In this document: positions 1-64,000 of the stretch, piece by piece
How positions within the stretch are numbered: position 1 is the first letter of the stretch
Layout of the letters: the number at the start of each line of letters is the position of its first letter
Origin: Pseudomonadaceae bacterium SI-3
GTDB taxonomy: Bacteria > Pseudomonadota > Gammaproteobacteria > Pseudomonadales > Pseudomonadaceae
Assembly (NCBI GenBank): GCA_004010935.1
Contig: CP026511.1
Span: 930,001 to 994,000 of the forward strand
DNA length: 64,000 nt
Reading direction: 5' to 3'
The notes under the pieces: generated by a model
Databases searched by the model: none
Seen by the model: the letters and a program-made list of their open reading frames with translations, nothing else
What the model was told of the DNA's origin: nothing
Program-made: the position numbers and the translations under genes

Positions 1-1362
1 CCGCCGCAGACTCGCACGGTCGATCTGAGCGGGTCTGCAGCGGGACCCTCTGAGCCTGTTCAGGCCGATGATCAGGCACTGGCAAGCAGACTGGCGCAAC
101 AGCCGCTTGGCTGGAGTCTGACGATCTTCTTTGGGCTTGGCTTGTTGCTCGCCTTTGCGCCGTGCTCCCTGCCGATGCTGCCAATCCTTGCCGGTATTGT
201 GGTCGGCAGCCGGGCCAGCCCTCGCCGCGGCATGCTGCTTGCCGCTTCCTATGTGGTCAGCATGGCGCTGGTCTACGCCGCGCTGGGCGTCGTGGCTGCG
301 CTTCTCGGTGCGAATCTGCAGGGATGGCTGATGCAGCCTTGGCTGATCGCCAGTTTTGCCGGCCTGTTCGTTCTGCTTTCCTTACCAATGTTTGGTTTCT
401 TCGAGCTGCAGTTGCCGGCTGGTCTGCGTGATCGGCTGGAACAGGCCGGACGGAAGCGACAGGGCGGTAGCCTGGCTGGGGCCAGCGCGCTCGGGGTGTT
501 GTCCGGCTTGCTGGTCGGGCCCTGCATGACCGCTCCGCTGGCTGCGGCATTGCTGTATATCGCCCAGAGCGGCAGTGCCGTCAACGGAGGGCTGGTGCTG
601 TTTGCCCTTGGCCTGGGCATCGGAACGCCGCTGGTATTGCTGGTGACGGTCGGCAATCGCTTCCTGCCGAAACCGGGGCCCTGGATGGACCGCGTCAAAA
701 CCACGTTTGGTTTCATTTTTCTGGTCGCGGCCCTCTATGTGCTCCGCCCGTTGCTGACGGATTCGTGGTGGGTGGGCGTGTGGGGTGCATTCTGGCTGCT
801 GGTTGCCAACGGACTCCTGCAGTTGTCGCGTCAGCTCAAGCAGCATCGGGCGTTGCTCGGCTCCGTTGCAGCGTTATCCGGCGTATGGGGCGTGGCGCTG
901 GTGCTGGGTGCGGCGGGTGGCGCGGAGGATCCGAACCGGCCGCTTGCCGTGTTCACCAGCAGCGTCGCTTCGACAACTGAGATCGAGGGTCCGCAGGGTT
1001 TCGTTGGTTTCACCGATCCGGCTGTGCTTGATCGTGAGCTTGCTGCCGCCAAAGCTGCCGGGCAATGGGTACTGATCGACTACTACGCGGACTGGTGTGT
1101 GTCGTGCAAGGTCATGGAGAAGGAAGTGTTTGGCAACGGCCAGGTGCAAGCCGCGCTCAAGGGCGTACGCATGCTGCGACCGGATGTGACGCAGACCAAT
1201 TCCGCCAGCCGCGAGCTGCTGGGGCGCTATCAGGTCATGGGGCCGCCGACGCTTTTGCTGATTGGCCCGGACGGGGCGGAGCGCCGCTCGCAACGCATAA
1301 CCGGTGAGGTCGACGCCGGCCAATTCCTGGGTACGTGGAACGAAACGATGGAGCAAGGCTGA
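1..1362 (+). CDS. dsbD: Thiol:disulfide interchange protein DsbD, 5'-truncated by window edge
   Basis: The frame is open from base 1, so the start and most of the N-terminal periplasmic domain lie outside the window. What is visible is a multi-pass membrane domain with the two cysteine motifs expected for DsbD electron transfer (APCSLP near codon 55 and GPCMTAP near codon 175), then a C-terminal periplasmic thioredoxin domain with a WCVSC active site. DsbD moves reducing power from cytoplasmic thioredoxin to periplasmic partners such as DsbC/DsbG and cytochrome maturation proteins. It overlaps the next gene by TGATG, and a DsbG follows, which fits a periplasmic thiol-reduction operon. A TTG at 142 could look like a start but lies inside the membrane domain. 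Confidence 0.9.
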   Translation, partial: PPQTRTVDLSGSAAGPSEPVQADDQALASRLAQQPLGWSLTIFFGLGLLLAFAPCSLPMLPILAGIVVGSRASPRRGMLLAASYVVSMALVYAALGVVAALLGANLQGWLMQPWLIASFAGLFVLLSLPMFGFFELQLPAGLRDRLEQAGRKRQGGSLAGASALGVLSGLLVGPCMTAPLAAALLYIAQSGSAVNGGLVLFALGLGIGTPLVLLVTVGNRFLPKPGPWMDRVKTTFGFIFLVAALYVLRPLLTDSWWVGVWGAFWLLVANGLLQLSRQLKQHRALLGSVAALSGVWGVALVLGAAGGAEDPNRPLAVFTSSVASTTEIEGPQGFVGFTDPAVLDRELAAAKAAGQWVLIDYYADWCVSCKVMEKEVFGNGQVQAALKGVRMLRPDVTQTNSASRELLGRYQVMGPPTLLLIGPDGAERRSQRITGEVDAGQFLGTWNETMEQG

Positions 1363-2177
1363 TGATGACGATGAACGTGGGGCCGTTTGCGCTGGCCGTT
1401 CCCCATGTATTGCTGCTGGCGAGCCTGTTCTTGGCGATGCTGACCGGTTGGTGGGTTGGGCGGCGCAGCGAGCGCAACCCCGAGCAGCAGTTGTTCAGGC
1501 TGCTACTGGTGGCGCTGCTCGTCGCCAGGTTGGCGTTCGTGGTGGTCTACGTCGAGCATTTCCGAGATGAGCCATGGCGCGTGATCGACATTCGTGACGG
1601 CGGGTTCATTGCCTGGCCGGGCGTGCTGGTGGCCGTGCTGCTTGGCGTATGGCTGGCCAGGCGTGAGCTCGGATTGCGCAAACCGCTGGGCGCTGCGGTC
1701 GCTGTCGGTGTGCTGAGTTGGGGGTTCGGGACCTTCGCATTGCATGCCTTCGAGCAGGGCACGCGCCTTCCCGAGATGGGGCTGCGCGACAGTCAAGGTA
1801 AACCGGTTGCCCTGCAGGATTTCGTCGGCAAACCGCTCGTCGTCAATCTGTGGGCCACATGGTGTACGCCCTGCCGACGGGAGATGCCAGTCCTGGCAGA
1901 AGCACAACGCAACGAGTCCGAGGTGACCTTTCTCTTCGTCAACCAGGGCGAAGGCGAGCGGGTCATCGCGGACTTCCTCAGTGCTGAAGCGCTCGGTTTG
2001 GACAACGTGCTGCTCGACACCGGCGGCCGCCTCGGCCAGCACATAGGCTCTTCGGCACTCCCAACAACGCTTTTCTACGACGCCGACGGGCGGCAGGTTG
2101 GCAGCCACCTCGGTGAGCTTTCTCGCGCCAGTTTGGCGCGCGCCCTTGAACAACTGGAGGTAACCACTCAGCCATGA
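1362..2177 (+). CDS. Membrane-anchored TlpA-like thioredoxin
   Basis: The ATG at 1362 overlaps the dsbD stop codon (TGATG). The 271-residue protein begins with about four hydrophobic segments (roughly residues 10-127) that resemble a shortened Lgt-like membrane unit. It ends in a TlpA/ResA-type thioredoxin fold whose active site is WCTPC at about residues 167-171. The thioredoxin part should face the periplasm and pass electrons from DsbD to an extracytoplasmic client. Position between dsbD and dsbG supports a role in the same relay. The client is not evident; the two c-type cytochromes just downstream are candidates (inference). Confidence 0.8.
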   Translation: MMTMNVGPFALAVPHVLLLASLFLAMLTGWWVGRRSERNPEQQLFRLLLVALLVARLAFVVVYVEHFRDEPWRVIDIRDGGFIAWPGVLVAVLLGVWLARRELGLRKPLGAAVAVGVLSWGFGTFALHAFEQGTRLPEMGLRDSQGKPVALQDFVGKPLVVNLWATWCTPCRREMPVLAEAQRNESEVTFLFVNQGEGERVIADFLSAEALGLDNVLLDTGGRLGQHIGSSALPTTLFYDADGRQVGSHLGELSRASLARALEQLEVTTQP

Positions 2178-2953
2178 AAAATCTGCGACCGCTTTCTTTG
2201 TTCTGTTCAACGCTGGCCTTGCTGCACGCATCCGTGGCGCTGGCACAGGATCTGCCTCCTGCGGTCCAGGCCGTTGAGGCTCGCGGCGCCGAAGTGGTCG
2301 GTAGCTTCGACGCGCCGGGCGGATTGAAGGGCTACGCAGCACGCTATAACGGACAGGGCATCGCGCTTTATCTGACGCCCGACGGTGACCACGTTCTGAT
2401 CGGCAGCCTGCTCGATGCCAGCGGCGAAGATCTGACGCGGGCTCCCCTTGAAAAACTGGTCTACGAACCTCTCAGCAAGGAAATGTGGCAACGGCTCGAG
2501 AGCAGCACCTGGATTCAGGACGGCGCTGTTGAGGCGCCGCGAATCGTCTACCTGTTCTCCGATCCGAATTGTCCGTACTGCAACATGTTCTGGAAGCAGG
2601 CCCGGCCATGGGTCGAGTCCGGCGACGTCCAGCTTCGCCATGTCATGGTCGGCATGCTGCGTCCGGACAGCGCGGGTAAATCTGCTGCGCTTCTGGAGGC
2701 TGAGAATCCAGCGGCCGCCTTGAGCAGGCACGAGGCAGCAGGGAAGGCGAGCAAACTGGAGCCGCTTGAGGAGGTATCGCCTAAGCTGACTGAGAAGCTT
2801 GAGGCGAACCTGACGCTGATGGGGGCGATGGGCGCCTCGGCAACGCCAGCCATTTACTACCTGGACGGCAACGGACGTTTGCAGCAGCAACAAGGTGCGC
2901 CTCGTCCAGATTCCCTGGCCGAGATCATGGGGCCGCTGTCACCGAAACGGTAG
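2174..2953 (+). CDS. dsbG: DsbG-type periplasmic disulfide isomerase/chaperone
   Basis: The start overlaps the previous stop by ATGA. A Sec signal peptide ends near residue 25 (SVALAQ). An N-terminal dimerisation region is followed by a thioredoxin domain with CPYC at residues 133-136 and a cis-proline segment SATPAIYY near residue 223. The 259-residue length matches the DsbC/DsbG family. These proteins are kept reduced by DsbD and isomerise or protect cysteines in periplasmic proteins. Distinguishing DsbG from DsbC by eye is uncertain; CPYC and the spacing favour DsbG. Confidence 0.8.
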   Translation: MKNLRPLSLFCSTLALLHASVALAQDLPPAVQAVEARGAEVVGSFDAPGGLKGYAARYNGQGIALYLTPDGDHVLIGSLLDASGEDLTRAPLEKLVYEPLSKEMWQRLESSTWIQDGAVEAPRIVYLFSDPNCPYCNMFWKQARPWVESGDVQLRHVMVGMLRPDSAGKSAALLEAENPAAALSRHEAAGKASKLEPLEEVSPKLTEKLEANLTLMGAMGASATPAIYYLDGNGRLQQQQGAPRPDSLAEIMGPLSPKR

Positions 2954-3009
2954 AAAGGTCAAACAGCACTGCCTGCTGCCAAAACTATAAAAAACGATCT
3001 GGAGGCTTT

Positions 3010-3657
3010 ATGAATATCGCTCACTGGCCGCTGACGGGAGTGCTGATAGCAGCCTTTCTGCCCGCCCATGCCGCCGATTCGACGGCTGTCTATACCAAGG
3101 GCGGCTCCAATCCTGCCGCCATGGCTTGCGTCACCTGCCACGGAGTCGAGGGCGAGGGAATGGCGGCAGCTGGCTTTCCCAGGCTTGCTGGGCTCTCGGC
3201 TGGTTACATGAGAAAGCAACTGGCCGATTTCGCTTCTGGCGTACGCGCCAATCCCGTCATGCAGCCCATTGCTGCTGCCCTGAGTGCCGAGGAAGCGGAC
3301 ACAGTCACGGCGATGCTGGCTGACAAGCCGGGACCGCAGGTGGAACGGATCGGCCGTACTGCGGCTGCTGAAGGCTCAGGTGAAACGCTGGCCCTGCGGG
3401 GTGCCTGGGAGCGCAACATCCCTGAATGCGTCGCCTGCCACGGCCCCAGCGGAGTGGGTGTCGGCGACGCCTTTCCGCCGCTGGCGGGACAGTCTGCGCA
3501 GTACCTGGCCTCGCAGCTGACCGCCTGGCGTCAAGGCACGCGCAAGAACGATCCCAACGATCTGATGGGGCATATCGCCCGTAGCCTGACCGACGACGAG
3601 ATCAAGGCCGTCTCGGCGTACTTCGCCGGTTTGACCGACCAAGGAGCAGCAAGATGA
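3010..3657 (+). CDS. tsdB: Dihaem cytochrome c4-type protein, likely TsdB electron acceptor
   Basis: A signal peptide ends near residue 21 (AHAAD). There are two CxxCH haem sites (residues 40-44 and 140-144), each followed by a candidate methionine ligand (near M84 and M186), the two-fold arrangement of cytochrome c4. The stop overlaps the start of the next gene (ATGA), a TsdA-like enzyme. In Pseudomonas stutzeri a c4-type TsdB is encoded with TsdA and accepts its electrons, so the pairing supports this name. A generic cytochrome c4 is the alternative. Confidence 0.75.
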   Translation: MNIAHWPLTGVLIAAFLPAHAADSTAVYTKGGSNPAAMACVTCHGVEGEGMAAAGFPRLAGLSAGYMRKQLADFASGVRANPVMQPIAAALSAEEADTVTAMLADKPGPQVERIGRTAAAEGSGETLALRGAWERNIPECVACHGPSGVGVGDAFPPLAGQSAQYLASQLTAWRQGTRKNDPNDLMGHIARSLTDDEIKAVSAYFAGLTDQGAAR

Positions 3658-4571
3658 ACACTCAAACCAGCGCCTTGCTGTTGATCGCCCTGGCCGCACC
3701 AGCCTATGCCGATGACATCGTGATGGAGGACCAGTCGCAGATTCTCACCGGGGCGGGTGAGACGGCCAGCAGCCGCTACTTTCAGCCACCCCAGGAGAGC
3801 GAACTTCCCGACGATGCTTACGGAAAGCTGGTCCAGGAAGGCCGCGCCATCTTTGTCGATACCAAAAACCGGGCTCCGGAATACGTGGGCAACGGCCTCG
3901 CGTGCGCGAACTGTCACCTTGAGCAGGGCCGCAAAGCCAACTCCGCTCCGCTGTGGGCGGCATACACCATGTATCCGGCATACCGGAAGAAAAACAACAA
4001 GGTCAACAGCTACGCCGAGCGGCTACAGGGGTGTTTCCAATTCAGCATGAACGGCAAGGCCCCAGAAGCGGACGGACCGGTGATCGCGGCACTGTCGGCC
4101 TATTCCTATTGGCTCGCTACCGGTGCCCCGACTGGTCAGGAGCTCCCCGGTCGTGCCTATCCGGAAGTGCCAAAACCTGAAAACGGCTATGACCTGGCCA
4201 AGGGCGAGCAGGTCTATGCGGCCCAATGCGCTGTATGTCACGGGCAGAACGGGGAAGGGCAGAAGTCCGGTGACGATTATGTGTTCCCACCCCTTTGGGG
4301 CGCTGACTCGTTCAACTGGGGGGCAGGCATGCACCGGATTAACACTGCCGCCGCGTTCATCAAGGAGAACATGCCGTTGGGCAAGGGCGGCAGCCTGTCG
4401 GATGAAGACGCCTGGCACGTGGCGGCCTTCATGAACAGCCATGAACGGCCCCAGGATCCGCGGCTGATCGACGGCTCGGTCGAAAAGACCCGAGACAAGT
4501 TCCACGCCAACGACGGCGTGAACCTCTACGGTGAAATCGTCAACGGCACGATGCTGGGCAAGGGCCTTTAG
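3654..4571 (+). CDS. tsdA: Thiosulfate dehydrogenase/tetrathionate reductase TsdA
   Basis: This is a 305-residue secreted dihaem cytochrome: signal peptide to about residue 19, haem sites CANCH (84-88) and CAVCH (192-196). A GCF motif at 126-128 places Cys127 where TsdA has its unusual cysteine axial ligand to the catalytic haem. Methionines 226 and 240 are candidates for the second haem. TsdA oxidises thiosulfate to tetrathionate, or runs in reverse, in the periplasm. The tight overlap with the c4-type partner upstream and the dsb genes before it suggest one periplasmic redox cluster. The family assignment rests on the haem-cysteine-haem layout and surrounding conserved text. Confidence 0.78.
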   Translation: MNTQTSALLLIALAAPAYADDIVMEDQSQILTGAGETASSRYFQPPQESELPDDAYGKLVQEGRAIFVDTKNRAPEYVGNGLACANCHLEQGRKANSAPLWAAYTMYPAYRKKNNKVNSYAERLQGCFQFSMNGKAPEADGPVIAALSAYSYWLATGAPTGQELPGRAYPEVPKPENGYDLAKGEQVYAAQCAVCHGQNGEGQKSGDDYVFPPLWGADSFNWGAGMHRINTAAAFIKENMPLGKGGSLSDEDAWHVAAFMNSHERPQDPRLIDGSVEKTRDKFHANDGVNLYGEIVNGTMLGKGL

Positions 4572-4852
4572 TCGATAGGGCTCGTATCGCAGCGGGCTAG
4601 GCGCCCGCGTTTCGCGGCGTCGACACACGTCCCGGCCGCCTGCTGCCAACTGTAGAGATTGCGGATCCTGCCGTCTGACATCAGTGCTCCCCGGCCATCA
4701 GAATTGCGGCTGTCGCGTAATGGCCTGCTGGCTACCGGTCATCATCCGAAAGAAACAGGTCGAATGATTTGAGGAACTGTCATGGCGATCGCGCCCCAAA
4801 ACTGTACGAACCGCATTTTGCGGGCCGTGAAAGCAGAACGGAGGAGATACTG
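4572..4852 (+). other. Intergenic region, no gene seen
   Basis: The 281 bases between tsdA and the next gene have no convincing reading frame. A GC-rich segment around 4605-4625 could form a weak hairpin after tsdA. A good ribosome binding site (GGAGGAG near 4840) precedes the ATG at 4853, which is why that start is preferred over an in-frame ATG at 4769 lacking one. Confidence 0.5.
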
Positions 4853-5623
4853 ATGACACTCAAGCAATCGGCATCCCTATCGGCAGCAATACTCGCCGCA
4901 ACCCTGGCCGTTGGCCTGCCCGGGACTGCCGTCGCGCAGCAGACCGGCCAGACCAATCAGGCAGGCCAACAGGCCGGAACGGGGGTGCGGTCCATCTCCG
5001 TAGGCCATAACGTCGTGGACGCAGTGGACGATGTGCGCGAGACCAGTGCCGACTTCATTGGTGCGCTCCTTGGCGCCGAGGAAGGCCTGGGACTTGGCAA
5101 TTGGGAGCAGCAGGAACAGCGGCTCAACCAGATCGAGGAACAGTTGGAGCAGATGGAAGCCGTGCTGGACGAAAAGGCCGAAGCCACGGACCAGGAGTGG
5201 ATCGACTGGATGGGCGGTCCAGATTACAGCGTGACCGTGACCAAGCAGATCAAGAACCTTGGCGCCCATCTGGAACAGGTCTCCAATATTCTCGCCGAGA
5301 ATTGGCAGACCAAGGGCATCCAGGTACTGATCGGCAGCAACGTTCTAGAGCAATTACGCGACCTGCGCGAAACGACCGGCGATCTGCTCAACGCGATGGA
5401 GAATGCGGGCAGCGACTACGGTTGGACGACGGATCCGAACCGGTTCAAGCAATCGCGGGAGCGGCTGACGAAGATGTCCAACGACATCGACCAACTGTTG
5501 GTCATGTCGGACGCTGACTGGCGCGCCTATCTAGAATCTGACCGATTCCATATCGTCATCCACGACAACGTGGCGACCCTCGCCGACGTTCTTAAGAACA
5601 TGACCAAGCCGAACCAGGGCTGA
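4853..5623 (+). CDS. Secreted protein with two internal repeats, function unknown
   Basis: The 256-residue product has a Sec signal peptide ending in TAVAQQ (about residue 29). The mature part holds two related units of about 95 residues (about 48-147 and 158-249). Each opens with a G-(H/S)-N-V motif followed by an (L/V)RET-(S/T)-x-D stretch, and each contains a D-x-x-W pattern before the end. The region at 85-112 is strongly helical and glutamate-rich. I do not recognise a named family. It has its own ribosome binding site and is probably transcribed separately from tsdA. A helical periplasmic binding or scaffold protein is a guess. Confidence 0.7.
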   Translation: MTLKQSASLSAAILAATLAVGLPGTAVAQQTGQTNQAGQQAGTGVRSISVGHNVVDAVDDVRETSADFIGALLGAEEGLGLGNWEQQEQRLNQIEEQLEQMEAVLDEKAEATDQEWIDWMGGPDYSVTVTKQIKNLGAHLEQVSNILAENWQTKGIQVLIGSNVLEQLRDLRETTGDLLNAMENAGSDYGWTTDPNRFKQSRERLTKMSNDIDQLLVMSDADWRAYLESDRFHIVIHDNVATLADVLKNMTKPNQG

Positions 5624-5893
5624 CCGGCCCTACCACCCGCCATGCAAGCGGCGGCTTGCCAAAAGCCACCGCTTGCCATGCATGACGGAACACACGAACA
5701 GCAGTGCTCGTTAATAGCCGGCTGAGGGCGGTCGCTCTCCTCGAAGGTGGCGGCTCGTTTGTGTTCCGGCAGGTTGAAGTCGATTCGAGCGGGCACGGCG
5801 TTCGCTGAAAACACGTTTTCATTATTGGGAAGGGCGCCATCGGTGCAGTGATAGCTGTTCCATGGAAACGAGTTGTGACTGTTCAGCGGCCTG
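5624..5893. other. Convergent intergenic region
   Basis: A 270-base spacer between two genes that point at each other. I see no convincing coding sequence or strong terminator. Confidence 0.4.
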
Positions 5894-6592
5894 CTAACGC
5901 CCCTCAGATTGAGCTGCGTAGTGATTGTAGAAAAAGCGGTTATAAAACAGGTAGGCCGCACCGCCTGCGCATACCGCTACGATGCTGGACAGCGCCATGG
6001 CACCGTAAAGGGGAAAGGAGAGGGCCGGTAGGTATTCGCCCAAGTTGCGAAGGACAACGCCTTGCAGCGCGACGGCGGAGGAGGGAGCCAGGATCACCCC
6101 ATAGGCCAAGCAGCTAACGTACGTCGAGATGGCCCAGCGAAAGCCAAGCAGGCGGCTAAGGGGGGCGGACCATTGCCGTATGCGCTCGGCAGGCAGTTGC
6201 AACAATTCATGGCAAATAGCCTGACAATCGCTACGCTCTTCTACCAGCTCGGCAATTTCCGCATTTAGTCTGGCACCCAATGCGCTTCCAGCGTGAAAAA
6301 GTCCGTCTTTGCGGCGACGCAGTTGCTGACCTTCAGAGTCGATCTGCTCCAGTCGAGCTCCTATTGCTTCGGTGCGCTCGAGGTTCTCGGAAAATTCGTG
6401 CTCTTCCTCCATATCCAAGAGGATGTCCGATTCATCAGGGACACGTGGGTGTCTGGCGTAAAGCAGTTCGCTGATGAGCCAGCCCAGCCATATGAAGGAA
6501 GTGGCCAGAAGGGTGAAAAGGAAAACCAACCATCCGACGAGCACAATGACTAGGCCAGCAGGATTGCTTTCTTGTTTTTTCTTTCTACTCAT
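5894..6592 (-). CDS. Coiled-coil membrane protein, last gene of the TIR/AAA+ cluster
   Basis: The 232-residue protein has a lysine-rich start, a long hydrophobic stretch at about 13-43, an acidic helical segment at about 57-120 (SDILLDMEEEHEF onward) that could be a coiled coil, and two more hydrophobic segments near 150-172 and 190-218. I do not recognise the family. It lies nine bases after the preceding gene of a seven-gene minus-strand run, so it is likely co-transcribed and may form a membrane complex with the two membrane proteins before it. Confidence 0.7.
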   Translation of the reverse strand: MSRKKKQESNPAGLVIVLVGWLVFLFTLLATSFIWLGWLISELLYARHPRVPDESDILLDMEEEHEFSENLERTEAIGARLEQIDSEGQQLRRRKDGLFHAGSALGARLNAEIAELVEERSDCQAICHELLQLPAERIRQWSAPLSRLLGFRWAISTYVSCLAYGVILAPSSAVALQGVVLRNLGEYLPALSFPLYGAMALSSIVAVCAGGAAYLFYNRFFYNHYAAQSEGR

Positions 6593-6601
6593 AGATGGGC
6601 G

Positions 6602-7195
6602 TTACTCAGGAAACGCGATGTTGGGATCAAACGATGGAGCACGCCCCTTGGTACGGCGGATGACCTGTACGAGCAAGGCCCGGCACTCATCCCGTTTTTG
6701 CTTGTGGCTGAACATCAATTGGTAGGAACCGAAGTCGCCGGACAGATTTAGCCCGTAGCGTCTGCCGCGGTTGCGTCCCTGTCCTATTCGCTGTGTATCG
6801 TTGTCCAGCCGTTGGATATCGTCGATGGCAAGCTGAATGCGATGGGCGTGGTCGAAGAAACGCCGTAGGCTGAGAATGTCATGCAGGCTGTTTTCCAGAT
6901 CGTCAGCGCTAAAACTTAGGGCCGCGGATACCGGGTCAATGCGGATGCCAGCTGACTGGGCCTGCCAGACCCGCCAGCCAAATACGCTGGCCGCAATCAC
7001 GCTGCCGCAGAACCAGATAGCGACCCAGAGTGCTGGTCTGAAATCGCTCAGCAGGAGCAGAACCAGTAACGTACCGATCAGGCACAGGCCGATAAGCATG
7101 GCCAGCCAGCAACCGAAGGTCGTCCGAATAGCATGCCAGATATCCACCACCGTATAGGTTTTGCCATATACGGAACGACGATGCGTACGATTCAT
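6602..7195 (-). CDS. Two-helix membrane protein with cytoplasmic domain, function unknown
   Basis: The ATG at 7195 overlaps the previous stop (ATGA), which decides the start; an upstream in-frame start at 7267 would run deep into its neighbour. The 197-residue protein has two close membrane helices (about 28-50 and 54-75). A soluble remainder carries a helical segment (about 95-135) and a segment with alternating hydrophobic residues (YGLNLSGDFGSYQLMFS). No family was recognised. Its place in the run suggests a membrane subunit. Confidence 0.7.
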   Translation of the reverse strand: MNRTHRRSVYGKTYTVVDIWHAIRTTFGCWLAMLIGLCLIGTLLVLLLLSDFRPALWVAIWFCGSVIAASVFGWRVWQAQSAGIRIDPVSAALSFSADDLENSLHDILSLRRFFDHAHRIQLAIDDIQRLDNDTQRIGQGRNRGRRYGLNLSGDFGSYQLMFSHKQKRDECRALLVQVIRRTKGRAPSFDPNIAFPE

Positions 7196-7578
7196 GACAG
7201 TAAACCCCACACCAAAGAGACGGCGACTGCCAGGGCAGCGACGGTAGCTGGAAGGTAGAAATGCCATCGGGCAACCGGTATGAATATTTGCTCTGGTAAG
7301 GTTGGTTCTTGCTTCGGTACTGGTGCACTGGCCGGTTTTGGGGCTATCGGGCGCGCGACCGCCATGGCGGGTTCAGTAACAGCCGCGAAGTTGACTGAGA
7401 GATCGTCGTGCTCGTCGTGCTCGTCGTGCTCGTCGTGTTCGTCCGTTTCATCCGAGTCTTCGAGCTTTTCCAGCGCCTGCCGGAAAAGCATTTCTACGTC
7501 GTGCAGCAGATCGACGCCATAGGCATCGATATAGGCATGTGTGTGCCGCAGGCTGGTTTTCAGTAGCTCGCGGCTCAT
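7192..7578 (-). CDS. Tail-anchored protein with acidic/histidine repeat
   Basis: A 128-residue protein overlapping both neighbours by ATGA. The N-terminal 40 residues look helical. They are followed by DSDETDEHDEHDEHDEHDD at about 43-61, then an Ala/Pro-rich linker and a single C-terminal membrane helix (about 104-127). The DEH repeat could bind metal or act as a charged spacer. The layout is that of an adaptor or anchor for a cytoplasmic partner, perhaps the AAA+ ATPase encoded directly upstream (inference). Confidence 0.65.
   Translation of the reverse strand: MSRELLKTSLRHTHAYIDAYGVDLLHDVEMLFRQALEKLEDSDETDEHDEHDEHDEHDDLSVNFAAVTEPAMAVARPIAPKPASAPVPKQEPTLPEQIFIPVARWHFYLPATVAALAVAVSLVWGLLS
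7405..7440 (-). repeat. Four 9-base tandem repeats coding Asp-Glu-His
   Basis: Four copies of GTCGTGCTC (the last with one change) lie head to tail. They are in frame and encode the EHD tract of the tail-anchored protein. Changes in copy number would alter tract length without a frameshift. Confidence 0.85.
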
Positions 7579-8885
7579 CCGGGAATGTCCTCCGGCGTCA
7601 GGGTGCGAAGTTGATCACGGCTGGGGTTATCGATTTGCGACAGCCGATTAGCGTGGGCCTGCATCACCTCCTCGAAGAACGTCCTCATTTCCCGTGCGTT
7701 GCCGTAATGGTCGCCGCGCAATTCCCAGCGGTTCTTTATGGTCTGGCGGCTCTTATGCCAGGCCTCAGCACGAAAGCGCAGTTCGTGTCTGTCGCATAGG
7801 CGACGGAAGACTTGCAGCAAGTCCGCGGGTTCGTAATCGTCGAACTGGATGTAACGGGTAAAGCGCGACTTCAGACCGGGGTTCGAGTCGATGAACGTCT
7901 GCATTTCCTCGGTATATCCCGCCACAATCACGATCAGGTCGTCGCGGTGGTCTTCCATCAGTTTGAGCAGCGTGGCGATTGCTTCGTGCCCGTAATCAGT
8001 CTCGTGGGCGTTCTTGACCAACGCATAGGCTTCGTCGATGAAAAGCACGCCACCGAAGGCGCTTTCTACTACCTCGCGGACAAGCCCGGGCGTCTGGCCA
8101 AGGTACTGCCCGATCATTCCAGAGCGGTCGGTTTCCACCAGATGGCCTTTGCGTAGCAAGCCGATGTCGCGGTAGATGTCGGCTATCAACCGGGCCACCG
8201 TGGTTTTGCCTGTGCCTGGATTGCCTGTGAACACCATATGCATGGAAACCGGCGGCACCGGCAGGCCGTTCTCCTTGCGGTTGAGGATGTAGCGGGCGAA
8301 ATTCACGCTATTGCGCACCTCGCGCTTCACTCCCTCCAGGCCAACTAGACTCTCCAGCTCTTTCAGGGCTTCGCCGGGCGCAATCGGTGAGCGGCTGGAA
8401 CCTGGCTCGGTTTCAAGCTCAAAGTGCTTTCGAATCGGTTCCAGCACCTGCTCCGCCCTATCCATGTCCTGGGGCGTCTTGTCACCATCCCAGGCCACAG
8501 CTGCCTGGATCAGATCGTCCAAGCAGCTGTAAGCCTCCTCACAGAACCCCGGCTGCAAGCGCTCGGCGATCAGCAAAAAAGCCGGCAACACCTGCGGGTC
8601 GAATGGGAGTTGCTTGTCGCGCAGTGCGCCATCAGCCAAATTTAGCTCCTTAACGCTGAGATCGTTTGCCAAGATGGTGTTGATGAACTCTTGGTGCCGC
8701 GAGCGTATCTGCCGGTCGCCGGTCATCACGTAGTCGAGCATAGGAAACAGCCAACCCAGCGTTAGCCGCACCAGTGAATGCGGCAGTTTGGGGTTGGCCC
8801 GAGTGAATCGCTCGTCCAGCCCGCCGGTTATCAGCAGATTGAGCAGGTGCATCAGGGCGATTTTGGCTTGGTCTAACTGCATCAC
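7575..8885 (-). CDS. CbbX/SpoVK-type AAA+ ATPase
   Basis: A 436-residue protein. Residues 1-170 are a helical region without a recognised family. The C-terminal half is an AAA+ module with Walker A GNPGTGKTT (221-229), Walker B VLFIDEAY (280-287), a VIVAGY sensor-1 strand and a SRFTRYIQF arginine-finger region. This is the CbbX/SpoVK branch, which remodels protein complexes using ATP. It abuts the TIR gene with no spacer and overlaps the next gene by ATGA. A likely role is to control or remodel the effectors encoded beside it. Confidence 0.85.
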   Translation of the reverse strand: MMQLDQAKIALMHLLNLLITGGLDERFTRANPKLPHSLVRLTLGWLFPMLDYVMTGDRQIRSRHQEFINTILANDLSVKELNLADGALRDKQLPFDPQVLPAFLLIAERLQPGFCEEAYSCLDDLIQAAVAWDGDKTPQDMDRAEQVLEPIRKHFELETEPGSSRSPIAPGEALKELESLVGLEGVKREVRNSVNFARYILNRKENGLPVPPVSMHMVFTGNPGTGKTTVARLIADIYRDIGLLRKGHLVETDRSGMIGQYLGQTPGLVREVVESAFGGVLFIDEAYALVKNAHETDYGHEAIATLLKLMEDHRDDLIVIVAGYTEEMQTFIDSNPGLKSRFTRYIQFDDYEPADLLQVFRRLCDRHELRFRAEAWHKSRQTIKNRWELRGDHYGNAREMRTFFEEVMQAHANRLSQIDNPSRDQLRTLTPEDIPG

Positions 8886-9914
8886 TTAACAATCCGTTTC
8901 ACTTCGACCGCGCTGATAAGTATCAGTAAGCAAATCTACGAGTTCTTGCTTTTTAGACATCTCTATTCTGTCTTCGCCTAAGGCTGCACCCGCTATAGCT
9001 TTCAAGTGCTGAATGGGTAGTGAGGCGAAGTCTAATTCTAGTTTCAATCTATTGGACAATGTTTGCCTCATCTTTGAGGGGGAGCGCCTGTCAACCTTGA
9101 TATCTAGCTGATCGCAAAGGCTCCCTAATTTCCAAGAAGCTTCATTGATATAACATTCCAAGATCTTCTGGCTTACTGTCGCGTCGGAGTCTTCGTGCTG
9201 CTCGTTAGTAAGCCACTGCTCAATGCGATTTAAGATGGTCTCTTTGCCTCCCTCTTGGTTAAGGTTCAGCATCCGGCATAGTTCTCGAAGAAAACTATCA
9301 TGGTAATCATCGAGCAGGACCCTAGGGTTTCCATCCCAATGCATTTTTATACTGCTTTTAAGTGCTTGCATTTGTTGGGGTGGTGATAGGCAGTTTTTGA
9401 ATGTGTCATGGAGTAATTCTAGGTCTTGAGAATCCATTTCACCATGTTGGTCAAGAAAATAGTTAAGTAACTGGTCGCGTTTTTCGTGATAGATACGTTC
9501 TATTAGGCGAGAAAAGTTCGCCTCAAAGTCTTTGTGGTTAAGCTCGATTGCATTTTGCTCAGCAATAGCGCTTATGTCGGATGGCAGGTTTGCTGGAAAA
9601 CCAGTCACGCCATTGGCGAAGATGGGAATGATTCTCCGGATTTTCTGAGATTTGTAGAGTTCAAGCGCCATAGCAATTTCTTGGCGCACCCAGTCATCCT
9701 TAGAGATACAGCGGTCTAACGATCCGGGAGTAACAATAAGTATAAAGTTGGGTGAGTTTCTTAGGTTATCCTTGATGTTATCTGCGAAACTTCCGAAACT
9801 CAAAGACTCGCTATCGAAAAAACACCTGAATTTTTTTTCTTCAAGTGCTTTGCATATTAGTCTCGCCGTGGTGGCGCCACCTTCTCGGCGATAGCTGATA
9901 AAAATGTCGTTCAC
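8886..9914 (-). CDS. TIR-domain protein with C-terminal SAP-like repeats
   Basis: The 342-residue protein opens with a TIR fold (FISYRREGG at 5-13). A DDWVRQE segment at 73-79 makes Glu79 the candidate NAD-cleaving glutamate. The C-terminal half holds three segments resembling SAP motifs (about 208-235, 262-292 and 300-332), each with a Leu-rich helix, a turn and a second helix such as KKQELVDLL. SAP motifs usually bind nucleic acid, so target sensing through DNA is possible (inference). Bacterial TIR proteins commonly deplete NAD or make nucleotide signals in antiviral defence. The gene is clearly richer in A+T than the dsb genes, a sign of transfer. Confidence 0.82.
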   Translation of the reverse strand: MNDIFISYRREGGATTARLICKALEEKKFRCFFDSESLSFGSFADNIKDNLRNSPNFILIVTPGSLDRCISKDDWVRQEIAMALELYKSQKIRRIIPIFANGVTGFPANLPSDISAIAEQNAIELNHKDFEANFSRLIERIYHEKRDQLLNYFLDQHGEMDSQDLELLHDTFKNCLSPPQQMQALKSSIKMHWDGNPRVLLDDYHDSFLRELCRMLNLNQEGGKETILNRIEQWLTNEQHEDSDATVSQKILECYINEASWKLGSLCDQLDIKVDRRSPSKMRQTLSNRLKLELDFASLPIQHLKAIAGAALGEDRIEMSKKQELVDLLTDTYQRGRSETDC

Positions 9915-9925
9915 TGTTTAGTCCC

Positions 9926-11584
9926 TTAAGTGGGTAGCTCAAACTTACGTTGGCGGTGTAGCAGTAGCCATTCGCCGTTCTCGGCAAGTGCCTCCTTACC
10001 TATGAACTTCAGAATGCTTTTGGCTGATTCGGTGTTTCCTGCTTCAATATGGTGATCTAGCACGATGATCGCGCGGCTGAACAAGTTTCCCATTTTTTGA
10101 TATCTGTTGGCATCTTCCTCATAGGCCATCAGGTTTGTATGGTTTCGGCAGATTGCGGCCAGAACGAAAAGGATGGCGGCAAGTAATGTTAGCCAGGGCA
10201 GGAGTTGAGATGGGAGGCTGGCAATTGATTTAAGCAGGAGTAGCAGAGTGGTAGTGCCGCCTGCAAAGAACAGGAAGCGGCTATATAGCATCCACTTTAT
10301 AACTTTCTGTTGTTTGCTAGCTGCGCTGCTTCCTCCGCTCAAAAAGAACTTTTTCTGATCCTCCAGCCAATGCGATTTTATCCATGGGAAATCGCAGTCC
10401 GTTAAGGCGGTATTCCCAGTTTTGGTAATATTTTGAATAGCATAACGAATCCAGCCTAGCTCATCGTTTTGACTACTCAGGTAATATTTGCTTGCGCACT
10501 CGTCTATGCCAGCAGCCTGCCAACAGGCTTGTACGCGTAATCCCTCCGCTAGTGCGCGCCAGTCCATGTATTGAGCTTCGCTGTTACGTGTGCCGCTGAA
10601 AAATGCTCGGTAGCTGGCGAAGGCAATAAGGCCAAAACCAATATGTAAGGTCAGCCAGTACCATTGCATGTCTGGTCCCAGATGCAATTGCTGGAAAAAA
10701 ATAGACAGAAAAACAAGCAGACTGAGCAGCCACAGGGTGGTACTGCGTTGCTTTTGCTTGCTACGGGACAGAGCATCGGCAATGGCGAACGTCTGTAAAC
10801 TGGATTCGATGACAGAAGGGTAATTTGCTTCACCAGTCAACCACTGACGGCTTTCGACTATCTCGTGAGGTGCTGCTTCCTGAATCTTTATTGCTGCCTG
10901 GTTGAAATCTTCTATGGACTGGAATATTTCACTCCAGCACTTGCGTGTGCCGATAGCGGCATCAGTAATTGCGGGGGCCCAGCTGCTGGCATCTTCGGCC
11001 GTATAGGCCAGTGGATTCTTTTTTCTATTGCAGCGCAGATGCCGAACTTGGCAGGTTTCCGGCTGTGCCAACGGATTGTCTTCGTTCTCGATGCCTTCAC
11101 GACAAAGCCTTACAACATCGGCGGTTCCACCGGGTAAGGAATTTTCCGTACTACCGTCCCACAATGCATAGAGACACTGTGCTTGCTGCGCTAGGCATAT
11201 TCCCAGAGCCTGGTAACTAGCATCACGTGATGGATCGCAAGCGAGATATCTCGGCATGGGAGCTACCTGTACTTCGGCAGCCTTGCTCAGAAGTAGTCGA
11301 AATTTCGCAAGTGTTTCGGGTGTAGAGAAATCCTGTTCGTACTCCGCTTGGGGCATGGGCAATACGGCCATCAGCTCGATGCTATGCTCCAGTGCTATCT
11401 CAGCGATTAGCCAATCGGCACCTTCGGCAAGGCCGTTCAATAATTGAAAGCGTGTGCCAGGGTATTGCTTGCGTAGTGTTGTGAACTCTATATGCAGCGC
11501 CTCGCGAATCGAGGCGATTTCTGTATCCAATAAATCGCGATGGCCGCTGGTGGCTAGCACGACAGGAATTGGGCCGAATGTCAT
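9926..11584 (-). CDS. SLOG-like nucleotide-sensor protein with four membrane helices
   Basis: The 552-residue protein starts with a Rossmann-like segment: SGHRD at 13-17, NGLAEGAD at 50-57 and a VLP-P-Y-DF pattern at 74-86. This resembles SLOG/LOG-type domains that bind or process nucleotide ligands. The C-terminal half has four membrane helices (about 281-300, 307-328, 431-452, 461-480) with a cytoplasmic loop and tail, reminiscent of SLATT-type membrane effectors. The combination suggests a ligand-gated membrane effector or sensor. Its start is overlapped by the end of the gene transcribed before it. The family names are my reading of motifs and need profile searches. Confidence 0.7.
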   Translation of the reverse strand: MTFGPIPVVLATSGHRDLLDTEIASIREALHIEFTTLRKQYPGTRFQLLNGLAEGADWLIAEIALEHSIELMAVLPMPQAEYEQDFSTPETLAKFRLLLSKAAEVQVAPMPRYLACDPSRDASYQALGICLAQQAQCLYALWDGSTENSLPGGTADVVRLCREGIENEDNPLAQPETCQVRHLRCNRKKNPLAYTAEDASSWAPAITDAAIGTRKCWSEIFQSIEDFNQAAIKIQEAAPHEIVESRQWLTGEANYPSVIESSLQTFAIADALSRSKQKQRSTTLWLLSLLVFLSIFFQQLHLGPDMQWYWLTLHIGFGLIAFASYRAFFSGTRNSEAQYMDWRALAEGLRVQACWQAAGIDECASKYYLSSQNDELGWIRYAIQNITKTGNTALTDCDFPWIKSHWLEDQKKFFLSGGSSAASKQQKVIKWMLYSRFLFFAGGTTTLLLLLKSIASLPSQLLPWLTLLAAILFVLAAICRNHTNLMAYEEDANRYQKMGNLFSRAIIVLDHHIEAGNTESAKSILKFIGKEALAENGEWLLLHRQRKFELPT

Positions 11585-12249
11585 TGATCACTCCAGGCAA
11601 GGTCAATCAGAGATGATGTCAGGTTTTCCGGATTGCGCTTGTACTTCGCCCGTTGCATCAGGCAAATGCACTCGGACAGTGGCTCCCCAGCGCTGCCTAA
11701 TGGCATCTTTGGATTGAACTTGGCTAGGGCCTCGGCAAAGGTGTGCAGAAGGATTTCTCGGTCATCAGCGTAGTGTTCTTCTGCCAGGGCCAAAGCCTCC
11801 AGCAATGCCAATTCGATGAACAGTGAATCAAGCCAACCGACCTCATGGCGGTAGGCAAATATCCAGCGAGTCTTGTTGATCAGGATGGGTGCCCAGAGGT
11901 TGGATTCCCGGGCACCAACCAAGCAACTGCTGACGATGACCCCTTCGATCTTATCGCCGTAAAGCGCAACCTTCTCTAAAAGCGTGCTGGCCCGGCCATT
12001 GGCAATGCTGGTCTCGTTGCCGTGGGCACCTATATAAAGAATCTGGCGTTTTTCATGGGTATGAATCAGGTCCTGCGAGAGGGCGACCTCGAAGCCCCTT
12101 GTGTCGTAAAACGTCGAATAGTAAATGTTGAAATAATCATGCAGCCGCTCAATCCCTTGGAAAAAAGGGAGAGCCGACGCTCGGGTAGGGTTTATGTTTG
12201 GGTTCCACCAAGGGGATTCCAAAAGCAGTAGAGCGAAACAGTCAGACAT
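11581..12249 (-). CDS. Caspase/CHAT-like protease candidate, first gene of the run
   Basis: A 222-residue soluble protein. ILYIGAHGNE has His76-Gly77, and GVIVSSCLVGA has Cys109. This beta-strand-HG then beta-strand-SC-x-x-G pattern is the hallmark of the caspase/CHAT (clan CD) fold. The whole protein is barely larger than the catalytic core, with no recruitment domain, so activation may come from its partners. It is the first of seven tightly packed minus-strand genes, next to SLOG-like, TIR and AAA+ proteins. That setting is typical of bacterial conflict systems with suicidal proteases. Without a structure comparison the protease call is tentative. Confidence 0.6.
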   Translation of the reverse strand: MSDCFALLLLESPWWNPNINPTRASALPFFQGIERLHDYFNIYYSTFYDTRGFEVALSQDLIHTHEKRQILYIGAHGNETSIANGRASTLLEKVALYGDKIEGVIVSSCLVGARESNLWAPILINKTRWIFAYRHEVGWLDSLFIELALLEALALAEEHYADDREILLHTFAEALAKFNPKMPLGSAGEPLSECICLMQRAKYKRNPENLTSSLIDLAWSDQ

Positions 12250-12924
12250 AGCAATCCCAAGCGTTAAGGTTTAGGACTCGCTTGCTAGCAAATAGCTTTT
12301 TAGTGGTCATGTCTTGCTGATTCCATTAGCGCCCGTCCGTGAAAGATCGCTTTTTGTATGGTGTTCACGTCGCCGAAGGTAGCGGGTCGATTTCTCTCTG
12401 CGAGCCCGGCGGGCCCATCGATTGCGTACCCCCATGGGGTAAAAGCAACATTGCTCGTCTCTTTGCCGATGCTTTTCGCCCAAATCATGTGGGCTTTATC
12501 GCCCGGGTAAGCCAAAAGTTTACAGGGCGGTAGCGTCAAAACTGTCTATCTGTTGCCAGCGTAATGACCCTAATACGACTATCCATATCTGAGCTGAACC
12601 TCCCACTACCTAGGCGCACTGGTCCGTTGTGATGGAGTGGCGAGCCTGCAATGCCAGAGCCGGCTTTTACACGCCAACGATCAACCCACCGGTGGACGCG
12701 ATGTAGAACGTGCCTTGTTAGCATTAGCCTGCATCGCCTTGTGAGAGTAGGCATAGAGCAACCGTGCGGGTCAGCAAGAACGAGGCTACGTTTTCGCTAC
12801 ACCGAAGTGCTCTTCGCCAACGAGCGCAGCCAGGGAAAATAGCTGATCCGATCAATGGTTTGTGACTCAAGTCGTGCTTTCACAATGATGGCGTTATGAT
12901 GCTATCTGATCACTCAGGACTCGC
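12250..12924. other. Divergent intergenic region between the two halves of the cluster
   Basis: This 675-base gap separates the minus-strand run from the CHASE2 gene and probably carries both promoters. A 79-codon minus-strand frame (12300-12539) is open but resembles nothing I know, so I do not call it. The sequence AGGA seven bases before 12925 is a fair ribosome binding site for the CHASE2 gene. Confidence 0.4.
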
Positions 12925-14514
12925 ATGGGCCGGATGGCTGCATGCTTCGGATGGACAGGGATGCCGAACGGGAATCACCAAGAGCCACGCCCTGGCGTCG
13001 CGTCAGGGCAAATGAAAGGCATCGAAGACTACTTCAAGCAGCTTGCACATCTGGTACTTATGTGTAGGCGGCCACGCCAGTTGCTGCATCGACTAGGCGC
13101 AGGCTTTGGGCGGCGCTGGCAGTTACTGCTCCGCTACTTCGCAAGCTTTCGGGATGACCGTTTAAAGAAAGTGCCGGCCTATCTGGTCGCCTGGGCAACT
13201 TTCTCTCGCATGGTTGTGATTTCCATTGCGCTCATCATTCCCGCATGGCTGCTGGAGGTTGTCGATCCGTTCGGTCTTTCGGGCGCGGTGGAAAGACATT
13301 CGCAACAGATCGTGCAGAAGATAGCTGCGCCTTTCTACCCAGCAACTGCACAGTCGCGGATCGCAATAGTACTCATCGACGAAGCCGCCTTGGCCGTACG
13401 TGGCGAGAGCTGGCCGCCCCGCTATCTGTATTACGAGGAGGTCGTTCGACGGATCGCCAAACAACGCCCATCTGCTATCTTTCTCGACGTTCTAGTTGAG
13501 GACCGCCGCTCTTATGATGCGTCCCTCCCGCTTGCACAAAAGGCGCTAGAGGAGACCCTGAAGGAAACGGGGGTTCCGCTATACCTAGCGGTCCTAGATG
13601 GCGGTGAGCGCAGCCTATTTGCAAAAGTCCCTGGAACTCACCTGGCAATGGCCGGTTGGAGTGGATATGGCGCTGACTATCCGCTTCTCGTGGACCGCAG
13701 CCATCGCTTTGGCGCGACGCCGCCAGAAAGTGACAACCGATGCGGCACCGATAGCCTGCCGACCGCGGCCTTCGCTCTGTATCGCCAACTCTGCGAGCGT
13801 GGCGAGCAGAAGGGCTGTGGTGACGCCTCGACGGAAGGTGACGTCGGCGCATTCTGTGCGCCGATGGTTGTTCAATGGGGATACAACGTTGCGCCGCAGA
13901 TCCGTGCTCGGGACCTGCTCTCGGCGAGTCAATGCGCGCCATCTGAGGAAAGTGCTGGAACCCGACTCTTCGACTCCGCACGGATCCTGTGGTCAAGCTT
14001 ACTTGCCAGCTTCGATAAAGAGTCCGAAGTCCAAGGCCGTCAGCCATGCCCCTATACATTGACGGTGCGCGAAGAGGACCTGAGTAGCGCTCGGGTTCGC
14101 GGACTATTGAAAGACCGGGTGGTCTTGGTCGGAACGAGCCTTGCCGGCATCCATGACCTCGTAGCAAGCCCCGTCCATGGGCAATTGCCAGGCGTCTATC
14201 TGCATGCCATGGCGCTGGATAACTTGCTGACCTGGGACGATCACTATTTCGCTCGGGCTGAAGGCACCCCCACGCTTCTAGTCCTCGGGCTGCTCTTGGC
14301 CTGGGTGTCTGCGGCTCTCATTCGTGCCAACCCAGCACGCTTGGATTTCCTGTTGCACGCCTTCGCTGCGTTGCTGGTGCTCGGCGTTAGTGCTTTTTTC
14401 TACCTGGTGTTGCATCGCCCTCCGCTTGACTGGCTTGGGCTTCTGCTCATTTTCGAACTTGCCCGGAGGATATTGGAATCCTCTGCCAATCGGCGACAGC
14501 CGTCCGTAAATTAA
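12925..14514 (+). CDS. CHASE2-domain membrane sensor
   Basis: The 529-residue protein has a cytoplasmic N-terminus and a first membrane helix (about 95-112). A large extracytoplasmic region follows with CHASE2 landmarks: IAIVLIDEAAL with a W-P-R-x-x-(Y)x-x-(V) segment, FLDVLVED, and a later VVLVGTSLAGIHDL and GVYLHAMALDNLL. About three C-terminal helices (450-515) complete the layout. Unlike many CHASE2 proteins it has no attached kinase or cyclase, so it must signal through partners. An alternative start is 13012. It is the first of three overlapping or closely spaced plus-strand genes. Confidence 0.8.
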   Translation: MGRMAACFGWTGMPNGNHQEPRPGVASGQMKGIEDYFKQLAHLVLMCRRPRQLLHRLGAGFGRRWQLLLRYFASFRDDRLKKVPAYLVAWATFSRMVVISIALIIPAWLLEVVDPFGLSGAVERHSQQIVQKIAAPFYPATAQSRIAIVLIDEAALAVRGESWPPRYLYYEEVVRRIAKQRPSAIFLDVLVEDRRSYDASLPLAQKALEETLKETGVPLYLAVLDGGERSLFAKVPGTHLAMAGWSGYGADYPLLVDRSHRFGATPPESDNRCGTDSLPTAAFALYRQLCERGEQKGCGDASTEGDVGAFCAPMVVQWGYNVAPQIRARDLLSASQCAPSEESAGTRLFDSARILWSSLLASFDKESEVQGRQPCPYTLTVREEDLSSARVRGLLKDRVVLVGTSLAGIHDLVASPVHGQLPGVYLHAMALDNLLTWDDHYFARAEGTPTLLVLGLLLAWVSAALIRANPARLDFLLHAFAALLVLGVSAFFYLVLHRPPLDWLGLLLIFELARRILESSANRRQPSVN

Positions 14515-14525
14515 GGAAGAACTCC

Positions 14526-14882
14526 ATGATCCGATCTGTCATTTGTCTCGCTTTCGCCGCTGGCTTGCCCCTGAGCTGCCTTGCCGATTCGCAGGTTACT
14601 GAAGCAAACGTCGACCCCGTTAGTGTGTACGAGCGTCAAGCAGACGGGCTGTACGTTCGAACTGGCAAGCGTTCGGTCGAGGAGTTGTCGTTACCATTGG
14701 CGCTGCTCGAGCAAAGCCCTAGGGGCTACCTGAAGGTTTCACTCAGTGGGCAGGAGCTTTGGCTCGACAGCATGGATGTCGAAGTATTTCCGCCGCCGAG
14801 TATCGGAAACAGTGGCTGTGTGCCGACGCTTCAGGACTCAGTAGCGGCCGTCTCGCGCGGAGCCGGGGAGGGGTGCCCATGA
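14526..14882 (+). CDS. Small secreted protein, possible SH3-like fold
   Basis: A 118-residue protein with a ribosome binding site (AAGGAAG) and a signal peptide ending near residue 21 (SCLAD). The body alternates short strands (LYVRTGKR, YLKVSLSGQELWLDSMDVEVF) as in bacterial SH3-like domains, but the match is weak. The stop overlaps the next start by ATGA, so it is translationally coupled to the M48 protease and may be its periplasmic partner. Confidence 0.6.
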   Translation: MIRSVICLAFAAGLPLSCLADSQVTEANVDPVSVYERQADGLYVRTGKRSVEELSLPLALLEQSPRGYLKVSLSGQELWLDSMDVEVFPPPSIGNSGCVPTLQDSVAAVSRGAGEGCP

Positions 14883-16345
14883 AGCGGCTTGTTTGTGCTG
14901 CGCTGTTTCTGGCTGTAATGGGTGGCTGCGCGCAGGTTAGCGTGCCGAAATTGCCTATAGTCATGGGAGCCGATGACCCAACCATTACGCTATTCGACTC
15001 GCGTTTCCCTGGTGCGGCAGCTAACAAGGAACAGGTGAGTCTGCAGACCACCGATAGCTTTTTGCTGCAGCACCGTGCATTAGGCACTGCCGAAAATCTG
15101 CGTATCGACGAGTACACAAACTCAATCCTCAAGAAACTCCAGCGAACGTTACCGGGAACACCCGCTGCGGGTCGGATATACATTACGCCAAATACCGAGT
15201 TCAGCGCAGCGAGCTATGAGGACGGCGGGATTTACATCCCTTACAAGGTGCTAGGTGCGCTCGAGAGCGAAGACGAGCTAGCGGCGTTGATCGCACACGA
15301 GTACGCGCATGTTCTATTGAACCATCACAAGACTAATTGGCTTGATACTGCCTCTGGTTTGCTCTACAGCGCCGGTAAGCTGTACATCGGTCAGCGACAG
15401 GCTGATGTGGTAGAGAGCGATCTGCTGCGTATGCTTGCCATCAACGAGGCTGGGCTTGGAATGTCTCAGATCGGTCTTATTCCTGGTTTGACACGTTCTC
15501 AGGAGGACGAGGCTGATCGATTGGGCGCCGATCTCGTAATTCGGGCAGGGTACTCTTATATAGGTGCGCATAAATTGTTGAGCCGCATCAGGACTTGGGA
15601 TGATATGACCAAGGCCCAACGCGAGGCACGTAAGAAAGACTATGTCCAGCTGTTTAAGCCTAGCGACAATAGCTTACTAGCTAAGGCCATTGACGGTCAG
15701 GTGGACAAACTCGAACATCAGGCCGAGAAGCTTATCGGGAAGTGGAGCCGGCACCATGATTCGGGAGGAGCTCGAATGGATGGTCTGCGCAGCTATATCA
15801 AGCAGCATTACGCTGAAGTGGAGCGGCCGTCCCTTCGTGTTGACGCTTATAAAAAGGTGATGGCCGCCTCTGAGGCTCGTCGTTTCTTCGAAGGATTAGA
15901 CGAAGCTCATGTCTCCTCGCTTGCCCTAATGAAACAGGACCGTAAAGACGCTTTGTCCCGTGCACGTCAGGCTGGGCAAACCCCTGCATCCAATGCAGCT
16001 TTTGCGCGTCACGTACTGATCAATGCGTTGAGTGTGAACGGCCTCGGACGCGATGCGGTCGTTGAGCTTGAAAGCATCGTTTCTGATGAGCGGGCGCTCT
16101 ACAGCGACAACTTGCTCATGGTGGAGGTGTTACGTGAGCGTGAGCCGGAGAAGGCGCTGACACTCGCACAGCGCAGCTACGATCGCTATGGTGAGCCGGT
16201 TGAACTCCTGCCTGACCTCATCACGCTGAACAAGCAGTTAAACCGGAACTGGATCGTGATGAAGCTGTATGGCGTTTGCGCCGCGAGGGCGATGGCCGCT
16301 ACCGATAACGCTCTGTTAGACAGCTGCAACAAAGCCAAAGGGTGA
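14879..16345 (+). CDS. M48-family metalloprotease lipoprotein
   Basis: The ATG at 14879 overlaps the previous stop. A lipobox (VMGGC, Cys17) marks a lipoprotein. The zinc motif HEYAH lies at 140-144, with a downstream EDEADRLG segment supplying the third ligand, as in BepA/LoiP-like M48 peptidases. The remaining 250 residues are helical and probably form TPR-like repeats. The 488-residue length fits BepA-type proteins. Envelope quality control is the family role. Here, coupling to CHASE2 suggests signal-dependent proteolysis (inference). Confidence 0.85.
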   Translation: MKRLVCAALFLAVMGGCAQVSVPKLPIVMGADDPTITLFDSRFPGAAANKEQVSLQTTDSFLLQHRALGTAENLRIDEYTNSILKKLQRTLPGTPAAGRIYITPNTEFSAASYEDGGIYIPYKVLGALESEDELAALIAHEYAHVLLNHHKTNWLDTASGLLYSAGKLYIGQRQADVVESDLLRMLAINEAGLGMSQIGLIPGLTRSQEDEADRLGADLVIRAGYSYIGAHKLLSRIRTWDDMTKAQREARKKDYVQLFKPSDNSLLAKAIDGQVDKLEHQAEKLIGKWSRHHDSGGARMDGLRSYIKQHYAEVERPSLRVDAYKKVMAASEARRFFEGLDEAHVSSLALMKQDRKDALSRARQAGQTPASNAAFARHVLINALSVNGLGRDAVVELESIVSDERALYSDNLLMVEVLREREPEKALTLAQRSYDRYGEPVELLPDLITLNKQLNRNWIVMKLYGVCAARAMAATDNALLDSCNKAKG

Positions 16346-16567
16346 GCGGTTGATAGGCGCATTCAAGCGTATCAACGTCGTAAGAAACTCGATGCATTGG
16401 CCAAGCGCTTGCGAGATCCCATCGCCTCGCGGATCGATCCTCAAGCCTATGCCCATGACCGCCAGGTGCGTATGGAGGCAGGCGCCTCACCGAAGACGCT
16501 CAACTTCGACACCCGCTATCCAGAAAGCAAAAACCCCCGAAATTCACTAGGAAAATCAGGGGTTTAG
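16346..16567 (+). pseudogene. Phage-type integrase N-terminal stub
   Basis: A frame with no start codon reads through RRKKLDALAKRLRDPIASR and DRQVRMEAGASPKTLN, which resembles the N-terminal core-binding region of P2-like tyrosine integrases. It is cut off at TRY and runs into a hairpin and a tmRNA-end-like sequence. It appears to be the remnant of an element once integrated here. Confidence 0.45.
16531..16565. terminator. Hairpin beside att scar
   Basis: AAACCCC at 16531-16537 pairs with GGGGTTT at 16559-16565. The loop is long (21 bases) and no T-run follows directly, so its strength as a terminator is uncertain. Confidence 0.4.
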
Positions 16568-16578
16568 GTGTTTCGAAT

Positions 16579-16596
16579 TGGTGGAGCCGGGGGGAT
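16579..16596 (-). other. tmRNA 3'-end-like attachment-site scar
   Basis: TGGTGGAGCCGGGGGGAT is the reverse complement of a ...CCCCCCGGCTCCACCA end, which I recall as the 3' end of Pseudomonas ssrA (tmRNA). Only these 18 bases match; the rest of the gene is absent. Elements that integrate into ssrA leave such copies at one junction. The integrase stub immediately before it supports this. Confidence 0.5.
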
Positions 16597-16937
16597 CCAA
16601 AATATATGCATAACCTATTGTTCTTAAATACTTTTTTGAAAGATCTATTGTTAGATGCCCCCATAAGTGCCCCGTGCACGTATTTCCGATGAGCGGCCTT
16701 TAGAAGGAGTTGAACTGGCGTCCTGAACTCTCGTTTCGCGACAGGGCGATGCCGGTCGACCACCGAGGAGGATTCAGTAGAATCAGTCGCCTACAGCATA
16801 ACCCCGGTTACCTGGGCGGGAGGGTTCGATGCCCAGCTTAGCAGCAGGTGTTGGCTAGATGTCAGGTCCGGTAGTTGGGGTTTTTCCGCGGTAGCGCACC
16901 ATGGGCTCATCTAGGACGATTTGAGCTGAGGTGCGGT

Positions 16938-17276
16938 ATGAGACACTCGATGGTTACCTGTCACAACTGTGGCAAAGCGATGGTTCCGAGGGCGTCATAT
17001 AGCCGTGGTTTCTGGGGTTATTCGCCTTCGTCCAATCATTGCCCCTTTTGCCTGAGTGAGAACTGGCACGGCGGAAATCCAGGGCTAGGGGCTCGGCTGT
17101 TCGCTTTGGTTGGCCTGGGTCTTGGTGTTCTGGCCTGCGCGTTGGTGGGAGCTCTTCTATTTAAAGTGCAGTGGTGGCTTGGTGTCGAGGGACAGTGGCC
17201 TCTATTGACGCTGGGCACATGTGCTGTGTCAGTTAGCGCGGGATACCATTTTTACAACTGGTTTGTTGATTGCTGA
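16938..17276 (+). CDS. Small zinc-ribbon membrane protein
   Basis: The 112-residue protein has two CxxC pairs (CHNC near residue 8 and CPFC near 35), a zinc-ribbon arrangement, followed by two membrane helices (about 52-75 and 85-105). The start at 16938 is chosen because the cysteine domain begins directly after it; an in-frame start at 16875 is possible. Function unknown. It sits between the att scar and IS1182 copy 1. Confidence 0.55.
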   Translation: MRHSMVTCHNCGKAMVPRASYSRGFWGYSPSSNHCPFCLSENWHGGNPGLGARLFALVGLGLGVLACALVGALLFKVQWWLGVEGQWPLLTLGTCAVSVSAGYHFYNWFVDC

Positions 17277-17306
17277 CCGGTGACCATGCTGTGGAAGGCA
17301 GCAATC

Positions 17307-18921
17307 GGCCGATTCTGTTGAAAAAGTAGGTTTAGCGGCAGCAAGGCGGTCGGATGTACCTGCTGTCGAAATGGCTGCAAGCCACTTCAAGTTGCCTTCC
17401 GGCGTTTCACTGAGCGTCCTTGCTCCGGTTTAAGGGTTAATTTGAGGGTTTCTGCTCGTAGCAGGCGTACCTATCCCGTCAGCGGTGGCCCTTGAGGCAA
17501 AAGCTTGGCCATGCGGCGCAGGTTCTGCACCATCGCAGCTAAGGTGAATTCGTCAGTGGCACCCGTTAGGCCACGCAGTCGTAAACGGTCGAGTTTCATG
17601 ATCCGTTTGAGGTGGGCGAAAAGCATTTCCACCTTCTTTCGTTCGCAGCGAGAGACGAGGTATTCCGGTGTCTTGGCGATGCGTCGAGCCACGTCGCGGG
17701 AAGACTCATGGATGCTGCGGACGATCTTCCGATTCGGCGTGTTGGGGCAGCATTTCGCTTTCAACGAGCAGGTGGCGCAGTCGGTTTGGCTGGAGCGGTA
17801 AATGATGGTGTTGGCCTTGGTTACCCGCGATCTTTGCTGAGTGAAGGCACGCCATTCACTGCGTAGCGGTTTGCCGGCTGGGCAGCGATATTCATTGGCT
17901 TCCTGATTCCAGTGGAAGTCGTTACTGGAGAGGCTGTCGTCCTTGCGCTCGGTCTTGTCCCACACCGGCACATGCGGCTCGATGTCCTTTTCTTCTACCA
18001 TCCAGGCCAGCATCGGGGCGGTGCCATAAGCGGTATCGCCGATAAGGCGTTCCGGCGTGAGATCGAAATGCGCTTCGACACGCTCGACCATCGTCCTGGT
18101 CGAGTCGACTTCGGCGGTACGGTGCGCCGGGGTAGCTTCCACGTCCATGATCACACCGTGCTCAGTGTCGATCAGGTAATTCGTGGAGTAGGCAAAAAAG
18201 GCCGGGCCACCTGGCGCTGCTGTCCAACGGGACTGAGGGTCTGTGAGCGAAATTTTCTTGGGAAGAGCCTCAGCCAGCGCCTCTTCATCAAGGGCTTCGA
18301 GGTACTCACGCACTGCTCGGCTGCTGAGCTTTGGGTCGTTCCAATCGACCTGATCTCCCGCCACCCCACGTTGCCGGCTGGCATCCGCCTTAATGATGCT
18401 GGCGTCGACGGCGAAACCTTCACCCTTGACTAGGCCGGCTGCCATGCAGCGCCGCAGCACCTCATTGAATAACCAGCGGAATAGATCGCTGTCACGAAAA
18501 CGCCCATGGCGATTCTTCGAGAAGGTCGAGTGATTGGGTACTTCGTCTTCCAGACCCAGCCGGCAGAACCAGCGATAGGCCAGGTTCAGGTGCACCTCTT
18601 CGCACAATCGCCGCTCGGAACGAATGCCATAGCAGTAGCCGACGACCAGCATGCGCACCATCAACTCCGGGTCAATCGAGGGGCGCCCGATGGGGCTATA
18701 GAAATCCGCCAGGTAGGCACGCAGATCACTGAGATCCAGGCACTGGTCGATGCTTCGCAGGAGATGTTGGGCCGGGACGTGATCTTCCAGATTGAACGAG
18801 TAGAACAGGCGCTGCTGTCCTCCCGGTAACTGTCCCATCATGCTGTTCGCCTCCACGCCCGCTGACAAAGCAATTTTGCCAACGGCATGGGGAGGTCGCT
18901 ACTTTTTCAACAGAATCGGCC
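17307..18921 (-). mobile_element. IS1182-family insertion sequence, copy 1
   Basis: A 1615-base element bounded by perfect 23-base inverted repeats (17307-17329 and 18899-18921) that start GGCCGATTCTGTTG. It encodes one transposase. The outermost GGCC may instead be a 4-base target duplication, since the flanks reconstitute a CTTTTGGCCGATTnCTGCC motif when one GGCC is kept. A second copy of the same length is at 60510-62124. Confidence 0.9.
17471..18841 (-). CDS. IS1182-family transposase
   Basis: The ATG at 18841 has a GGAGG eight bases upstream, better than a TTG at 18868. The 456-residue protein has the DUF772 N-terminal helix-rich domain (RSIDQCLDLSDLR region) and a DDE-type catalytic domain, including DAYGxAP-like text (GDTAYGTAPML) and a cysteine cluster (CATCSLKAKCC). 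It differs from the second copy by a scatter of substitutions, so the two copies are not a recent duplication of each other. Confidence 0.9.
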   Translation of the reverse strand: MMGQLPGGQQRLFYSFNLEDHVPAQHLLRSIDQCLDLSDLRAYLADFYSPIGRPSIDPELMVRMLVVGYCYGIRSERRLCEEVHLNLAYRWFCRLGLEDEVPNHSTFSKNRHGRFRDSDLFRWLFNEVLRRCMAAGLVKGEGFAVDASIIKADASRQRGVAGDQVDWNDPKLSSRAVREYLEALDEEALAEALPKKISLTDPQSRWTAAPGGPAFFAYSTNYLIDTEHGVIMDVEATPAHRTAEVDSTRTMVERVEAHFDLTPERLIGDTAYGTAPMLAWMVEEKDIEPHVPVWDKTERKDDSLSSNDFHWNQEANEYRCPAGKPLRSEWRAFTQQRSRVTKANTIIYRSSQTDCATCSLKAKCCPNTPNRKIVRSIHESSRDVARRIAKTPEYLVSRCERKKVEMLFAHLKRIMKLDRLRLRGLTGATDEFTLAAMVQNLRRMAKLLPQGPPLTG

Positions 18922-18952
18922 AAAAGCGGACGATTGCTGGCAGGTATTCAAG

Positions 18953-19867
18953 CTATGTCCCCAGGCCCTGGGGAAATAGCTTGGGGTTTGAGAAAGCCTG
19001 CTTAAGGTGGTCGTACACCAATCGCACCCGCTTCGATACAGGACCCTGCTGCGGGCGGTATATGAACAGATCCCATGGTGCTGGAGCGTGATCAGCCAAA
19101 ACGGCAACCAGCTTTCCTGACCGCAGATGAGGCTCAGCCAGATAGGCAGGAATTTGGCCAAAACACATGCCTGCCAGGGTGGCTTCCAATTCCGTATCTG
19201 GATCATCACAGATAAGCGCTGGCTGCCTGGGCGCGAACGTTTGCCCGTCGGCAAATAGCCAAGGCCAAGGGCGGCCATTTTTCCGGTCGATCAGGACTGA
19301 AAGTGGCAGCTTAGCTAAGGCATCCAAAGATTTAGGTGGTGTCTTTTGGCCTATGAGAGACGGGCACGCGACAACGTAAAACGGCACGGGAGCTAAGGCA
19401 CGTGCAACGTAGCGCCGGTCGCGAATAACCCCCACCCGGATACCAATATCGATATGCGCTTCAACGGCATCAGTCATCTGATCTTCCAAGCGGAGATCGA
19501 ATTGCAGGTCAGGATGTGCAGCGGCCAGGGGCTGAAGAAACGGTATTAGGAAGCGCCTGCCAATAGCATGTGGAGCCGTAATCCCCACCTTACCTGACAG
19601 CTCAGGCTCCGTCCTGTGCGACCGGAATAGCGTATCGAAATGATCCAGAGCTGACATGGCATCTTTGGCGTAATCCTGACCGAAAGCAGTGATGCTCACC
19701 TGGCGGGTATTGCGGTGGAACAGTGATTCGCCAAGCTCAGTTTCCAGGGCTTGAATGGCTCGAGTCACCCCTTGTGGGGAGATGCCTAATCGAGTTGCCG
19801 CTTCGCGGAAGCTACCTGCCTCTGCTGCTGTGCAAAAAATCCTAACCATCTCCATGCGGTTAAGCAT
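18953..19867 (-). CDS. LysR-family regulator, copy 1
   Basis: A 304-residue LysR protein with an N-terminal winged helix (about 5-60; SFREAATRLGISPQGVTRAI) and a two-lobed effector domain. It is divergent from the SDR gene and probably controls it. The start at 19867 matches copy 2. Relative to copy 2 six residues differ. The ribosome binding region here is a run of nine G on the coding strand in place of GAGAGGGG, which could change translation. Confidence 0.88.
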   Translation of the reverse strand: MLNRMEMVRIFCTAAEAGSFREAATRLGISPQGVTRAIQALETELGESLFHRNTRQVSITAFGQDYAKDAMSALDHFDTLFRSHRTEPELSGKVGITAPHAIGRRFLIPFLQPLAAAHPDLQFDLRLEDQMTDAVEAHIDIGIRVGVIRDRRYVARALAPVPFYVVACPSLIGQKTPPKSLDALAKLPLSVLIDRKNGRPWPWLFADGQTFAPRQPALICDDPDTELEATLAGMCFGQIPAYLAEPHLRSGKLVAVLADHAPAPWDLFIYRPQQGPVSKRVRLVYDHLKQAFSNPKLFPQGLGT

Positions 19868-19884
19868 GTTGCCCCCCCCCATTT

Positions 19885-19901
19885 ATTCCATTTTCAGGAA
19901 T
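19885..19901. promoter_or_regulatory. Candidate LysR operator between divergent genes
   Basis: ATTCC-N7-GGAAT forms a dyad with the T-N11-A spacing typical of LysR sites. It sits between the LysR and SDR genes and is preserved in the inverted copy near 51180-51197. Confidence 0.5.
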
Positions 19902-20012
19902 AGTATAATCCAATCATTTCCATTTATTGAGATCAATCATGGGTCTAAAGTTTGCGCACTGCCAGGTTAACCAGCCATGGCGAAGTACAAACCCGCCGAT
20001 GAGGTTCTCAGC

Positions 20013-20756
20013 ATGAGCAATAACATTTCTGGAAAAGTTGTCGTTATCACCGGTGCCAGTAGCGGCCTGGGTGAGGTTACTGCACGCCACCTTGCTGCGC
20101 TTGGCGCTCGCGTAGTGCTGGCTGCACGTCGCAAAGATAAACTCGACGCATTGGTGGCTGAGCTGACCAATGCAGGTGGTCAGGCAATCGCGTATCAGAC
20201 CGATGTTACCTCTCAGGAAGAGGTCAAAACGCTCATTCAAGGTGCCGTGGACACCTACGGTCGCATTGATGTACTGGTCAACAATGCCGGACTGATGGCG
20301 ATTGCACCGCTCAGCGATGCTCGCACTGACGAGTGGGATCGCATGATCGATATCAACATCAAGGGTCTGCTGTACGGAGTCGCGGCTGCATTGCCAGTCT
20401 TCCAGAAACAAAACAGTGGTCACTTCATCAACATCGCATCGGTTGCAGGCCTGAAGGTGTTTAGCCCAGGTGGCACCGTGTACAGCGGCACCAAGTTTGC
20501 TGTGCGGGCTATCTCCGAAGGACTGCGTCACGAAGTCGGTGGCAGCATCCGCACCACGACTATCGAACCGGGCGCCGTGGACTCCGAACTGAAATTCGGC
20601 AGCACCCACCAACAGAGCCGCGATTTCGTGGTGGACTTCTACAAGCATGCAATTCCCGCCGAATCGGTCGCTCGAGCTATCGCCTTCGCAATTGAGCAGC
20701 CTGCTGACGTGGATATTAACGAGATCGTTCTGCGCCCAACCGTGCAGGAATTCTAA
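20013..20756 (+). CDS. Short-chain dehydrogenase/reductase, copy 1
   Basis: A 247-residue classical SDR: cofactor motif TGASSGLG near residue 13, NNAG near 90, catalytic serine region and YSGTK (Tyr/Lys pair). The start at 20013 follows GAGG eight bases upstream; an ATG at 19977 would add 12 residues without a ribosome binding site. The product is identical to the copy at 50325-51068. The LysR neighbour suggests induction by a reactive carbonyl or quinone, but the substrate is unknown. Confidence 0.9.
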   Translation: MSNNISGKVVVITGASSGLGEVTARHLAALGARVVLAARRKDKLDALVAELTNAGGQAIAYQTDVTSQEEVKTLIQGAVDTYGRIDVLVNNAGLMAIAPLSDARTDEWDRMIDINIKGLLYGVAAALPVFQKQNSGHFINIASVAGLKVFSPGGTVYSGTKFAVRAISEGLRHEVGGSIRTTTIEPGAVDSELKFGSTHQQSRDFVVDFYKHAIPAESVARAIAFAIEQPADVDINEIVLRPTVQEF

Positions 20757-20816
20757 TGAGTTGAGGGCCTGTCTCTTCGGCGTCAGGCCCCGCTTATCTG
20801 GAGTGAAAAGCGGTGA

Positions 20817-21041
20817 GTGCCACATGGCCCGGAAGAAAAGAAGCAAGCGCTCGATGCAGGTGCTGAATGCCCTGCAATTCTTCAGCAGCTTGCAGCTGTT
20901 CGTGGGGCTGACAACGGATTGATGGCAACGGTTATGGAGAGCTATCTACGGGAAGAGTTTCCCAGTAGCGAAATCAGGAGCGATTCGCAGAACAAGTCCA
21001 TTGACGAGACCATCTCCATCGTCCGCTCCTACCTGCGGTAG
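20817..21041 (+). CDS. frmR: FrmR-type formaldehyde-sensing repressor with internal deletion
   Basis: The frame starts at GTG and encodes 74 residues. The start (M)PHGPEEKK and the remainder (AECPAILQQLAAVRGADNGLM, then a C-terminal SIDETISIVRSYLR) match FrmR/RcnR-type repressors of about 91 residues. About 17-20 residues between EEKKQAL and DAGAEC are missing, namely the first DNA-binding helix rich in arginine. The sensing Pro2 and the AEC cysteine remain. It lies directly upstream of frmA, the usual FrmR target. Loss of the helix should abolish repression, making frmA constitutive (inference). The upstream inverted duplication ends exactly at this start. Confidence 0.7.
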   Translation: MPHGPEEKKQALDAGAECPAILQQLAAVRGADNGLMATVMESYLREEFPSSEIRSDSQNKSIDETISIVRSYLR

Positions 21042-21076
21042 AGGCACCAGGGTGCCCTCGGTGAGGGAAAATTTAG

Positions 21077-22210
<1,134 letters not shown>

Positions 22211-22253
22211 TCGCCCACTACCCATTCAACGCCAACCACCAAGGAAATTAATC

Positions 22254-22652
22254 ATGTCCACTCCTGTCATTTCTGGCGATGGCATCTTTTCGCACATCTT
22301 TATCGGCGCTGCCGACCTTCAGAAGTCGGTCGCGTTCTACGCCGCCGCTCTGGGTGCTCTTGGCATCAAGAACCTCGGTCCTTTCAACAACGGATGGGTA
22401 CTTTTCGGTCGCGAAAAGCCGGCTTTCATCATCGCCCGCCCGGGCAATGGTGAAGCGCCTTCCAGCAACGGCGTGACGATCGGCTTTGCGGCCGCCACTC
22501 CCGCTGAAGTGGATGCCTTCCACGCCGCCGGCCTTGCCGCAGGCGGCACTGACGAGGGCCAACCTGGCGCACGTGGTCACCTGCCGGGTGCCTATGCTGC
22601 CTACCTGCGTGATCCGGCGGGCAACAAGGTCTGCTCGTACACCTTCGTCTGA
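22254..22652 (+). CDS. VOC-family (glyoxalase-like) protein
   Basis: A 132-residue single-unit vicinal-oxygen-chelate protein: FSHIFIGAADLQKSVAFY at the N-terminus, GFAAATPAEVDAFHAAG midway and RDPAGNKVCSYTFV at the end. It lies 43 bases after frmA with its own ribosome binding site and ahead of a strong terminator, so it probably shares the frm transcript. The likely role is handling of glutathione or aldehyde adducts; the substrate is not known. Confidence 0.85.
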   Translation: MSTPVISGDGIFSHIFIGAADLQKSVAFYAAALGALGIKNLGPFNNGWVLFGREKPAFIIARPGNGEAPSSNGVTIGFAAATPAEVDAFHAAGLAAGGTDEGQPGARGHLPGAYAAYLRDPAGNKVCSYTFV

Positions 22653-22757
22653 AAGCAAGGAAGCTGAGAGCGTTCTGACAGGGTCAGCACAAGCCTCTAT
22701 TATACGGCGAGCCTGTTAGACGGACTGCGTAACGCGGTGCATGCTCATGAAGATCGG

Positions 22758-22800
22758 CCCGCAGCCATGTGTGAAACGCATGGCTGCGGGCATTTGTTTT
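22758..22800 (+). terminator. Rho-independent terminator after frmA-VOC
   Basis: CCCGCAGCCAT (22758-22768) pairs perfectly with ATGGCTGCGGG (22780-22790) over an 11-base loop and is followed by CATTTGTTTT. Confidence 0.88.
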
Positions 22801-22837
22801 GAAGCGTGCTTTTCAACCAATGAGAAATGAGGTCGTT

Positions 22838-24172
22838 ATGAAAGAGCCGGCCAATATCAATACGACGACCGTACAACCCACCCCAACCGCCACCGTGTAC
22901 GGCATGCCGGCTTATGCCGATCGTGCTGCAGCCGTGGGTGAAGTGCATGCGCGCCCGCATCTGTTGCTTGAGGCCCCCCGCGGTATATTGCAGCTCGCTT
23001 TCATGACCGAAGGTGACCAGACCAGGGATCAGATGGCGATGAGCGAGTTGTCTCATCGCTTCGGCGTTGCCGAGCCCGACCACGCTACGCCGCTACACGG
23101 CATGACATGGGATGAGGGAGACCTTCACTGTGAAAAGCACACCGAGTTCTCTACGTATCTCTGGTGCGCTTCGCTGGATTCCAAGACGGGAGAGCCTTGC
23201 GGAGAAAATCCCTTCAAACATGGATTTGTTCCTCCGGGCCCGGTCATATCCGGCATCCGCTTGAGACTTCTTCCGTGGATACCAGAAACGGAGAAGGAGG
23301 CTGATCGCTTCGATCCTGCCAGCCTGTGCTACTCGTTGGTAGAGAACGGCTCTGCCGCCATCTTGACCGACTTCCGACAGGATGAGGATGGCCTGACGCA
23401 GATCCTCATCCTTGCTCGTGATTTGACCCCGGCGCGGGCAGGTGCGCTGGCTCAACTTCTATTGGAGATCGAGACGTACCGTACCTTGGCGTTGCTGTCT
23501 CTGCCGTTGACGCGATCGATGACGTCGGAGCTGCGACACATGGAGTCGCGCCTTGCTGCGATCACTGACGAGATGTGTACGAATTTGGTAGAACGCCGCG
23601 ATAGCGACGTGCTGCTTTCCGAATTGACAGGTCTGGCCGCCGAACTGGAAGCTGGCGTCGCGGCAAATCTCTATCGCTTCGGCGCCAGCCGTGCCTACTA
23701 CGAGATCGTCGAGGAAAGGCTGGCTGCGCTTTCAGAAGTGGCCGTATCCGGATACAGCACCTGGGCGGATTTCCTGCAGCGTCGCATCGCTCCAGCCATG
23801 CGGGAGTGCCAATCCGTAAAGGAGCGCCAGGCCAAGCTCTCCGACAAACTGACCCGAGCCATCGCGTTGCTGCGTTCGTGGATCGACGTCGAACTTGAAC
23901 GCCAGAACCGCGATCTGCTGGCTTCGATGAACAACCGGGCCAAGTTGCAATTGCGCCTTCAGCAAACCGTCGAAGGCCTGTCGGTCGCGGCAATTTCTTA
24001 TTACGTCGTGAGTCTTCTCGGCTACCTGCTCAAGGGCATTCCGATCGTTCACGACAGCGTGGCGCCGGTGATGGCGGTTCTGGTACCTGCGGTGATGCTG
24101 ACGATCTGGTGGATCGTCCGCAGGATAAGACACGCCCACAGCGACACGGCGGCGGAAGAGAAATCTTCCTGA
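22838..24172 (+). CDS. DUF3422-family membrane protein
   Basis: The 444-residue protein has the DUF3422 signature near the start (AAVGEVHARPH), a long soluble region with helical coiled segments (about 215-360) and two C-terminal membrane helices (about 375-430). GAGG five bases before 22838 supports this start over upstream TTG/ATG codons. The function of DUF3422 proteins is unknown to me. Here it follows the frm genes, after a terminator, and precedes the first copy of the start-module repeat, so it may be one cassette of the resistance island. Confidence 0.8.
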   Translation: MKEPANINTTTVQPTPTATVYGMPAYADRAAAVGEVHARPHLLLEAPRGILQLAFMTEGDQTRDQMAMSELSHRFGVAEPDHATPLHGMTWDEGDLHCEKHTEFSTYLWCASLDSKTGEPCGENPFKHGFVPPGPVISGIRLRLLPWIPETEKEADRFDPASLCYSLVENGSAAILTDFRQDEDGLTQILILARDLTPARAGALAQLLLEIETYRTLALLSLPLTRSMTSELRHMESRLAAITDEMCTNLVERRDSDVLLSELTGLAAELEAGVAANLYRFGASRAYYEIVEERLAALSEVAVSGYSTWADFLQRRIAPAMRECQSVKERQAKLSDKLTRAIALLRSWIDVELERQNRDLLASMNNRAKLQLRLQQTVEGLSVAAISYYVVSLLGYLLKGIPIVHDSVAPVMAVLVPAVMLTIWWIVRRIRHAHSDTAAEEKSS

Positions 24173-24230
24173 CGAGCTGCCGTCCTGGCGCGCGATAGCT
24201 GCGCCGTCCGTTTGAACAGAGGAGAACAAC

Positions 24231-24276
24231 ATGCCAAGCAATTCTTTCGGTGAATCCTCTTGTACCGCTGCGGCCT
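24231..24276 (+). repeat. Start-module repeat, copy A
   Basis: These 46 bases begin at an ATG and encode M-P-S-N-S-F-G-E-S-S-C-T-A-A-A. They are almost identical to 31335-31380, where the same segment starts the UvrA-like gene. Here the frame is lost at once because an IS5-type transposase remnant follows, so copy A probably marks a third gene whose body was replaced. Confidence 0.75.
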
Positions 24277-24470
24277 GCATTGAAGCGTTTGTAGACCTTA
24301 TTCCAGTAGCCAAACGCCTTGGGCAGGTCTCTCCAGGGACATCCCGTGCGCATGCGGTACAGCATGCCCTCCACGGTCATTCGTAGATCACGCTTGTTGT
24401 AGATGGCCTTGTGCAGCAGAATTTCCCGCAGCTTCGACCAATGCTCATCGCTGAGCAGTAATCGGGGCAT
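24276..24470 (-). pseudogene. IS5-family transposase, N-terminal 65 codons
   Basis: MPRLLLSDEHWSKLREILL, then MTVEGMLYRMRTGCPWRDLP and WNKVYKRFNA, is the N-terminal region of IS5/IS1031-type transposases. The match stops at residue 65 exactly where copy A of the start module begins. The element is cut off and cannot be active. Confidence 0.8.
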
Positions 24471-24674
24471 TGCAAGCTCGTATCGATGTTGGGTCAGAGC
24501 TTCAACGATACGGGCTTGCTCTTATAGATCAATGGGTTAGCGCGAAATGGCAACAGACCCTAGCAAACCAGTTCAAATAACGTGGCGCAGTAGTTTTATC
24601 AGGTCCAAATGCGCCGTTTGGCCTGCGTCAGTTTCCCGGTGGTCTCCAGCCGTACATACACCAAACGCCTCTGG
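24471..24674. other. Residual IS5 flank, no gene
   Basis: About 200 bases with a 7-base inverted repeat (CGTATCG and CGATACG around 24480-24513). Nothing else is recognised. Confidence 0.3.
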
Positions 24675-25637
24675 TCATCCACCGCGTCGCAACTCCCTGA
24701 CACCCCGGCCCAGCTTGCGGCGCAACAGGGCCCGCAGGGTCACCCCATCCGAGTACCCGACCTGTGCGGCGACCTGGTCGACGCTCGCGTTTCCGGTGCG
24801 CAAGAGATGGACGGCATGCTCCACGCGCAGGTCCTGGAAATACGACAGCGGCGTCTTGCCCAAAACGCTTTGCAGCCGCCGCGCCAAGGTGCGCTCGCTT
24901 GTGCCCGCGGCGCAGGCCGCTTCGGCCAGCGAGAACCCCTTCGCGAGCCGACGTCTGGCCCAGCATTCGAAGCGCTCCACCATCGGGTCGGCATGCGCAA
25001 GGTGGTCGGGAATCACGAACTCGGCTTGCGAACTGCGTGCCTCGACCAGCAGATAGCGTGCTACTAGGGCCGCCAGCGCCGGACTGCGCCCCCGGATGAT
25101 GCGCAAGGCCAGGTCGACGTGGGCCAAAGCGGCACCCGCGGTAGTGAAGCGTGTCGAGTTCACGATCATGCGTGACTCGTCCAGCGTGACGTTCGGATAG
25201 CGCTGCCGAAACATCGGCCCCAGCCACCATGACGTCGTCGCACGATGCCCATCAAGCAGGCCACTCTCTGCAAGCAAGAAACTACCGGAGCAGGCGGCAC
25301 CAAGGTGCGCGCCAGCGGTGGACCACTGCTGTAGCACGGCGACCGCATCGGGCACGTCGGGGCGTGTGAGCCGAGCCGAGAGCGTGTCAGGCATCTTTTC
25401 ACCAAACGCGGGCACGAGCACGACGTCTGGTTCCGGCACACCACGCGCAGTGACCACGGGGACCGTCAAGCCTTGCGCAGTTCGGATGCGACGCCGCACG
25501 CCCACCAGCGTGAGCTCTATGTGCGCGGGAGCCTGTGGCAGCGAGCCCGACATCGCATTGGCCAAGCCCACTGTGTCGGTGAGCGCCGCAAGCCCCAGAT
25601 CAAACACGCCATCACAAACAAGGATGTGGATTTTCAT
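24675..25637 (-). CDS. GlxA-type AraC-family regulator
   Basis: The 320-residue protein has an N-terminal DJ-1/PfpI-like amidotransferase fold (starting KIHILVCDGVFDLGL, with a GAACSGSFLLAESGLL elbow carrying the nucleophile-position cysteine) and a C-terminal AraC double helix-turn-helix (about 225-315; GFSLAEAACAAGTSERTLAR). The start at 25637 is chosen because the fold begins there. It is divergent from the quinol monooxygenase-like gene at 25752, its likely target. AT-rich inverted segments around 25640-25670 may be its operator. Confidence 0.87.
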   Translation of the reverse strand: MKIHILVCDGVFDLGLAALTDTVGLANAMSGSLPQAPAHIELTLVGVRRRIRTAQGLTVPVVTARGVPEPDVVLVPAFGEKMPDTLSARLTRPDVPDAVAVLQQWSTAGAHLGAACSGSFLLAESGLLDGHRATTSWWLGPMFRQRYPNVTLDESRMIVNSTRFTTAGAALAHVDLALRIIRGRSPALAALVARYLLVEARSSQAEFVIPDHLAHADPMVERFECWARRRLAKGFSLAEAACAAGTSERTLARRLQSVLGKTPLSYFQDLRVEHAVHLLRTGNASVDQVAAQVGYSDGVTLRALLRRKLGRGVRELRRGG

Positions 25638-25751
25638 GGCAACAATGATATCAATGTTGTCATTATTGTCTATAGAGATGGCTGTCATGAAGACTTAGAC
25701 TGCAGGCTCGTCGATCCATTCATCTAACCCAGTTACCCAAAGGATTACAGT

Positions 25752-26054
25752 ATGACCAAGCTCGCCCTGTTTGTTCGCCTCGAAGCCAAACCCGGCCAGG
25801 AGGCTGCGCTTGCCGACTTCCTGGCCAGCGCACTGCCGCTCGCCAACGCCGAGTCCGGCACCACTGCCTGGTTCGCATTGAAGTTTGGCCCTTCGACGTT
25901 CGGTGTGTTCGATGCCTTTGCCGATGAGGCAGGTCGCCAAGCACATCTGAACGGCCAGATCGCCGCGGCCTTGATGGCCAACGCCGCGACCTTGCTCAGT
26001 TCTCCGCCCAATATCGAGAAGGTCGAACTGCTTGCAGCCAAACTGCCTGCATGA
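25752..26054 (+). CDS. Antibiotic-biosynthesis-monooxygenase (ABM) fold protein
   Basis: A 100-residue protein with the dimeric ABM/YgiN pattern: LALFVRLEAKPGQEAALADFL, a central TTAWFALKFGPSTFGVFDAF and EKVELLAAKLPA at the end. Such proteins oxidise quinols or anthracene-like polyphenols without cofactor, or simply bind them. Divergent from the GlxA-type regulator. A second ABM protein lies at 47259-47552. Confidence 0.83.
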   Translation: MTKLALFVRLEAKPGQEAALADFLASALPLANAESGTTAWFALKFGPSTFGVFDAFADEAGRQAHLNGQIAAALMANAATLLSSPPNIEKVELLAAKLPA

Positions 26055-26671
26055 CAACCCGGCCTTGACCCAATCAGGTCACGCTGCAGGATGGGGGGCA
26101 CAAGCTCTACGCAGCGATCCCCCCCTCGATTGCACTTGCCCAGGGAGCTACCTTCCACAGCGACGGGGGGCAATATTGCAGCCAGAACTTCCAAGCTGCG
26201 TCAGCAAGCAGGGGCAACATCAGGGCTGGCTGTGATGTTCCGATTCGTCGGGTAGTTATCGAGAAGTACCGACTGTTTGCAACGTGTCGGTACCGAGAGC
26301 CGTCTGGGCGAGCCAGATTTCCGGCCCATTGGAAGTCCGCAGTCCGCAAGCGCGGATCGATCGAGCGATTTGTTGAAAATCAACGACCTAGCACCGGGCC
26401 GTTCGGGCTAGTGAGGGTTTCTGGGGGGGCGTAACGATTCGAACTCCTGCAGGGGCTCGGTGGGGTGGAACCCTGCGCCAAACCTATGTAACTCAGCGCC
26501 TTGCGACCGCTGCAAACTCCTGCGGAAAGGTGCGGAATCCGGGCCTTGATGCCCGCAATCCTACCAGTTCTGCCCTGGTCGGGTCACCAACCGAGCGCAT
26601 CAGACAGGGCGCCAGTTCTATTCCCGTTTGGGAATTGAACCCGCGTCAGCATCCACTCATCCGACGTTCGA
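26055..26671. other. Non-coding region with a tRNA/tmRNA-like T-arm sequence
   Basis: No convincing gene in 617 bases. GGGAATTGAACCCGCGTC at 26630-26647 resembles the reverse complement of a tRNA or tmRNA 3' arm, but no complete cloverleaf can be drawn. It may be an old integration scar. Confidence 0.35.
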
Positions 26672-27034
26672 TCAGGCGGTGACGAACCGCTCCCGAAATG
26701 CTCGCCGGACCTGGTCGTAAGGCACAGGGCTGGTGGCGTGCGGGACCAGCGCGCTTCTGTCGCCGATGAGGTAGTTGATCCGGTAGGTGCAGTTTCCGGA
26801 GGGGTGCAGCATGCCGGCAATCACCCGGTCGGGATTCAGAACCCGCTCCTGGATCAGGCGGTCCAGCACGCTCTGGACCTACGGCCCCAAGCCAACGAAC
26901 ATGGCATCTTTCAGTTCTTCGACTTCCGCCGCGAAGTGCTACAGCAGGTACTTCCTCAGCAAGGGGTGCTTGGTCATATCCGGTGAGCCACGGTAATCGT
27001 CGTCCTTTACGAATACCGGATAGCGCAGACATTG
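26672..27034 (-). pseudogene. Degenerate uracil-DNA-glycosylase-like gene
   Basis: Reading leftward from about 27034, one frame gives YPVFVKDDDYRGSPDMTKHP, then a TAG, HFAAEVEELKDAMFVGLGP, a second TAG, then VQSVLDRLIQERVLNPDRVI and GMLHPSGNCTYRINYL to the stop. FVGLGP-x-V and HPSG resemble the second half of uracil-DNA glycosylase-like proteins. Two stops in an otherwise continuous frame show decay. The family call is tentative. Confidence 0.45.
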
Positions 27035-27045
27035 ATTTTCGTGCG

Positions 27046-27942
27046 TTAGAGAGGGCCTCGCTGCCCAAAAGCCTCACGCGCAAACTCCAAGAAGCTGCGC
27101 AGCTTTGGAGTCATTCTTCGGTCAGGGGCATAGAGGATGTGCATTGCGGTATTCGGCACCGGGTACTGCGGCAACAGACGCACCAGTGTCCCATCGCGCA
27201 GTGCATCGCTAACCAACTCTATCGGCTGTAGAACCACGCCTAGACCAGCTACAGCCGCTGCCAGCAGTGGATCACCTTGATTGATCGTTAATTTGCTTGT
27301 AATAGGAACATCTATACGCCCCTCCGGGCTGTCGAAGCTCCAGTGTGAGCGGCCATCAGAATAGGTAAACCCCAGACATTCCTGCTGCTGTAGATCCCAC
27401 GGATTGATGATGGGAGGGCGACGTGCAAGATAGGACGGCGCAGCGCATAAAACCATCTGATAGGGCTCCAGTGGCAATGCCTTCAACCCACTGCTCGCCA
27501 GCTCGCCGATGCGAAATACCACGTCGTAACCATCATCAACGATATCGACCAGTTCGTTCGATAACGTTAGGTCAACAGACACCTGAGGATACCGAACCAT
27601 GTATTCCAGCAGGCGTGGCGAAAGCGTGCGGATTCCGAACGTGACCGGCGCGTTGATGCGAAGGCGGCCGCTTGGTGTGCCCCGAGTGAGGGCAGCCAGG
27701 CTCTCGGCAGACTGCATGTCTGCAAGGATCAGTTTTGCTCGCGGGTAGAACGCCCTGCCGAAGTCGGTGAGGCTTTGCCTGCGCGTAGTCCGGTGCAGCA
27801 GGGAAACACCCAGATGTTGTTCGAGCATTTTCACCTGTTTCCCTACCAATTGAGGGGACAGATTCAGGTCGTCCGCAGCGGCGCTGAATGAACCCAGCTC
27901 AACTGTTTTGACGAACGTGGCCATCTGGGTCAGGCGATCCAT
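27046..27942 (-). CDS. LysR-family regulator
   Basis: A 298-residue LysR protein of the CrgA/YafC branch: MDRLTQMATFVKTVELGSFS, a helix-turn-helix to about residue 60, then an effector domain. The start at 27942 is preferred because the canonical N-terminus begins there. It is divergent from the MDR reductase at 28080, which it probably activates in response to a quinone or similar electrophile. Confidence 0.88.
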   Translation of the reverse strand: MDRLTQMATFVKTVELGSFSAAADDLNLSPQLVGKQVKMLEQHLGVSLLHRTTRRQSLTDFGRAFYPRAKLILADMQSAESLAALTRGTPSGRLRINAPVTFGIRTLSPRLLEYMVRYPQVSVDLTLSNELVDIVDDGYDVVFRIGELASSGLKALPLEPYQMVLCAAPSYLARRPPIINPWDLQQQECLGFTYSDGRSHWSFDSPEGRIDVPITSKLTINQGDPLLAAAVAGLGVVLQPIELVSDALRDGTLVRLLPQYPVPNTAMHILYAPDRRMTPKLRSFLEFAREAFGQRGPL

Positions 27943-28079
27943 TATAAACACTCTGTTTCTAGTAATACGCCATCGTAGGCATTTATCTAGCGCCAACCAA
28001 TGACTAAATTTTTGTCACCTTTCGAGTGCCCGGATACCTTCCGGATGTACGTCGAGGCCCATTGATAAACGAGGTATTT

Positions 28080-29072
28080 ATGATGGCACGCATTGTCAGA
28101 ATTCATGAATACGGTGACGCCAGCGTTCTGAAGCTGGAAGATCTGGAAGTATCGGCACCAGCAGCAAACGAGGTGCAAATTAGTGTTAAAGCTTTTGGCT
28201 TGAACCGAGCCGAAGTGATGTTCCGCAATCACGCATACCTACAAGAAGCGGAGTTCCCCAGCCGCTTAGGCTACGAGGCCGCAGGCATCGTAACGGCAGT
28301 TGGGAGCGACGTAACCGAGATCACGATTGGTGACTCGGTCGCTCTGATCCCACCTCTGGATATTGCTCGCTGGGGCACCTACGGCGAGTTGGCCAATGTA
28401 CCGGCCCACCTGGTGGTAAAGAGCCCTGAGAACTTGTCCTTTGAAGAGGCTGCGGCGTCTTGGATGCAGTACGTCACCGCCTGGGGGGGATTGATTGAAC
28501 AGGCGAAGCTACGTCAGGGCGATTTTGTCATCGTTACCGCCGCGTCAAGCAGTGTTGGCTTGGCCGCCTTCCAAATGGCTCGTATGGTCGGCGCCACATC
28601 GATTGCGATCACTCGAACTCACGCGAAGAAGCAAGCCCTACTTGATGCAGGCGCTGCGCATGTCATCGTCAGCGATGAAGAGGATATCGTCGAGCGTGTT
28701 ATGACGATAACTGCCGGTCAAGGCGCTCGCGTTGTATTCGATCCTGTAGGCGGGCCGTCCTTGGAACCTCTCACGCAGAGCATGGCGCGGGGCGGAATTT
28801 TGCTGGAGTACGGCGCACTTAGCTCTGAACCGACACCATTCCCACTGTTTACCGTGCTGGGCAAAAGCCTGACTTTGAAGGGCTATCTCTACGCAGAGAT
28901 TGTGGCCGACCCTGAAGCCCTAGAGAGAGCAAAGGCTTTTATTCTGCAAGGGTTGGAGTCCGGTGCGTTGCGCCCGATCATCGCAAAGACATTCACACTT
29001 AGCGACATCCAGGATGCCCATCGTTTCCTTGAAGCCAATCAGCAGATCGGCAAGATCGTGGTAACTGTCTGA
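28080..29072 (+). CDS. MDR-family NADPH:quinone oxidoreductase-like enzyme
   Basis: About 330 residues: GroES-like N-terminal fold with GLNRAEVMFR and GYEAAGIV, and a Rossmann domain with VTAASSSVGLAAFQ. The structural zinc cysteine cluster is absent, as in zinc-free quinone reductases (QOR type). GAGG lies five bases before 28080 (ATG ATG; 28083 is also possible). It is a clear paralogue of the gene at 46171-47160. It pairs with the divergent LysR gene. Confidence 0.87.
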   Translation: MMARIVRIHEYGDASVLKLEDLEVSAPAANEVQISVKAFGLNRAEVMFRNHAYLQEAEFPSRLGYEAAGIVTAVGSDVTEITIGDSVALIPPLDIARWGTYGELANVPAHLVVKSPENLSFEEAAASWMQYVTAWGGLIEQAKLRQGDFVIVTAASSSVGLAAFQMARMVGATSIAITRTHAKKQALLDAGAAHVIVSDEEDIVERVMTITAGQGARVVFDPVGGPSLEPLTQSMARGGILLEYGALSSEPTPFPLFTVLGKSLTLKGYLYAEIVADPEALERAKAFILQGLESGALRPIIAKTFTLSDIQDAHRFLEANQQIGKIVVTV

Positions 29073-29443
29073 CCAGCAATTATGGGGCTGAGAGCGTAAT
29101 CCTTCGGCCCCGATTCAAGCCAGCCCTGATGACCGCTTTTGGCCGATTCTGTGTATCCGTCCGGCCAACACACCTTCTTGGCCCCGACGCCAAAGGCGAT
29201 GGTGTCCACCTGATTTAAGTGGACACCATTTCTAGCCTTTTATGCCGCTGGGCAAACCTATTTTCCCGAGGGCGTGGCGCGGCCGGGTTGGTATCAGCCA
29301 ACGGACAGAGGTGTTGAGCGCAGGCTGGGAGAAAGACTCGCTTGGCTGCGCTCGCTCGATGATGAGACGCCGCCAGAGGCGGACGCCTGATCGGTCCATC
29401 CGAAACCTGCCCATCGTGATCTCACAAACTACAGGATAAGCAC
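29073..29443. other. Intergenic patchwork with extragenic motif and IS-end-like palindrome
   Basis: 371 bases without a gene. GCTTTTGGCCGATTCTG at about 29134-29150 is the same extragenic motif that hosts both IS1182 copies, here unoccupied or a relic. A 10-base perfect inverted repeat, TGGTGTCCAC/GTGGACACCA (29200-29209 and 29219-29228), looks like an IS3/IS481-type end. Confidence 0.5.
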
Positions 29444-29472
29444 ATGCCAGCCTCTTCTTTCGGTGAGTCCTC
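29427..29472 (+). repeat. Start-module repeat, copy B
   Basis: AACTACAGGATAAGCACATG followed by a TTCTTTCGGTGAGTCCTC segment closely matches 31318-31363. It spans the leader, ATG and first ten codons of the NhaA-DsbA gene (S-F-G-E-S-S). Confidence 0.8.
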
Positions 29473-31309
29473 GGCGCATATCAGACGGAGACGCGTTGCC
29501 CGCTATCTACGCACTGAGTCTGGGGCTGCGGTGCTGCTGGTGATCGTCACGGTTGTGGCGCTGGCGTGGGCGAACTCGCCGCTATCCGATGCCTATTTCG
29601 AGTTGTGGCACCTGGACGTCGGGTTCAACTTTGGGCCATTGGGCCTGCACATGGATCTGCATCACTGGGTCAACGACGGCCTGATGGTCGTCTTCTTCTT
29701 CCTGATCGGCCTGGAGGTGCGTCAGGAATTCGCCCACGGGTCGCTCAGGGACCGCAGCCGTGCCCGTCTCGCTCTGATCGCGGGGGTCGCGGGTGTCGTG
29801 CTGCCCGCGCTGCTGTATGTCCTGATCGTGGGGCTGGCAGGAAGTGAGGGCCTGCGCGGGTGGGGGGCGGTGGTCGGTACCGATACGGCGTTCATGCTGG
29901 GCACCCTGGCGATCGTCGGCCCGCGGCTATCCGGTCAGTTGCGCGTGTTCTTGCTCACCCTGACCGTGGTCGATGACTTCCTCGCCGTGTCCATCATCGG
30001 CATCGTCTATAGCGAGGAGATCCGCGTCGTCCCGTTGCTGATCGCCCTCGCCAGTCTCGTCGGGTTGTGGTTGCTGGGGCGCACCCGCCAGTGGCGGGCA
30101 ACGCCGTATGTGCTGATCGTGATCGTGCTGTGGCTCGCGACCGTGTACTCCGGCATTCATGCCTCCCTCGCCGGGATGGCCGCGGGGCTCCTGATCCCCG
30201 CCTACGCAACGCAACGTCACAAGGTCGTCGCGGCAAGACAGTTGTTCCGTGACTTCTGGCAGTCTCCGAGTGCCGCATCGGCTCGCGCAGTGGACTGCGG
30301 GCTGTCCCAGGGTATCTCGGTGAATGAGCGGCTGCACGAGTTCCTGCGGCTGCCGACAGCGCTGCTGATCGTGCCGGTGTTCGCCTTGGCGAACGCCGGG
30401 GTGGACCTGCGTGGTGGGCTGCTCGCGGAGGCCTTCGGCTCGCCCGTGACCTGGGGCGTCATCGCGGGGCTCGTGCTCGGCAAGCTCCTGGGCATCGGGC
30501 TCATCACTCTCGCCGCGGTCCGCCTCGGCTTGGGGCGCCTGCCGGCGGGTGTCGGAATGGGGAGCGTGTTCGGTGGTGCGGCACTGTCCGGGATCGGGTT
30601 CACCGTGTCGCTGCTCATCATCGGACTCGCGTTCGGCACGACCTCCGACCTGGGCCGCCAGGCGACGGTCGGCGTGCTCGTGTCGATGATGCTCGCCACG
30701 TTGCTCGGGTGGCTCATCTTCAAGGTTGCCGCACGCAGGTGGGGTGAGGAGACCGCCGATCTGCCGATGGTGCTTGAGCCGCCGGTCGATCCCGAGGTCG
30801 ATCACATCCGCGGGCCAGAGGACGCGCAGCTCACGCTGGTGGAGTACGTGGACTTCGAGTGCGCGTACTGTGCGCACGCTACCGGTTCTTGGGAGGATCT
30901 GCGCGCCCACTTCGGGGACGACCTGCGGTATGTGGTGCGCCATTTGCCGCACCACCCGCATGGGCCGATCGCCGCGCGTGCGTCCGAGGCGGCATCGAAT
31001 CAGGGGATGTTCTGGCCGTGGCTGGACTTCGTGTTTACCCGTCAGCACGCGCTGGAGCGCGAGGATCTGATCGGCTACGCCGTAGAGCTTGGGCTCGACG
31101 TCGATCGGTTCATCGCGGATCTCGACAGCTCTGCGGTGATCGAGCGTGTCGAGCGCGACCTCGCCAGTGCGGTCGCCAGCGGTGCGCATGTCACGCCGAC
31201 GTTCTTCGTCGAGGGTCGCCGCCTGCGCGGTAGCTACGACGCCCGCACTGTCACCGCAGCGCTCGAAGCCAGTCGCCGCGGCCCCCGGACTCAGGAAGTC
31301 CCGTCCTGA
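29444..31309 (+). CDS. nhaA: NhaA Na+/H+ antiporter fused to a DsbA-like thioredoxin domain
   Basis: The 621-residue protein begins with a NhaA membrane domain (about residues 20-430). It includes TVVDDFLAVSIIG, whose paired aspartates are the ion-binding residues of NhaA. A DsbA/thioredoxin domain follows (about 445-610) with FECAYCAH (CxxC) and a cis-proline VTPTFFV. Fusions of this type are known mainly from actinobacteria. The very high third-position G+C, which leaves a long open antisense frame, fits foreign origin. Likely roles are pH or sodium homeostasis plus redox protection of an envelope target. Its first ten codons are the shared start module. Confidence 0.88.
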   Translation: MPASSFGESSAHIRRRRVARYLRTESGAAVLLVIVTVVALAWANSPLSDAYFELWHLDVGFNFGPLGLHMDLHHWVNDGLMVVFFFLIGLEVRQEFAHGSLRDRSRARLALIAGVAGVVLPALLYVLIVGLAGSEGLRGWGAVVGTDTAFMLGTLAIVGPRLSGQLRVFLLTLTVVDDFLAVSIIGIVYSEEIRVVPLLIALASLVGLWLLGRTRQWRATPYVLIVIVLWLATVYSGIHASLAGMAAGLLIPAYATQRHKVVAARQLFRDFWQSPSAASARAVDCGLSQGISVNERLHEFLRLPTALLIVPVFALANAGVDLRGGLLAEAFGSPVTWGVIAGLVLGKLLGIGLITLAAVRLGLGRLPAGVGMGSVFGGAALSGIGFTVSLLIIGLAFGTTSDLGRQATVGVLVSMMLATLLGWLIFKVAARRWGEETADLPMVLEPPVDPEVDHIRGPEDAQLTLVEYVDFECAYCAHATGSWEDLRAHFGDDLRYVVRHLPHHPHGPIAARASEAASNQGMFWPWLDFVFTRQHALEREDLIGYAVELGLDVDRFIADLDSSAVIERVERDLASAVASGAHVTPTFFVEGRRLRGSYDARTVTAALEASRRGPRTQEVPS

Positions 31310-31317
31310 GCGGGACG

Positions 31318-31380
31318 AACTACAGGATAAGAACATGCCAAACAATTCTTTCGGTGAATCCTCTTGTACCGCTGCGGCCA
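31318..31380 (+). repeat. Start-module repeat, copy C
   Basis: AACTACAGGATAAGAACATG and the following 46 bases match copy B (leader and first codons) and copy A (the first 46 bases from the ATG). It forms the start of the UvrA-like gene only nine bases after the NhaA-DsbA stop. Confidence 0.8.
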
Positions 31381-33986
31381 GCGGCCTCGTGCAGGTGCGT
31401 GGCGCGCGCGAGAACAACCTCAAGGAGGTGGACGTCTCCATCCCGCGTAACGCGCTGGTGGTGTTCTCGGGTGTCTCCGGCTCCGGTAAGTCCTCGCTGG
31501 CCTTTGGCACCATCTATGCCGAGGCCCAGCGGCGCTACTTCGAGTCGGTGGCCCCCTATGCGCGGCGACTGATCGACCAGGCGGGCGTGCCGGACGTCGA
31601 TGCGATCGACGGCCTGCCGCCGGCGGTGGCGCTGCAACAGCAGCGGGGCTCCAGCAACGCGCGTTCCTCTGTGGGCAGTGTGACCACCTTGTCCAGCCTG
31701 GTGCGGATGATGTATTCGCGCGCCGGCGCCTACCCAGCCAACCAGCCCATGCTGTACGCCGAGGATTTTTCGCCCAACACGCCGCAGGGAGCGTGCCCGA
31801 CCTGCCACGGCCTGGGCCATGTGTACGAGGTGACTGAGGCCATCATGGTGCCCGATCCCTCCCTGAGCATCCGCGAGCGGGCGATCGCCTCCTGGCCCCC
31901 CGCCTGGCAAGGCCAGAACCTGCGCGACATCCTGGTCAGCATGGGCTACGACGTTGACCGACCGTGGAAGGACCTGCCAAAGAAGGATCGCGACTGGATT
32001 CTGTTCACCGAGGAAACACCGACGGTGCCGGTGTACGCCGGCTTCACGCCCGCCGAAACCCGCGCCGCGCTCAAGCGCAAGATGGAGCCGAGCTACATGG
32101 GCACCTTCACCGGCGCCCGGCGGTATGTGATGCACACCTTTGCCAACACCCAGAGCGCGCTGATGAGAAAGCGCGTGTCCCGGTTCATGGAGGGCAAACC
32201 GTGCCCCACCTGCCACGGCAAGCGGCTCAAGCCCGAGGCGCTGTCGGTCACCTTCGCCGGCGTGGACATCGGCGCGTTCATGCAGATGCCGCTGGACCAG
32301 TTGGCGGCCTTGCTCGAACCCATCGCCCAGGGCGATTTCCGCGCCCATGCAGCGGGGGCGGCTACGGACAAGGAAGCGACCCGACGCGACCGTGCCGAAC
32401 GCGCGGCCTCCGGTCGCGCCGTCCATGCGGTATCGCCCGACGTGCGCCGCACCTCGGCGCTATCGGAAGAAAAGCGCCTCGCCGCGCAGCGCCTGGCTGG
32501 AGGCGTGATGGCGCGCCTGCGCCAACTGCGCGAGCTAGGCCTGGGCTACCTGACGCTGGACCGGGCCACGCCGACGCTTTCGGCCGGCGAGTTGCAGCGC
32601 CTGCGGCTGGCCACGCAATTGAGTTCCCTGCTGTTCGGTGTCGTGTACGTGCTCGACGAGCCCTCCGCGGGCCTGCACCCCTCCGATAGCCAGGCCCTGT
32701 ACGACGCACTCGACCGGCTGCGCGACGCCGGCAACTCGGTGTTCGTGGTGGAGCACGACTTGGACCTGATGCGCCGCGCGCAATGGCTCGTGGATGTCGG
32801 GCCGGATGCTGGGGAGCGTGGCGGCCGCGTGCTCTACAGCGGCGAGCCGGATGGCCTGCGCAAGATTGCCGAATCGCGCACCGCCCGCTATCTGTTCGAG
32901 GAGATCCCCGCGCCGGGAAGCCGGGCACGCGAAGCGACCGGCTGGCTGGAACTGCAGGGCATCCACCGCCACAACCTGCATGGCGTGGATGCACGCATTC
33001 CGCTGGGCGTGCTGACGGCCGTCACCGGTATCTCCGGCTCCGGCAAGTCCAGCCTCGTCGCGCAGGCCCTGCCGGAGTTGGTGCTGCTGCACCTGGGCCA
33101 CGAGCCGGAAGACGATGCGGCCGAAAGCGCCACCAGCGAAGGGCCGGCGGTGATCGAAGCGACTGGCGGTCATCTGGCGGGCGATGTGGACGCCATACAG
33201 CGCCTGGTGCAGGTGGACCAGAAGCCGATCGGGCGCACGCCGCGCTCGAACCTGGCTACCTACACGGGTCTGTTCGACCATGTGCGCAAGCTGTTCGCCG
33301 CCACGCCCGATGCTCGACGCCGCCGCTATGATGCCGGACGGTTCTCGTTCAACGTCGCCAAGGGGCGCTGCGAGACTTGCGAGGGCGAGGGTTTCGTTAG
33401 CGTGGAACTGCTGTTCATGCCCAGCGTGTACGCGCCGTGCCCGACCTGCCATGGCGCGCGCTACAACGAGGCCACGCTGAAGGTGCAGTGGAACGGGCGC
33501 AACATCGCCGAGGTGCTGCAGATGACCGTGGACGATGCCAGCGAATTCTTCGCGGGTGAAGACGCGGTGGCAAGGCCCCTGCAACTGCTGCGCGACATCG
33601 GACTGGGCTATCTGCGCCTGGGGCAACCGGCCACTGAGCTTTCCGGTGGCGAGGCGCAGCGCATCAAGCTGGCGACCGAGCTTCAGCGCAGCCAGCGCGG
33701 CCGAAGCCTGTACGTGCTCGACGAGCCGACCACCGGGCTGCACGCGTCGGATGCCGACCGGCTGCTGGTGCAGTTGCAGCGCCTGGTCGATGCCAGCAAT
33801 ACCGTAGTGATGATCGAGCACGACATGCGTGCGGTGGCCCAAGCCGACTGGGTGATCGACGTAGGGCCAGGCGCGGGCGCTGCCGGCGGCAGCATCGTGG
33901 TGGCGGGTTCCCCTCAGCAGGTGGCCCGAAAGTCTGGCAGCCGAACCGCTCCGTTCCTTGCACGGGAGTTGGCGCGGGTCGAGTAG
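31335..33986 (+). CDS. UvrA-like ABC ATPase (UvrA2/DrrC type)
   Basis: An 883-residue paralogue of excinuclease subunit UvrA with two ABC modules: Walker A GVSGSGKSS near residue 43 and GISGSGKSS near 560, signature regions LSAGELQRL and LSGGEAQRI, Walker B VYVLDEPSAGLH and LYVLDEPTTGLH, and zinc-type cysteine pairs (CPTCHG, CETCEGEG). It is shorter than housekeeping UvrA (about 940). UvrA2/DrrC-type proteins protect DNA from intercalators or alkylating agents. The start at 31335 lies in the start-module repeat; frames extending upstream overlap nhaA. High G+C suggests acquisition with the NhaA-DsbA gene. Confidence 0.88.
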   Translation: MPNNSFGESSCTAAASGLVQVRGARENNLKEVDVSIPRNALVVFSGVSGSGKSSLAFGTIYAEAQRRYFESVAPYARRLIDQAGVPDVDAIDGLPPAVALQQQRGSSNARSSVGSVTTLSSLVRMMYSRAGAYPANQPMLYAEDFSPNTPQGACPTCHGLGHVYEVTEAIMVPDPSLSIRERAIASWPPAWQGQNLRDILVSMGYDVDRPWKDLPKKDRDWILFTEETPTVPVYAGFTPAETRAALKRKMEPSYMGTFTGARRYVMHTFANTQSALMRKRVSRFMEGKPCPTCHGKRLKPEALSVTFAGVDIGAFMQMPLDQLAALLEPIAQGDFRAHAAGAATDKEATRRDRAERAASGRAVHAVSPDVRRTSALSEEKRLAAQRLAGGVMARLRQLRELGLGYLTLDRATPTLSAGELQRLRLATQLSSLLFGVVYVLDEPSAGLHPSDSQALYDALDRLRDAGNSVFVVEHDLDLMRRAQWLVDVGPDAGERGGRVLYSGEPDGLRKIAESRTARYLFEEIPAPGSRAREATGWLELQGIHRHNLHGVDARIPLGVLTAVTGISGSGKSSLVAQALPELVLLHLGHEPEDDAAESATSEGPAVIEATGGHLAGDVDAIQRLVQVDQKPIGRTPRSNLATYTGLFDHVRKLFAATPDARRRRYDAGRFSFNVAKGRCETCEGEGFVSVELLFMPSVYAPCPTCHGARYNEATLKVQWNGRNIAEVLQMTVDDASEFFAGEDAVARPLQLLRDIGLGYLRLGQPATELSGGEAQRIKLATELQRSQRGRSLYVLDEPTTGLHASDADRLLVQLQRLVDASNTVVMIEHDMRAVAQADWVIDVGPGAGAAGGSIVVAGSPQQVARKSGSRTAPFLARELARVE

Positions 33987-34065
33987 CTTAGTTCGCCAAA
34001 TGTTGCCAGCTTCGCGGGGCATTGATCGTCGCCACACGGTGGTGACGGTCGCTGCCCGAGTCGCG

Positions 34066-35515
34066 TCATCCTTCCTGAGTCAAAGCAAGATAGGGATTGT
34101 TGGGCGGTATTTCGGCGAATACCAAGGACCCATTTTCGAGGAGGTAGCCATGCAGTCGGCGGGACTTCCTCGGGCCCGTGACTTCACAGGTCCAAATGTT
34201 CAGGCCATTTGAGTGCTTGCGGTGTAGCTGCAGTTTCTCAAAGCGCTTTTGCACCCACTGCCAATCCTGTTGCTTGTCCTGCCTGGCTAGCGCATCCACC
34301 TGGGGATGTTCCTGCGCATAGCGATGGAACACGCCGGGACTGACCAGGTAGGCGGTGTCGCTCACCGTATGCACGAGCGCCTTGGCGTCGTTGATGATGA
34401 GTCGCCGCGCGGCGACTCCCTGTTGCAGCCACGTCATGAAATGCTCCCCGGATGGTATCGCGACTATTGGAGTTGATGCAGGTCCAGGCGCAGGGGTAAG
34501 TGGCAAGGGAGACGCTGCGGCTGTGGTTGGGGCAGGAACGTCAGGCTGGGCAGGGACTTTCTCCACTGGCTCTTCACTCTTCCCCATGTCGGCCGTGCCA
34601 TCCAATCCAACCATCGGCAGCATGTCCTCCATGACGTCGGGCACGGGCGGGGCCGCAGTCGGCAAGGCGGTATCGCTGCGAGGGCATTCCCAAGGGGGAG
34701 TCTCCTGACCTTCGGGTGCTGGCTGCCCCACGACCGCGGGCGGTGTGCCTGGTGCACTGCCGTTGATTTCCGCTGGCGTCGTGTCGATCGCCACCGTGCC
34801 TGCGAAAAGCGCTGGCCGCTCGCCGGATTCCCAGATCAGCGCGGGCGCGAGGCGCAACAGGGTGAACGAGTAGGACCAGCCGGTCGCACTGGTCACGGTC
34901 GCGCGCCAGACCGCCTTGCCGTCTGAGGTAGGCTGGAGCATGCCGTGGTCCTGCAGCACGTTGAAGACGGCGGTGTTGTTCGCAGGAATGCCGTCGATCC
35001 CCTGAGACAGCAGGTGCGCGCGCAGCTTGTCCGAGACAGTCTTGCTCACCAGCCACAGCCCATCCTCAGTGAGCCAGCCATCGGAGGCTTCCGGCTGATT
35101 CAGCTTCAACTGTTCCTTGAGCAGGAAGCGCAGCCCGTCCAGCAGCTTGCGTTGCAGCGCGTGCCTGGGCGCGGCCATGGCGCGCGCGGGATCGCCGCCC
35201 AGTTCCTGTGCCACAGAAGCGCGATCAGCCTGCACGACCAGTTCACCCAGCACGCCGGCGTGCTCGTACTGCCCGGCCAAGACGTAGAGCAATGGTGCCC
35301 ACAGAGACGGATAGCCGCTGAGCCAGTCTAGGAGCGGACCATCGAGCAATTGGCGGTAGAGCAGCCCTGTTGCGGCGCTGTGCAACCGGTACTCGCGGTC
35401 TTCGCGGTAGCGGAAGCGGTACGACTGGTGCAGCGGGCCGTGCCAGGGATGCCACAGCGAGCCGTCTGCCAGCTCGACCAGCAGATCGACGGCCACCTTG
35501 CCGATGTCGTGCAGC
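34066..35515 (-). pseudogene. MobH/TraI relaxase of an integrative conjugative element, 3' two-thirds
   Basis: From HDIGKVAVDLLVELADGSLW onward the frame matches the MobH (TraI_2) relaxases of PFGI-1/clc-type elements, including the C-terminal domain (about WLQQGVAARRLIINDAKALV to the end). The N-terminal part with most of the HD-type catalytic residues is missing and replaced by an IS66 fragment near 35510. It shows that an ICE once occupied this locus. Confidence 0.75.
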
Positions 35516-35845
35516 CACGGCGTTGTAACCGGCGTAGTCGTCGGTCATCAGGTAGCCGCGGTAGCCATCGAGCAGGCGTAGCGGCACCTCCTGCGCGCGG
35601 CTGGCTGTGTAGTCGAAAAGGATCACCGGCTTGTCCGGCGGCCCACCGCTTTGCACCCACATCCAGGATTGTGCCGAGGGGTCGCGTCCCGGTTCATGCA
35701 GCACCTGCAAGCGCGTTTCGTCGCAGTGCAACACGGGGTAGTCCAGCAGCTTGTCGCGCATCAGGTTGAGCAACGGTTGCAGTTGCTCGCCACTTTGGAT
35801 CACCCAACGCGCCAGGGGCTGGCGTGGGATGTCGACGCCGTGGCG
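35510..35845 (-). pseudogene. IS66-family transposase fragment
   Basis: HGVDIPRQPLARWVIQSG through HCDETRLQVLHE and GYRGYLMTDDYAGYN is the central catalytic part of an IS66 transposase. The frame shifts into the relaxase remnant at its left end and has unrelated sequence at its right end. Confidence 0.75.
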
Positions 35846-36114
35846 GCTGCCCCCTAAAGAAGGTTGGCCGTAGAAGAGCACTTGAAGGGCTTCGCGTCCC
35901 TCTCTGGAGTGTGCTGTCTTTTGCGTGTACAGCCCTGGTTTCAGCGTTGTCAAGTGGCAGTTTTGCTATAGGAGCGTTTTTTCCGCGCACCGCATCACTG
36001 GTAATGCTATTCGATCACTCGAAGCTTCGGATGATCTGATCGTTATTTGGTCAGATTGCTGTTTTTGACATCGGCAAAGACTGAAATCAGTCAGAAATAC
36101 AAGGGTGTGCAGCC

Positions 36115-36420
36115 CTAGATTCTTTCTTGCAGCGCCTTGAAGAAGGCATCGATATTCTCATCGTGGCGTTTGTAGTAGGTCCAGGGGCCGATCCGCTGCG
36201 ATGTCACCAATTGCGCGCGCTGTAGAGCTGCGAGATAAAGCGATGTCGTTGACTGCGAGAGGCCCGTGCGCTCTTGGATGATACTGACGCACACGCCTAC
36301 CGTTTCTGGGTCGACTTCCTGCTCGGGAAAGACTGTCCTGGGATCCTTGAGCCAATTGAGGATGGCAAGGCGCGTCGGGTTCGCCAATGCTTTCAGGGCT
36401 TCGTTGACGTCAATAGTCAT
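36115..36420 (-). CDS. ArsR-type winged-helix regulator
   Basis: A 101-residue protein: LKALANPTRLAILNWL opening, HTH around GLSQSTTSLYLAALQRAQLV, and a wing. No obvious metal-binding cysteine motif is present (one Cys at the VGVCVS position), so it may sense a reactive compound. A perfect 14-base palindrome lies 26 bases upstream of the start. The reductase genes upstream on the same strand are candidate targets. Confidence 0.82.
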   Translation of the reverse strand: MTIDVNEALKALANPTRLAILNWLKDPRTVFPEQEVDPETVGVCVSIIQERTGLSQSTTSLYLAALQRAQLVTSQRIGPWTYYKRHDENIDAFFKALQERI

Positions 36421-36445
36421 GAATTTTTTGAGACCTGTTTTTTTC

Positions 36446-36459
36446 GATATCTAGATATC
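36446..36459. promoter_or_regulatory. Candidate ArsR operator
   Basis: GATATCTAGATATC is a perfect palindrome just upstream of the ArsR-type gene, in the position expected for autoregulation. A related sequence (AGATATCT with TTAGATCTA) lies at 41658-41676 upstream of the formaldehyde dehydrogenase gene. Confidence 0.6.
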
Positions 36460-36558
36460 TTCCTGATTCGCGCATCAAATTGGAAGGCTTCGCCATGATC
36501 TCTGCGCGCCTGCCCGTCGCAATGACGGGCTGGTTTGGACTGGAATCCTATTGCCCTG

Positions 36559-37542
36559 TCAGGTAGGACTATCGGGCACCTGTGCGCCGAATTGCGGGAC
36601 GATATGTTTGCCAAGTTCCTCGATAACCTCTGCTGCGGGGCGTTTACCATACTTGAGGTTCAGGATGACGTGATCTACACCGATTTCCTGAAGTGTATCC
36701 AGCAAGGCCCGCAGGTGGTTACGTCCCAGTCGGAATCCTAGATGGATAGGCGAGGGTGGCGTGGATGGGTGTTCGTCCAGGTCGATATACAGCGATTGCA
36801 AGAACGGCTTGTAGATAGTGCCACATTGTTTAGCCGTTTCCTGTCGCCAATCTTCCACGATGAGTCGCTGCATTTTTGGCGGACGTGGATAGTTGATCCA
36901 TCCATGGCTTTCACGCGCGATCCAATCGAGCGGCTGGCGGCTGTGTCCGGTTACGAATAGCGGTATTTCCCGAGTCGTAGGTTTGGGAACGAGATCGGCC
37001 CCCAGTAACTCGCCGTGACTCCAGCGAATGGGCTCGAAGTGTGTTCGATGGGCTTGGCGTATCACATTGAGGTTTTCTTGAAAGGTCTCGCCACGCTGTT
37101 CTGGATCAATGCTGAATGCGGGAAACTCCACGGGACGATCGCCAGAGGCTACTCCCAGGAGCAAGCGACCTCCGCTCAACTGATCAATGCTCGCTGCGGC
37201 CTTTGCCGTGTGCAAGGGATTACGCAGAGTAAGGGCGATGGAGGCGGTGCCTAGTGCGATTTTTGTTGTATGGGCTGCCATGTAGCCCAGATACACCCAA
37301 GGGTCGAAAACCTGGCCGACATCGCCGAAGCTTGGGTCCCTGAGTGGGACGTCGCGAAACCAGAGCGCCGAAAAACCAAGTGCCTCTGCACGTTTGGCCA
37401 GCGCGACCTGATCTAGCATGCTCGGTGTATCACCTTCGAAAGCCTCCAGGGGAAAGAACAGCCCAAGGCTTAGATGACCCTGCCTGAAGGTTCGTTTGAA
37501 TCCCCTATGCTCTTGGTAGGGGATCGTGCTCGGTTGGTACAT
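36559..37542 (-). CDS. LLM-class flavin-dependent oxidoreductase
   Basis: A 327-residue luciferase-like TIM-barrel protein: LSLGLFFPLEAFEG at the start, FSALWFRDVPLRDPSFGD, VYLGYMAAHTTKIALGTASI and LLLGVASGDRPVEFPAF. Such enzymes use reduced flavin to oxygenate or reduce small substrates. It is followed in the genome by an Old Yellow Enzyme gene on the same strand, 66 bases away, suggesting co-expression. Confidence 0.87.
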   Translation of the reverse strand: MYQPSTIPYQEHRGFKRTFRQGHLSLGLFFPLEAFEGDTPSMLDQVALAKRAEALGFSALWFRDVPLRDPSFGDVGQVFDPWVYLGYMAAHTTKIALGTASIALTLRNPLHTAKAAASIDQLSGGRLLLGVASGDRPVEFPAFSIDPEQRGETFQENLNVIRQAHRTHFEPIRWSHGELLGADLVPKPTTREIPLFVTGHSRQPLDWIARESHGWINYPRPPKMQRLIVEDWRQETAKQCGTIYKPFLQSLYIDLDEHPSTPPSPIHLGFRLGRNHLRALLDTLQEIGVDHVILNLKYGKRPAAEVIEELGKHIVPQFGAQVPDSPT

Positions 37543-37608
37543 GCTTAACTTCCTCGGTCAACAATCGCTGAGCCACGCCCCTGAGTTATGGGGCGTGGCA
37601 TTGAGCGT

Positions 37609-38733
37609 TTAGGATTTGTAAGTCGGGTAGTCGGTGTAGCCCTTATCGGTACCGCCGTACATGGTGCTTGGATCAACTGGGTTAAGCGGCCAGTTGTTGG
37701 CGATACGAGCGGGCAGGTCGGGGTTCGCAATGAAGGGGCGGCCAAAAGCGATCAGATCGCCCCAGCCAGCTTTTATCACGCGATTTCCTCGTTCAGCGGT
37801 GTACTTGCCGGCATAGATAATCTTGCCGCTGAATGTCTTACGAACAGCTTCCCGGAACGTCTCAGGCAGCTCGGGTGCGTTTTCCCAATCGGCTTCGGCG
37901 AGCGACAGGTAGGCAATGCCCACTTCCTCGAGGATCTTCACTGCCTCGATGTAGGTTTGATGAGGATCTTCTTCGACCAGACCAAGGTAGACGCGGTCTT
38001 CGTCTGTGGTCGCGAACAGCGGGGCGAAGCGAACGCCAACGCGCTCCTTGCCGACCACACCAGCAACAGCGAGGGTGATTTCGCGCAGGAAGCGAAGACG
38101 GTTCTGCAGCGAACCGCCATATTCATCATCACGCTGGTTGGTATGGGCCGAAATGAACTGGTTTACCAGGTACCCGTTCGCGCAGTGAAGCTCCACCCCG
38201 TCAAAACCTGCGTCCAAAGCATTTCGGGCTGCTTGGGCGTAGAGCTCAACCAGTTCCTTTACCTCCTTGGTGGACAGGGCTCGTGGGGTCGAAGGGTCGG
38301 CCAGTGTACCCGTGCCGGGGCCAGTTTCGATGAACACCTTGACGTTGTCCGCGCGGATGGCTGATGGCGCGACGGGCGCTTCACCACCGGGTTGCAGCGA
38401 TGTGTGCGACACGCGGCCCACATGCCAAAGTTGAGCAAAGATCACCCCCCCTTCGGCGTGAACAGCGTCGGTGACCTTACGCCAGCCTTGTATCTGTTCC
38501 GGGCTATGAATGCCAGGTGTCCAGGCATAACCCTGTCCTCGGGGTTCGATCTGTGTGCCCTCGGTCACCATGAAGCCAGCACCGCTGCGCTGACGGTAAT
38601 ATGTGGCCATTAGGTCGTTCGCAATATTGCCGGGTTGGGAGCTGCGCGAACGCGTCAGTGGCGGCAGAACGATACGGTTCTTGAGGGTGTATGGGCCCAG
38701 CTGAGTCGTTTTGAAAAGTTCTGATTGTGTCAT
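37609..38733 (-). CDS. Old Yellow Enzyme-type alkene reductase (NemA-like)
   Basis: A 374-residue FMN enzyme: FKTTQLGPYTLKNRIVLPPL opening, VELHCANGYLVNQFIS with the substrate-binding segment, and QRDDEYGGS. Its length and motifs match NemA/XenB-type alkene reductases that reduce activated C=C and nitro groups using NADPH. The start at 38733 (MTQSELF) is preferred to an upstream in-frame ATG at 38784. The histidine-asparagine pair is CAN rather than HGAN, with Cys replacing the first usual His/Gly text; activity may still hold. Confidence 0.87.
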   Translation of the reverse strand: MTQSELFKTTQLGPYTLKNRIVLPPLTRSRSSQPGNIANDLMATYYRQRSGAGFMVTEGTQIEPRGQGYAWTPGIHSPEQIQGWRKVTDAVHAEGGVIFAQLWHVGRVSHTSLQPGGEAPVAPSAIRADNVKVFIETGPGTGTLADPSTPRALSTKEVKELVELYAQAARNALDAGFDGVELHCANGYLVNQFISAHTNQRDDEYGGSLQNRLRFLREITLAVAGVVGKERVGVRFAPLFATTDEDRVYLGLVEEDPHQTYIEAVKILEEVGIAYLSLAEADWENAPELPETFREAVRKTFSGKIIYAGKYTAERGNRVIKAGWGDLIAFGRPFIANPDLPARIANNWPLNPVDPSTMYGGTDKGYTDYPTYKS

Positions 38734-38816
38734 TTTGCTTACCTGCATATCTGAAATATTCGATGTCGTAGGTCGAAAAAACATGGATCAACGAGGTCTG
38801 AAGAGTCCGAGCGGTG

Positions 38817-39022
38817 CAGGTCACGAAGGCGCGCTGTGCGCCCTGCACCGCGCGGGCGACGTCGGCAGCTGTGGCGTTGGGATGTTGGTGAGAATTTTTC
38901 CGTTGGCGGGGTTGATAATGTCGAGGGCTTCACCGTATTCGTCCGAAACTCATTGGTTGTCAATAAACAGGCCGTAGCTGCTGTCGGGAAGGTGATTCGG
39001 ACGGGTATCGCTGGAATCTTTC
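38817..39022 (-). pseudogene. Aldehyde dehydrogenase N-terminal remnant
   Basis: Starting at 39022 the frame reads LPDSSYGLFIDNQ, then TGA where the family has Trp, then VSDEYGEALDIINPANGKIL. After TNIP a one-base loss shifts the frame; restoring it gives NATAADVARAVQGAQRAF. This is the first 65 residues of a betaine-aldehyde-type dehydrogenase with a nonsense codon, a frameshift and no body. Confidence 0.78.
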
Positions 39023-39071
39023 ATGGGAGTACCTCCTGAGGTTTCTAGCGCGGTTATGGGTAGGCTATTCT

Positions 39072-39103
39072 CGATATTCATATATGTCAATATATTAATA
39101 TCG
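39072..39103. promoter_or_regulatory. AT-rich dyad upstream of the aldehyde dehydrogenase remnant
   Basis: CGATATT (39072-39078) and AATATCG (39097-39103) form an inverted repeat about 50 bases before the dead start codon. A likely former operator. Confidence 0.4.
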
Positions 39104-39381
39104 CTTCCGGCACGTACGCATGGTTCCACGCCCTTGCAGCTCACTTCTGGATCAGCTGGGAGCGCGCCGTGCTTCGCGCTAGGGTTGCCTATGCAGTCAG
39201 CTCCCTTGAGCTTTTCATCATGGAGGCTGGCTGCATCAGGTATGCCATTGCCGTGATTGCGTTGATGCTATTGCCCGACAACAAAGGTATTCACCTTGAC
39301 GATCTGGATGACAGCGAAGTTGACGCTACGCCCGCACTTCAACCTTCTTCTCCTCAGACGCATGTATAAGGAATGTTCGCG

Positions 39382-39687
39382 ATGATCCGAATTGTCTACT
39401 TGTTGGTAAAGCCTATGTTCCGCCAGGAATGTTTGCGTCACTATCAGATGAGTGAGGGTATCCCTGGCCTGTTTAAATATGAGGTTAGGTTGGTGGCTGA
39501 AAACCCTGCCGATACCCATGTGCCATACCTGGATGTAGGGCCGGTTCACGCGATTGGCGAATGCTGGTTCCAAAGCCCGGAGGACTACCAACGATATATC
39601 GAGTCGGCAGTGCGCAAAGCCTGGTTCGAACATGGTAAAACGTTCATTGGCCAGCTCAAGCCCTTCGTCACTGAAACACTTGTTTGA
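39382..39687 (+). CDS. EthD-like/dimeric alpha-beta barrel protein
   Basis: A 101-residue protein opening [13 protein letters not shown] with [17 protein letters not shown] and [14 protein letters not shown], the pattern of small EthD/ferredoxin-fold proteins. AAGGA nine bases upstream supports the ATG at 39382 over 39373. The role is unknown; EthD-type proteins accompany oxidative degradation genes. A terminator follows. Confidence 0.6.
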
Positions 39688-39721
39688 AAGCTGCTCGAAG
39701 CGGTTATCTCCGATCAGGCCA

Positions 39722-39750
39722 CCCCTCCATTCATTCTGGAGGGGCTTTCA
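39722..39750 (+). terminator. Terminator after the EthD-like gene
   Basis: CCCCTCC (39722-39728) pairs with GGAGGGG (39738-39744), followed by CTTTCA. Confidence 0.75.
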
Positions 39751-39787
39751 TCTACGAGTGAACCCCTGGTTATTGATTTAACGTAAA

Positions 39788-40440
39788 TCACTGGCAGATT
39801 CCCCAATGAACATGGGGACCCGTGCGAGTCTCAATTCGCACGAGGTGCCGTCTATGTGTCGATTTGACAGCGTGTCCAACGACTGCGCGTGGGAACCATC
39901 GATCAGGTCGCCGATGGGGTAAAACATATCGAGCGGCTGATGCCTGCAAATCTCTCAGAAATCCTGGCAAGTTGCCGGGATGGTTCAGTGACGTGCCATG
40001 CAGCAACCCCAAGATGGCCCAACTGCAGGCAGTGAAACTCATTTCGCAGGGGTACACACCGGGACACTGCCTGGACATCAGTACCATCTGGTAGCGCAAA
40101 AGGTTGTAGCCCAGCAGCACACCCCATAGCTCTTGAGCGATCATCTCTGGCGTCTTGCTTCTCAGGGTATATTCGCCGCCCAGCAGTCTCTGCTTGATCG
40201 CCCGATAGCCCAGCTCGATTTCCCAGCGTTGACTGTAAAGGTCGACGATCTCCCCACCCGGAAAGCGCAGCGGGTCGACCATCGAAGTCAGTACGCTTAC
40301 CATTTTTCCCTTGATCATCTTGCGCAACAACCGCGCTCGCATTTCGAGCGGACGACAGGTGGTATGTGGTCGGTAAATACATAGCGGCCATACTGTAAGC
40401 GCGAGTAGGCGGGTCTTTGGGCTGACGCCCGGCGATATCG
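39788..40440 (-). pseudogene. IS4-family transposase C-terminal fragment
   Basis: From about 40350 the frame reads EIVDLYSQRWEIELGYRAIK, QELWGVLLGYNLLRYQM and PHRRPDRWFPRAV, the C-terminal catalytic region of IS4 transposases (Y-(2)-R-(3)-E-(6)-K). The N-terminal half is missing and the start runs into the formaldehyde dehydrogenase gene. Confidence 0.8.
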
Positions 40441-40470
40441 TCAGGGCGTCAGATCCATACAGCCGTTCGA

Positions 40471-41610
40471 TCAGGCTGCCGGCTTCAGAATGACCTTTGT
40501 CCAACCCTCATCTCGCGCATCGAAATGCTTGTACGCATCGGGCCCTTCCGCCAATTTCAGGCTGTGAGAGATGATCTGCGAAGGCTTGGCGCGGTCGTGA
40601 TGGATCAGCTCCGCAAGCCTGCGGTTATAGGCTTTGACGTTGGCTTGCCCGGTGCGTATCTGCTGGCCCTTGAACCAGAACGCGCCGAAATCGAAGGCCA
40701 TTTTGCCTTCCTTCGCCAGTTCATTTTTCGCGCCCGGATCCTGAGGAACAAACACCCCGACGACGCCGATGCCACCCGTGGCCTTGGTGGAAGCTACCAG
40801 GTTGTTCATCGTCAGGTGATTGGCCTCATGGCCGTGATTGTCACAGCACTGGTACCCCACACACTCACAACCTCGATCAGTGCCTTTGCCGTGAGTCAGG
40901 TTGAGGATCTGATCAACCGCCTCTTTCTCCAGGGAGTTGATTGGCGTGGCCCCCATCTGCGCGGCCAATTTCAATCGATCCGGATGGTTGTCGACCACGA
41001 ACACTTGCGAGGCGCCTTTGATCATCGCGGCATGAGCTGCCATCAGGCCCACTGGCCCTGCACCGTAAATGGCGATGCTTTCACCCGGCATCAGGCCAGC
41101 CAGTTCAGTGGCATGCCATCCGGTGGGGAATATGTCTGACAGCATGACGTAGTCGTTTTCTTTCTCTTGCGCATCCTCTGGCAGCACCAGGCAATTGAAG
41201 TCCGCATATGGCACACGCAGCAGTTCTGCTTGACCACCCTGGTATGAGCCCATATCGGCAAACCCGTAAGCAGCACCAGCACTGCCGGGGTTGGCCGTGA
41301 GGCAGAAACCGGTCAAACCTTTTTCACAGTTTTCGCAGAAACCGCAGCCGATATTAAATGGCAAACAGACGCGATCACCTACCTTGATGCGATCTACGCC
41401 GGCGCCGACTTCGATGACTTCCCCGAGGTTCTCGTGACCGAAAACACGTCCCGTCTCCATCGAGGTGCGGCCCTCGTACATGTGCAGGTCAGAGCCGCAG
41501 ATATTGGTAGTGGTGATGCGCACTACGGCGTCGGTAGGTTTTTCGATCTTGGCGTCTGGGACATTTTGCACGCTGACGTCGCGTGGCCCGTTGTAAACGA
41601 TGGCTTTCAT
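40471..41610 (-). CDS. fdhA: Glutathione-independent formaldehyde dehydrogenase-like enzyme
   Basis: A 379-residue zinc dehydrogenase: NICGSDLHMYEGRTSM (catalytic zinc Cys), GHENLGEV, the structural-zinc cluster GCGFCENCEKGLTGFC, cofactor loop YGAGPVGLMAAHAAM and VDNHPDRLKLA. This arrangement is that of P. putida-type FdhA, which oxidises formaldehyde with tightly bound NAD and no glutathione. It is about 20 residues shorter than the classical enzyme, so related alcohol dehydrogenases remain possible. It complements frmA as a second formaldehyde route in the same island. Confidence 0.85.
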   Translation of the reverse strand: MKAIVYNGPRDVSVQNVPDAKIEKPTDAVVRITTTNICGSDLHMYEGRTSMETGRVFGHENLGEVIEVGAGVDRIKVGDRVCLPFNIGCGFCENCEKGLTGFCLTANPGSAGAAYGFADMGSYQGGQAELLRVPYADFNCLVLPEDAQEKENDYVMLSDIFPTGWHATELAGLMPGESIAIYGAGPVGLMAAHAAMIKGASQVFVVDNHPDRLKLAAQMGATPINSLEKEAVDQILNLTHGKGTDRGCECVGYQCCDNHGHEANHLTMNNLVASTKATGGIGVVGVFVPQDPGAKNELAKEGKMAFDFGAFWFKGQQIRTGQANVKAYNRRLAELIHHDRAKPSQIISHSLKLAEGPDAYKHFDARDEGWTKVILKPAA

Positions 41611-41657
41611 TAGACTCTCCCGTTCAAGCGACGATGAGGTGGTTTCGTCTGCTTACG

Positions 41658-41676
41658 AGATATCTGTTTAGATCTA
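41658..41676. promoter_or_regulatory. Possible ArsR-like operator upstream of fdhA
   Basis: AGATATCT followed by TTAGATCTA, an imperfect dyad related to the palindrome before the ArsR gene at 36115. Confidence 0.35.
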
Positions 41677-41872
41677 CGAACGTATGTTCCACAAATCGAG
41701 CTATGACCAGACGAGTGGTGATGCCGTCGCCCGCGCGTGGCGGTCCTTGAATTTGCAGCTCGTGACGAACTTAGACAGTTGAACGCCATAGAAGGAATAT
41801 GGCTACGTGTAGTGGTCTACTAATCCTGGACACCCTTTTAGGGCGAGAATGCTCGCCATTCAGAGGTGTTCG

Positions 41873-42181
41873 ATGAGCAGACAACGACGTACTTTCACCC
41901 CCGAGTTTAAGCGCGAAGCAGCCAGTCTAGTGCTCGACCAGGGTTACAGCTGTCCTGAGGCAGCCAAATCCCTTGATGTAGGTGAGACCGCACTGCGGCG
42001 CTGGGTCAACCAGTTGCAGTTGGAGCGCGGTGGCATCACCCCCACAGCCAAAGCGCTTACGCCTGAGCAGCAGACTATTCAGGAGCTTCAAGCCCGCATC
42101 AACCGGCTGGAGCTTGAGAAGAAAATCTTAAAGGAGGCCACTGCGCTCTTGATGGCCGAGGAGCACGGGCGCAGACGTTGA
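41873..42181 (+). CDS. IS3-family transposase OrfA
   Basis: A 102-residue OrfA: RTFTPEFKREAASLVLDQGY helix-turn-helix and a leucine zipper (IQELQARINRLELEKKIL). The start at 41873 is preferred. It overlaps orfB, as required for frameshifting to the fused transposase, but orfB is truncated. Confidence 0.88.
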   Translation: MSRQRRTFTPEFKREAASLVLDQGYSCPEAAKSLDVGETALRRWVNQLQLERGGITPTAKALTPEQQTIQELQARINRLELEKKILKEATALLMAEEHGRRR

Positions 42182-42507
42182 AGTCGATTCGGCAGTTAGC
42201 AGCACGCTACCCAGTTCAACTGCTGTGTTCAGTGTTTGAACTGCCTCGTTCCTGTTACTACGCCCATATGGCTCGGCGCCGTCGCATTGATGTTCGGCGG
42301 GTGGGTTTACGCAGCCGTATTAGCGAACTTTTCAGTCAAAGCCGTAGTTCAGCTGGCAGCCGCAGTATCGTTGCCATGCTCAAGGATGAGGGCGTCAAAG
42401 TAGGTCGCTTCAAGGTCAGGGGCCTGATGAAGGAGCAGGGTTTGATCAGTAAGCAGCCAGGTTCTCATGCGTACAAAAACGCCACTGTTGAGCGGCCTGA
42501 CATTCCC
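42178..42507 (+). pseudogene. IS3-family OrfB, N-terminal third
   Basis: QLAARYPVQLLCSVFELPRS through GSHAYKNATVERPDIP is the HTH_21 region of IS3 OrfB. The DDE catalytic domain is missing because the frame runs into resolvase sequence at about 42508. Confidence 0.85.
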
Positions 42508-42515
42508 ATGCTTTG

Positions 42516-42827
42516 GTGGCTGGTTGGGAGATCTAGAGCCACGATTCGCAGCCCTTTTCCGTCGATGGCGGCCTTGAGCTTCGACCAGTCTTCAGCCGGC
42601 AGGCGGGACAGTCGGTCGATAGATTCCACCAGCAGTACATCCCCCGGGTGGGAATCGGCCAGCAGGCGCACCAACTCGGGGCGATCAGCACGAGTACCAG
42701 ATGCGTTCTCAATGTATTGCGCGGCAATGGCCTTGCCATGATCGGCAGCAAACTCCTCCAGGACGGAACGGGCTCGGGCAGCGTCTTGTTCGGCAGTAGA
42801 GGCCCGAAGGTAGGCACGGACAAACAT
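42516..42827 (-). pseudogene. Serine resolvase catalytic domain, C-terminus lost
   Basis: FVRAYLRASTAEQDAARAR with the catalytic serine, then VLLVESIDRLSRLPAEDW and LRIVALDLPTSH, is the N-terminal catalytic domain of a Tn3-type resolvase/invertase. The DNA-binding part is replaced by the IS3 remnant. Confidence 0.8.
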
Positions 42828-43113
42828 TTCTTGATCCCTATGCGTGCTGTTTCAATTTGGGCGTTGCAGAAACATCGTTACAGTTTGGGTGTTAGTTATA
42901 GAGCGGCAAGGACGAATCTGCCGCGCCTTTTCCGTATCAGTTGAGGCATACCTCTAAAAACGCTAGCGTAGATTGATTACTTTTTGGTCTGCGATGGGCC
43001 GGAGTCGTTGCCGTAGCGGAGGTCCGTTGGCAACGCGACGGTGATTTTGGAAGTTAACGCCATCTCGAGCATGAGCCTGTTGCCGCAGTGGAGGTCAAAC
43101 GGCAACGGTAGCT
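42828..43113. other. Non-coding region with two 28-base hairpin repeats
   Basis: Two direct copies of a 28-base unit (43007-43034 and 43079-43106) each have GTTGCC and GGCAAC arms around an AG(C/T)GGAGGTC loop. No gene is seen. They could be repeated protein- or RNA-binding hairpins. Confidence 0.6.
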
Positions 43114-43521
43114 TCACCATTTGTCGCTCCTGAGCCCGAAACAGATGCAGTAGGTTCCGGGTACGGCCATGACGACGCAGACGATTGGCCCCACGCCCAC
43201 GATTTGCCCCCAGAGGCTTTTCAGCAGCGGATAAGCGAAGAACACCGCTGCCGCTTCTGCCGGTTGCATGGTGGCCAGTCTGCCGAGGATGGCGGCACTC
43301 ATTCCGGAAAGAAGTAGCAGCATGCAGCCTGTTACCGCCAATACTGGTCGGAGTCGGGATTGTGGATTGTGACGATAGCCAGAAGCTGGGACGTCCAGTG
43401 GCAATGGAATCTGCCGGACGAGCCTGCTGCGCCCAATGCGTGCGTCGAGGGTCAGGGCCAGCCAGGAAATTCCGATGGCGAATGTGAGGATGAAGCTAAC
43501 AACCAGTGCAAGTGGCGACAT
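43114..43521 (-). CDS. Small membrane protein, function unknown
   Basis: A 135-residue protein with four hydrophobic segments (about 3-25, 55-75, 80-95, 105-130). AGAGGAG seven bases before 43521 fixes the start. It is downstream of the acidic protein at 43557 on the same strand, 35 bases away, probably one transcript. Family unrecognised. Confidence 0.6.
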   Translation of the reverse strand: MSPLALVVSFILTFAIGISWLALTLDARIGRSRLVRQIPLPLDVPASGYRHNPQSRLRPVLAVTGCMLLLLSGMSAAILGRLATMQPAEAAAVFFAYPLLKSLWGQIVGVGPIVCVVMAVPGTYCICFGLRSDKW

Positions 43522-43556
43522 GATCAAACTCCTCTGAGTGCTGTGGCGACTGCCCG

Positions 43557-44018
43557 TTAGTCGAAACCGAAGGACGAAAAACTGTCTCCGAAGCTGCTTA
43601 TGCCGTGATCAAACGACAGGCTGTCAGTCATCGTGTCCGTGCCGAATGCGTTACCCATGACATCGAAACAGCTGTCGAGCATGGGCATTCCGTTGGCGGG
43701 ATTGAGCCAGAAGGTTTCCATGGGTTCGAAGTGGGTCGATGAGAAAGCTGAGAAAGTATCCTCGGCTTGGGTCTGGCCTACCGGGTCAAATGAATCAGCC
43801 CAGTTAGTGTGATCCTGCAGGATGCTGTCGAACGACGTACTCGTGTCCCCATCTTCCAGCGAATCGACCTGATACCACCAACGTTCCTGGCGAATACCAA
43901 GGCCGTCATGCACCACGACCGCTTTTCCCTGGCTGGGATAGATGACCGTGGTGAATGCCGCTTTTTCTGGCCGGACGACAGAGGTGATGAGATTGGCAAT
44001 GTGCGTAAACAGGTTCAT
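43557..44018 (-). CDS. Acidic, Ser/Phe-rich protein, function unknown
   Basis: A 153-residue protein. The first 60 residues contain a YPSQGKAVVVHDGLG segment. The remainder is rich in Asp, Ser and Phe, with repeated FS/FD pairs (SFDHGISSFGDSFSSFGFD at the end). GAGGAG lies seven bases before the ATG. It looks like an exported or intrinsically disordered accessory protein; no family was recognised. Confidence 0.6.
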   Translation of the reverse strand: MNLFTHIANLITSVVRPEKAAFTTVIYPSQGKAVVVHDGLGIRQERWWYQVDSLEDGDTSTSFDSILQDHTNWADSFDPVGQTQAEDTFSAFSSTHFEPMETFWLNPANGMPMLDSCFDVMGNAFGTDTMTDSLSFDHGISSFGDSFSSFGFD

Positions 44019-44229
44019 GGCTAGCTCCTCGGTTTAGTTGGTTTCAGCATCTCCTGAACCCCAAATAACCCAAGGCATGGGTAAGATCGCATACCGCCTT
44101 GGAGACGGATCATCTATTGCAAGCTCGGGTGCGTAGAGGGGCACAAGCACGGCCCGGATCAGCAATCCATTACCGCAGCCAGGCCCTTTCCCTTCCAGGA
44201 GAAGCAGCACAGCAGGCGCGCGATGCCGG

Positions 44230-44436
44230 CTACCGCGCGGATACCCGCCACAATTGATCTACTCGCGTCGTGAAACTCTGGCTCATCAGCTCGCGACGCA
44301 TGCTCCAGGCGGGGGCTGCTGGTACCACACCAGGTCGCAACGTTCCCCGTCCCCATTTGGCGTTGATCGAATCAAGCACGGCCATCACCTTCTCCGAATT
44401 AGCTGGCTGACTGGAGGCGAACAGGTCGTCGGTGAA
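44230..44436 (-). pseudogene. UmuC/RulB C-terminal (DUF4113) fragment
   Basis: FTDDLFASSQPANSEKVMAV, NAKWGRGTLRPG and MRRELMSQSFTTRVDQLW match the C-terminal tail of UmuC-type Y-family polymerases. The polymerase domain is missing. In pseudomonads rulB is a known landing site for mobile elements, so this may be the far side of such an insertion. Confidence 0.75.
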
Positions 44437-44566
44437 GGCGTTTACGTCGGGACTAGTCATGCTTCCGCAGTCAGCGGCGAGGTAGTCCCTGAGCTCACTG
44501 GAGCCCAGGGTTTCGAAGCAGGCCGTCTTCAGCGTCTTCCTCGATGAATTGACTCTCAAGCCAGCC

Positions 44567-44869
44567 TTAGCCGCGCTGAGATAAGATCGTCTCGAGCAAA
44601 CCAGGAAATCGATTGTTCAAATCATCCCTGCGCAACGAGTTCATATGGGTCGTGCCGATGGTTTGGGTTTGGACCAACCCGGCATCTCGCAGCACCCTGA
44701 AGTGATGGGACATGGTGGACTTTGGTCGGCCACCGTCCAATTCGCCACAGCTGGCTTCGCCCAGTTCGGCAAGGCGTCGGACGATCTCCAGGCGCACAGG
44801 ATCGCTCAAGGCGTATAGCAGACGCTCGAGGACGATTTCAGTGACGGGAGGGTGTTTGTAGGGGCGCAT
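44567..44869 (-). CDS. ArsR-type regulator, divergent from xenA
   Basis: A 100-residue winged-helix protein: LLYALSDPVRLEIVRRLAEL, then SCGELDGGRPKSTMSHHFRV as the HTH. Cys near residue 41 (EASCGEL) is a possible sensing thiol. A TTCGA-N6-TCGAA dyad lies between it and xenA, so it probably represses xenA and relieves on electrophile exposure. The start could also be 44884. Confidence 0.83.
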   Translation of the reverse strand: MRPYKHPPVTEIVLERLLYALSDPVRLEIVRRLAELGEASCGELDGGRPKSTMSHHFRVLRDAGLVQTQTIGTTHMNSLRRDDLNNRFPGLLETILSQRG

Positions 44870-44905
44870 GAACGAAGCATACACGGGTTTGCTCTATCTC
44901 CATAG

Positions 44906-44921
44906 TTCGAATACTATCGAA
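44906..44921. promoter_or_regulatory. Candidate operator between arsR and xenA
   Basis: TTCGAATACTATCGAA, an inverted repeat of TTCGA/TCGAA with a 6-base spacer, in the short divergent region. Confidence 0.55.
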
Positions 44922-44952
44922 TTAACGTAATAGACAACCCTCGGAGAAACCA

Positions 44953-46044
44953 ATGTCTGCGCTGTTCCAACCCTTCACGCTTAAAGACGTCACGCTTCGC
45001 AACCGTATTGCGATTCCCCCTATGTGCATGTACTCGTCAAACGATGGCCTGATCAACGAGTGGCACAGTGTTCACTACGCCTCCCTTGCGCGTGGCGGGG
45101 CGGGGTTGGTGATTGTCGAAGCAACCGCTGTAGCGCCAGAAGGGCGGATCACTCCTGGCTGTGCGGGTATTTGGAACGATGAGCTGGCCCAGGCCTTCGT
45201 ACCGGTGGTGCAGTCGATCAAGGCAGCCGGCTCGGTCCCCGGCCTGCAGATCGCCCACGCCGGTCGCAAGGCAAGCGCAAACCGTCCATGGGAAGGCGAT
45301 GACCACATCGCTGAAGATGACGCCCGTGGCTGGCAGACCATCGCTCCATCGGCCATAGCTTTTGGCGGTCACCTGGCCAAGCAGCCGCAAGCCATGACGC
45401 TGGAAGACATTGCCCGTGTGCGTGAGGATTTCGTCGCAGCCGCTCGCCGTGCGCGTGACGCTGGCTTCGAGTGGCTGGAGCTGCATTTCGCCCATGGTTA
45501 TCTGGCCCAGTCGTTCCTTTCCGAACACTCCAACCATCGCGATGACGCCTACGGCGGCAGTTTCGACAACCGTAGCCGCTTCCTGCTTGAAACGCTGGCG
45601 GCTGTTCGTGAGGTTTGGCCGGAGCACCTGCCGCTAACCGCTCGTCTAGGGGTTATCGAATACGACGGCCGGGACGAACAGACGCTGACCGAGGCTATCG
45701 AACTGACACGTCGCTTCAAAGATGGTGGCCTGGATCTGCTGAGCGTCAGCATTGGTTTCACCATCGCTGAAACCAACATTCCCTGGGCGCCTGGCTTCAT
45801 GGGCGAAGTTGCCCAGCGCGTGAAGCGTGAGGCGGGGATACCAGTGGCTTCGGCATGGGGCTTCGGCACGCCAAGCGTTGCCGAAGAAGCGGTCAAGAGC
45901 GGTCACCTGGACTTGGCGATGATTGGGCGAGCACATCTGGCCAATCCAAATTGGTCCTATCTTGCCGCCCAAGAGCTGGGCGTAGAGCGTGCGTCCTGGA
46001 CCTTGCCGGCTCCCTATGCCCACTGGCTTGAACGCTACAAGTGA
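44953..46044 (+). CDS. xenA: Xenobiotic reductase XenA (Old Yellow Enzyme)
   Basis: A 363-residue FMN reductase of the YqjM/XenA class: MSALFQPFTLKDVTLRNRIA, PPMCMY with Cys25 and Tyr27 that tune the flavin, the ELHFAHGYLAQSFLSEHSN substrate-binding histidine segment, DDAYGGS and a C-terminal APYAHWLERYK. It closely follows P. putida XenA as I remember it. It reduces activated alkenes, quinones and nitro compounds with NAD(P)H. It heads a plus-strand run of four detoxification genes. Confidence 0.93.
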   Translation: MSALFQPFTLKDVTLRNRIAIPPMCMYSSNDGLINEWHSVHYASLARGGAGLVIVEATAVAPEGRITPGCAGIWNDELAQAFVPVVQSIKAAGSVPGLQIAHAGRKASANRPWEGDDHIAEDDARGWQTIAPSAIAFGGHLAKQPQAMTLEDIARVREDFVAAARRARDAGFEWLELHFAHGYLAQSFLSEHSNHRDDAYGGSFDNRSRFLLETLAAVREVWPEHLPLTARLGVIEYDGRDEQTLTEAIELTRRFKDGGLDLLSVSIGFTIAETNIPWAPGFMGEVAQRVKREAGIPVASAWGFGTPSVAEEAVKSGHLDLAMIGRAHLANPNWSYLAAQELGVERASWTLPAPYAHWLERYK

Positions 46045-46170
46045 TCCGTCGGGGCGAAGACGGCCGTCATGGCCTAATCGCCCGCTGCCTCAGCGCCGAT
46101 GTGCGCTGGTGGCTACCTGGCTGGGCCGCTCATGGCTCGGCCCTTCCGATAGATAGCTGAGGATTACGCT

Positions 46171-47160
46171 ATGTCTCGCGTCATACGCTTTCATCGCACC
46201 GGTGGACCGGAGGTTCTCCAGATCGACGAGATCGACGTGCCGGCTCCCGGCGCGAACGAGGTTCAAATCAACGTCAGGGCGCTCGGCATCAACCGGGCTG
46301 AAGTGATGTACCGCACAGGCCAGTACGTCATCGAACCGACGTTTCCCGCCATGCTGGGCTATGAAGCGGCTGGGACCGTATCTGCAGTGGGTCCCGGTGT
46401 GGTCGGCTTCGCTGTTGGCGATGCGGTCAGCGTAGTGCCCGCGTTCTCCTTTGACGAATACGGCTTGTACGGTGAATTGGTCAACGCGCCGGCTCACGCG
46501 GTGGTCAAACACCCGGAAGTGCTCTCTTTCACGGAGGCAGCAGCGACCTGGATGAAGTTTGTCACCGCCTATGGCGCATTGATCGAGCTTGGTGGGCTGC
46601 AGGCCGGCGAGACGGTGCTAATCCGTGCGGCGTCCAGCAGCGTGGGGCTTGCCGCTATCCAGATTGCGAACATGGTGGGCGCCGTTCCTGTGGCGCTGAC
46701 CCGCACCAGCGACAAGCGCGAAGCCTTGCTTCAAGCGGGGGCGGCGGCAGTCATCGCGACCCAGGAGCAGGACATGGTGGCTGAGGTCATGACGGTGACT
46801 CATGGCAAAGGCGCTCGCATGGCCTTCGATCCCGTTGGCGGACCCGAAGTGGCCTTGGTGCTCAAGGCGCTAGCGAACCACGGCATCTTCTTCCAGTACG
46901 GCGCTTTGGACACTCGGGATATCCCTGTGTCGGTCATGGACCTGCTCGGCAAGCATCTGACGCTGCGCGGTTATCAGCTGTTCGAGATCACCCAGAATCG
47001 AGAAAAACTCGAACGGGCCAAGCACTTCATCAATGAAGGGCTCGCCTCTGGACAGCTGCGTCCGGTGATCGACCGTACATTCAGCTTCGACGAGATGGCC
47101 GAGGCTCACCGGTACATGGAATCGAATGCCCAGGTGGGCAAGATTGTTGTAACGCTGTAA
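46171..47160 (+). CDS. MDR-family quinone oxidoreductase-like enzyme
   Basis: A 329-residue zinc-free MDR reductase: GINRAEVMYRTG, GYEAAGTVSAV, RAASSSVGLAAIQIANMVGA and AFDPVGGPEVALVL. It is a paralogue of 28080-29072 (same length, many blocks shared). It lies in the xenA run. Confidence 0.87.
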   Translation: MSRVIRFHRTGGPEVLQIDEIDVPAPGANEVQINVRALGINRAEVMYRTGQYVIEPTFPAMLGYEAAGTVSAVGPGVVGFAVGDAVSVVPAFSFDEYGLYGELVNAPAHAVVKHPEVLSFTEAAATWMKFVTAYGALIELGGLQAGETVLIRAASSSVGLAAIQIANMVGAVPVALTRTSDKREALLQAGAAAVIATQEQDMVAEVMTVTHGKGARMAFDPVGGPEVALVLKALANHGIFFQYGALDTRDIPVSVMDLLGKHLTLRGYQLFEITQNREKLERAKHFINEGLASGQLRPVIDRTFSFDEMAEAHRYMESNAQVGKIVVTL

Positions 47161-47258
47161 ACCACGTTCAGGTCTTCGCGGCATGGCCGGTAGGGTCACC
47201 TTCGGTAAGCCCATGCCAGTTCGATGCGTCTTTCACACATGCACAGACAGGAGGTTCG

Positions 47259-47552
47259 ATGACCACCCCACTCACACTGGTTGCCACATTGGTCGCCAAG
47301 GCCGGCTCCGAAGATGAGCTCCAGCAGACGCTGCAGGATCTGCAAGGCCCAAGTCGCGCCGAAGCGGACTGCATCCAATACGACTTTCATAAAGATGCAG
47401 AACAGCCTCGCACCTTCCATATGGTTGAGCAGTGGCGAGACGAAGCGGCGCTGACTGCGCACGAGGCCACCCCGCATTTCCAGGCAGCGCTGCCGGTTAT
47501 CGAGCGCGCCGCCGAAAAATTCTCCGTCATGAAAATGTACCGCGTCTCCTGA
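47259..47552 (+). CDS. ABM-fold putative quinol monooxygenase
   Basis: A 97-residue protein: LTLVATLVAKAGSEDELQQT, CIQYDFHKDAEQPRTFHMVE and HFQAALPVIERAAEKFSV, the YgiN-type pattern. YgiN/ABM proteins act on menadiol-like quinols. It sits ten bases before the next reductase gene, so they are probably co-translated. Confidence 0.85.
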   Translation: MTTPLTLVATLVAKAGSEDELQQTLQDLQGPSRAEADCIQYDFHKDAEQPRTFHMVEQWRDEAALTAHEATPHFQAALPVIERAAEKFSVMKMYRVS

Positions 47553-47562
47553 GGAGCTCCGA

Positions 47563-48582
47563 ATGAAAGCGATTGCACACTTCAAATGCCTGCCTGTTGA
47601 GAACCCTGACGCCCTCGTGGAGATCGATCTACCCGAGCCAGTGCCGGGGCCGCGCGACCTGCTGGTAGAAGTCAAGGCCGTATCGGTCAACCCGGTCGAT
47701 ACCAAAGTCCGCCAGGGCTACGTGCCGCATACAGACGAAACACAGCCGCGCATCCTCGGTTGGGACGCTGCCGGCGTGGTCAAGTCGGTCGGTTCCGACG
47801 TAACGCTGTTCAAGCCCGGTGACAAGGTGTGGTACGCCGGGTCGCTGATCCGCCCGGGCAGCAACAGTGAGTTGCAGCTGGTAGACGAGCGCATTGTCGG
47901 ATCGATGCCACAGTCGCTGGAGTTCGCCCAGGCCGCGGCGCTTCCCCTGACGTCTCTGACCGCTTGGGAATTGCTATTTGATCGCCTCGGCGTAGCGCGC
48001 GACACCACCGACCGTGGCGAAACGCTGCTGATCATTGGCGCTGCAGGCGGGGTGGGTTCAATCATGACTCAGCTGGCGCGTCAGTTGACCGGCCTGACCG
48101 TCATTGGTACGGCTTCGCGCCCTGAAACCCAGGCCTGGGTCACCGAACTCGGCGCCCATTACGTGATCGATCACACCAAACCACTGAGCGAAGAGCTCAA
48201 GCGCATCGGCCTTCCGCAGGTCAGCTACGTCGCAAGCCTGACGCAGACCGATCGGCATTACGAGCAGATCATCGAGTCACTGAAGCCACAGGGCAGGTTG
48301 GGCCTGATCGATGACCCGGCCACGCTGGACGTCGTACCGCTCAAACGCAAGAGCCTGTCGCTGCACTGGGAGCTGATGTACACGCGCTCGCTGTACGAGA
48401 CCGAGGACATGCAGGAGCAGCACAACATCCTCAATGAAGTGGCCCGCCAGATCGATGCGGGTGTGTTGCGCACCACCGTTGGCGAAAACTACGGGCGTAT
48501 CAGCGCCGAAAACCTACGTCGCGCCCATGCCTTGCTGGAGAGCGGCAAGGCAAAGGGCAAGATCGTTCTGGAGGGCTTCTGA
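47563..48582 (+). CDS. Zinc-binding-type alcohol dehydrogenase family (quinone reductase-like)
   Basis: A 339-residue MDR protein: VSVNPVDTKVRQGYVP, GWDAAGVVKSVGSDV, QAAALPLTSLTAWELLFDRL and LLIIGAAGGVGSIMTQLARQ, as in ZADH/YhfP-like NADPH quinone or enone reductases. It follows the ABM gene by ten bases and closes the xenA run. Confidence 0.88.
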   Translation: MKAIAHFKCLPVENPDALVEIDLPEPVPGPRDLLVEVKAVSVNPVDTKVRQGYVPHTDETQPRILGWDAAGVVKSVGSDVTLFKPGDKVWYAGSLIRPGSNSELQLVDERIVGSMPQSLEFAQAAALPLTSLTAWELLFDRLGVARDTTDRGETLLIIGAAGGVGSIMTQLARQLTGLTVIGTASRPETQAWVTELGAHYVIDHTKPLSEELKRIGLPQVSYVASLTQTDRHYEQIIESLKPQGRLGLIDDPATLDVVPLKRKSLSLHWELMYTRSLYETEDMQEQHNILNEVARQIDAGVLRTTVGENYGRISAENLRRAHALLESGKAKGKIVLEGF

Positions 48583-48814
48583 CGGTATCTGGCTACCGGC
48601 TCATGCGGTAGGTAGCCAATGCTGGATTCAAGAGTAGCGCCCATGAGCGATTCAGTGAGCGCCTTGAAATGCCTCCTATTGAGATCGTCTCGCAAGACCA
48701 TCACCCAGCCGTCAACGACTTCATCCGAAACGTCCAACTAATAGGAACCCCATATGAACAACGCTACCGGCTATGCCTGGACTTGCCCCTACAAAACCGG
48801 ACACCAACTCCCCG

Positions 48815-49690
48815 TTAAATTGATGCTGCTGCCAAGCGCCTGAACTCCCTCGGCGAGCGGTATTTCAAAGCGCTGTGCGGATGCTGCTCGTTGTAATGCT
48901 CGAAGGCAATTGCCAGGTTGCGCAGCGCCGTTTCTCGATCCGGTTTGGGCATGTGCGCCACGTAGTCACGCTTGATCGTCTTCACGAAGCTCTCAGCCAT
49001 GCCGTTGCTTTGCGGGCTGCGAACTGGGGTGGTCACCGGCTGCAAGCCGATCTGTCGAGCAAACAGGCGTGTCTGTTCGGCGGTGTACGCCGAGCCGTTG
49101 TCGCTTAGCCATTGCACCGGCGTGGCGGGCAGTTGATCACCAAAGCGCTTCTCCACGCTTTCCAGCATCAAATCGCGGATATCATCGCCGCTGTACCCGG
49201 TCGGGCTCGCGACCCAGCCGATGGCTTCGCGATCACAGCAATCCAGGGCGAAGGTCACGCTCAGTTTGGCGCCGTCCTTGCAACGGAACTCAAAGCCGTC
49301 CGAGCACCAACGCGTATCGCTGGCTTCCACCGCAATACGGCCTTCGTGCCGACGCGGCACACCGGGCTGTTTGATGCGGCGCTCAAGCAGCAAGTTGTGA
49401 TCACGCATGACCCGGTAAACCCGCTTCACATTGATCGCCGGTAGCGACTGGGTTTCACGGGCGCGACGCAGCAATCCCCAGACGCGGCGGTAGCCGTAGC
49501 TGGGAAGTTCGCTGACCTGTTGCTGGATTTCAACTACCAGATCAGCATCGTTCACAGGCCTGCTCCGCCGTACTTTGGGGGATGCCGATTGCTTGATTCG
49601 AACCGTTAATTGCGAGCGCGCCACACCGAGACATTCGCTGACCAGCTTCACTGGTCGTCCCCCGGCAACAAGGGTGAGTGCGCAATCCAT
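48815..49690 (-). CDS. IS3-family (IS2-group) transposase OrfB
   Basis: A 291-residue integrase-like transposase: HTH_21 region ([16 protein letters not shown]) and DDE core with [22 protein letters not shown] and a final [12 protein letters not shown]. It overlaps orfA by about 40 bases, consistent with frameshift fusion. Confidence 0.92.
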
Positions 49691-50040
49691 TTTCGCGACC
49701 GGGCGATCTCCACGGCCTCTTTGAGGATTTCTGCTTCCATCGTTTTCTTGCCCAGCATCCGTTGCAGTTCACGGATCTGCTTGAGCGCATCGCTCAGCTC
49801 GGAGGCAGGTACCACGGCTTCGCCAGCACTGACCGCCGACAAACTGCCGTCTTGGTAAAGCTTGCGCCACAGGAATAGTTGGTTGGCATTGATGCCGTTA
49901 CGCCGAGCCACCAACGAAACGCTCTGCCCGGGCTCAAGGCTCTCTCGAACCATGGTCAGCTTTTGCTCAGGGCTCCAGCGGCGCCGCCGCTCCCGACCCA
50001 AAAGCTCCCCACTCTTATCGTTGCTATTAGTCATAAACAT
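49648..50040 (-). CDS. IS3-family (IS2-group) transposase OrfA
   Basis: A 130-residue Orf[21 protein letters not shown] helix-turn-helix and a helical segment [20 protein letters not shown] for multimerisation. Confidence 0.9.
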
Positions 50041-50095
50041 AACCGTTTGCCTATCCCTTATCGTAAGGGGGAAACGGTGTCCTGTCTTTCAGGGG

Positions 50096-50268
50096 GCTCG
50101 TTCATCGATTGGGTTAACGCCGCTGGCTTTAATCTTTACCAGTACCTGCCCTTGTTGTGGCGAAGGCTTTGCGACTTCGACTTCAAGCAGGGTGCTCGCG
50201 TCATAGCTGTCTAGGCGCAAGGCCTTCATCAGTCCCCCACTCGAAAGCGATTCAGTTACGTTGCTCAC
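50096..50268 (-). pseudogene. Zinc alcohol dehydrogenase, N-terminal fragment cut by IS3
   Basis: From GTG at 50268 (or ATG 39 bases further in) the frame reads MKALRLDSYDASTLLEVEVA, QVLVKIKASGVNPIDE and then enters the IS end. This is the first 50 residues of a quinone reductase/alcohol dehydrogenase. In this copy it follows the SDR gene, so the ancestral unit was probably LysR / SDR-ADH. Confidence 0.8.
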
Positions 50269-50324
50269 AGCTTTTCACTCCATATAAGCGGGGCCTGACG
50301 CCGAAGCGGCAGGCCCTAAACTCA

Positions 50325-51068
50325 TTAGAATTCCTGCACGGTTGGGCGCAGAACGATCTCGTTAATATCCACGTCAGCAGGCTGCTCAATTGCGAAGGCG
50401 ATAGCTCGAGCGACCGATTCGGCGGGAATTGCATGCTTGTAGAAGTCCACCACGAAATCGCGGCTCTGTTGGTGGGTGCTGCCGAATTTCAGTTCGGAGT
50501 CCACGGCGCCCGGTTCGATAGTCGTGGTGCGGATGCTGCCACCGACTTCGTGACGCAGTCCTTCGGAGATAGCCCGCACAGCAAACTTGGTGCCGCTGTA
50601 CACGGTGCCACCTGGGCTAAACACCTTCAGGCCTGCAACCGATGCGATGTTGATGAAGTGACCACTGTTTTGTTTCTGGAAGACTGGCAATGCAGCCGCG
50701 ACTCCGTACAGCAGACCCTTGATGTTGATATCGATCATGCGATCCCACTCGTCAGTGCGAGCATCGCTGAGCGGTGCAATCGCCATCAGTCCGGCATTGT
50801 TGACCAGTACATCAATGCGACCGTAGGTGTCCACGGCACCTTGAATGAGCGTTTTGACCTCTTCCTGAGAGGTAACATCGGTCTGATACGCGATTGCCTG
50901 ACCACCTGCATTGGTCAGCTCAGCCACCAATGCGTCGAGTTTATCTTTGCGACGTGCAGCCAGCACTACGCGAGCGCCAAGCGCAGCAAGGTGGCGCGCA
51001 GTAACCTCACCCAGGCCGCTACTGGCACCGGTGATAACGACAACTTTTCCAGAAATGTTATTGCTCAT
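50325..51068 (-). CDS. Short-chain dehydrogenase/reductase, copy 2
   Basis: The 247-residue product is identical to the SDR at 20013-20756, including TGASSGLG, NNAG and YSGTK. The start again follows GAGG at eight bases. Downstream, this copy keeps the beginning of an alcohol dehydrogenase gene that copy 1 has lost. Confidence 0.9.
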   Translation of the reverse strand: MSNNISGKVVVITGASSGLGEVTARHLAALGARVVLAARRKDKLDALVAELTNAGGQAIAYQTDVTSQEEVKTLIQGAVDTYGRIDVLVNNAGLMAIAPLSDARTDEWDRMIDINIKGLLYGVAAALPVFQKQNSGHFINIASVAGLKVFSPGGTVYSGTKFAVRAISEGLRHEVGGSIRTTTIEPGAVDSELKFGSTHQQSRDFVVDFYKHAIPAESVARAIAFAIEQPADVDINEIVLRPTVQEF

Positions 51069-51212
51069 GCTGAGAACCTCATCGGCGGGTTTGTACTTCG
51101 CCATGGCTGGTTAACCTGGCAGTGCGCAAACTTTAGACCCATGATTGATCTCAATAAATGGAAATGATTAGATTATGCTATTCCTGAAAATGGAATAAAT
51201 GAGAGGGGCAAC

Positions 51213-52127
51213 ATGCTTAACCGCATGGAGATGGTTAGGATTTTTTGCACAGCAGCAGAGGCAGGTAGCTTCCGCCAAGCGGCAACTCGATTAGGCATCT
51301 CCCCACAAGGGGTGACTCGAGCCATTCAAGCCCTGGAAACTGAGCTTGGCGAATCACTGTTCCACCGCAATACCCGCCAGGTGAGCATCACTGCTTTCGG
51401 TCAGGATTACGCCAAAGATGCCAGGTCAGCTCTGGATCATTTCGATACGCTATTCCGGTCGCACAGGACGGAGCCTGAGCTGTCAGGTAGGGTGGGGATT
51501 ACGGCTCCACATGCTATTGGCAGGCGCTTCCTGATACCGTTTCTTCAGCCCCTGGCCGCTGCACATCCTGACCTGCAATTCGATCTCCGCTTGGAAGATC
51601 AGATGACTGATGCTGTTGAGGCGCATATCGATATTGGTATCAGGGTGGGGGTTATTCGCGACCGGCGCTACGTTGCACGTGCCTTAGCTCCCGTGCCGTT
51701 TTACGTTGTCGCGTGCCCGTCTCTCATAGGCCAAAAGACACCACCTGAATCTTTGGATGCCTTAGCTAAGCTGCCACTTTCAGTCCTGATCGACCGGAAA
51801 AATGGCCGCCCTTGGCCTTGGCTATTTGCCGACGGGCAAACGTTCACGCCCAGGCAGCCAGCGCTTATCTGTGATGATCCAGATACGGAATTGGAAGCCA
51901 CCCTGGCAGGCATGTGTTTTGGCCAAATTCCTGCCTATCTGGCTGAGCCTCATCTGCGGTCAGGAAAGCTGGTTGCTGTTTTGGCTGATCTCGCTCCAGC
52001 GCCATGGGATCTGTTCATATACCGCCCGCAGCAGGGTCCTGTATCGAAGCGGGTGCGATTGGTGTACGACCACCTTAAGCAGGCTTTCTCAAACCCCAAG
52101 CTATTTCCCCAAGGCCTGGGGACATAG
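51213..52127 (+). CDS. LysR-family regulator, copy 2
   Basis: 304 residues, differing from copy 1 at six positions (for example Gln for Glu in the recognition region SFRQAATRLG). Its ribosome binding site is GAGAGGGG, unlike the nine-G run in copy 1. Divergent from SDR copy 2 across the ATTCC-N7-GGAAT dyad. Confidence 0.88.
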   Translation: MLNRMEMVRIFCTAAEAGSFRQAATRLGISPQGVTRAIQALETELGESLFHRNTRQVSITAFGQDYAKDARSALDHFDTLFRSHRTEPELSGRVGITAPHAIGRRFLIPFLQPLAAAHPDLQFDLRLEDQMTDAVEAHIDIGIRVGVIRDRRYVARALAPVPFYVVACPSLIGQKTPPESLDALAKLPLSVLIDRKNGRPWPWLFADGQTFTPRQPALICDDPDTELEATLAGMCFGQIPAYLAEPHLRSGKLVAVLADLAPAPWDLFIYRPQQGPVSKRVRLVYDHLKQAFSNPKLFPQGLGT

Positions 52128-52160
52128 CGATGCATACCTGCCAGCCAATCGTCCGCTATT

Positions 52161-52887
52161 GGCCGGTTAGCGACCATTTTTCTGGCTAGCCATGCTTGGC
52201 CTCCCACATGTGGAGGACTTGCCATGAACATCACTGCTACCTGCACCCGCCGGCCCTGGAACAAAGGAAAGTTGGTCGGACAGAAAACCCCGCTCCGGCT
52301 GAGAGATATCTGGGCCATCCGAGTAAGGCTTCAGCTTGCAGAACGAACCCGGGATCTGGCTCTGTTCGATCTGGCCATCGACAGCAAGCTTCGAGCCTGC
52401 GACTTAACTAAGCTCCGTGTATGCGACGTTGCTCATGGCGAGCATGTGTCATCACGAGCAATGGTTATGCAGCAGAAAACGAAGCGACCAGTGCAGTTCG
52501 AAATTACTGAGCAAACACGGTCTGCTCTCGCGGCCTGGATACACCAAGCCCAGCTCCGTAGCCAGGACTGCCTTTTCCCGAGCAGGCTGCACACCTCAGA
52601 CCATCTATCCACTCGTCAATACGCTCGTATCGTCAAAGGCTGGGTGCAAGCCATTGGCCTTGATCCGGCCATGTATGGCACTCACACAATGAGACGTACA
52701 AAGGCATCACTGATCTATCGCAGGACAAAGAACTTGCGGGCCGTTCAACTTCTGCTTGGCCATACGAAGCTGGAGAGCACCGTTCGATATCTTGGGATTG
52801 AGGTCGACGACGCCTTGGAAATGGCAGAGCAGACCGAGGTTTGACCATGTATAGCGACGGTCGAAGTCAGGCCGTCGCTAACCGGCC
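52161..52887 (+). mobile_element. Putative minimal tyrosine-recombinase element
   Basis: A perfect 14-base inverted repeat GGCCGGTTAGCGAC (52161-52174 and, complemented, 52874-52887) brackets a single short integrase gene. Similarity extends outward (GCT-(A/T)-TTGGCC). This could be a one-gene mobile unit, or two extragenic palindromes that happen to flank the gene. Confidence 0.5.
52224..52844 (+). CDS. Short tyrosine-type recombinase/integrase
   Basis: The 206-residue protein is little more than the catalytic domain: Arg in LRACDLTKLRV, Lys in QQKTKRPVQFE, THTMRRTKAS (H-x-x-R), LLLGHTKLESTVRYLG with the GH and nucleophilic Tyr. All signature residues are present. It lacks the usual N-terminal arm-binding and core-binding regions. 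It lies between inverted GGCCGGTTAGCGAC repeats. Confidence 0.87.
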   Translation: MNITATCTRRPWNKGKLVGQKTPLRLRDIWAIRVRLQLAERTRDLALFDLAIDSKLRACDLTKLRVCDVAHGEHVSSRAMVMQQKTKRPVQFEITEQTRSALAAWIHQAQLRSQDCLFPSRLHTSDHLSTRQYARIVKGWVQAIGLDPAMYGTHTMRRTKASLIYRRTKNLRAVQLLLGHTKLESTVRYLGIEVDDALEMAEQTEV

Positions 52888-52934
52888 AAAAGCGACCAGT
52901 CGTAACGGGCAATCATCGGCCAACTATTTAGTGC

Positions 52935-52963
52935 TTCACAATCACCCAGAGCAAGAATAGAGT
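52935..52963 (+). promoter_or_regulatory. Probable chr promoter
   Basis: TTCACA (52935-52940), a 17-base spacer and TAGAGT (52958-52963) form a sigma-70-like promoter ahead of chrB. Confidence 0.5.
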
Positions 52964-52972
52964 AAAGATTAC

Positions 52973-52985
52973 TACCTAATAGGTA
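52973..52985. promoter_or_regulatory. Candidate ChrB operator
   Basis: TACCTAATAGGTA is symmetrical except for its centre base and lies just downstream of the predicted -10. ChrB-type proteins regulate their own operon in response to chromate, so this is a natural binding site. Confidence 0.6.
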
Positions 52986-52996
52986 TTCTACTCTAC

Positions 52997-53941
52997 ATGA
53001 ATAGTTGGCTATCTCTGATCATCGCCTTGCCGACCGCTAACGCCACAGAGCGGATGCGTGCCTGGCGTGCCCTCAAGAGCAGTGGCGCAGCGGTACTGCG
53101 CGATGGTGTCTATTTGCTGCCTGATACTCCCGCCTGCCGGGAAGCGTTGGAAGCTGTTGAGCGCGACGTGCTGGGTAGCAATGGCACGGCCTTTCTGTTG
53201 CCCATCAATGATCCGCAAGGCGAGCGCTTTATCGAGTTGTTCGACCGTAGCGAGGACTACGCCAAGCTGCGCGTCGAGATCGAGGCGTGCCAGGCTCAAC
53301 TGACTTCGGATAACGCCCTCACTAGCACCAAGCAGGTACGCAAGCTGCGCAAGGCATTTGCGCAGCTTGCGGCCATCGACTTCTTCCCTGCGGCAGCGCG
53401 GAAACAGACCGACACGGCCCTCAAAACACTTGAAACGGCCATCAGTCGGGCACTTTCGCGGGATGAGCCGAGCAGTCAGGATCAGCCTATCGAACAGCTG
53501 GATCGCCGCGACTACCAGGGCCGCCTCTGGGCTACGCGCAAGCGGCCCTGGGTCGACCGCCTGGCCAGTGCCTGGCTGATTCGGCGCTGCATCGATCCGA
53601 GAGCCCGCATTCTCTGGTTGGACACACCGAATGATTGCCCTGCTGACGCGCTGGGCTTCGATTTCGACGGTGCGACCTTTAGCCATGTCGGCAGTCGCGT
53701 CACCTTCGAAACCCTGCAAGCCAGCTTTGCACTGGTCGAGCCAGGCCTAAGCCGCATCGCGGCTCTGGTGCATTACCTGGATGTCGGTGGCGTTCAACCC
53801 GCTGAGGCTGTTGGCATCGAGCGTGTATTGGCCGGGCTGCGCGAAACCATCCTCAATGACGACCAGTTGCTAACGGCTGCTTGCGCCATCTTCGATGGGT
53901 TGCTGGCGGCATTTGTGAAAGAAGAGACCCCTGATGAATGA
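52997..53941 (+). CDS. chrB: Chromate resistance regulator ChrB
   Basis: A 314-residue ChrB: N-terminal region SWLSLIIALPTANATERMRA with the winged-helix-like part, central linker, and C-terminal ChrB domain with RKRPWVDRLASAWLIRRCID and FVKEETP near the end. ChrB senses chromate and controls chrA. It overlaps chrA by eight bases. Confidence 0.93.
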   Translation: MNSWLSLIIALPTANATERMRAWRALKSSGAAVLRDGVYLLPDTPACREALEAVERDVLGSNGTAFLLPINDPQGERFIELFDRSEDYAKLRVEIEACQAQLTSDNALTSTKQVRKLRKAFAQLAAIDFFPAAARKQTDTALKTLETAISRALSRDEPSSQDQPIEQLDRRDYQGRLWATRKRPWVDRLASAWLIRRCIDPRARILWLDTPNDCPADALGFDFDGATFSHVGSRVTFETLQASFALVEPGLSRIAALVHYLDVGGVQPAEAVGIERVLAGLRETILNDDQLLTAACAIFDGLLAAFVKEETPDE

Positions 53942-55298
53942 AACCACACTGCCGCCTGTAGAGCAGGATCTGCCACGTGCCGAGCCTGTCAGTTTGTTCC
54001 AGGCTTTTCTGTTCTGGCTCAAGCTCGGTTTCATCAGTTTCGGCGGCCCAGCCGGACAGATCTCGATCATGCACCAGGAGCTGGTGGAGCGTCGGCGCTG
54101 GATCTCTGAGCGGCGTTTTCTGCATGCGCTGAACTACTGCATGCTGCTGCCCGGCCCGGAGGCCCAGCAACTGGCCACCTATATCGGCTGGCTGATGCAC
54201 CGCACCTGGGGTGGTGTGATTGCCGGGGTGCTGTTTGTGCTGCCCTCGCTGTTTATCCTGATCGCGCTGTCGTGGGTCTATATCGCTTTCGGTGATGTGC
54301 CGGTGGTGGCCGGACTGTTCTATGGGATCAAGCCCGCCGTGACCGCCATCGTGGTGCAGGCCGCTCATCGCATCGGCTCCCGTGCCCTGAAGAACAACTG
54401 GCTGTGGGCGATAGCTGCCGCCTCGTTTGTGGCGATATTCGCCCTCAACCTGCCGTTCCCGCTGATCGTGCTGGTGGCCGCAGTGATCGGTTATTTCGGT
54501 GGGCGTTTCGTCCCAGAGAAGTTCAGCATCGGCGGTGGTCATGGCGCGGCCAAGCAGTCTTACGGCCCAGCGCTGATTGATGATGAAACCCCGACACCGG
54601 AACATGCGCGCTTCCGCTGGCCACGACTGCTCTTGCTGGCAGCGATAGGTGCAACGCTGTGGGCGTTGCCCATGGGGCTGTTGACCGCTCTATTCGGCTG
54701 GGAAGGCACGCTGACGCAGATGGGCTGGTTCTTCACCAAGGCCGCACTGCTGACCTTCGGCGGTGCCTATGCGGTACTACCCTATGTCTACCAGGGTGCA
54801 GTCGGCCACTACGGCTGGCTGACCCCGACACAGATGATCGACGGTCTGGCTCTGGGTGAAACTACGCCAGGGCCACTGATCATGGTGGTGGCCTTCGTCG
54901 GTTTTGTCGGTGGCTACGTGCAGCAGGTATTCGGTGTCGATCAGGCCTTCTTGGCCGGTGTCGTGGCCGCCAGCCTGGTCACCTGGTTCACCTTCCTGCC
55001 GTCCTTCCTGTTCATTCTTGCGGGCGGCCCGCTGGTGGAATCGACCCACAACGAACTGAAGTTCACCGCGCCGCTGACGGCCATCACCGCCGCCGTGGTC
55101 GGGGTAATCCTCAATCTGGCGCTGTTCTTTGGTTATCACGTGCTCTGGCCGCAAGGCTTCGAGGGGGCTTTCGACTGGCCTTCGGCGCTAATTGCCCTGG
55201 CGGCAGCGGTAGCCTTGTTTCACTTTAAACGCGGTGTCATCCAAGTGCTGATGGCCTGTGCTTTGGCCGGACTGGTGGTACACCTGCTGCAAAACTGA
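53934..55298 (+). CDS. chrA: Chromate efflux transporter ChrA
   Basis: A 454-residue two-domain CHR transporter: FLFWLKLGFISFGGPAGQIS and the second-half counterpart FFTKAALLTFGGAYAVLPYV, each with about five or six membrane helices, and GLALGETTPGPLIMVVAFVG. It exports chromate from the cytoplasm in exchange with the membrane gradient. It follows chrB and precedes a rhodanese gene. Confidence 0.95.
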   Translation: MNETTLPPVEQDLPRAEPVSLFQAFLFWLKLGFISFGGPAGQISIMHQELVERRRWISERRFLHALNYCMLLPGPEAQQLATYIGWLMHRTWGGVIAGVLFVLPSLFILIALSWVYIAFGDVPVVAGLFYGIKPAVTAIVVQAAHRIGSRALKNNWLWAIAAASFVAIFALNLPFPLIVLVAAVIGYFGGRFVPEKFSIGGGHGAAKQSYGPALIDDETPTPEHARFRWPRLLLLAAIGATLWALPMGLLTALFGWEGTLTQMGWFFTKAALLTFGGAYAVLPYVYQGAVGHYGWLTPTQMIDGLALGETTPGPLIMVVAFVGFVGGYVQQVFGVDQAFLAGVVAASLVTWFTFLPSFLFILAGGPLVESTHNELKFTAPLTAITAAVVGVILNLALFFGYHVLWPQGFEGAFDWPSALIALAAAVALFHFKRGVIQVLMACALAGLVVHLLQN

Positions 55299-55308
55299 GA
55301 GGTAGAAG

Positions 55309-55635
55309 ATGAGCAGAATCTCGATATGCGAACTGGCGGAATGGCAGGCAGCAGATCGGGCGTTCACTTTGCTGGATGTGCGCCGTACGAGCGTGCGGCT
55401 TGCCGATGCCGAAGAAATTCCCGACGCACACTGGCGTGATCCCGAGGCTGTCTTCACCTGGAAAGATCAGGTTTCACGGGACAGGCCAGTGATTGTCTAT
55501 TGCGCCAAGGGGCGTGAAATCAGCCAGGGCATCGCCGCCACATTGGAGGCCATGGGCCTGGATGCTCGCTTCTTGATCGATGGCTTTGCTGGCTGGTACG
55601 GCGCTGGCCGGCCCACCCGTAGCATATCGAGGTAG
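55309..55635 (+). CDS. chrE: Rhodanese-domain protein of the chr operon
   Basis: A 108-residue single rhodanese domain: FTLLDVRRTSVRLADAEEI and the active loop VIVYCAKGREISQG with catalytic Cys. Eleven bases after chrA. ChrE-type rhodaneses in chromate operons may handle chromium-glutathione or sulfur adducts. The name rests on context. Confidence 0.82.
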   Translation: MSRISICELAEWQAADRAFTLLDVRRTSVRLADAEEIPDAHWRDPEAVFTWKDQVSRDRPVIVYCAKGREISQGIAATLEAMGLDARFLIDGFAGWYGAGRPTRSISR

Positions 55636-55671
55636 TGGATCTCCGCCGATATGACGCGATAGTCGCTGGCA

Positions 55672-56397
55672 CTAGCCGAGCGAGCGGATCATGTGTAGTA
55701 CGGCCAGATGCCCGGGGTAGAACCAATAACCCCAGCGCTTGACCGGCCAGACCCTGAACTGGCGCAGTCGGCGCAGCAGCCACAACCCAAGCAAGGGTGC
55801 GACAAACGCAGTGATCACGATCAGCAAGGTATAGGGCTGCAATTCCCACTCGGCGAGCCAGCGGTTGCGACTATTGGCCAGTACGCACAGTGCGGCAGGC
55901 AATAGCCACACAAGCCCTGGGCGCTGAATGGCCAGCAGCAACGCTGCCGGCAGCAGTGCGCCGAAAACGCCGTACATCAGGCGCTCTTGCATCAGCACCG
56001 CGACAGTCACGCCGGCCAGAGCCAGGATCAAACCGTCGCGACCACGGTGATGTGCTCCCCAGGTGATAAGCAGGCCCAACAGCAGCGAAGGCATAACGTT
56101 GAGCGTGCTGCTGTCGTTAGAAAGCAGGCGATAGGGCAACTCCGAGATCACTGCAAACGCAGTCATCCAGCACATGTAGCGAACGTTGTTATCGGAATAC
56201 AGCTCACCTGTTTGCGAGCGCGCGACATTGGCGGCGATCCCCAGGCAGAACATTGGAAAGGCTAAGCGCCCAACGATGAACAACCATCCGTTGTCAGGCC
56301 AGATGTAGCGCAGGTGATCCAGCAGCATGGTCAGCATCGCCAGCCACTTGATCAGATCCAGGTTGGTGTCGCGCTTCTGCAGGCTCACCCAAACCAC
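55672..56397 (-). CDS. TraX-family membrane protein
   Basis: A 241-residue multi-pass protein: LDLIKWLAMLTMLLDHLRYI, VGRLAFPMFCLGIAANVARS and a C-terminal KRWGYWFYPGHLAVLHMIR, the TraX pattern. TraX acetylates F-pilin, but chromosomal relatives have unknown substrates. It is convergent with the chr operon and overlaps the YqaA gene upstream by 13 bases. Confidence 0.88.
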   Translation of the reverse strand: MVWVSLQKRDTNLDLIKWLAMLTMLLDHLRYIWPDNGWLFIVGRLAFPMFCLGIAANVARSQTGELYSDNNVRYMCWMTAFAVISELPYRLLSNDSSTLNVMPSLLLGLLITWGAHHRGRDGLILALAGVTVAVLMQERLMYGVFGALLPAALLLAIQRPGLVWLLPAALCVLANSRNRWLAEWELQPYTLLIVITAFVAPLLGLWLLRRLRQFRVWPVKRWGYWFYPGHLAVLHMIRSLG

Positions 56398-56825
56398 CCA
56401 AGCGTCATGGCAGCTAGTGCCAGATAGCGAGTGGTCTTAGCCAGCATCACGATCAACAGAAAGCTCCAGAAGGGTTCTCGCATGACACCCGCGACGACTG
56501 TGAGTGGATCACCAATGATCGGCACCCAACTGAGCAGCAGTGACCAGCGACCGAAGCGGTGATAAGCCTGCTGAGCCTTTTCCAGTTTGCCCTCGCTGAC
56601 GGGAAACCAGCGCTTGTGTCTGTAGCGCTCGATAGAGCGACCCAGCAGCCAGTTCAGTACCGAGCCCAGTACATTACCCGTGGTGGCGACCGCCAGCAGC
56701 GCCCAGACCGCATAGCGGTCAGTCAGCAGCAACCCGACCAGCACCGCCTCCGACTGCATGGGTAGCAACGTGGCAGCACCGAAGGCAGCGAGGAACAGGC
56801 CGAAATAACCGGATAACTCCCACAT
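56385..56825 (-). CDS. YqaA-family (DedA-like) membrane protein
   Basis: A 146-residue protein: FLAAFGAATLLPMQSEAVLV, GNVLGSVLNWLLGRS and WVPIIGDPLTVVAGVMREPF, as in YqaA. DedA-like proteins affect membrane lipid flipping and envelope stress. It is three bases downstream of rcnA on the same strand. Confidence 0.88.
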   Translation of the reverse strand: MWELSGYFGLFLAAFGAATLLPMQSEAVLVGLLLTDRYAVWALLAVATTGNVLGSVLNWLLGRSIERYRHKRWFPVSEGKLEKAQQAYHRFGRWSLLLSWVPIIGDPLTVVAGVMREPFWSFLLIVMLAKTTRYLALAAMTLGWFG

Positions 56826-56828
56826 CGG

Positions 56829-57962
56829 CTAGGCGTTCAGGCCGATCCAGCCGTGGAAGCCGACGTAAACCCCCACACCAATGATCAGTAGGCTGGACAG
56901 GTAAGGAGCGCGACGGGCCACAGCACCCAGCCAGGGCCAACGATTGGATGCCTGGCGTGCGCCGATAGCAGCGGCTGCACCAACGGTAACCAGAGTTATA
57001 GCCAGACCGATGCTGAAACACAGCACCAGGACGGCACCCAGGGTGACTTCTTTCACTTGCAGGCAGAGCAGCAGCACGGTGATCGCTGCCGGGCAGGGAA
57101 TCAGTCCGCCAGTCAGACCGAACAGGATGATCTGGCCGGTGGTGACATTGCGATTGCTGAAGCGTTTACGGATGTCGTTGGCATGCGCTCGCTCATGGGC
57201 ATCCTGGTAGCCCTCCAGCGACAGCTCTAGCCCCTCCAGCTCGGAATGATCATGCTCATGACGGTGGCTTTGCTCGCGGAACTCCAGGTCATAGTCGTGG
57301 GAGTGATCAGCATGGCCGAGGCTCAGGCGCGCAGTGAACTCATGGGGCTCGGGAATATCGTCCAGTGACTCTAGGTAGTCACACCGGTCGACGAAGCGAA
57401 ACTGCTGGGCCAGGCCATCGGGGCGAGTCGTCAGCAAGCTTACTTCAGCAGCCGGCCAGGCATGACCACTCAAGGTCTTCAGCCGCCAGCGCGGAGGGGC
57501 GCCTTCTTCGAAGATCGACAGCTCGATACGCCCGTGCCCTGTGTCGATACGCTGCGTTTCATCGTGGTGGTGATGGTCGTGTTGATGCTCATCACCTTCC
57601 TCGAAGCGCCACATCTGCTCGCCACGCCAGGTGCGCCAGAGCATCCACAGGGCGATGGTGATAATGATTACGGCGGACGCTAGCTGGAAATAAGGCTCGG
57701 TAGTTTCGGCATCCAAATTCTGCCCCAGGTACATGCCGCCCATGGCCACCAGCCAGACTACGGCGGTGTGCGAAAGCGTTGCGGCAAGGCCTAGCAGAAT
57801 GGCCTGCTTCACCGTGCCACGAATGGCCACGATAAACGCCGCCATCATGGTCTTCGAGTGCCCAGGCTCCAAGCCGTGCAAAGCACCCAGCAGAATGGCG
57901 CTGGGGAAGTACAGCCAGGCCTGCGAGCCCCCCTGTTGCAGCAATTCGGCGAAACTCGACAT
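56829..57962 (-). CDS. rcnA: Nickel/cobalt efflux protein RcnA
   Basis: A 377-residue NicO-family exporter: LLGALHGLEPGHSKTMMAAF and GLTGGLIPCPAAITVLLLCL, with about six membrane helices. Two His-rich cytoplasmic loops (EHQHDHHHHDET near 130 and HADHSHDYDLE/HRHEHDHSE near 215-240) collect metal. It follows the rcnR-type gene by nine bases and is probably derepressed by Ni or Co. Confidence 0.92.
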   Translation of the reverse strand: MSSFAELLQQGGSQAWLYFPSAILLGALHGLEPGHSKTMMAAFIVAIRGTVKQAILLGLAATLSHTAVVWLVAMGGMYLGQNLDAETTEPYFQLASAVIIITIALWMLWRTWRGEQMWRFEEGDEHQHDHHHHDETQRIDTGHGRIELSIFEEGAPPRWRLKTLSGHAWPAAEVSLLTTRPDGLAQQFRFVDRCDYLESLDDIPEPHEFTARLSLGHADHSHDYDLEFREQSHRHEHDHSELEGLELSLEGYQDAHERAHANDIRKRFSNRNVTTGQIILFGLTGGLIPCPAAITVLLLCLQVKEVTLGAVLVLCFSIGLAITLVTVGAAAAIGARQASNRWPWLGAVARRAPYLSSLLIIGVGVYVGFHGWIGLNA

Positions 57963-57971
57963 GGGAGGGGC

Positions 57972-58259
57972 CTAGAGGTACTTGGTGATTTGCTTGAAGT
58001 CTTCGAGTGAAGCGCGCTCGCCTACCGCAAGTGCTTCGACTGTATGTTCCAGACAGTGGTCGATATGGTCTTGGATAAGCACACGCTTGGCCTGGCAGAC
58101 GGCTTTTTCCACGGCATGTAGCTGCTGAGCAATGTCGACGCAGGCCCGGCTGTCTTCAATCATGGTGACGATGCTGCGCAGGTGGCCCTCCGCACGCTTC
58201 AACCTTTTGATGATGTCGCCATGACTTTGGTGCTGGTGGCCGTGTTCGTGATCGCTCAT
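57972..58259 (-). CDS. rcnR: RcnR/CsoR-family metal-sensing repressor
   Basis: A 95-residue four-helix repressor: MSDHEHGHQHQSHGD (His-rich start), IIKRLKRAEGHLRSIVTMIE, CVDIAQQLHAVEKAV with Cys and His ligands and DHIDHCLEH. The start at 58259 is chosen because the conserved N-terminus begins there; upstream codons lie over the operator. A G-tract palindrome 40 bases upstream is the expected operator. Confidence 0.9.
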   Translation of the reverse strand: MSDHEHGHQHQSHGDIIKRLKRAEGHLRSIVTMIEDSRACVDIAQQLHAVEKAVCQAKRVLIQDHIDHCLEHTVEALAVGERASLEDFKQITKYL

Positions 58260-58298
58260 GCCTTGAGTCTCGTGCGTCGATGAATTACGCTCCCATGC

Positions 58299-58317
58299 TA
58301 TCCCCCTGGGGGGGATA
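58299..58317. promoter_or_regulatory. RcnR-type operator in divergent promoter
   Basis: TATCCCCCTGGGGGGGATA: G/C tracts flanked by TA-rich ends, the style of CsoR/RcnR sites. Positioned between rcnR and the 58378 gene, so it may control both directions. Confidence 0.72.
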
Positions 58318-58377
58318 TGGTCAAACCGGCTACCTCTCCATAAAAGCCACTCGCTTAGGCATCGAAAGAACCACAAC

Positions 58378-58737
58378 ATGCTCAGCAATCCCATTAGCAC
58401 CAAGGTGATTTTTGCCCTTGCTCTCGCCATATTGCTGGCTTGGGCCGGGCATACCTCTGCGCTGTTTATGGGATCGAGCCAGCCTTCCTTGAGTGGAAAT
58501 GACAGTGCTCATTCGCATGCGCATGGTGATGAGACGCAGGCCTGTGCTGCGTACGGGGATCACTGCCACTCGCCGCTGACAGCCGACCACTTGCATGAAA
58601 CACCGCATCTGACCGCGCTGCTGAGAATAAGCACGCTGCCAGAACGTGCGCAGCCGATACTCGCCCCTCGCTACTCCATTCCTCCAAGCCCGATCTTCCT
58701 GATCGAGCGGCCACCGCGCGCCACATTCGTGCTCTGA
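58378..58737 (+). CDS. Small secreted His-rich protein, metal block
   Basis: A 119-residue protein with a hydrophobic N-terminus (signal or anchor, about 8-30), then NDSAHSHAHGDETQAC and CHSPLTADHLHE. Cys and His clusters suggest metal binding in the envelope. No family was recognised; divergence from rcnR and the HupE gene 47 bases after it point to Ni/Co homeostasis. Confidence 0.65.
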   Translation: MLSNPISTKVIFALALAILLAWAGHTSALFMGSSQPSLSGNDSAHSHAHGDETQACAAYGDHCHSPLTADHLHETPHLTALLRISTLPERAQPILAPRYSIPPSPIFLIERPPRATFVL

Positions 58738-58784
58738 CACAGGCCGCTGTGCGGCCCAAGCCCCCTTTAATTTAGGACTCAACC

Positions 58785-59522
58785 ATGCATTCGCTATCTA
58801 TGGGCGCAATGGACTCATCTGTCGTGCGTCCGAATCGCTCGTTACTACTGTTGCTGCTTTTCACGGCATTGCTGTTTCTAGGCATGCCTGAGGCGCTGGC
58901 CCACGCCGTTGCCGAGGGCGACAAGGGCTTTATTCAGGAAAGCTCCGGGGTGATGGTGCTGCCGTTTATCTACATGGGCGCTAAGCACATGATCACCGGC
59001 TACGACCACCTGCTGTTCCTCTTCGGAGTGATCTTCTTCCTCTACCGCCTGAAGGATGTTGGGCTCTACGTCACCCTGTTCGCCGTGGGCCACACAGTTA
59101 CGCTGTTGTTCGGTGTGCTGGCAGAAATCAGCATCAGCTCCTATGTGATCGACGCCATCATCGGTTTCTCGGTGGTGTACAAGGCGCTGGATAACCTGGG
59201 CGCATTCCAGCGCTGGTTCGGCCATCAGCCGAACACCAAAGCGGCCACGCTGATTTTCGGCCTGCTGCATGGCTTTGGTCTGGCGACCAAGATTCAGGAA
59301 TACGAGATCTCGGCAGATGGCCTGATCACCAACCTGATCGCCTTCAACGTCGGCGTCGAAATCGGCCAGCTCCTGGCCCTGAGCGCCATCCTGATTGTCA
59401 TGGGCTACTGGCGACGCACCGCCAGCTTCTGGCGCCATGCATATACCGCAAACGTCGCCATGATGAGCGCCGGTTTCCTCTTGATGGGTTACCAGCTCAC
59501 CGGCCTGATCGTCTCTCAGTAA
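58785..59522 (+). CDS. HupE/UreJ-family membrane protein
   Basis: A 245-residue protein: HMITGYDHLLFLFGVIFFLY, GHTVTLLFGVLAEISIS, GLLHGFGLATKIQEYEI and VGVEIGQLLALSAIL, the HupE/UreJ pattern with His and Asp in membrane helices for Ni/Co. Usually an importer or a diffusion facilitator. Another start lies at 58800. It is next to an efflux pump, so import and export genes are regulated together. Confidence 0.87.
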   Translation: MHSLSMGAMDSSVVRPNRSLLLLLLFTALLFLGMPEALAHAVAEGDKGFIQESSGVMVLPFIYMGAKHMITGYDHLLFLFGVIFFLYRLKDVGLYVTLFAVGHTVTLLFGVLAEISISSYVIDAIIGFSVVYKALDNLGAFQRWFGHQPNTKAATLIFGLLHGFGLATKIQEYEISADGLITNLIAFNVGVEIGQLLALSAILIVMGYWRRTASFWRHAYTANVAMMSAGFLLMGYQLTGLIVSQ

Positions 59523-59534
59523 GGAATTCTCAGC

Positions 59535-60197
59535 ATGTTCAATACCAAGCTTCCGACCCAAAGCGAATTGCCTACCAGCCGCCAACTGTTGCGCTCCACT
59601 GTGATCGCCGTGGGCGTTGCCGCAGCCTTACTGGTCACTGTAGTGATGCCTTCGGAGTACGCCATCGACCCAACGGGCGTTGGCCGCTTACTCGGCCTGA
59701 CCCAGATGGGCGAAATGAAGAAAACCCTGGCCGAAGAAGCGGCTGCGGATGCAGCGGTTCAACCCGCTGCGGCCCCCGTTGTGCAAGCCCCCGTGCCTGT
59801 TCGGCCGGTAGTTCAAGAGCAAGTCGCGGCAGTGCCTGTGGCTGAACCAGCCGCAGAGCCACAGCCAGCCCTGAAGTCTGACGAGATAACCGTCACCCTG
59901 AAGCCAGGTGAGGCCAGTGAAATCAAGCTGGAGATGCTGAACAAGGCCACGGTCAGCTACGAGTGGGCAACCAATGGCGTACCGGTCAACCACGACACTC
60001 ATGGCGAGCCTTACAACGGCCCCAAGGGCTACTACCACAGCTACAGCAAAGCCAAGCAGATCAAGGGTGACAAAGGCGAGTTCACCGCCATTTTCGACGG
60101 CACACACGGTTGGTTCTGGCGCAACCGCAGCAACCAGGACGTGACCATCACGCTGAAGACCAAGGGCGAGTACCTGAGCGTCAAACGCGTTATCTGA
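59535..60197 (+). CDS. Membrane-anchored periplasmic protein
   Basis: A 220-residue protein with one membrane helix (about 20-45), an Ala/Pro/Val-rich linker (about 72-112) and a C-terminal beta-rich domain (SDEITVTLKPGEASEIKLEM to the end) containing GVPVNHDTHGEP and THGWFWRNRS. It follows HupE by 12 bases. A periplasmic metal- or partner-binding role is likely. Confidence 0.7.
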   Translation: MFNTKLPTQSELPTSRQLLRSTVIAVGVAAALLVTVVMPSEYAIDPTGVGRLLGLTQMGEMKKTLAEEAAADAAVQPAAAPVVQAPVPVRPVVQEQVAAVPVAEPAAEPQPALKSDEITVTLKPGEASEIKLEMLNKATVSYEWATNGVPVNHDTHGEPYNGPKGYYHSYSKAKQIKGDKGEFTAIFDGTHGWFWRNRSNQDVTITLKTKGEYLSVKRVI

Positions 60198-60264
60198 GGC
60201 ACATAGCCCCTGCGTCAGCCGGCACAGGGGCTTCTACTTTCATGATCGAAACAGAAAGGATTAC

Positions 60265-60396
60265 ATGATGAAAAGCACAACTACCCTGAGTCGCTCCCTG
60301 CTGTTGGTTTGTCTGCTTGGTCTGCTGTCGGCCTGTGGCGGCGGCGAGCCGGAAACCCAGTCCGAAGTCGAAAGCCACGGTCACGCTCACGACTAA
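60265..60396 (+). CDS. Tiny His-tailed lipoprotein
   Basis: A 43-residue frame starting ATGATG at 60265 with AAAGGA seven bases before. It has a signal with lipobox LLSAC, then CGGGEPETQSEVES and a HGHAHD tail. It is small enough to be missed by automated gene calls. The tail could bind Ni/Co and the position in the metal block supports that. Confidence 0.72.
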   Translation: MMKSTTTLSRSLLLVCLLGLLSACGGGEPETQSEVESHGHAHD

Positions 60397-60509
60397 GATC
60401 TGAAACGCTGTGTTGTCACGAGCGAGGAGCCTACTTGTTCGTGACAATCAGCAAATGCCTCTTCTTCTCGGCTACCGCTACATCATGCACTTTAGGTGTG
60501 ACTGCTTTT

Positions 60510-62124
60510 GGCCGATTCTGTTGAAAAAGTAGGTTTAGCGGCAGCAAGGCGGTCGGATGTACCTGCTGTCGAAGTGGCTGCAAGCCACTTCAAGTTACCT
60601 TTCGGCGTTTCACTGAGCGTCCTTGCTCAGGTTTGAGGGTTAATTCGAGGGTTTCTGCTCGCCACAGGCGTACCTATCCCGTGAGCGGTGGCCCTTGAGG
60701 CAAAAGCTTGGCCATGCGGCGCAGGTTCTGCACCATCGCAGCCATGGTGAATTCGTCAGTGGCGCCTGTCAGGCCACGCAGTCGTAAACGGTCGAGTTTC
60801 ATGATCCGTTTAAGATGGGCGAAAAGCATCTCCACCTTCTTCCGTTCGCAACGTGAGACGAGGTATTCCGGTGTCTTGGCGATGCGTCGAGCCACATCGC
60901 GGGCAGCCTCATGGATGCTGCGAACGATCTTCCGATTCGGTGTGTTGGGGCAGCATTTCGCTTTCAACGGACAGGTGACGCAGTCGGTTTGGCTGGAGCG
61001 GTAGATGATGGTGTTGGCCTTGGTTACCCGCGATCTTTTCTGGGTGAAGGCGCGCCATTCACTGCGTAGCGGTTTGCCGGTTGGGCAGCGATATTCATTG
61101 GCTTCCTGATTCCAGTGGAAGTCGTTACTGGAGAGACTGTCGTCCTTGCGCTCAGTCTTGTCCCACACCGGCACATGCGGCTCGATGTCCTTCTCTTCGA
61201 CCATCCAGGCCAGCATCGGGGCAGTGCCATAGGCGGTGTCGCCGATGAGGCGTTCCGGTGTGAGGTCGAACTGCGCTTCGACACGCTCGACCATCGTCCT
61301 GGTCGAGTCGACTTCGGTGGTACGGTGCGCCGGGGTCGCTTCCACATCCATGATCACACCGTGCTCAGTGTCGATCAGGTAATTTGTGGAGTAGGCAAAG
61401 AAGGCCGGGCCGCCTGGTGCTGCTGTCCAACGGGACTGAGGATCGGTGAGCGAAATCTTCTTGGGAAGAGCCTCAGCCAACGCATCTTCATCAAGTGCTT
61501 CGAGGTACTCGCGCACGGCGCGGCTGCTGAGCTTTGGATCGCTCCAATCGACTTCATCTCCCACCACCCCACGTTGCCGGCTGGCATCCGCCTTGATGAT
61601 GCTGGCGTCGACGGCGAAACCTTCGCCCTTGACTAGGCCGGCTGCCATGCAGCGCCGCAGCACTTCATTGAACAACCAGCGGAACAGATCGCTGTCACGG
61701 AAACGGCCATGGCGATTCTTCGAGAAGGTCGAGTGATTAGGTACTTCGTCTTCCAGACCCAGCCGGCAGAACCAGCGATAGGCCAGGTTCAGGTGCACCT
61801 CTTCGCACAATCGCCGCTCGGAACGAATGCCATAGCAGTAGCCGACGACCAGCATGCGCACCATCAATTCCGGGTCAATCGAGGGACGCCCGATGGGGCT
61901 ATAGAAATCCGCCAGATAGGCGCGCAGATCACTGAGATCCAGGCACTGGTCGATGCTGCGCAGGAGATGTTGGGCCGGGACGTGATCTTCGAGATTGAAC
62001 GAGTAGAACAGGCGCTGCTGTCCTCCCGGTAACTGTCCCATCATGCTGTTCGCCTCCACGCCCGCTGACAAAGCAATTTTGCCAACGGCATGGGGAGGTC
62101 GCTACTTTTTCAACAGAATCGGCC
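60510..62124 (-). mobile_element. IS1182-family insertion sequence, copy 2
   Basis: The same length (1615 bases) and ends as copy 1, in the same orientation. Left flank TGCTTTT and right flank GATTTCTGCC reconstitute the CTTTTGGCCGATTnCTGCC motif. Confidence 0.9.
60674..62044 (-). CDS. IS1182-family transposase, copy 2
   Basis: A 456-residue transposase as in copy 1, with scattered substitutions (for example GVVGDEVDWSDPKLS against GVAGDQVDWNDPKLS). Confidence 0.9.
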   Translation of the reverse strand: MMGQLPGGQQRLFYSFNLEDHVPAQHLLRSIDQCLDLSDLRAYLADFYSPIGRPSIDPELMVRMLVVGYCYGIRSERRLCEEVHLNLAYRWFCRLGLEDEVPNHSTFSKNRHGRFRDSDLFRWLFNEVLRRCMAAGLVKGEGFAVDASIIKADASRQRGVVGDEVDWSDPKLSSRAVREYLEALDEDALAEALPKKISLTDPQSRWTAAPGGPAFFAYSTNYLIDTEHGVIMDVEATPAHRTTEVDSTRTMVERVEAQFDLTPERLIGDTAYGTAPMLAWMVEEKDIEPHVPVWDKTERKDDSLSSNDFHWNQEANEYRCPTGKPLRSEWRAFTQKRSRVTKANTIIYRSSQTDCVTCPLKAKCCPNTPNRKIVRSIHEAARDVARRIAKTPEYLVSRCERKKVEMLFAHLKRIMKLDRLRLRGLTGATDEFTMAAMVQNLRRMAKLLPQGPPLTG

Positions 62125-62125
62125 G

Positions 62126-62153
62126 ATTTCTGCCTGTCGTAACTGGCAGAAAT
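62126..62153. repeat. Extragenic hairpin beside IS1182 copy 2
   Basis: ATTTCTGCC pairs with GGCAGAAAT over a 10-base loop, and GGCC blocks flank both arms. This is the right half of the motif into which the IS inserted. Confidence 0.7.
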
Positions 62154-62440
62154 TGGCCAGTTGCAGCTTGGCAGGGATACACGCCCGCTCGCTGTAATCT
62201 GCTTCTAACAAGTCGACCTTGTTCCGCTCAGGGTCAAGGCTGCCGTCGTCATCTATCGTGCATCCTTTGCATGTTATGTTTTTCTGCGATCCGTCGGTCA
62301 TCTGATGCGAAGCTGGGTCACAGCGTGAGCCAGTTCGCCCAGTTTTCGTATATTTCCGACGGTAGAACGGTCTGAAATCGAATCCCGGGTGCTCAGCGAT
62401 CGGTCACCATTTGGCTCTTACAAAGAAGAGAGCCTTCGTC

Positions 62441-62902
62441 ATGAGCAAAGAAGCACAAACGATAGTCACCCTGCTGGATCAGCAGTACGAGCAGCTGCTT
62501 ACGGACGCGAGATGCTTGGTAGCAAGCTATGTGGATACGTCCATGAAGCTGTACAAAAAGACCGGGGTCAAATCTGTTGTGGCCGGCGTATCAATCAAGC
62601 AGGTGAGCCCGAATGCGTATTCGATCTACTGGTGCAAACTGGTGCCGCTGCAAGGACAAAAAAACAAATTCGCGCCCCTGACTATTGCCAAGGGGAATGG
62701 CAAACATAAATACCCGGCTTCCTCGTTTGAGTTTGTTGAATACCCATACCGTCACCTCGTTCTGCAAGTTGAGGGGCGACTTGCAGAGATTCGCCGCGTT
62801 GCGAGCGAGAATCGTCAGCTACGTCGTACGTTGGTCGCTTATGAGAAGAAGCTGTCTAGATACCAAGCGCTTAATCATGGCGACCTCTATTCGGCAGGGT
62901 AG
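62441..62902 (+). CDS. Possible MobI-type conjugation protein
   Basis: A 153-residue soluble protein. GVKSVVAGVSIKQVSPNAYS and SIYWCKLVP form a beta-rich core; the C-terminal helix LQVEGRLAEIRRVASENRQL is coiled-coil-like. The layout recalls MobI proteins encoded near the transfer origin of SXT-type elements, but the match is from memory and weak. ATG at 62441 follows GAAGAGAG. It is bordered downstream by a terminator hairpin and repeated motifs. Confidence 0.45.
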   Translation: MSKEAQTIVTLLDQQYEQLLTDARCLVASYVDTSMKLYKKTGVKSVVAGVSIKQVSPNAYSIYWCKLVPLQGQKNKFAPLTIAKGNGKHKYPASSFEFVEYPYRHLVLQVEGRLAEIRRVASENRQLRRTLVAYEKKLSRYQALNHGDLYSAG

Positions 62903-62913
62903 CGGCTGAGTAC

Positions 62914-63195
62914 CTATAAGCAGTGCCTAACAGATTTGACCCGATTGTAAATCCCGAAAGCCCCGTGCAGCTTGGTCTGGCGGGGCTTTCTCGTATCAGC
63001 AGTGAACTACGGCGAGATACATTGCTGCGCTTGATCAGGGAAGGCGACGGGTTCGAGCTATAAGCAGTGTAGGGCGCTAAATCTACTCGCCGTCAGCCAG
63101 CAGGCCCATACAGGCAGGGGCGGAGGCCGTATTTGCTATTAGCAGTGACGCTTGCGACCAAGTCAGCCGGCCAGCTTTGACCTGTATTAGTAGTG
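62914..63195 (+). repeat. Five spaced copies of a TATnAGCAGTG motif
   Basis: CTATAAGCAGTG at 62914 and 63058, GTATCAGCAGTG at 62993, CTATTAGCAGTG at 63136 and GTATTAGTAGTG at 63184. Spacings are 79, 65, 78 and 48 bases. No gene lies between them. The regular recurrence in non-coding DNA suggests protein-binding sites or repeated promoters. Confidence 0.7.
62956..62990 (+). terminator. Terminator after the MobI-like gene
   Basis: GAAAGCCCCG (62956-62965) pairs perfectly with CGGGGCTTTC (62981-62990), 15-base loop, followed by TCGTAT. Confidence 0.75.
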
Positions 63196-63281
63196 AAAGG
63201 CTTCACTTTCATAAAATAAACATTGGTAGGTGCCGTTCCTGCTGGTACCTGTGTCGCGCAGCGGGTGGTGACGGTAACGCG

Positions 63282-63647
63282 CTACCCCTCGCTGCCTCGC
63301 TGCTGTTCGAATGCAATGCGGTTCATTACGCAGATGGGGATGGGGTAGCCCTGGATGTGGGTCGTGAGAGCCTCGTTGCCTGCGATCACCATGATGCAGG
63401 ATAGGCCTCTGCGGAAGCGCATCCCTCGTCCCGAGTAGTTGCGCGGGATGATCTCCCATGATTCGTCGTCGTAGTAACAACCAACGATTTCTGACCAGCG
63501 TAATTGGATGCCCGCGCCCATGATGCCTACTGGGGCCAGGCAGAAAATTTCTACCTGGGTTTCCTGCCCAAGAGGTACAGCGTAAATCCGACCGTTTGGT
63601 GCAATAGGTGGGAAGTACTGCCCGTTACCAAGGTGACGAAATTCCAT
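63282..63647 (-). CDS. Hypothetical protein of 121 residues
   Basis: The start at 63647 (MEFRHLGNGQYFPP) is preferred to one at 63707. The text is beta-rich (YAVPLGQETQVEIFCLAPVG and WEIIPRNYSGRGMRFR). No signal peptide or membrane helix. Family unrecognised. Confidence 0.5.
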   Translation of the reverse strand: MEFRHLGNGQYFPPIAPNGRIYAVPLGQETQVEIFCLAPVGIMGAGIQLRWSEIVGCYYDDESWEIIPRNYSGRGMRFRRGLSCIMVIAGNEALTTHIQGYPIPICVMNRIAFEQQRGSEG

Positions 63648-64000
63648 GATGCTGCTCCGGTTAGATGAGGTCGCTAAACACTCTCCGGTAGCTTTCGGAA
63701 AACCCAAGATGAGATGCTGCCCATGAGTCCGCGCACGGGTTTTAGCGTACTCGGCAAGCTAGCTCGCCACACGGAGGGCGTGCATGTTGCAGATCTAAAC
63801 GCTTCGGCGCTCCGGTCACTTTCGCTAGGGTGCGGAAATTGACAGCCCTTCCGAAGTCATCCCATGACCTCATAGGCTTGGGAAAATACTGCGTATCGCA
63901 GCGGTAGTGTGCCTTGCCGATGGATTTGGGTAAGCGCCCGCTGCCAAGGGGCAGCGGACAGTTTGTTGCAGGTATCTGGCCGTTCCGCTGAGGGCTCAAT
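63648..64000. other. Window edge, no gene supported
   Basis: A minus-strand frame of 85 codons (63742-63999) reaches the edge but shows no recognisable domain and no ribosome binding site can be judged. Confidence 0.3.

Follow-up and report, generated by a model that had tools for sequence, protein, structure and literature searches.

ThsA, the SLOG-containing effector of type I Thoeris, is a SIR2-SLOG protein. Its activation by 3'cADPR is reported in PMC12847820, and in the same account the type IV Thoeris TIR protein produces N7-cADPR, by which a caspase-like protease is turned on. Predictions from the Aravind group (PMC9503650, PMC7159879) describe TIR-SLATT and SLOG-SLATT nucleotide-centred conflict systems, mobile and polymorphic, in which TIR is paired with a membrane protein of the SLATT type; SLATT is predicted to be a pore regulated by a nucleotide signal and, in PMC9503650, a membrane effector regulated by an ADP-ribose signal. 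Pairings of TIR with SLATT and of TIR with a caspase are already known or predicted. The operon described here, seven genes (p1–p7) in a 64,000-nucleotide stretch of DNA (the window), shares with the TIR-SLATT and SLOG-SLATT systems a SLOG domain, SLATT segments and operon linkage to an NADase (p5 next to p6), and adds to them a caspase-fold protein, a CbbX-type AAA+ protein with an N-domain of its own and three accessory membrane proteins. No named system combining TIR, SLOG-SLATT, caspase and AAA+ was found in PADLOC (2023) or NCBIfam (2026), where no named system was reached at cut-off, in agreement with the initial annotation, which had proposed a conflict-type operon outside the named systems. 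In PADLOC-DB 2.0.0, p1, p2, p3, p7, p8, p9 and p10 had no match at E <= 0.1, p6 matched only ShosA (0.053), p4 and p5 gave weak domain-level matches, and a ThsB match (5.5e-8) came from a model for which no cut-off is given. The reading that we favour, with modest confidence, is a mobile TIR-SLOG-SLATT abortive-infection operon, anti-phage or anti-plasmid, that acts through a SLATT pore and a caspase. It draws on the computed unity and mobility of the operon, the folds and conserved active-site positions of its proteins, swapping at the TIR slot, and the linkage between TIR and SLOG-SLATT genes. In this as yet unnamed operon, signalling from TIR to a pore and from TIR to a caspase, each known or predicted on its own, would come together with an AAA+ machine dedicated to the system.

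All ten open reading frames (p1–p10) that had been proposed in this part of the window are present where they had been placed, and the seven tightly packed minus-strand genes p1–p7 form one operon (5894–12249). Four-base ATGA overlaps join p7/p6, p4/p3 and p3/p2, and the gaps measure 0 (p5/p4), 11 (p6/p5) and 9 bases (p2/p1), with the internal ATG at 7195 taken as the start of p2. Positions 5887–12552 align by blastn as a single block with two other loci, L011 and L012, at 95% and 91% DNA identity, and the flanks of the block in those loci differ from the window flanks, so the operon moves as a unit. Gene order is the same in L011, L012 and L013, and in L014 as far as its contig reaches. The dN/dS ratio is below 0.5 in 20 of 21 operon gene comparisons (0.087 for p1 and 0.107 for p2, both against L013), the twenty-first, p5 against L013, being too divergent to compute; wherever the ratio is computable the genes are under purifying selection, and a recurring seven-gene order with such low ratios is more than chance. 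The upstream stretch carried along with the operon (12250–12552, no strand; the blastn block ends at 12541 in L011 and 12552 in L012) is a likely candidate for the promoter region. A consensus scan of it found no sigma-70-like site, and promoter and terminator scans at the operon found none.

Distribution within the genus is patchy, the operon being present in 3 of 56 genomes. No empty insertion site was found among the genus relatives examined. The gene to the left of the operon (4769–5623) occurs in 4 of the 56 genomes, one at 40% and the other three close or own copies, and it is the sole aligning gene in the two relatives that were fetched. A phage or plasmid vehicle was considered and is rejected on sparse or partial matches: phage records yielded nothing for p6, IMG/VR gave two loci that match its C-terminal part only (residues 310–551 and 269–549), and p7 had no match in IMG/VR. 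These searches turned up no phage-borne copy like p6 or p7 of the window, which counts against the favoured reading. On plasmids, p7 had three matches (27–32%), beside which none of the other nine window proteins was found at E <= 1e-3, and the p6 matches span only 27–29% of the query, in its SLOG part. That the IMG/VR and phage-record searches yielded almost nothing would suit a trigger other than phage, with the same biochemistry serving as a death switch under stress, against plasmids or at the level of the population (kin or biofilm), and the membrane accessory proteins could sense the state of the envelope. Patchy, block-wise mobility and slot swapping are, however, typical of anti-invader systems, and we regard such a switch as quite unlikely.

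The p5 gene (8886–9914, minus strand) encodes a protein of 342 aa with a SARM1-like TIR domain (about residues 1–140; TIR_2, 9.6e-16) and a SAP-like C-terminal region. It had been annotated as TIR-SAP; the TIR part stands, whereas the Pfam matches for SAP (SAP_new25 5.7e-4, SAP 0.0036) both fall below cut-off. The best PDB match is the SARM1 TIR (9.9e-19), and Glu79 aligns with the glutamate of the SARM1 motif DWVHKE, which is catalytic in SARM1; p5 is predicted to be an NAD-cutting TIR enzyme, and probably is one. Compared with its L013 counterpart, p5 is 33% identical, against 76–87% for the neighbouring genes, and its GC content is 43.6% against 58.1% for the window. Its position is a variable, swapped slot of the operon, and replacement of this kind beside conserved neighbours fits a fast-evolving sensor or enzyme.

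The adjacent p6 (9926–11584, minus strand, 552 aa) has, by family-level profile matches, an N-terminal SLOG domain of Rossmann type followed by a SLATT-type transmembrane region. YAcAr, a SLOG family, is matched by 19 of the 30 members of its alignment and DNA_processg_A by 10, at E <= 0.01, whereas the window protein alone reaches E 0.17 against YAcAr, above that threshold; the SLOG-like label first given to p6 holds for the family, with YAcAr/YspA as the nearest subfamily, but not for the window protein by itself. SLATT-type segments were recognised among the 30 members by DUF4231 (12), SLATT_1 (4) and SLATT_3 (4), the match of window p6 to DUF4231 (0.0021) being below cut-off. A relative at 69% carries the UniRef name 'SMODS and SLOG-associating 2TM...', and hydrophobic segments lie near residues 279–304, 433–457 and 454–486. 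For p6, as for p7, sequence searches against solved structures gave chance-level matches only. The prediction that p6 is a signal-gated membrane pore is a likely one. As with ThsA of type I Thoeris, a TIR signal would be read by a SLOG-containing effector, but the output module would be SLATT membrane segments where ThsA has SIR2.

The SLOG-SLATT family is linked to genes for TIR-fold NADases. Among the best 80 of 314 confirmed SLOG-SLATT loci, 48 have such a gene, 38 of them within 1 kb, and the rate of TIR-type genes per ORF drops with distance, from 25/137 at <0.5 kb to 1/216 at 7–11 kb. When the ORFs of each locus were retained and shuffled, none of 2000 shuffles reached the 36 loci that this test counted with such a gene within 1 kb (mean 12.5, maximum 23), in statistics that ignore kinship (L044 and L063 look identical). 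The TIR profile was home-made, and a Pfam check on ten chosen ORFs returned TIR_2 for 10/10. Three TIR-type NADase classes are found as SLOG-SLATT partners: TIR, DUF4062 and CAP12-TIR (TIR-STING in L018). A Pfam tally of 34 upstream neighbours (39 less 5 caspase genes) gave three TIR_2 and two DUF4062, and a tally of 40 genes, a biased sample of 25 downstream genes (31 less 6) and 15 hand-picked ones, gave ten and three. The fetched stretch holds no TIR-type gene in 32 of the 80 loci, so other triggers must exist or the contigs are cut. From the link to three NADase classes follows a direct, testable prediction, that signals derived from NAD are read by SLOG-SLATT proteins. The link also bears on a rather unlikely alternative, in which the TIR itself kills by depleting NAD+, no messenger passes from TIR to SLOG, and sensing, licensing or regulation falls to SLOG-SLATT, AAA+ and caspase, the caspase for example freeing an inhibited partner. 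Single-gene TIR systems provide a model for this, p5 is closest to the NAD+-depleting SARM1, and DUF4062, a partner of other SLOG-SLATT proteins, is according to PMC13174449 a TIR-like NADase that depletes NAD+ directly. Coupling to three classes is nevertheless better explained by a nucleotide in common than by a common sensor, and for a soluble NADase one would hardly expect a regulator that is a large membrane protein with a SLOG domain.

The first gene of the operon, p7 (11581–12249, minus strand, 222 aa), encodes a putative protease with a caspase fold (CHAT/clan CD-like) in its AlphaFold model and structural matches. The putative dyad, His76 and Cys109, is invariant in 31 aligned sequences and follows strands 68–74 and 101–107 of the model, which has the caspase-haemoglobinase fold, with the His of the dyad following strand 3 and the Cys strand 4. 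The original caspase/CHAT-like call gains from this structural evidence but finds no backing in the sequence families: a Pfam search returned 0 families at E <= 1, with no Peptidase_C14 or CHAT match, and NCBIfam gave no caspase/CHAT support for p7 of the window and no relevant match for 31/31 aligned relatives. Alignment by hhalign with ten C14 domains, out of 14 matched places, puts HG opposite HG and Cys opposite Cys at a probability of only 17%. Compared with SAVED-CHAT of type III CRISPR (PDB 8tl0), p7 is a bare protease domain, with neither sensor domain nor CRISPR context, and most SLOG-SLATT loci are without it (present in 5 of the best 80 of 314). A TIR and a caspase-like protein in a single operon recall type IV Thoeris as described in PMC12847820, and the locus might be read as that system with extra genes. 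This is very unlikely, as no named Thoeris model reached cut-off (ThcB4, a type III model, scored 39.8 of 220 bits, and the named Thoeris TIR models were far from theirs), the p7 relatives are without relevant NCBIfam matches, and the additional SLOG-SLATT and AAA+ core, the conserved p6 and p4, is no part of Thoeris in the description given by PMC12847820.

The remaining genes also bear out their first descriptions, p4 as a CbbX-type AAA+ protein, p3 as tail-anchored and p2 and p1 as membrane proteins. The AAA+ part of p4 (7575–8885, minus strand; about residues 172–434) matches AAA (1.2e-20) and AAA_lid_6 (1e-15), domains that it shares with the CbbX/SpoVK/EccA family (NCBIfam SpoVK 5.2e-80 and CbbX 4e-68; PDB CbbX 1.1e-56). 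It differs from that family in staying under every equivalog cut-off (268.2 bits against 422.95 and 229.8 against 459.25 for the two NCBIfam models) and in its N-domain (about residues 1–172), which is specific to this system and occurs in no more than 25 protein clusters, 54–93% identical. Together with p7 this N-domain tracks p6, same-size longest contigs occurring in 11 of the 25 p4 clusters and, for p6, in 13 of the closest 35 clusters but 0 of the 85 that follow. The AAA+ position of L015 is filled by a 137-aa protein matching the N-domain only, so the ATPase may be dispensable or the L015 copy decayed. On the same strand, p3 (7192–7578, 128 aa) has an acidic linker and one C-terminal hydrophobic segment (105–128), and is kept in L011, L012 and L013, with its start visible in L014; p2 (6602–7195, 197 aa), whose ATG at 7195 overlaps the p3 stop, has two hydrophobic segments within residues 21–76; and p1 (5894–6592, 232 aa), the last gene, has N- and C-terminal ones.

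In the favoured abortive-infection reading, the invader would be recognised by the C-terminal region of p5 or by a partner, and the p5 TIR would cleave NAD+ to a signal of ADP-ribose type. That signal would be bound by the SLOG domain of p6, upon which the SLATT segments would open or assemble and the inner membrane would leak. Activation of the p7 protease could come from that signal or from p6, TIR-to-caspase signalling having been reported for type IV Thoeris (PMC12847820), and p7 may then cut proteins of the host or of the operon, either acting as a second effector or licensing the pore, while the p4 AAA+ with p3, p2 and p1 would assemble, dock or reset the complex. A more specific, and unlikely, proposal is an inflammasome-like switch, in which one TIR-made nucleotide gates both the SLOG-SLATT pore and the caspase, cleavage of one of the membrane proteins p1–p3 by the caspase licenses the pore or amplifies it, and the AAA+ loads or resets the complex. 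If it were true, a single mobile cassette of seven genes would combine NAD+ cleavage of the SARM1 type with proteolysis by a caspase and the formation of a pore.

Beyond a 675-bp gap, and divergent from the operon, lie three plus-strand genes, p8 (12925–14514), p9 (14526–14882) and p10 (about 14879–16345), which encode a CHASE2 protein, a secreted protein and an M48 protein; Pfam upholds the CHASE2 (7.9e-24) and M48 (3.8e-12) domains that had been assigned. The initial annotation placed this trio in the same system, with envelope sensing by CHASE2 and M48 coupled to the seven-gene arm, and the divergent arrangement of the two arms around a common gap speaks for it. The two arms rarely co-occur, however: the trio had no match in 81/81 loci fetched with the SLOG or caspase protein of the operon, the conserved block stops at 12552, before the trio, and the trio is complete without the operon in genome G375. 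These data rule out the trio as part of the seven-gene system and refute the envelope-sensor model as a conserved system; control of the operon by the trio through envelope sensing is extremely unlikely. The trio is a separate module, and the case shows that two neighbours with no relation to each other may look like a striking two-arm locus. No literature on CHASE2 and M48 together was found. Of 29 loci fetched from the genus, 13 have the two genes side by side, and such pairs recur with no operon next to them; in genome G389 the operon lies on contig C10 and a distant CHASE2-M48 pair (L099) on contig C17.

All ten open reading frames of the initial annotation were found where it had placed them. 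On the minus strand, p7 (a caspase-fold protein, 12249–11581) is the first gene of the operon to be transcribed, followed in order by p6 (SLOG-SLATT), p5 (TIR-SAP), p4 (a CbbX-type AAA+ protein with its own N-domain), the tail-anchored p3, and the membrane proteins p2 and p1, the last of which ends at 5894. Three of the junctions are 4-base ATGA overlaps and the others are gaps of 0, 9 and 11 bases. A divergent trio, p8 (CHASE2), p9 (secreted) and p10 (M48), occupies the plus strand (12925–16345). Pfam supports the TIR, AAA, CHASE2 and M48 assignments, and no system-level match to the window proteins was found in PADLOC 2023 or NCBIfam 2026. No published description of this gene combination was found in the open-access literature, an earlier mention being possible in the 2015 Aravind-group SLATT/SLOG paper. 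The host genome is a complete chromosome of 4.84 Mb and probably belongs to Stutzerimonas, the genus that supplies the nearest named p6 relatives.

The best 80 of 314 loci encoding p6 relatives and one caspase-only locus (81 in total) were searched with all ten window proteins by tblastn. The seven genes recur in the same order in S. kunmingensis (L011, 80–99% identity), S. stutzeri (L013) and a MAG labelled Planctomycetaceae (L012), a label that is probably wrong. The earlier view of the seven genes as an unusual conflict operon is upheld. In P. fluvialis (L014) the order is kept up to the contig end, inside p3. A Methylococcaceae MAG (L015) carries caspase and SLOG-SLATT proteins 66% and 40% identical to their window counterparts, along with a different TIR protein and a match to p4 in the N-domain only. 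At the DNA level, the aligned block covers window positions 5887–12541 in L011 (95%) and 5894–12552 in L012 (91%), and nothing adjoining aligns in either. Within the genus, p6 was found in three of 56 genomes; G389 and G405 are seemingly the same genomes as L011 and L013. To the left of the operon lies a gene for a secreted-looking protein (4769–5623), present in 4/56 genus genomes, the G399 copy having an internal TAG within the match. Transposase-like ORFs were recognised by eye at window 17471–18868, near the trio, and at L012 15743–16723, directly after p1.

The trio is a module in its own right that merely happens to adjoin the operon in this genome, because CHASE2, p9 and M48 have no match at E <= 1e-4 in any of the 81 operon-relative loci (many of these stretches are under 20 kb), the aligned blocks stop short of it, it is complete and colinear (73, 70 and 75% identity) without the operon in G375, where p6 is absent, CHASE2–M48 pairs occur elsewhere in the genus, and in G389 the operon and a pair of this kind lie on separate contigs. 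A conserved two-arm system joining operon and trio is rejected, and the CHASE2/M48 half of the initial annotation was wrong. A close p8 occurs in two of the 56 genus genomes, the window's own and G375. Of 29 additional CHASE2 loci from the genus, 13 have an M48 relative within the fetched stretch and 16 do not; the 13 consist of the trio locus, all 11 loci whose CHASE2 is 33–39% identical, and a single weaker one. In this genus CHASE2 is repeatedly followed by an M48 lipoprotein-type peptidase (L095–L106, L109, L134, L138), a pair that may be an envelope module of its own, and Pfam gave no output domain on the CHASE2 protein.

Between the window and L013, identity is 87% for p7, 76% for p6 and 86% for p4, but only 33% for p5, and in L015 the p5 slot holds a tandem-TIR protein. 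The p5 gene is also the most AT-rich, with a GC content of 43.6% against 58.1% for the window, and its counterparts are at 43.5% (L011), 41.1% (L013) and 47.0% (L014). The TIR component has been swapped and the surrounding machinery retained, a pattern that would be expected for an arms-race sensor or enzyme. The best solved-TIR match of p5 (8886–9914), a bacterial TIR-SAP protein, is the animal NADase SARM1 (9.9e-19).

When profiles for TIR, DUF4062 and CAP12-TIR were searched across the 80 p6-relative loci, a TIR-type NADase gene was found in 48, at a distance of 1 kb or less in 38, and none was found on the fetched stretch of the remainder. Grouped by increasing distance up to 11 kb, hits per ORF were 25/137, 10/141, 6/198, 4/260 and 1/216. 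With a stricter ORF set, 36/80 loci had such a gene within 1 kb, and 2000 within-locus shuffles averaged 12.5 with a maximum of 23; when the five caspase loci were removed, the figures were 31/75 and 11.5. The SLOG-SLATT partners include TIR-TPR, TIR-NACHT/WD40, SIR2-TIR (L087, 5027–11695), DUF4062-NACHT and TIR-STING (L018, 1458–4372) proteins; an ion channel-TrkA-RyR partner (L047, 8130–11905) has a TIR gene 2 kb away. According to statements in PMC9503650, with related ones in PMC7159879, SLATT is a predicted membrane effector regulated by an ADP-ribose signal; the former also records TIR-SLATT neighbours in phages, and PMC13174449 demonstrates that DUF4062 is a TIR-like NADase active against phages. 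Given these statements and the clustering of NADase genes near p6 relatives, SLOG-SLATT probably reads a TIR product. Since they have been published, the TIR-to-SLATT principle is already in print, and what the present counts add is the breadth of the NADase link.

The protein folds, conserved residues and gene linkage were established computationally. The best-supported reading, whose biochemical steps we infer throughout, is that the TIR protein p5 would make a signal read by the SLOG domain of p6, the SLATT pore and caspase would be executioners, and the AAA+ protein p4 with p1–p3 would form assembly or reset machinery. As type IV Thoeris is defined, in a statement of PMC12847820, by TIR-to-caspase signalling via N7-cADPR, the operon may by analogy work in a similar way. 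However, its proteins fall below the cut-offs of the NCBIfam Thoeris models, and it is not filed under Thoeris.

With co-location inferred from equal lengths of the longest contigs, 13 of the 35 closest p6 clusters were paired with a p7 cluster, against none among the following 85; of the 25 p4 N-domain clusters, 11 were paired with p7 or p6. Within the wider SLOG-SLATT family, the caspase and AAA+ genes are therefore clade-specific additions. Few genomes carry the caspase family (9/398 family genomes, 2/369 in the class sample and 1/398 in the phylum sample), and at six of the nine family hits (24–32% identity) none of the nine remaining window proteins has a match nearby; a WYL-like gene lies beside at least five of these six. 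A second cassette type, in which a divergent caspase-like protein adjoins a WYL regulator and tandem AAA+ proteins (IetA-like by PADLOC), was seen in L149 (2348–6836), L137 (7656–11789) and L012 (4125–8617), where its WYL was confirmed by Pfam and it lies directly upstream of the seven-gene operon.
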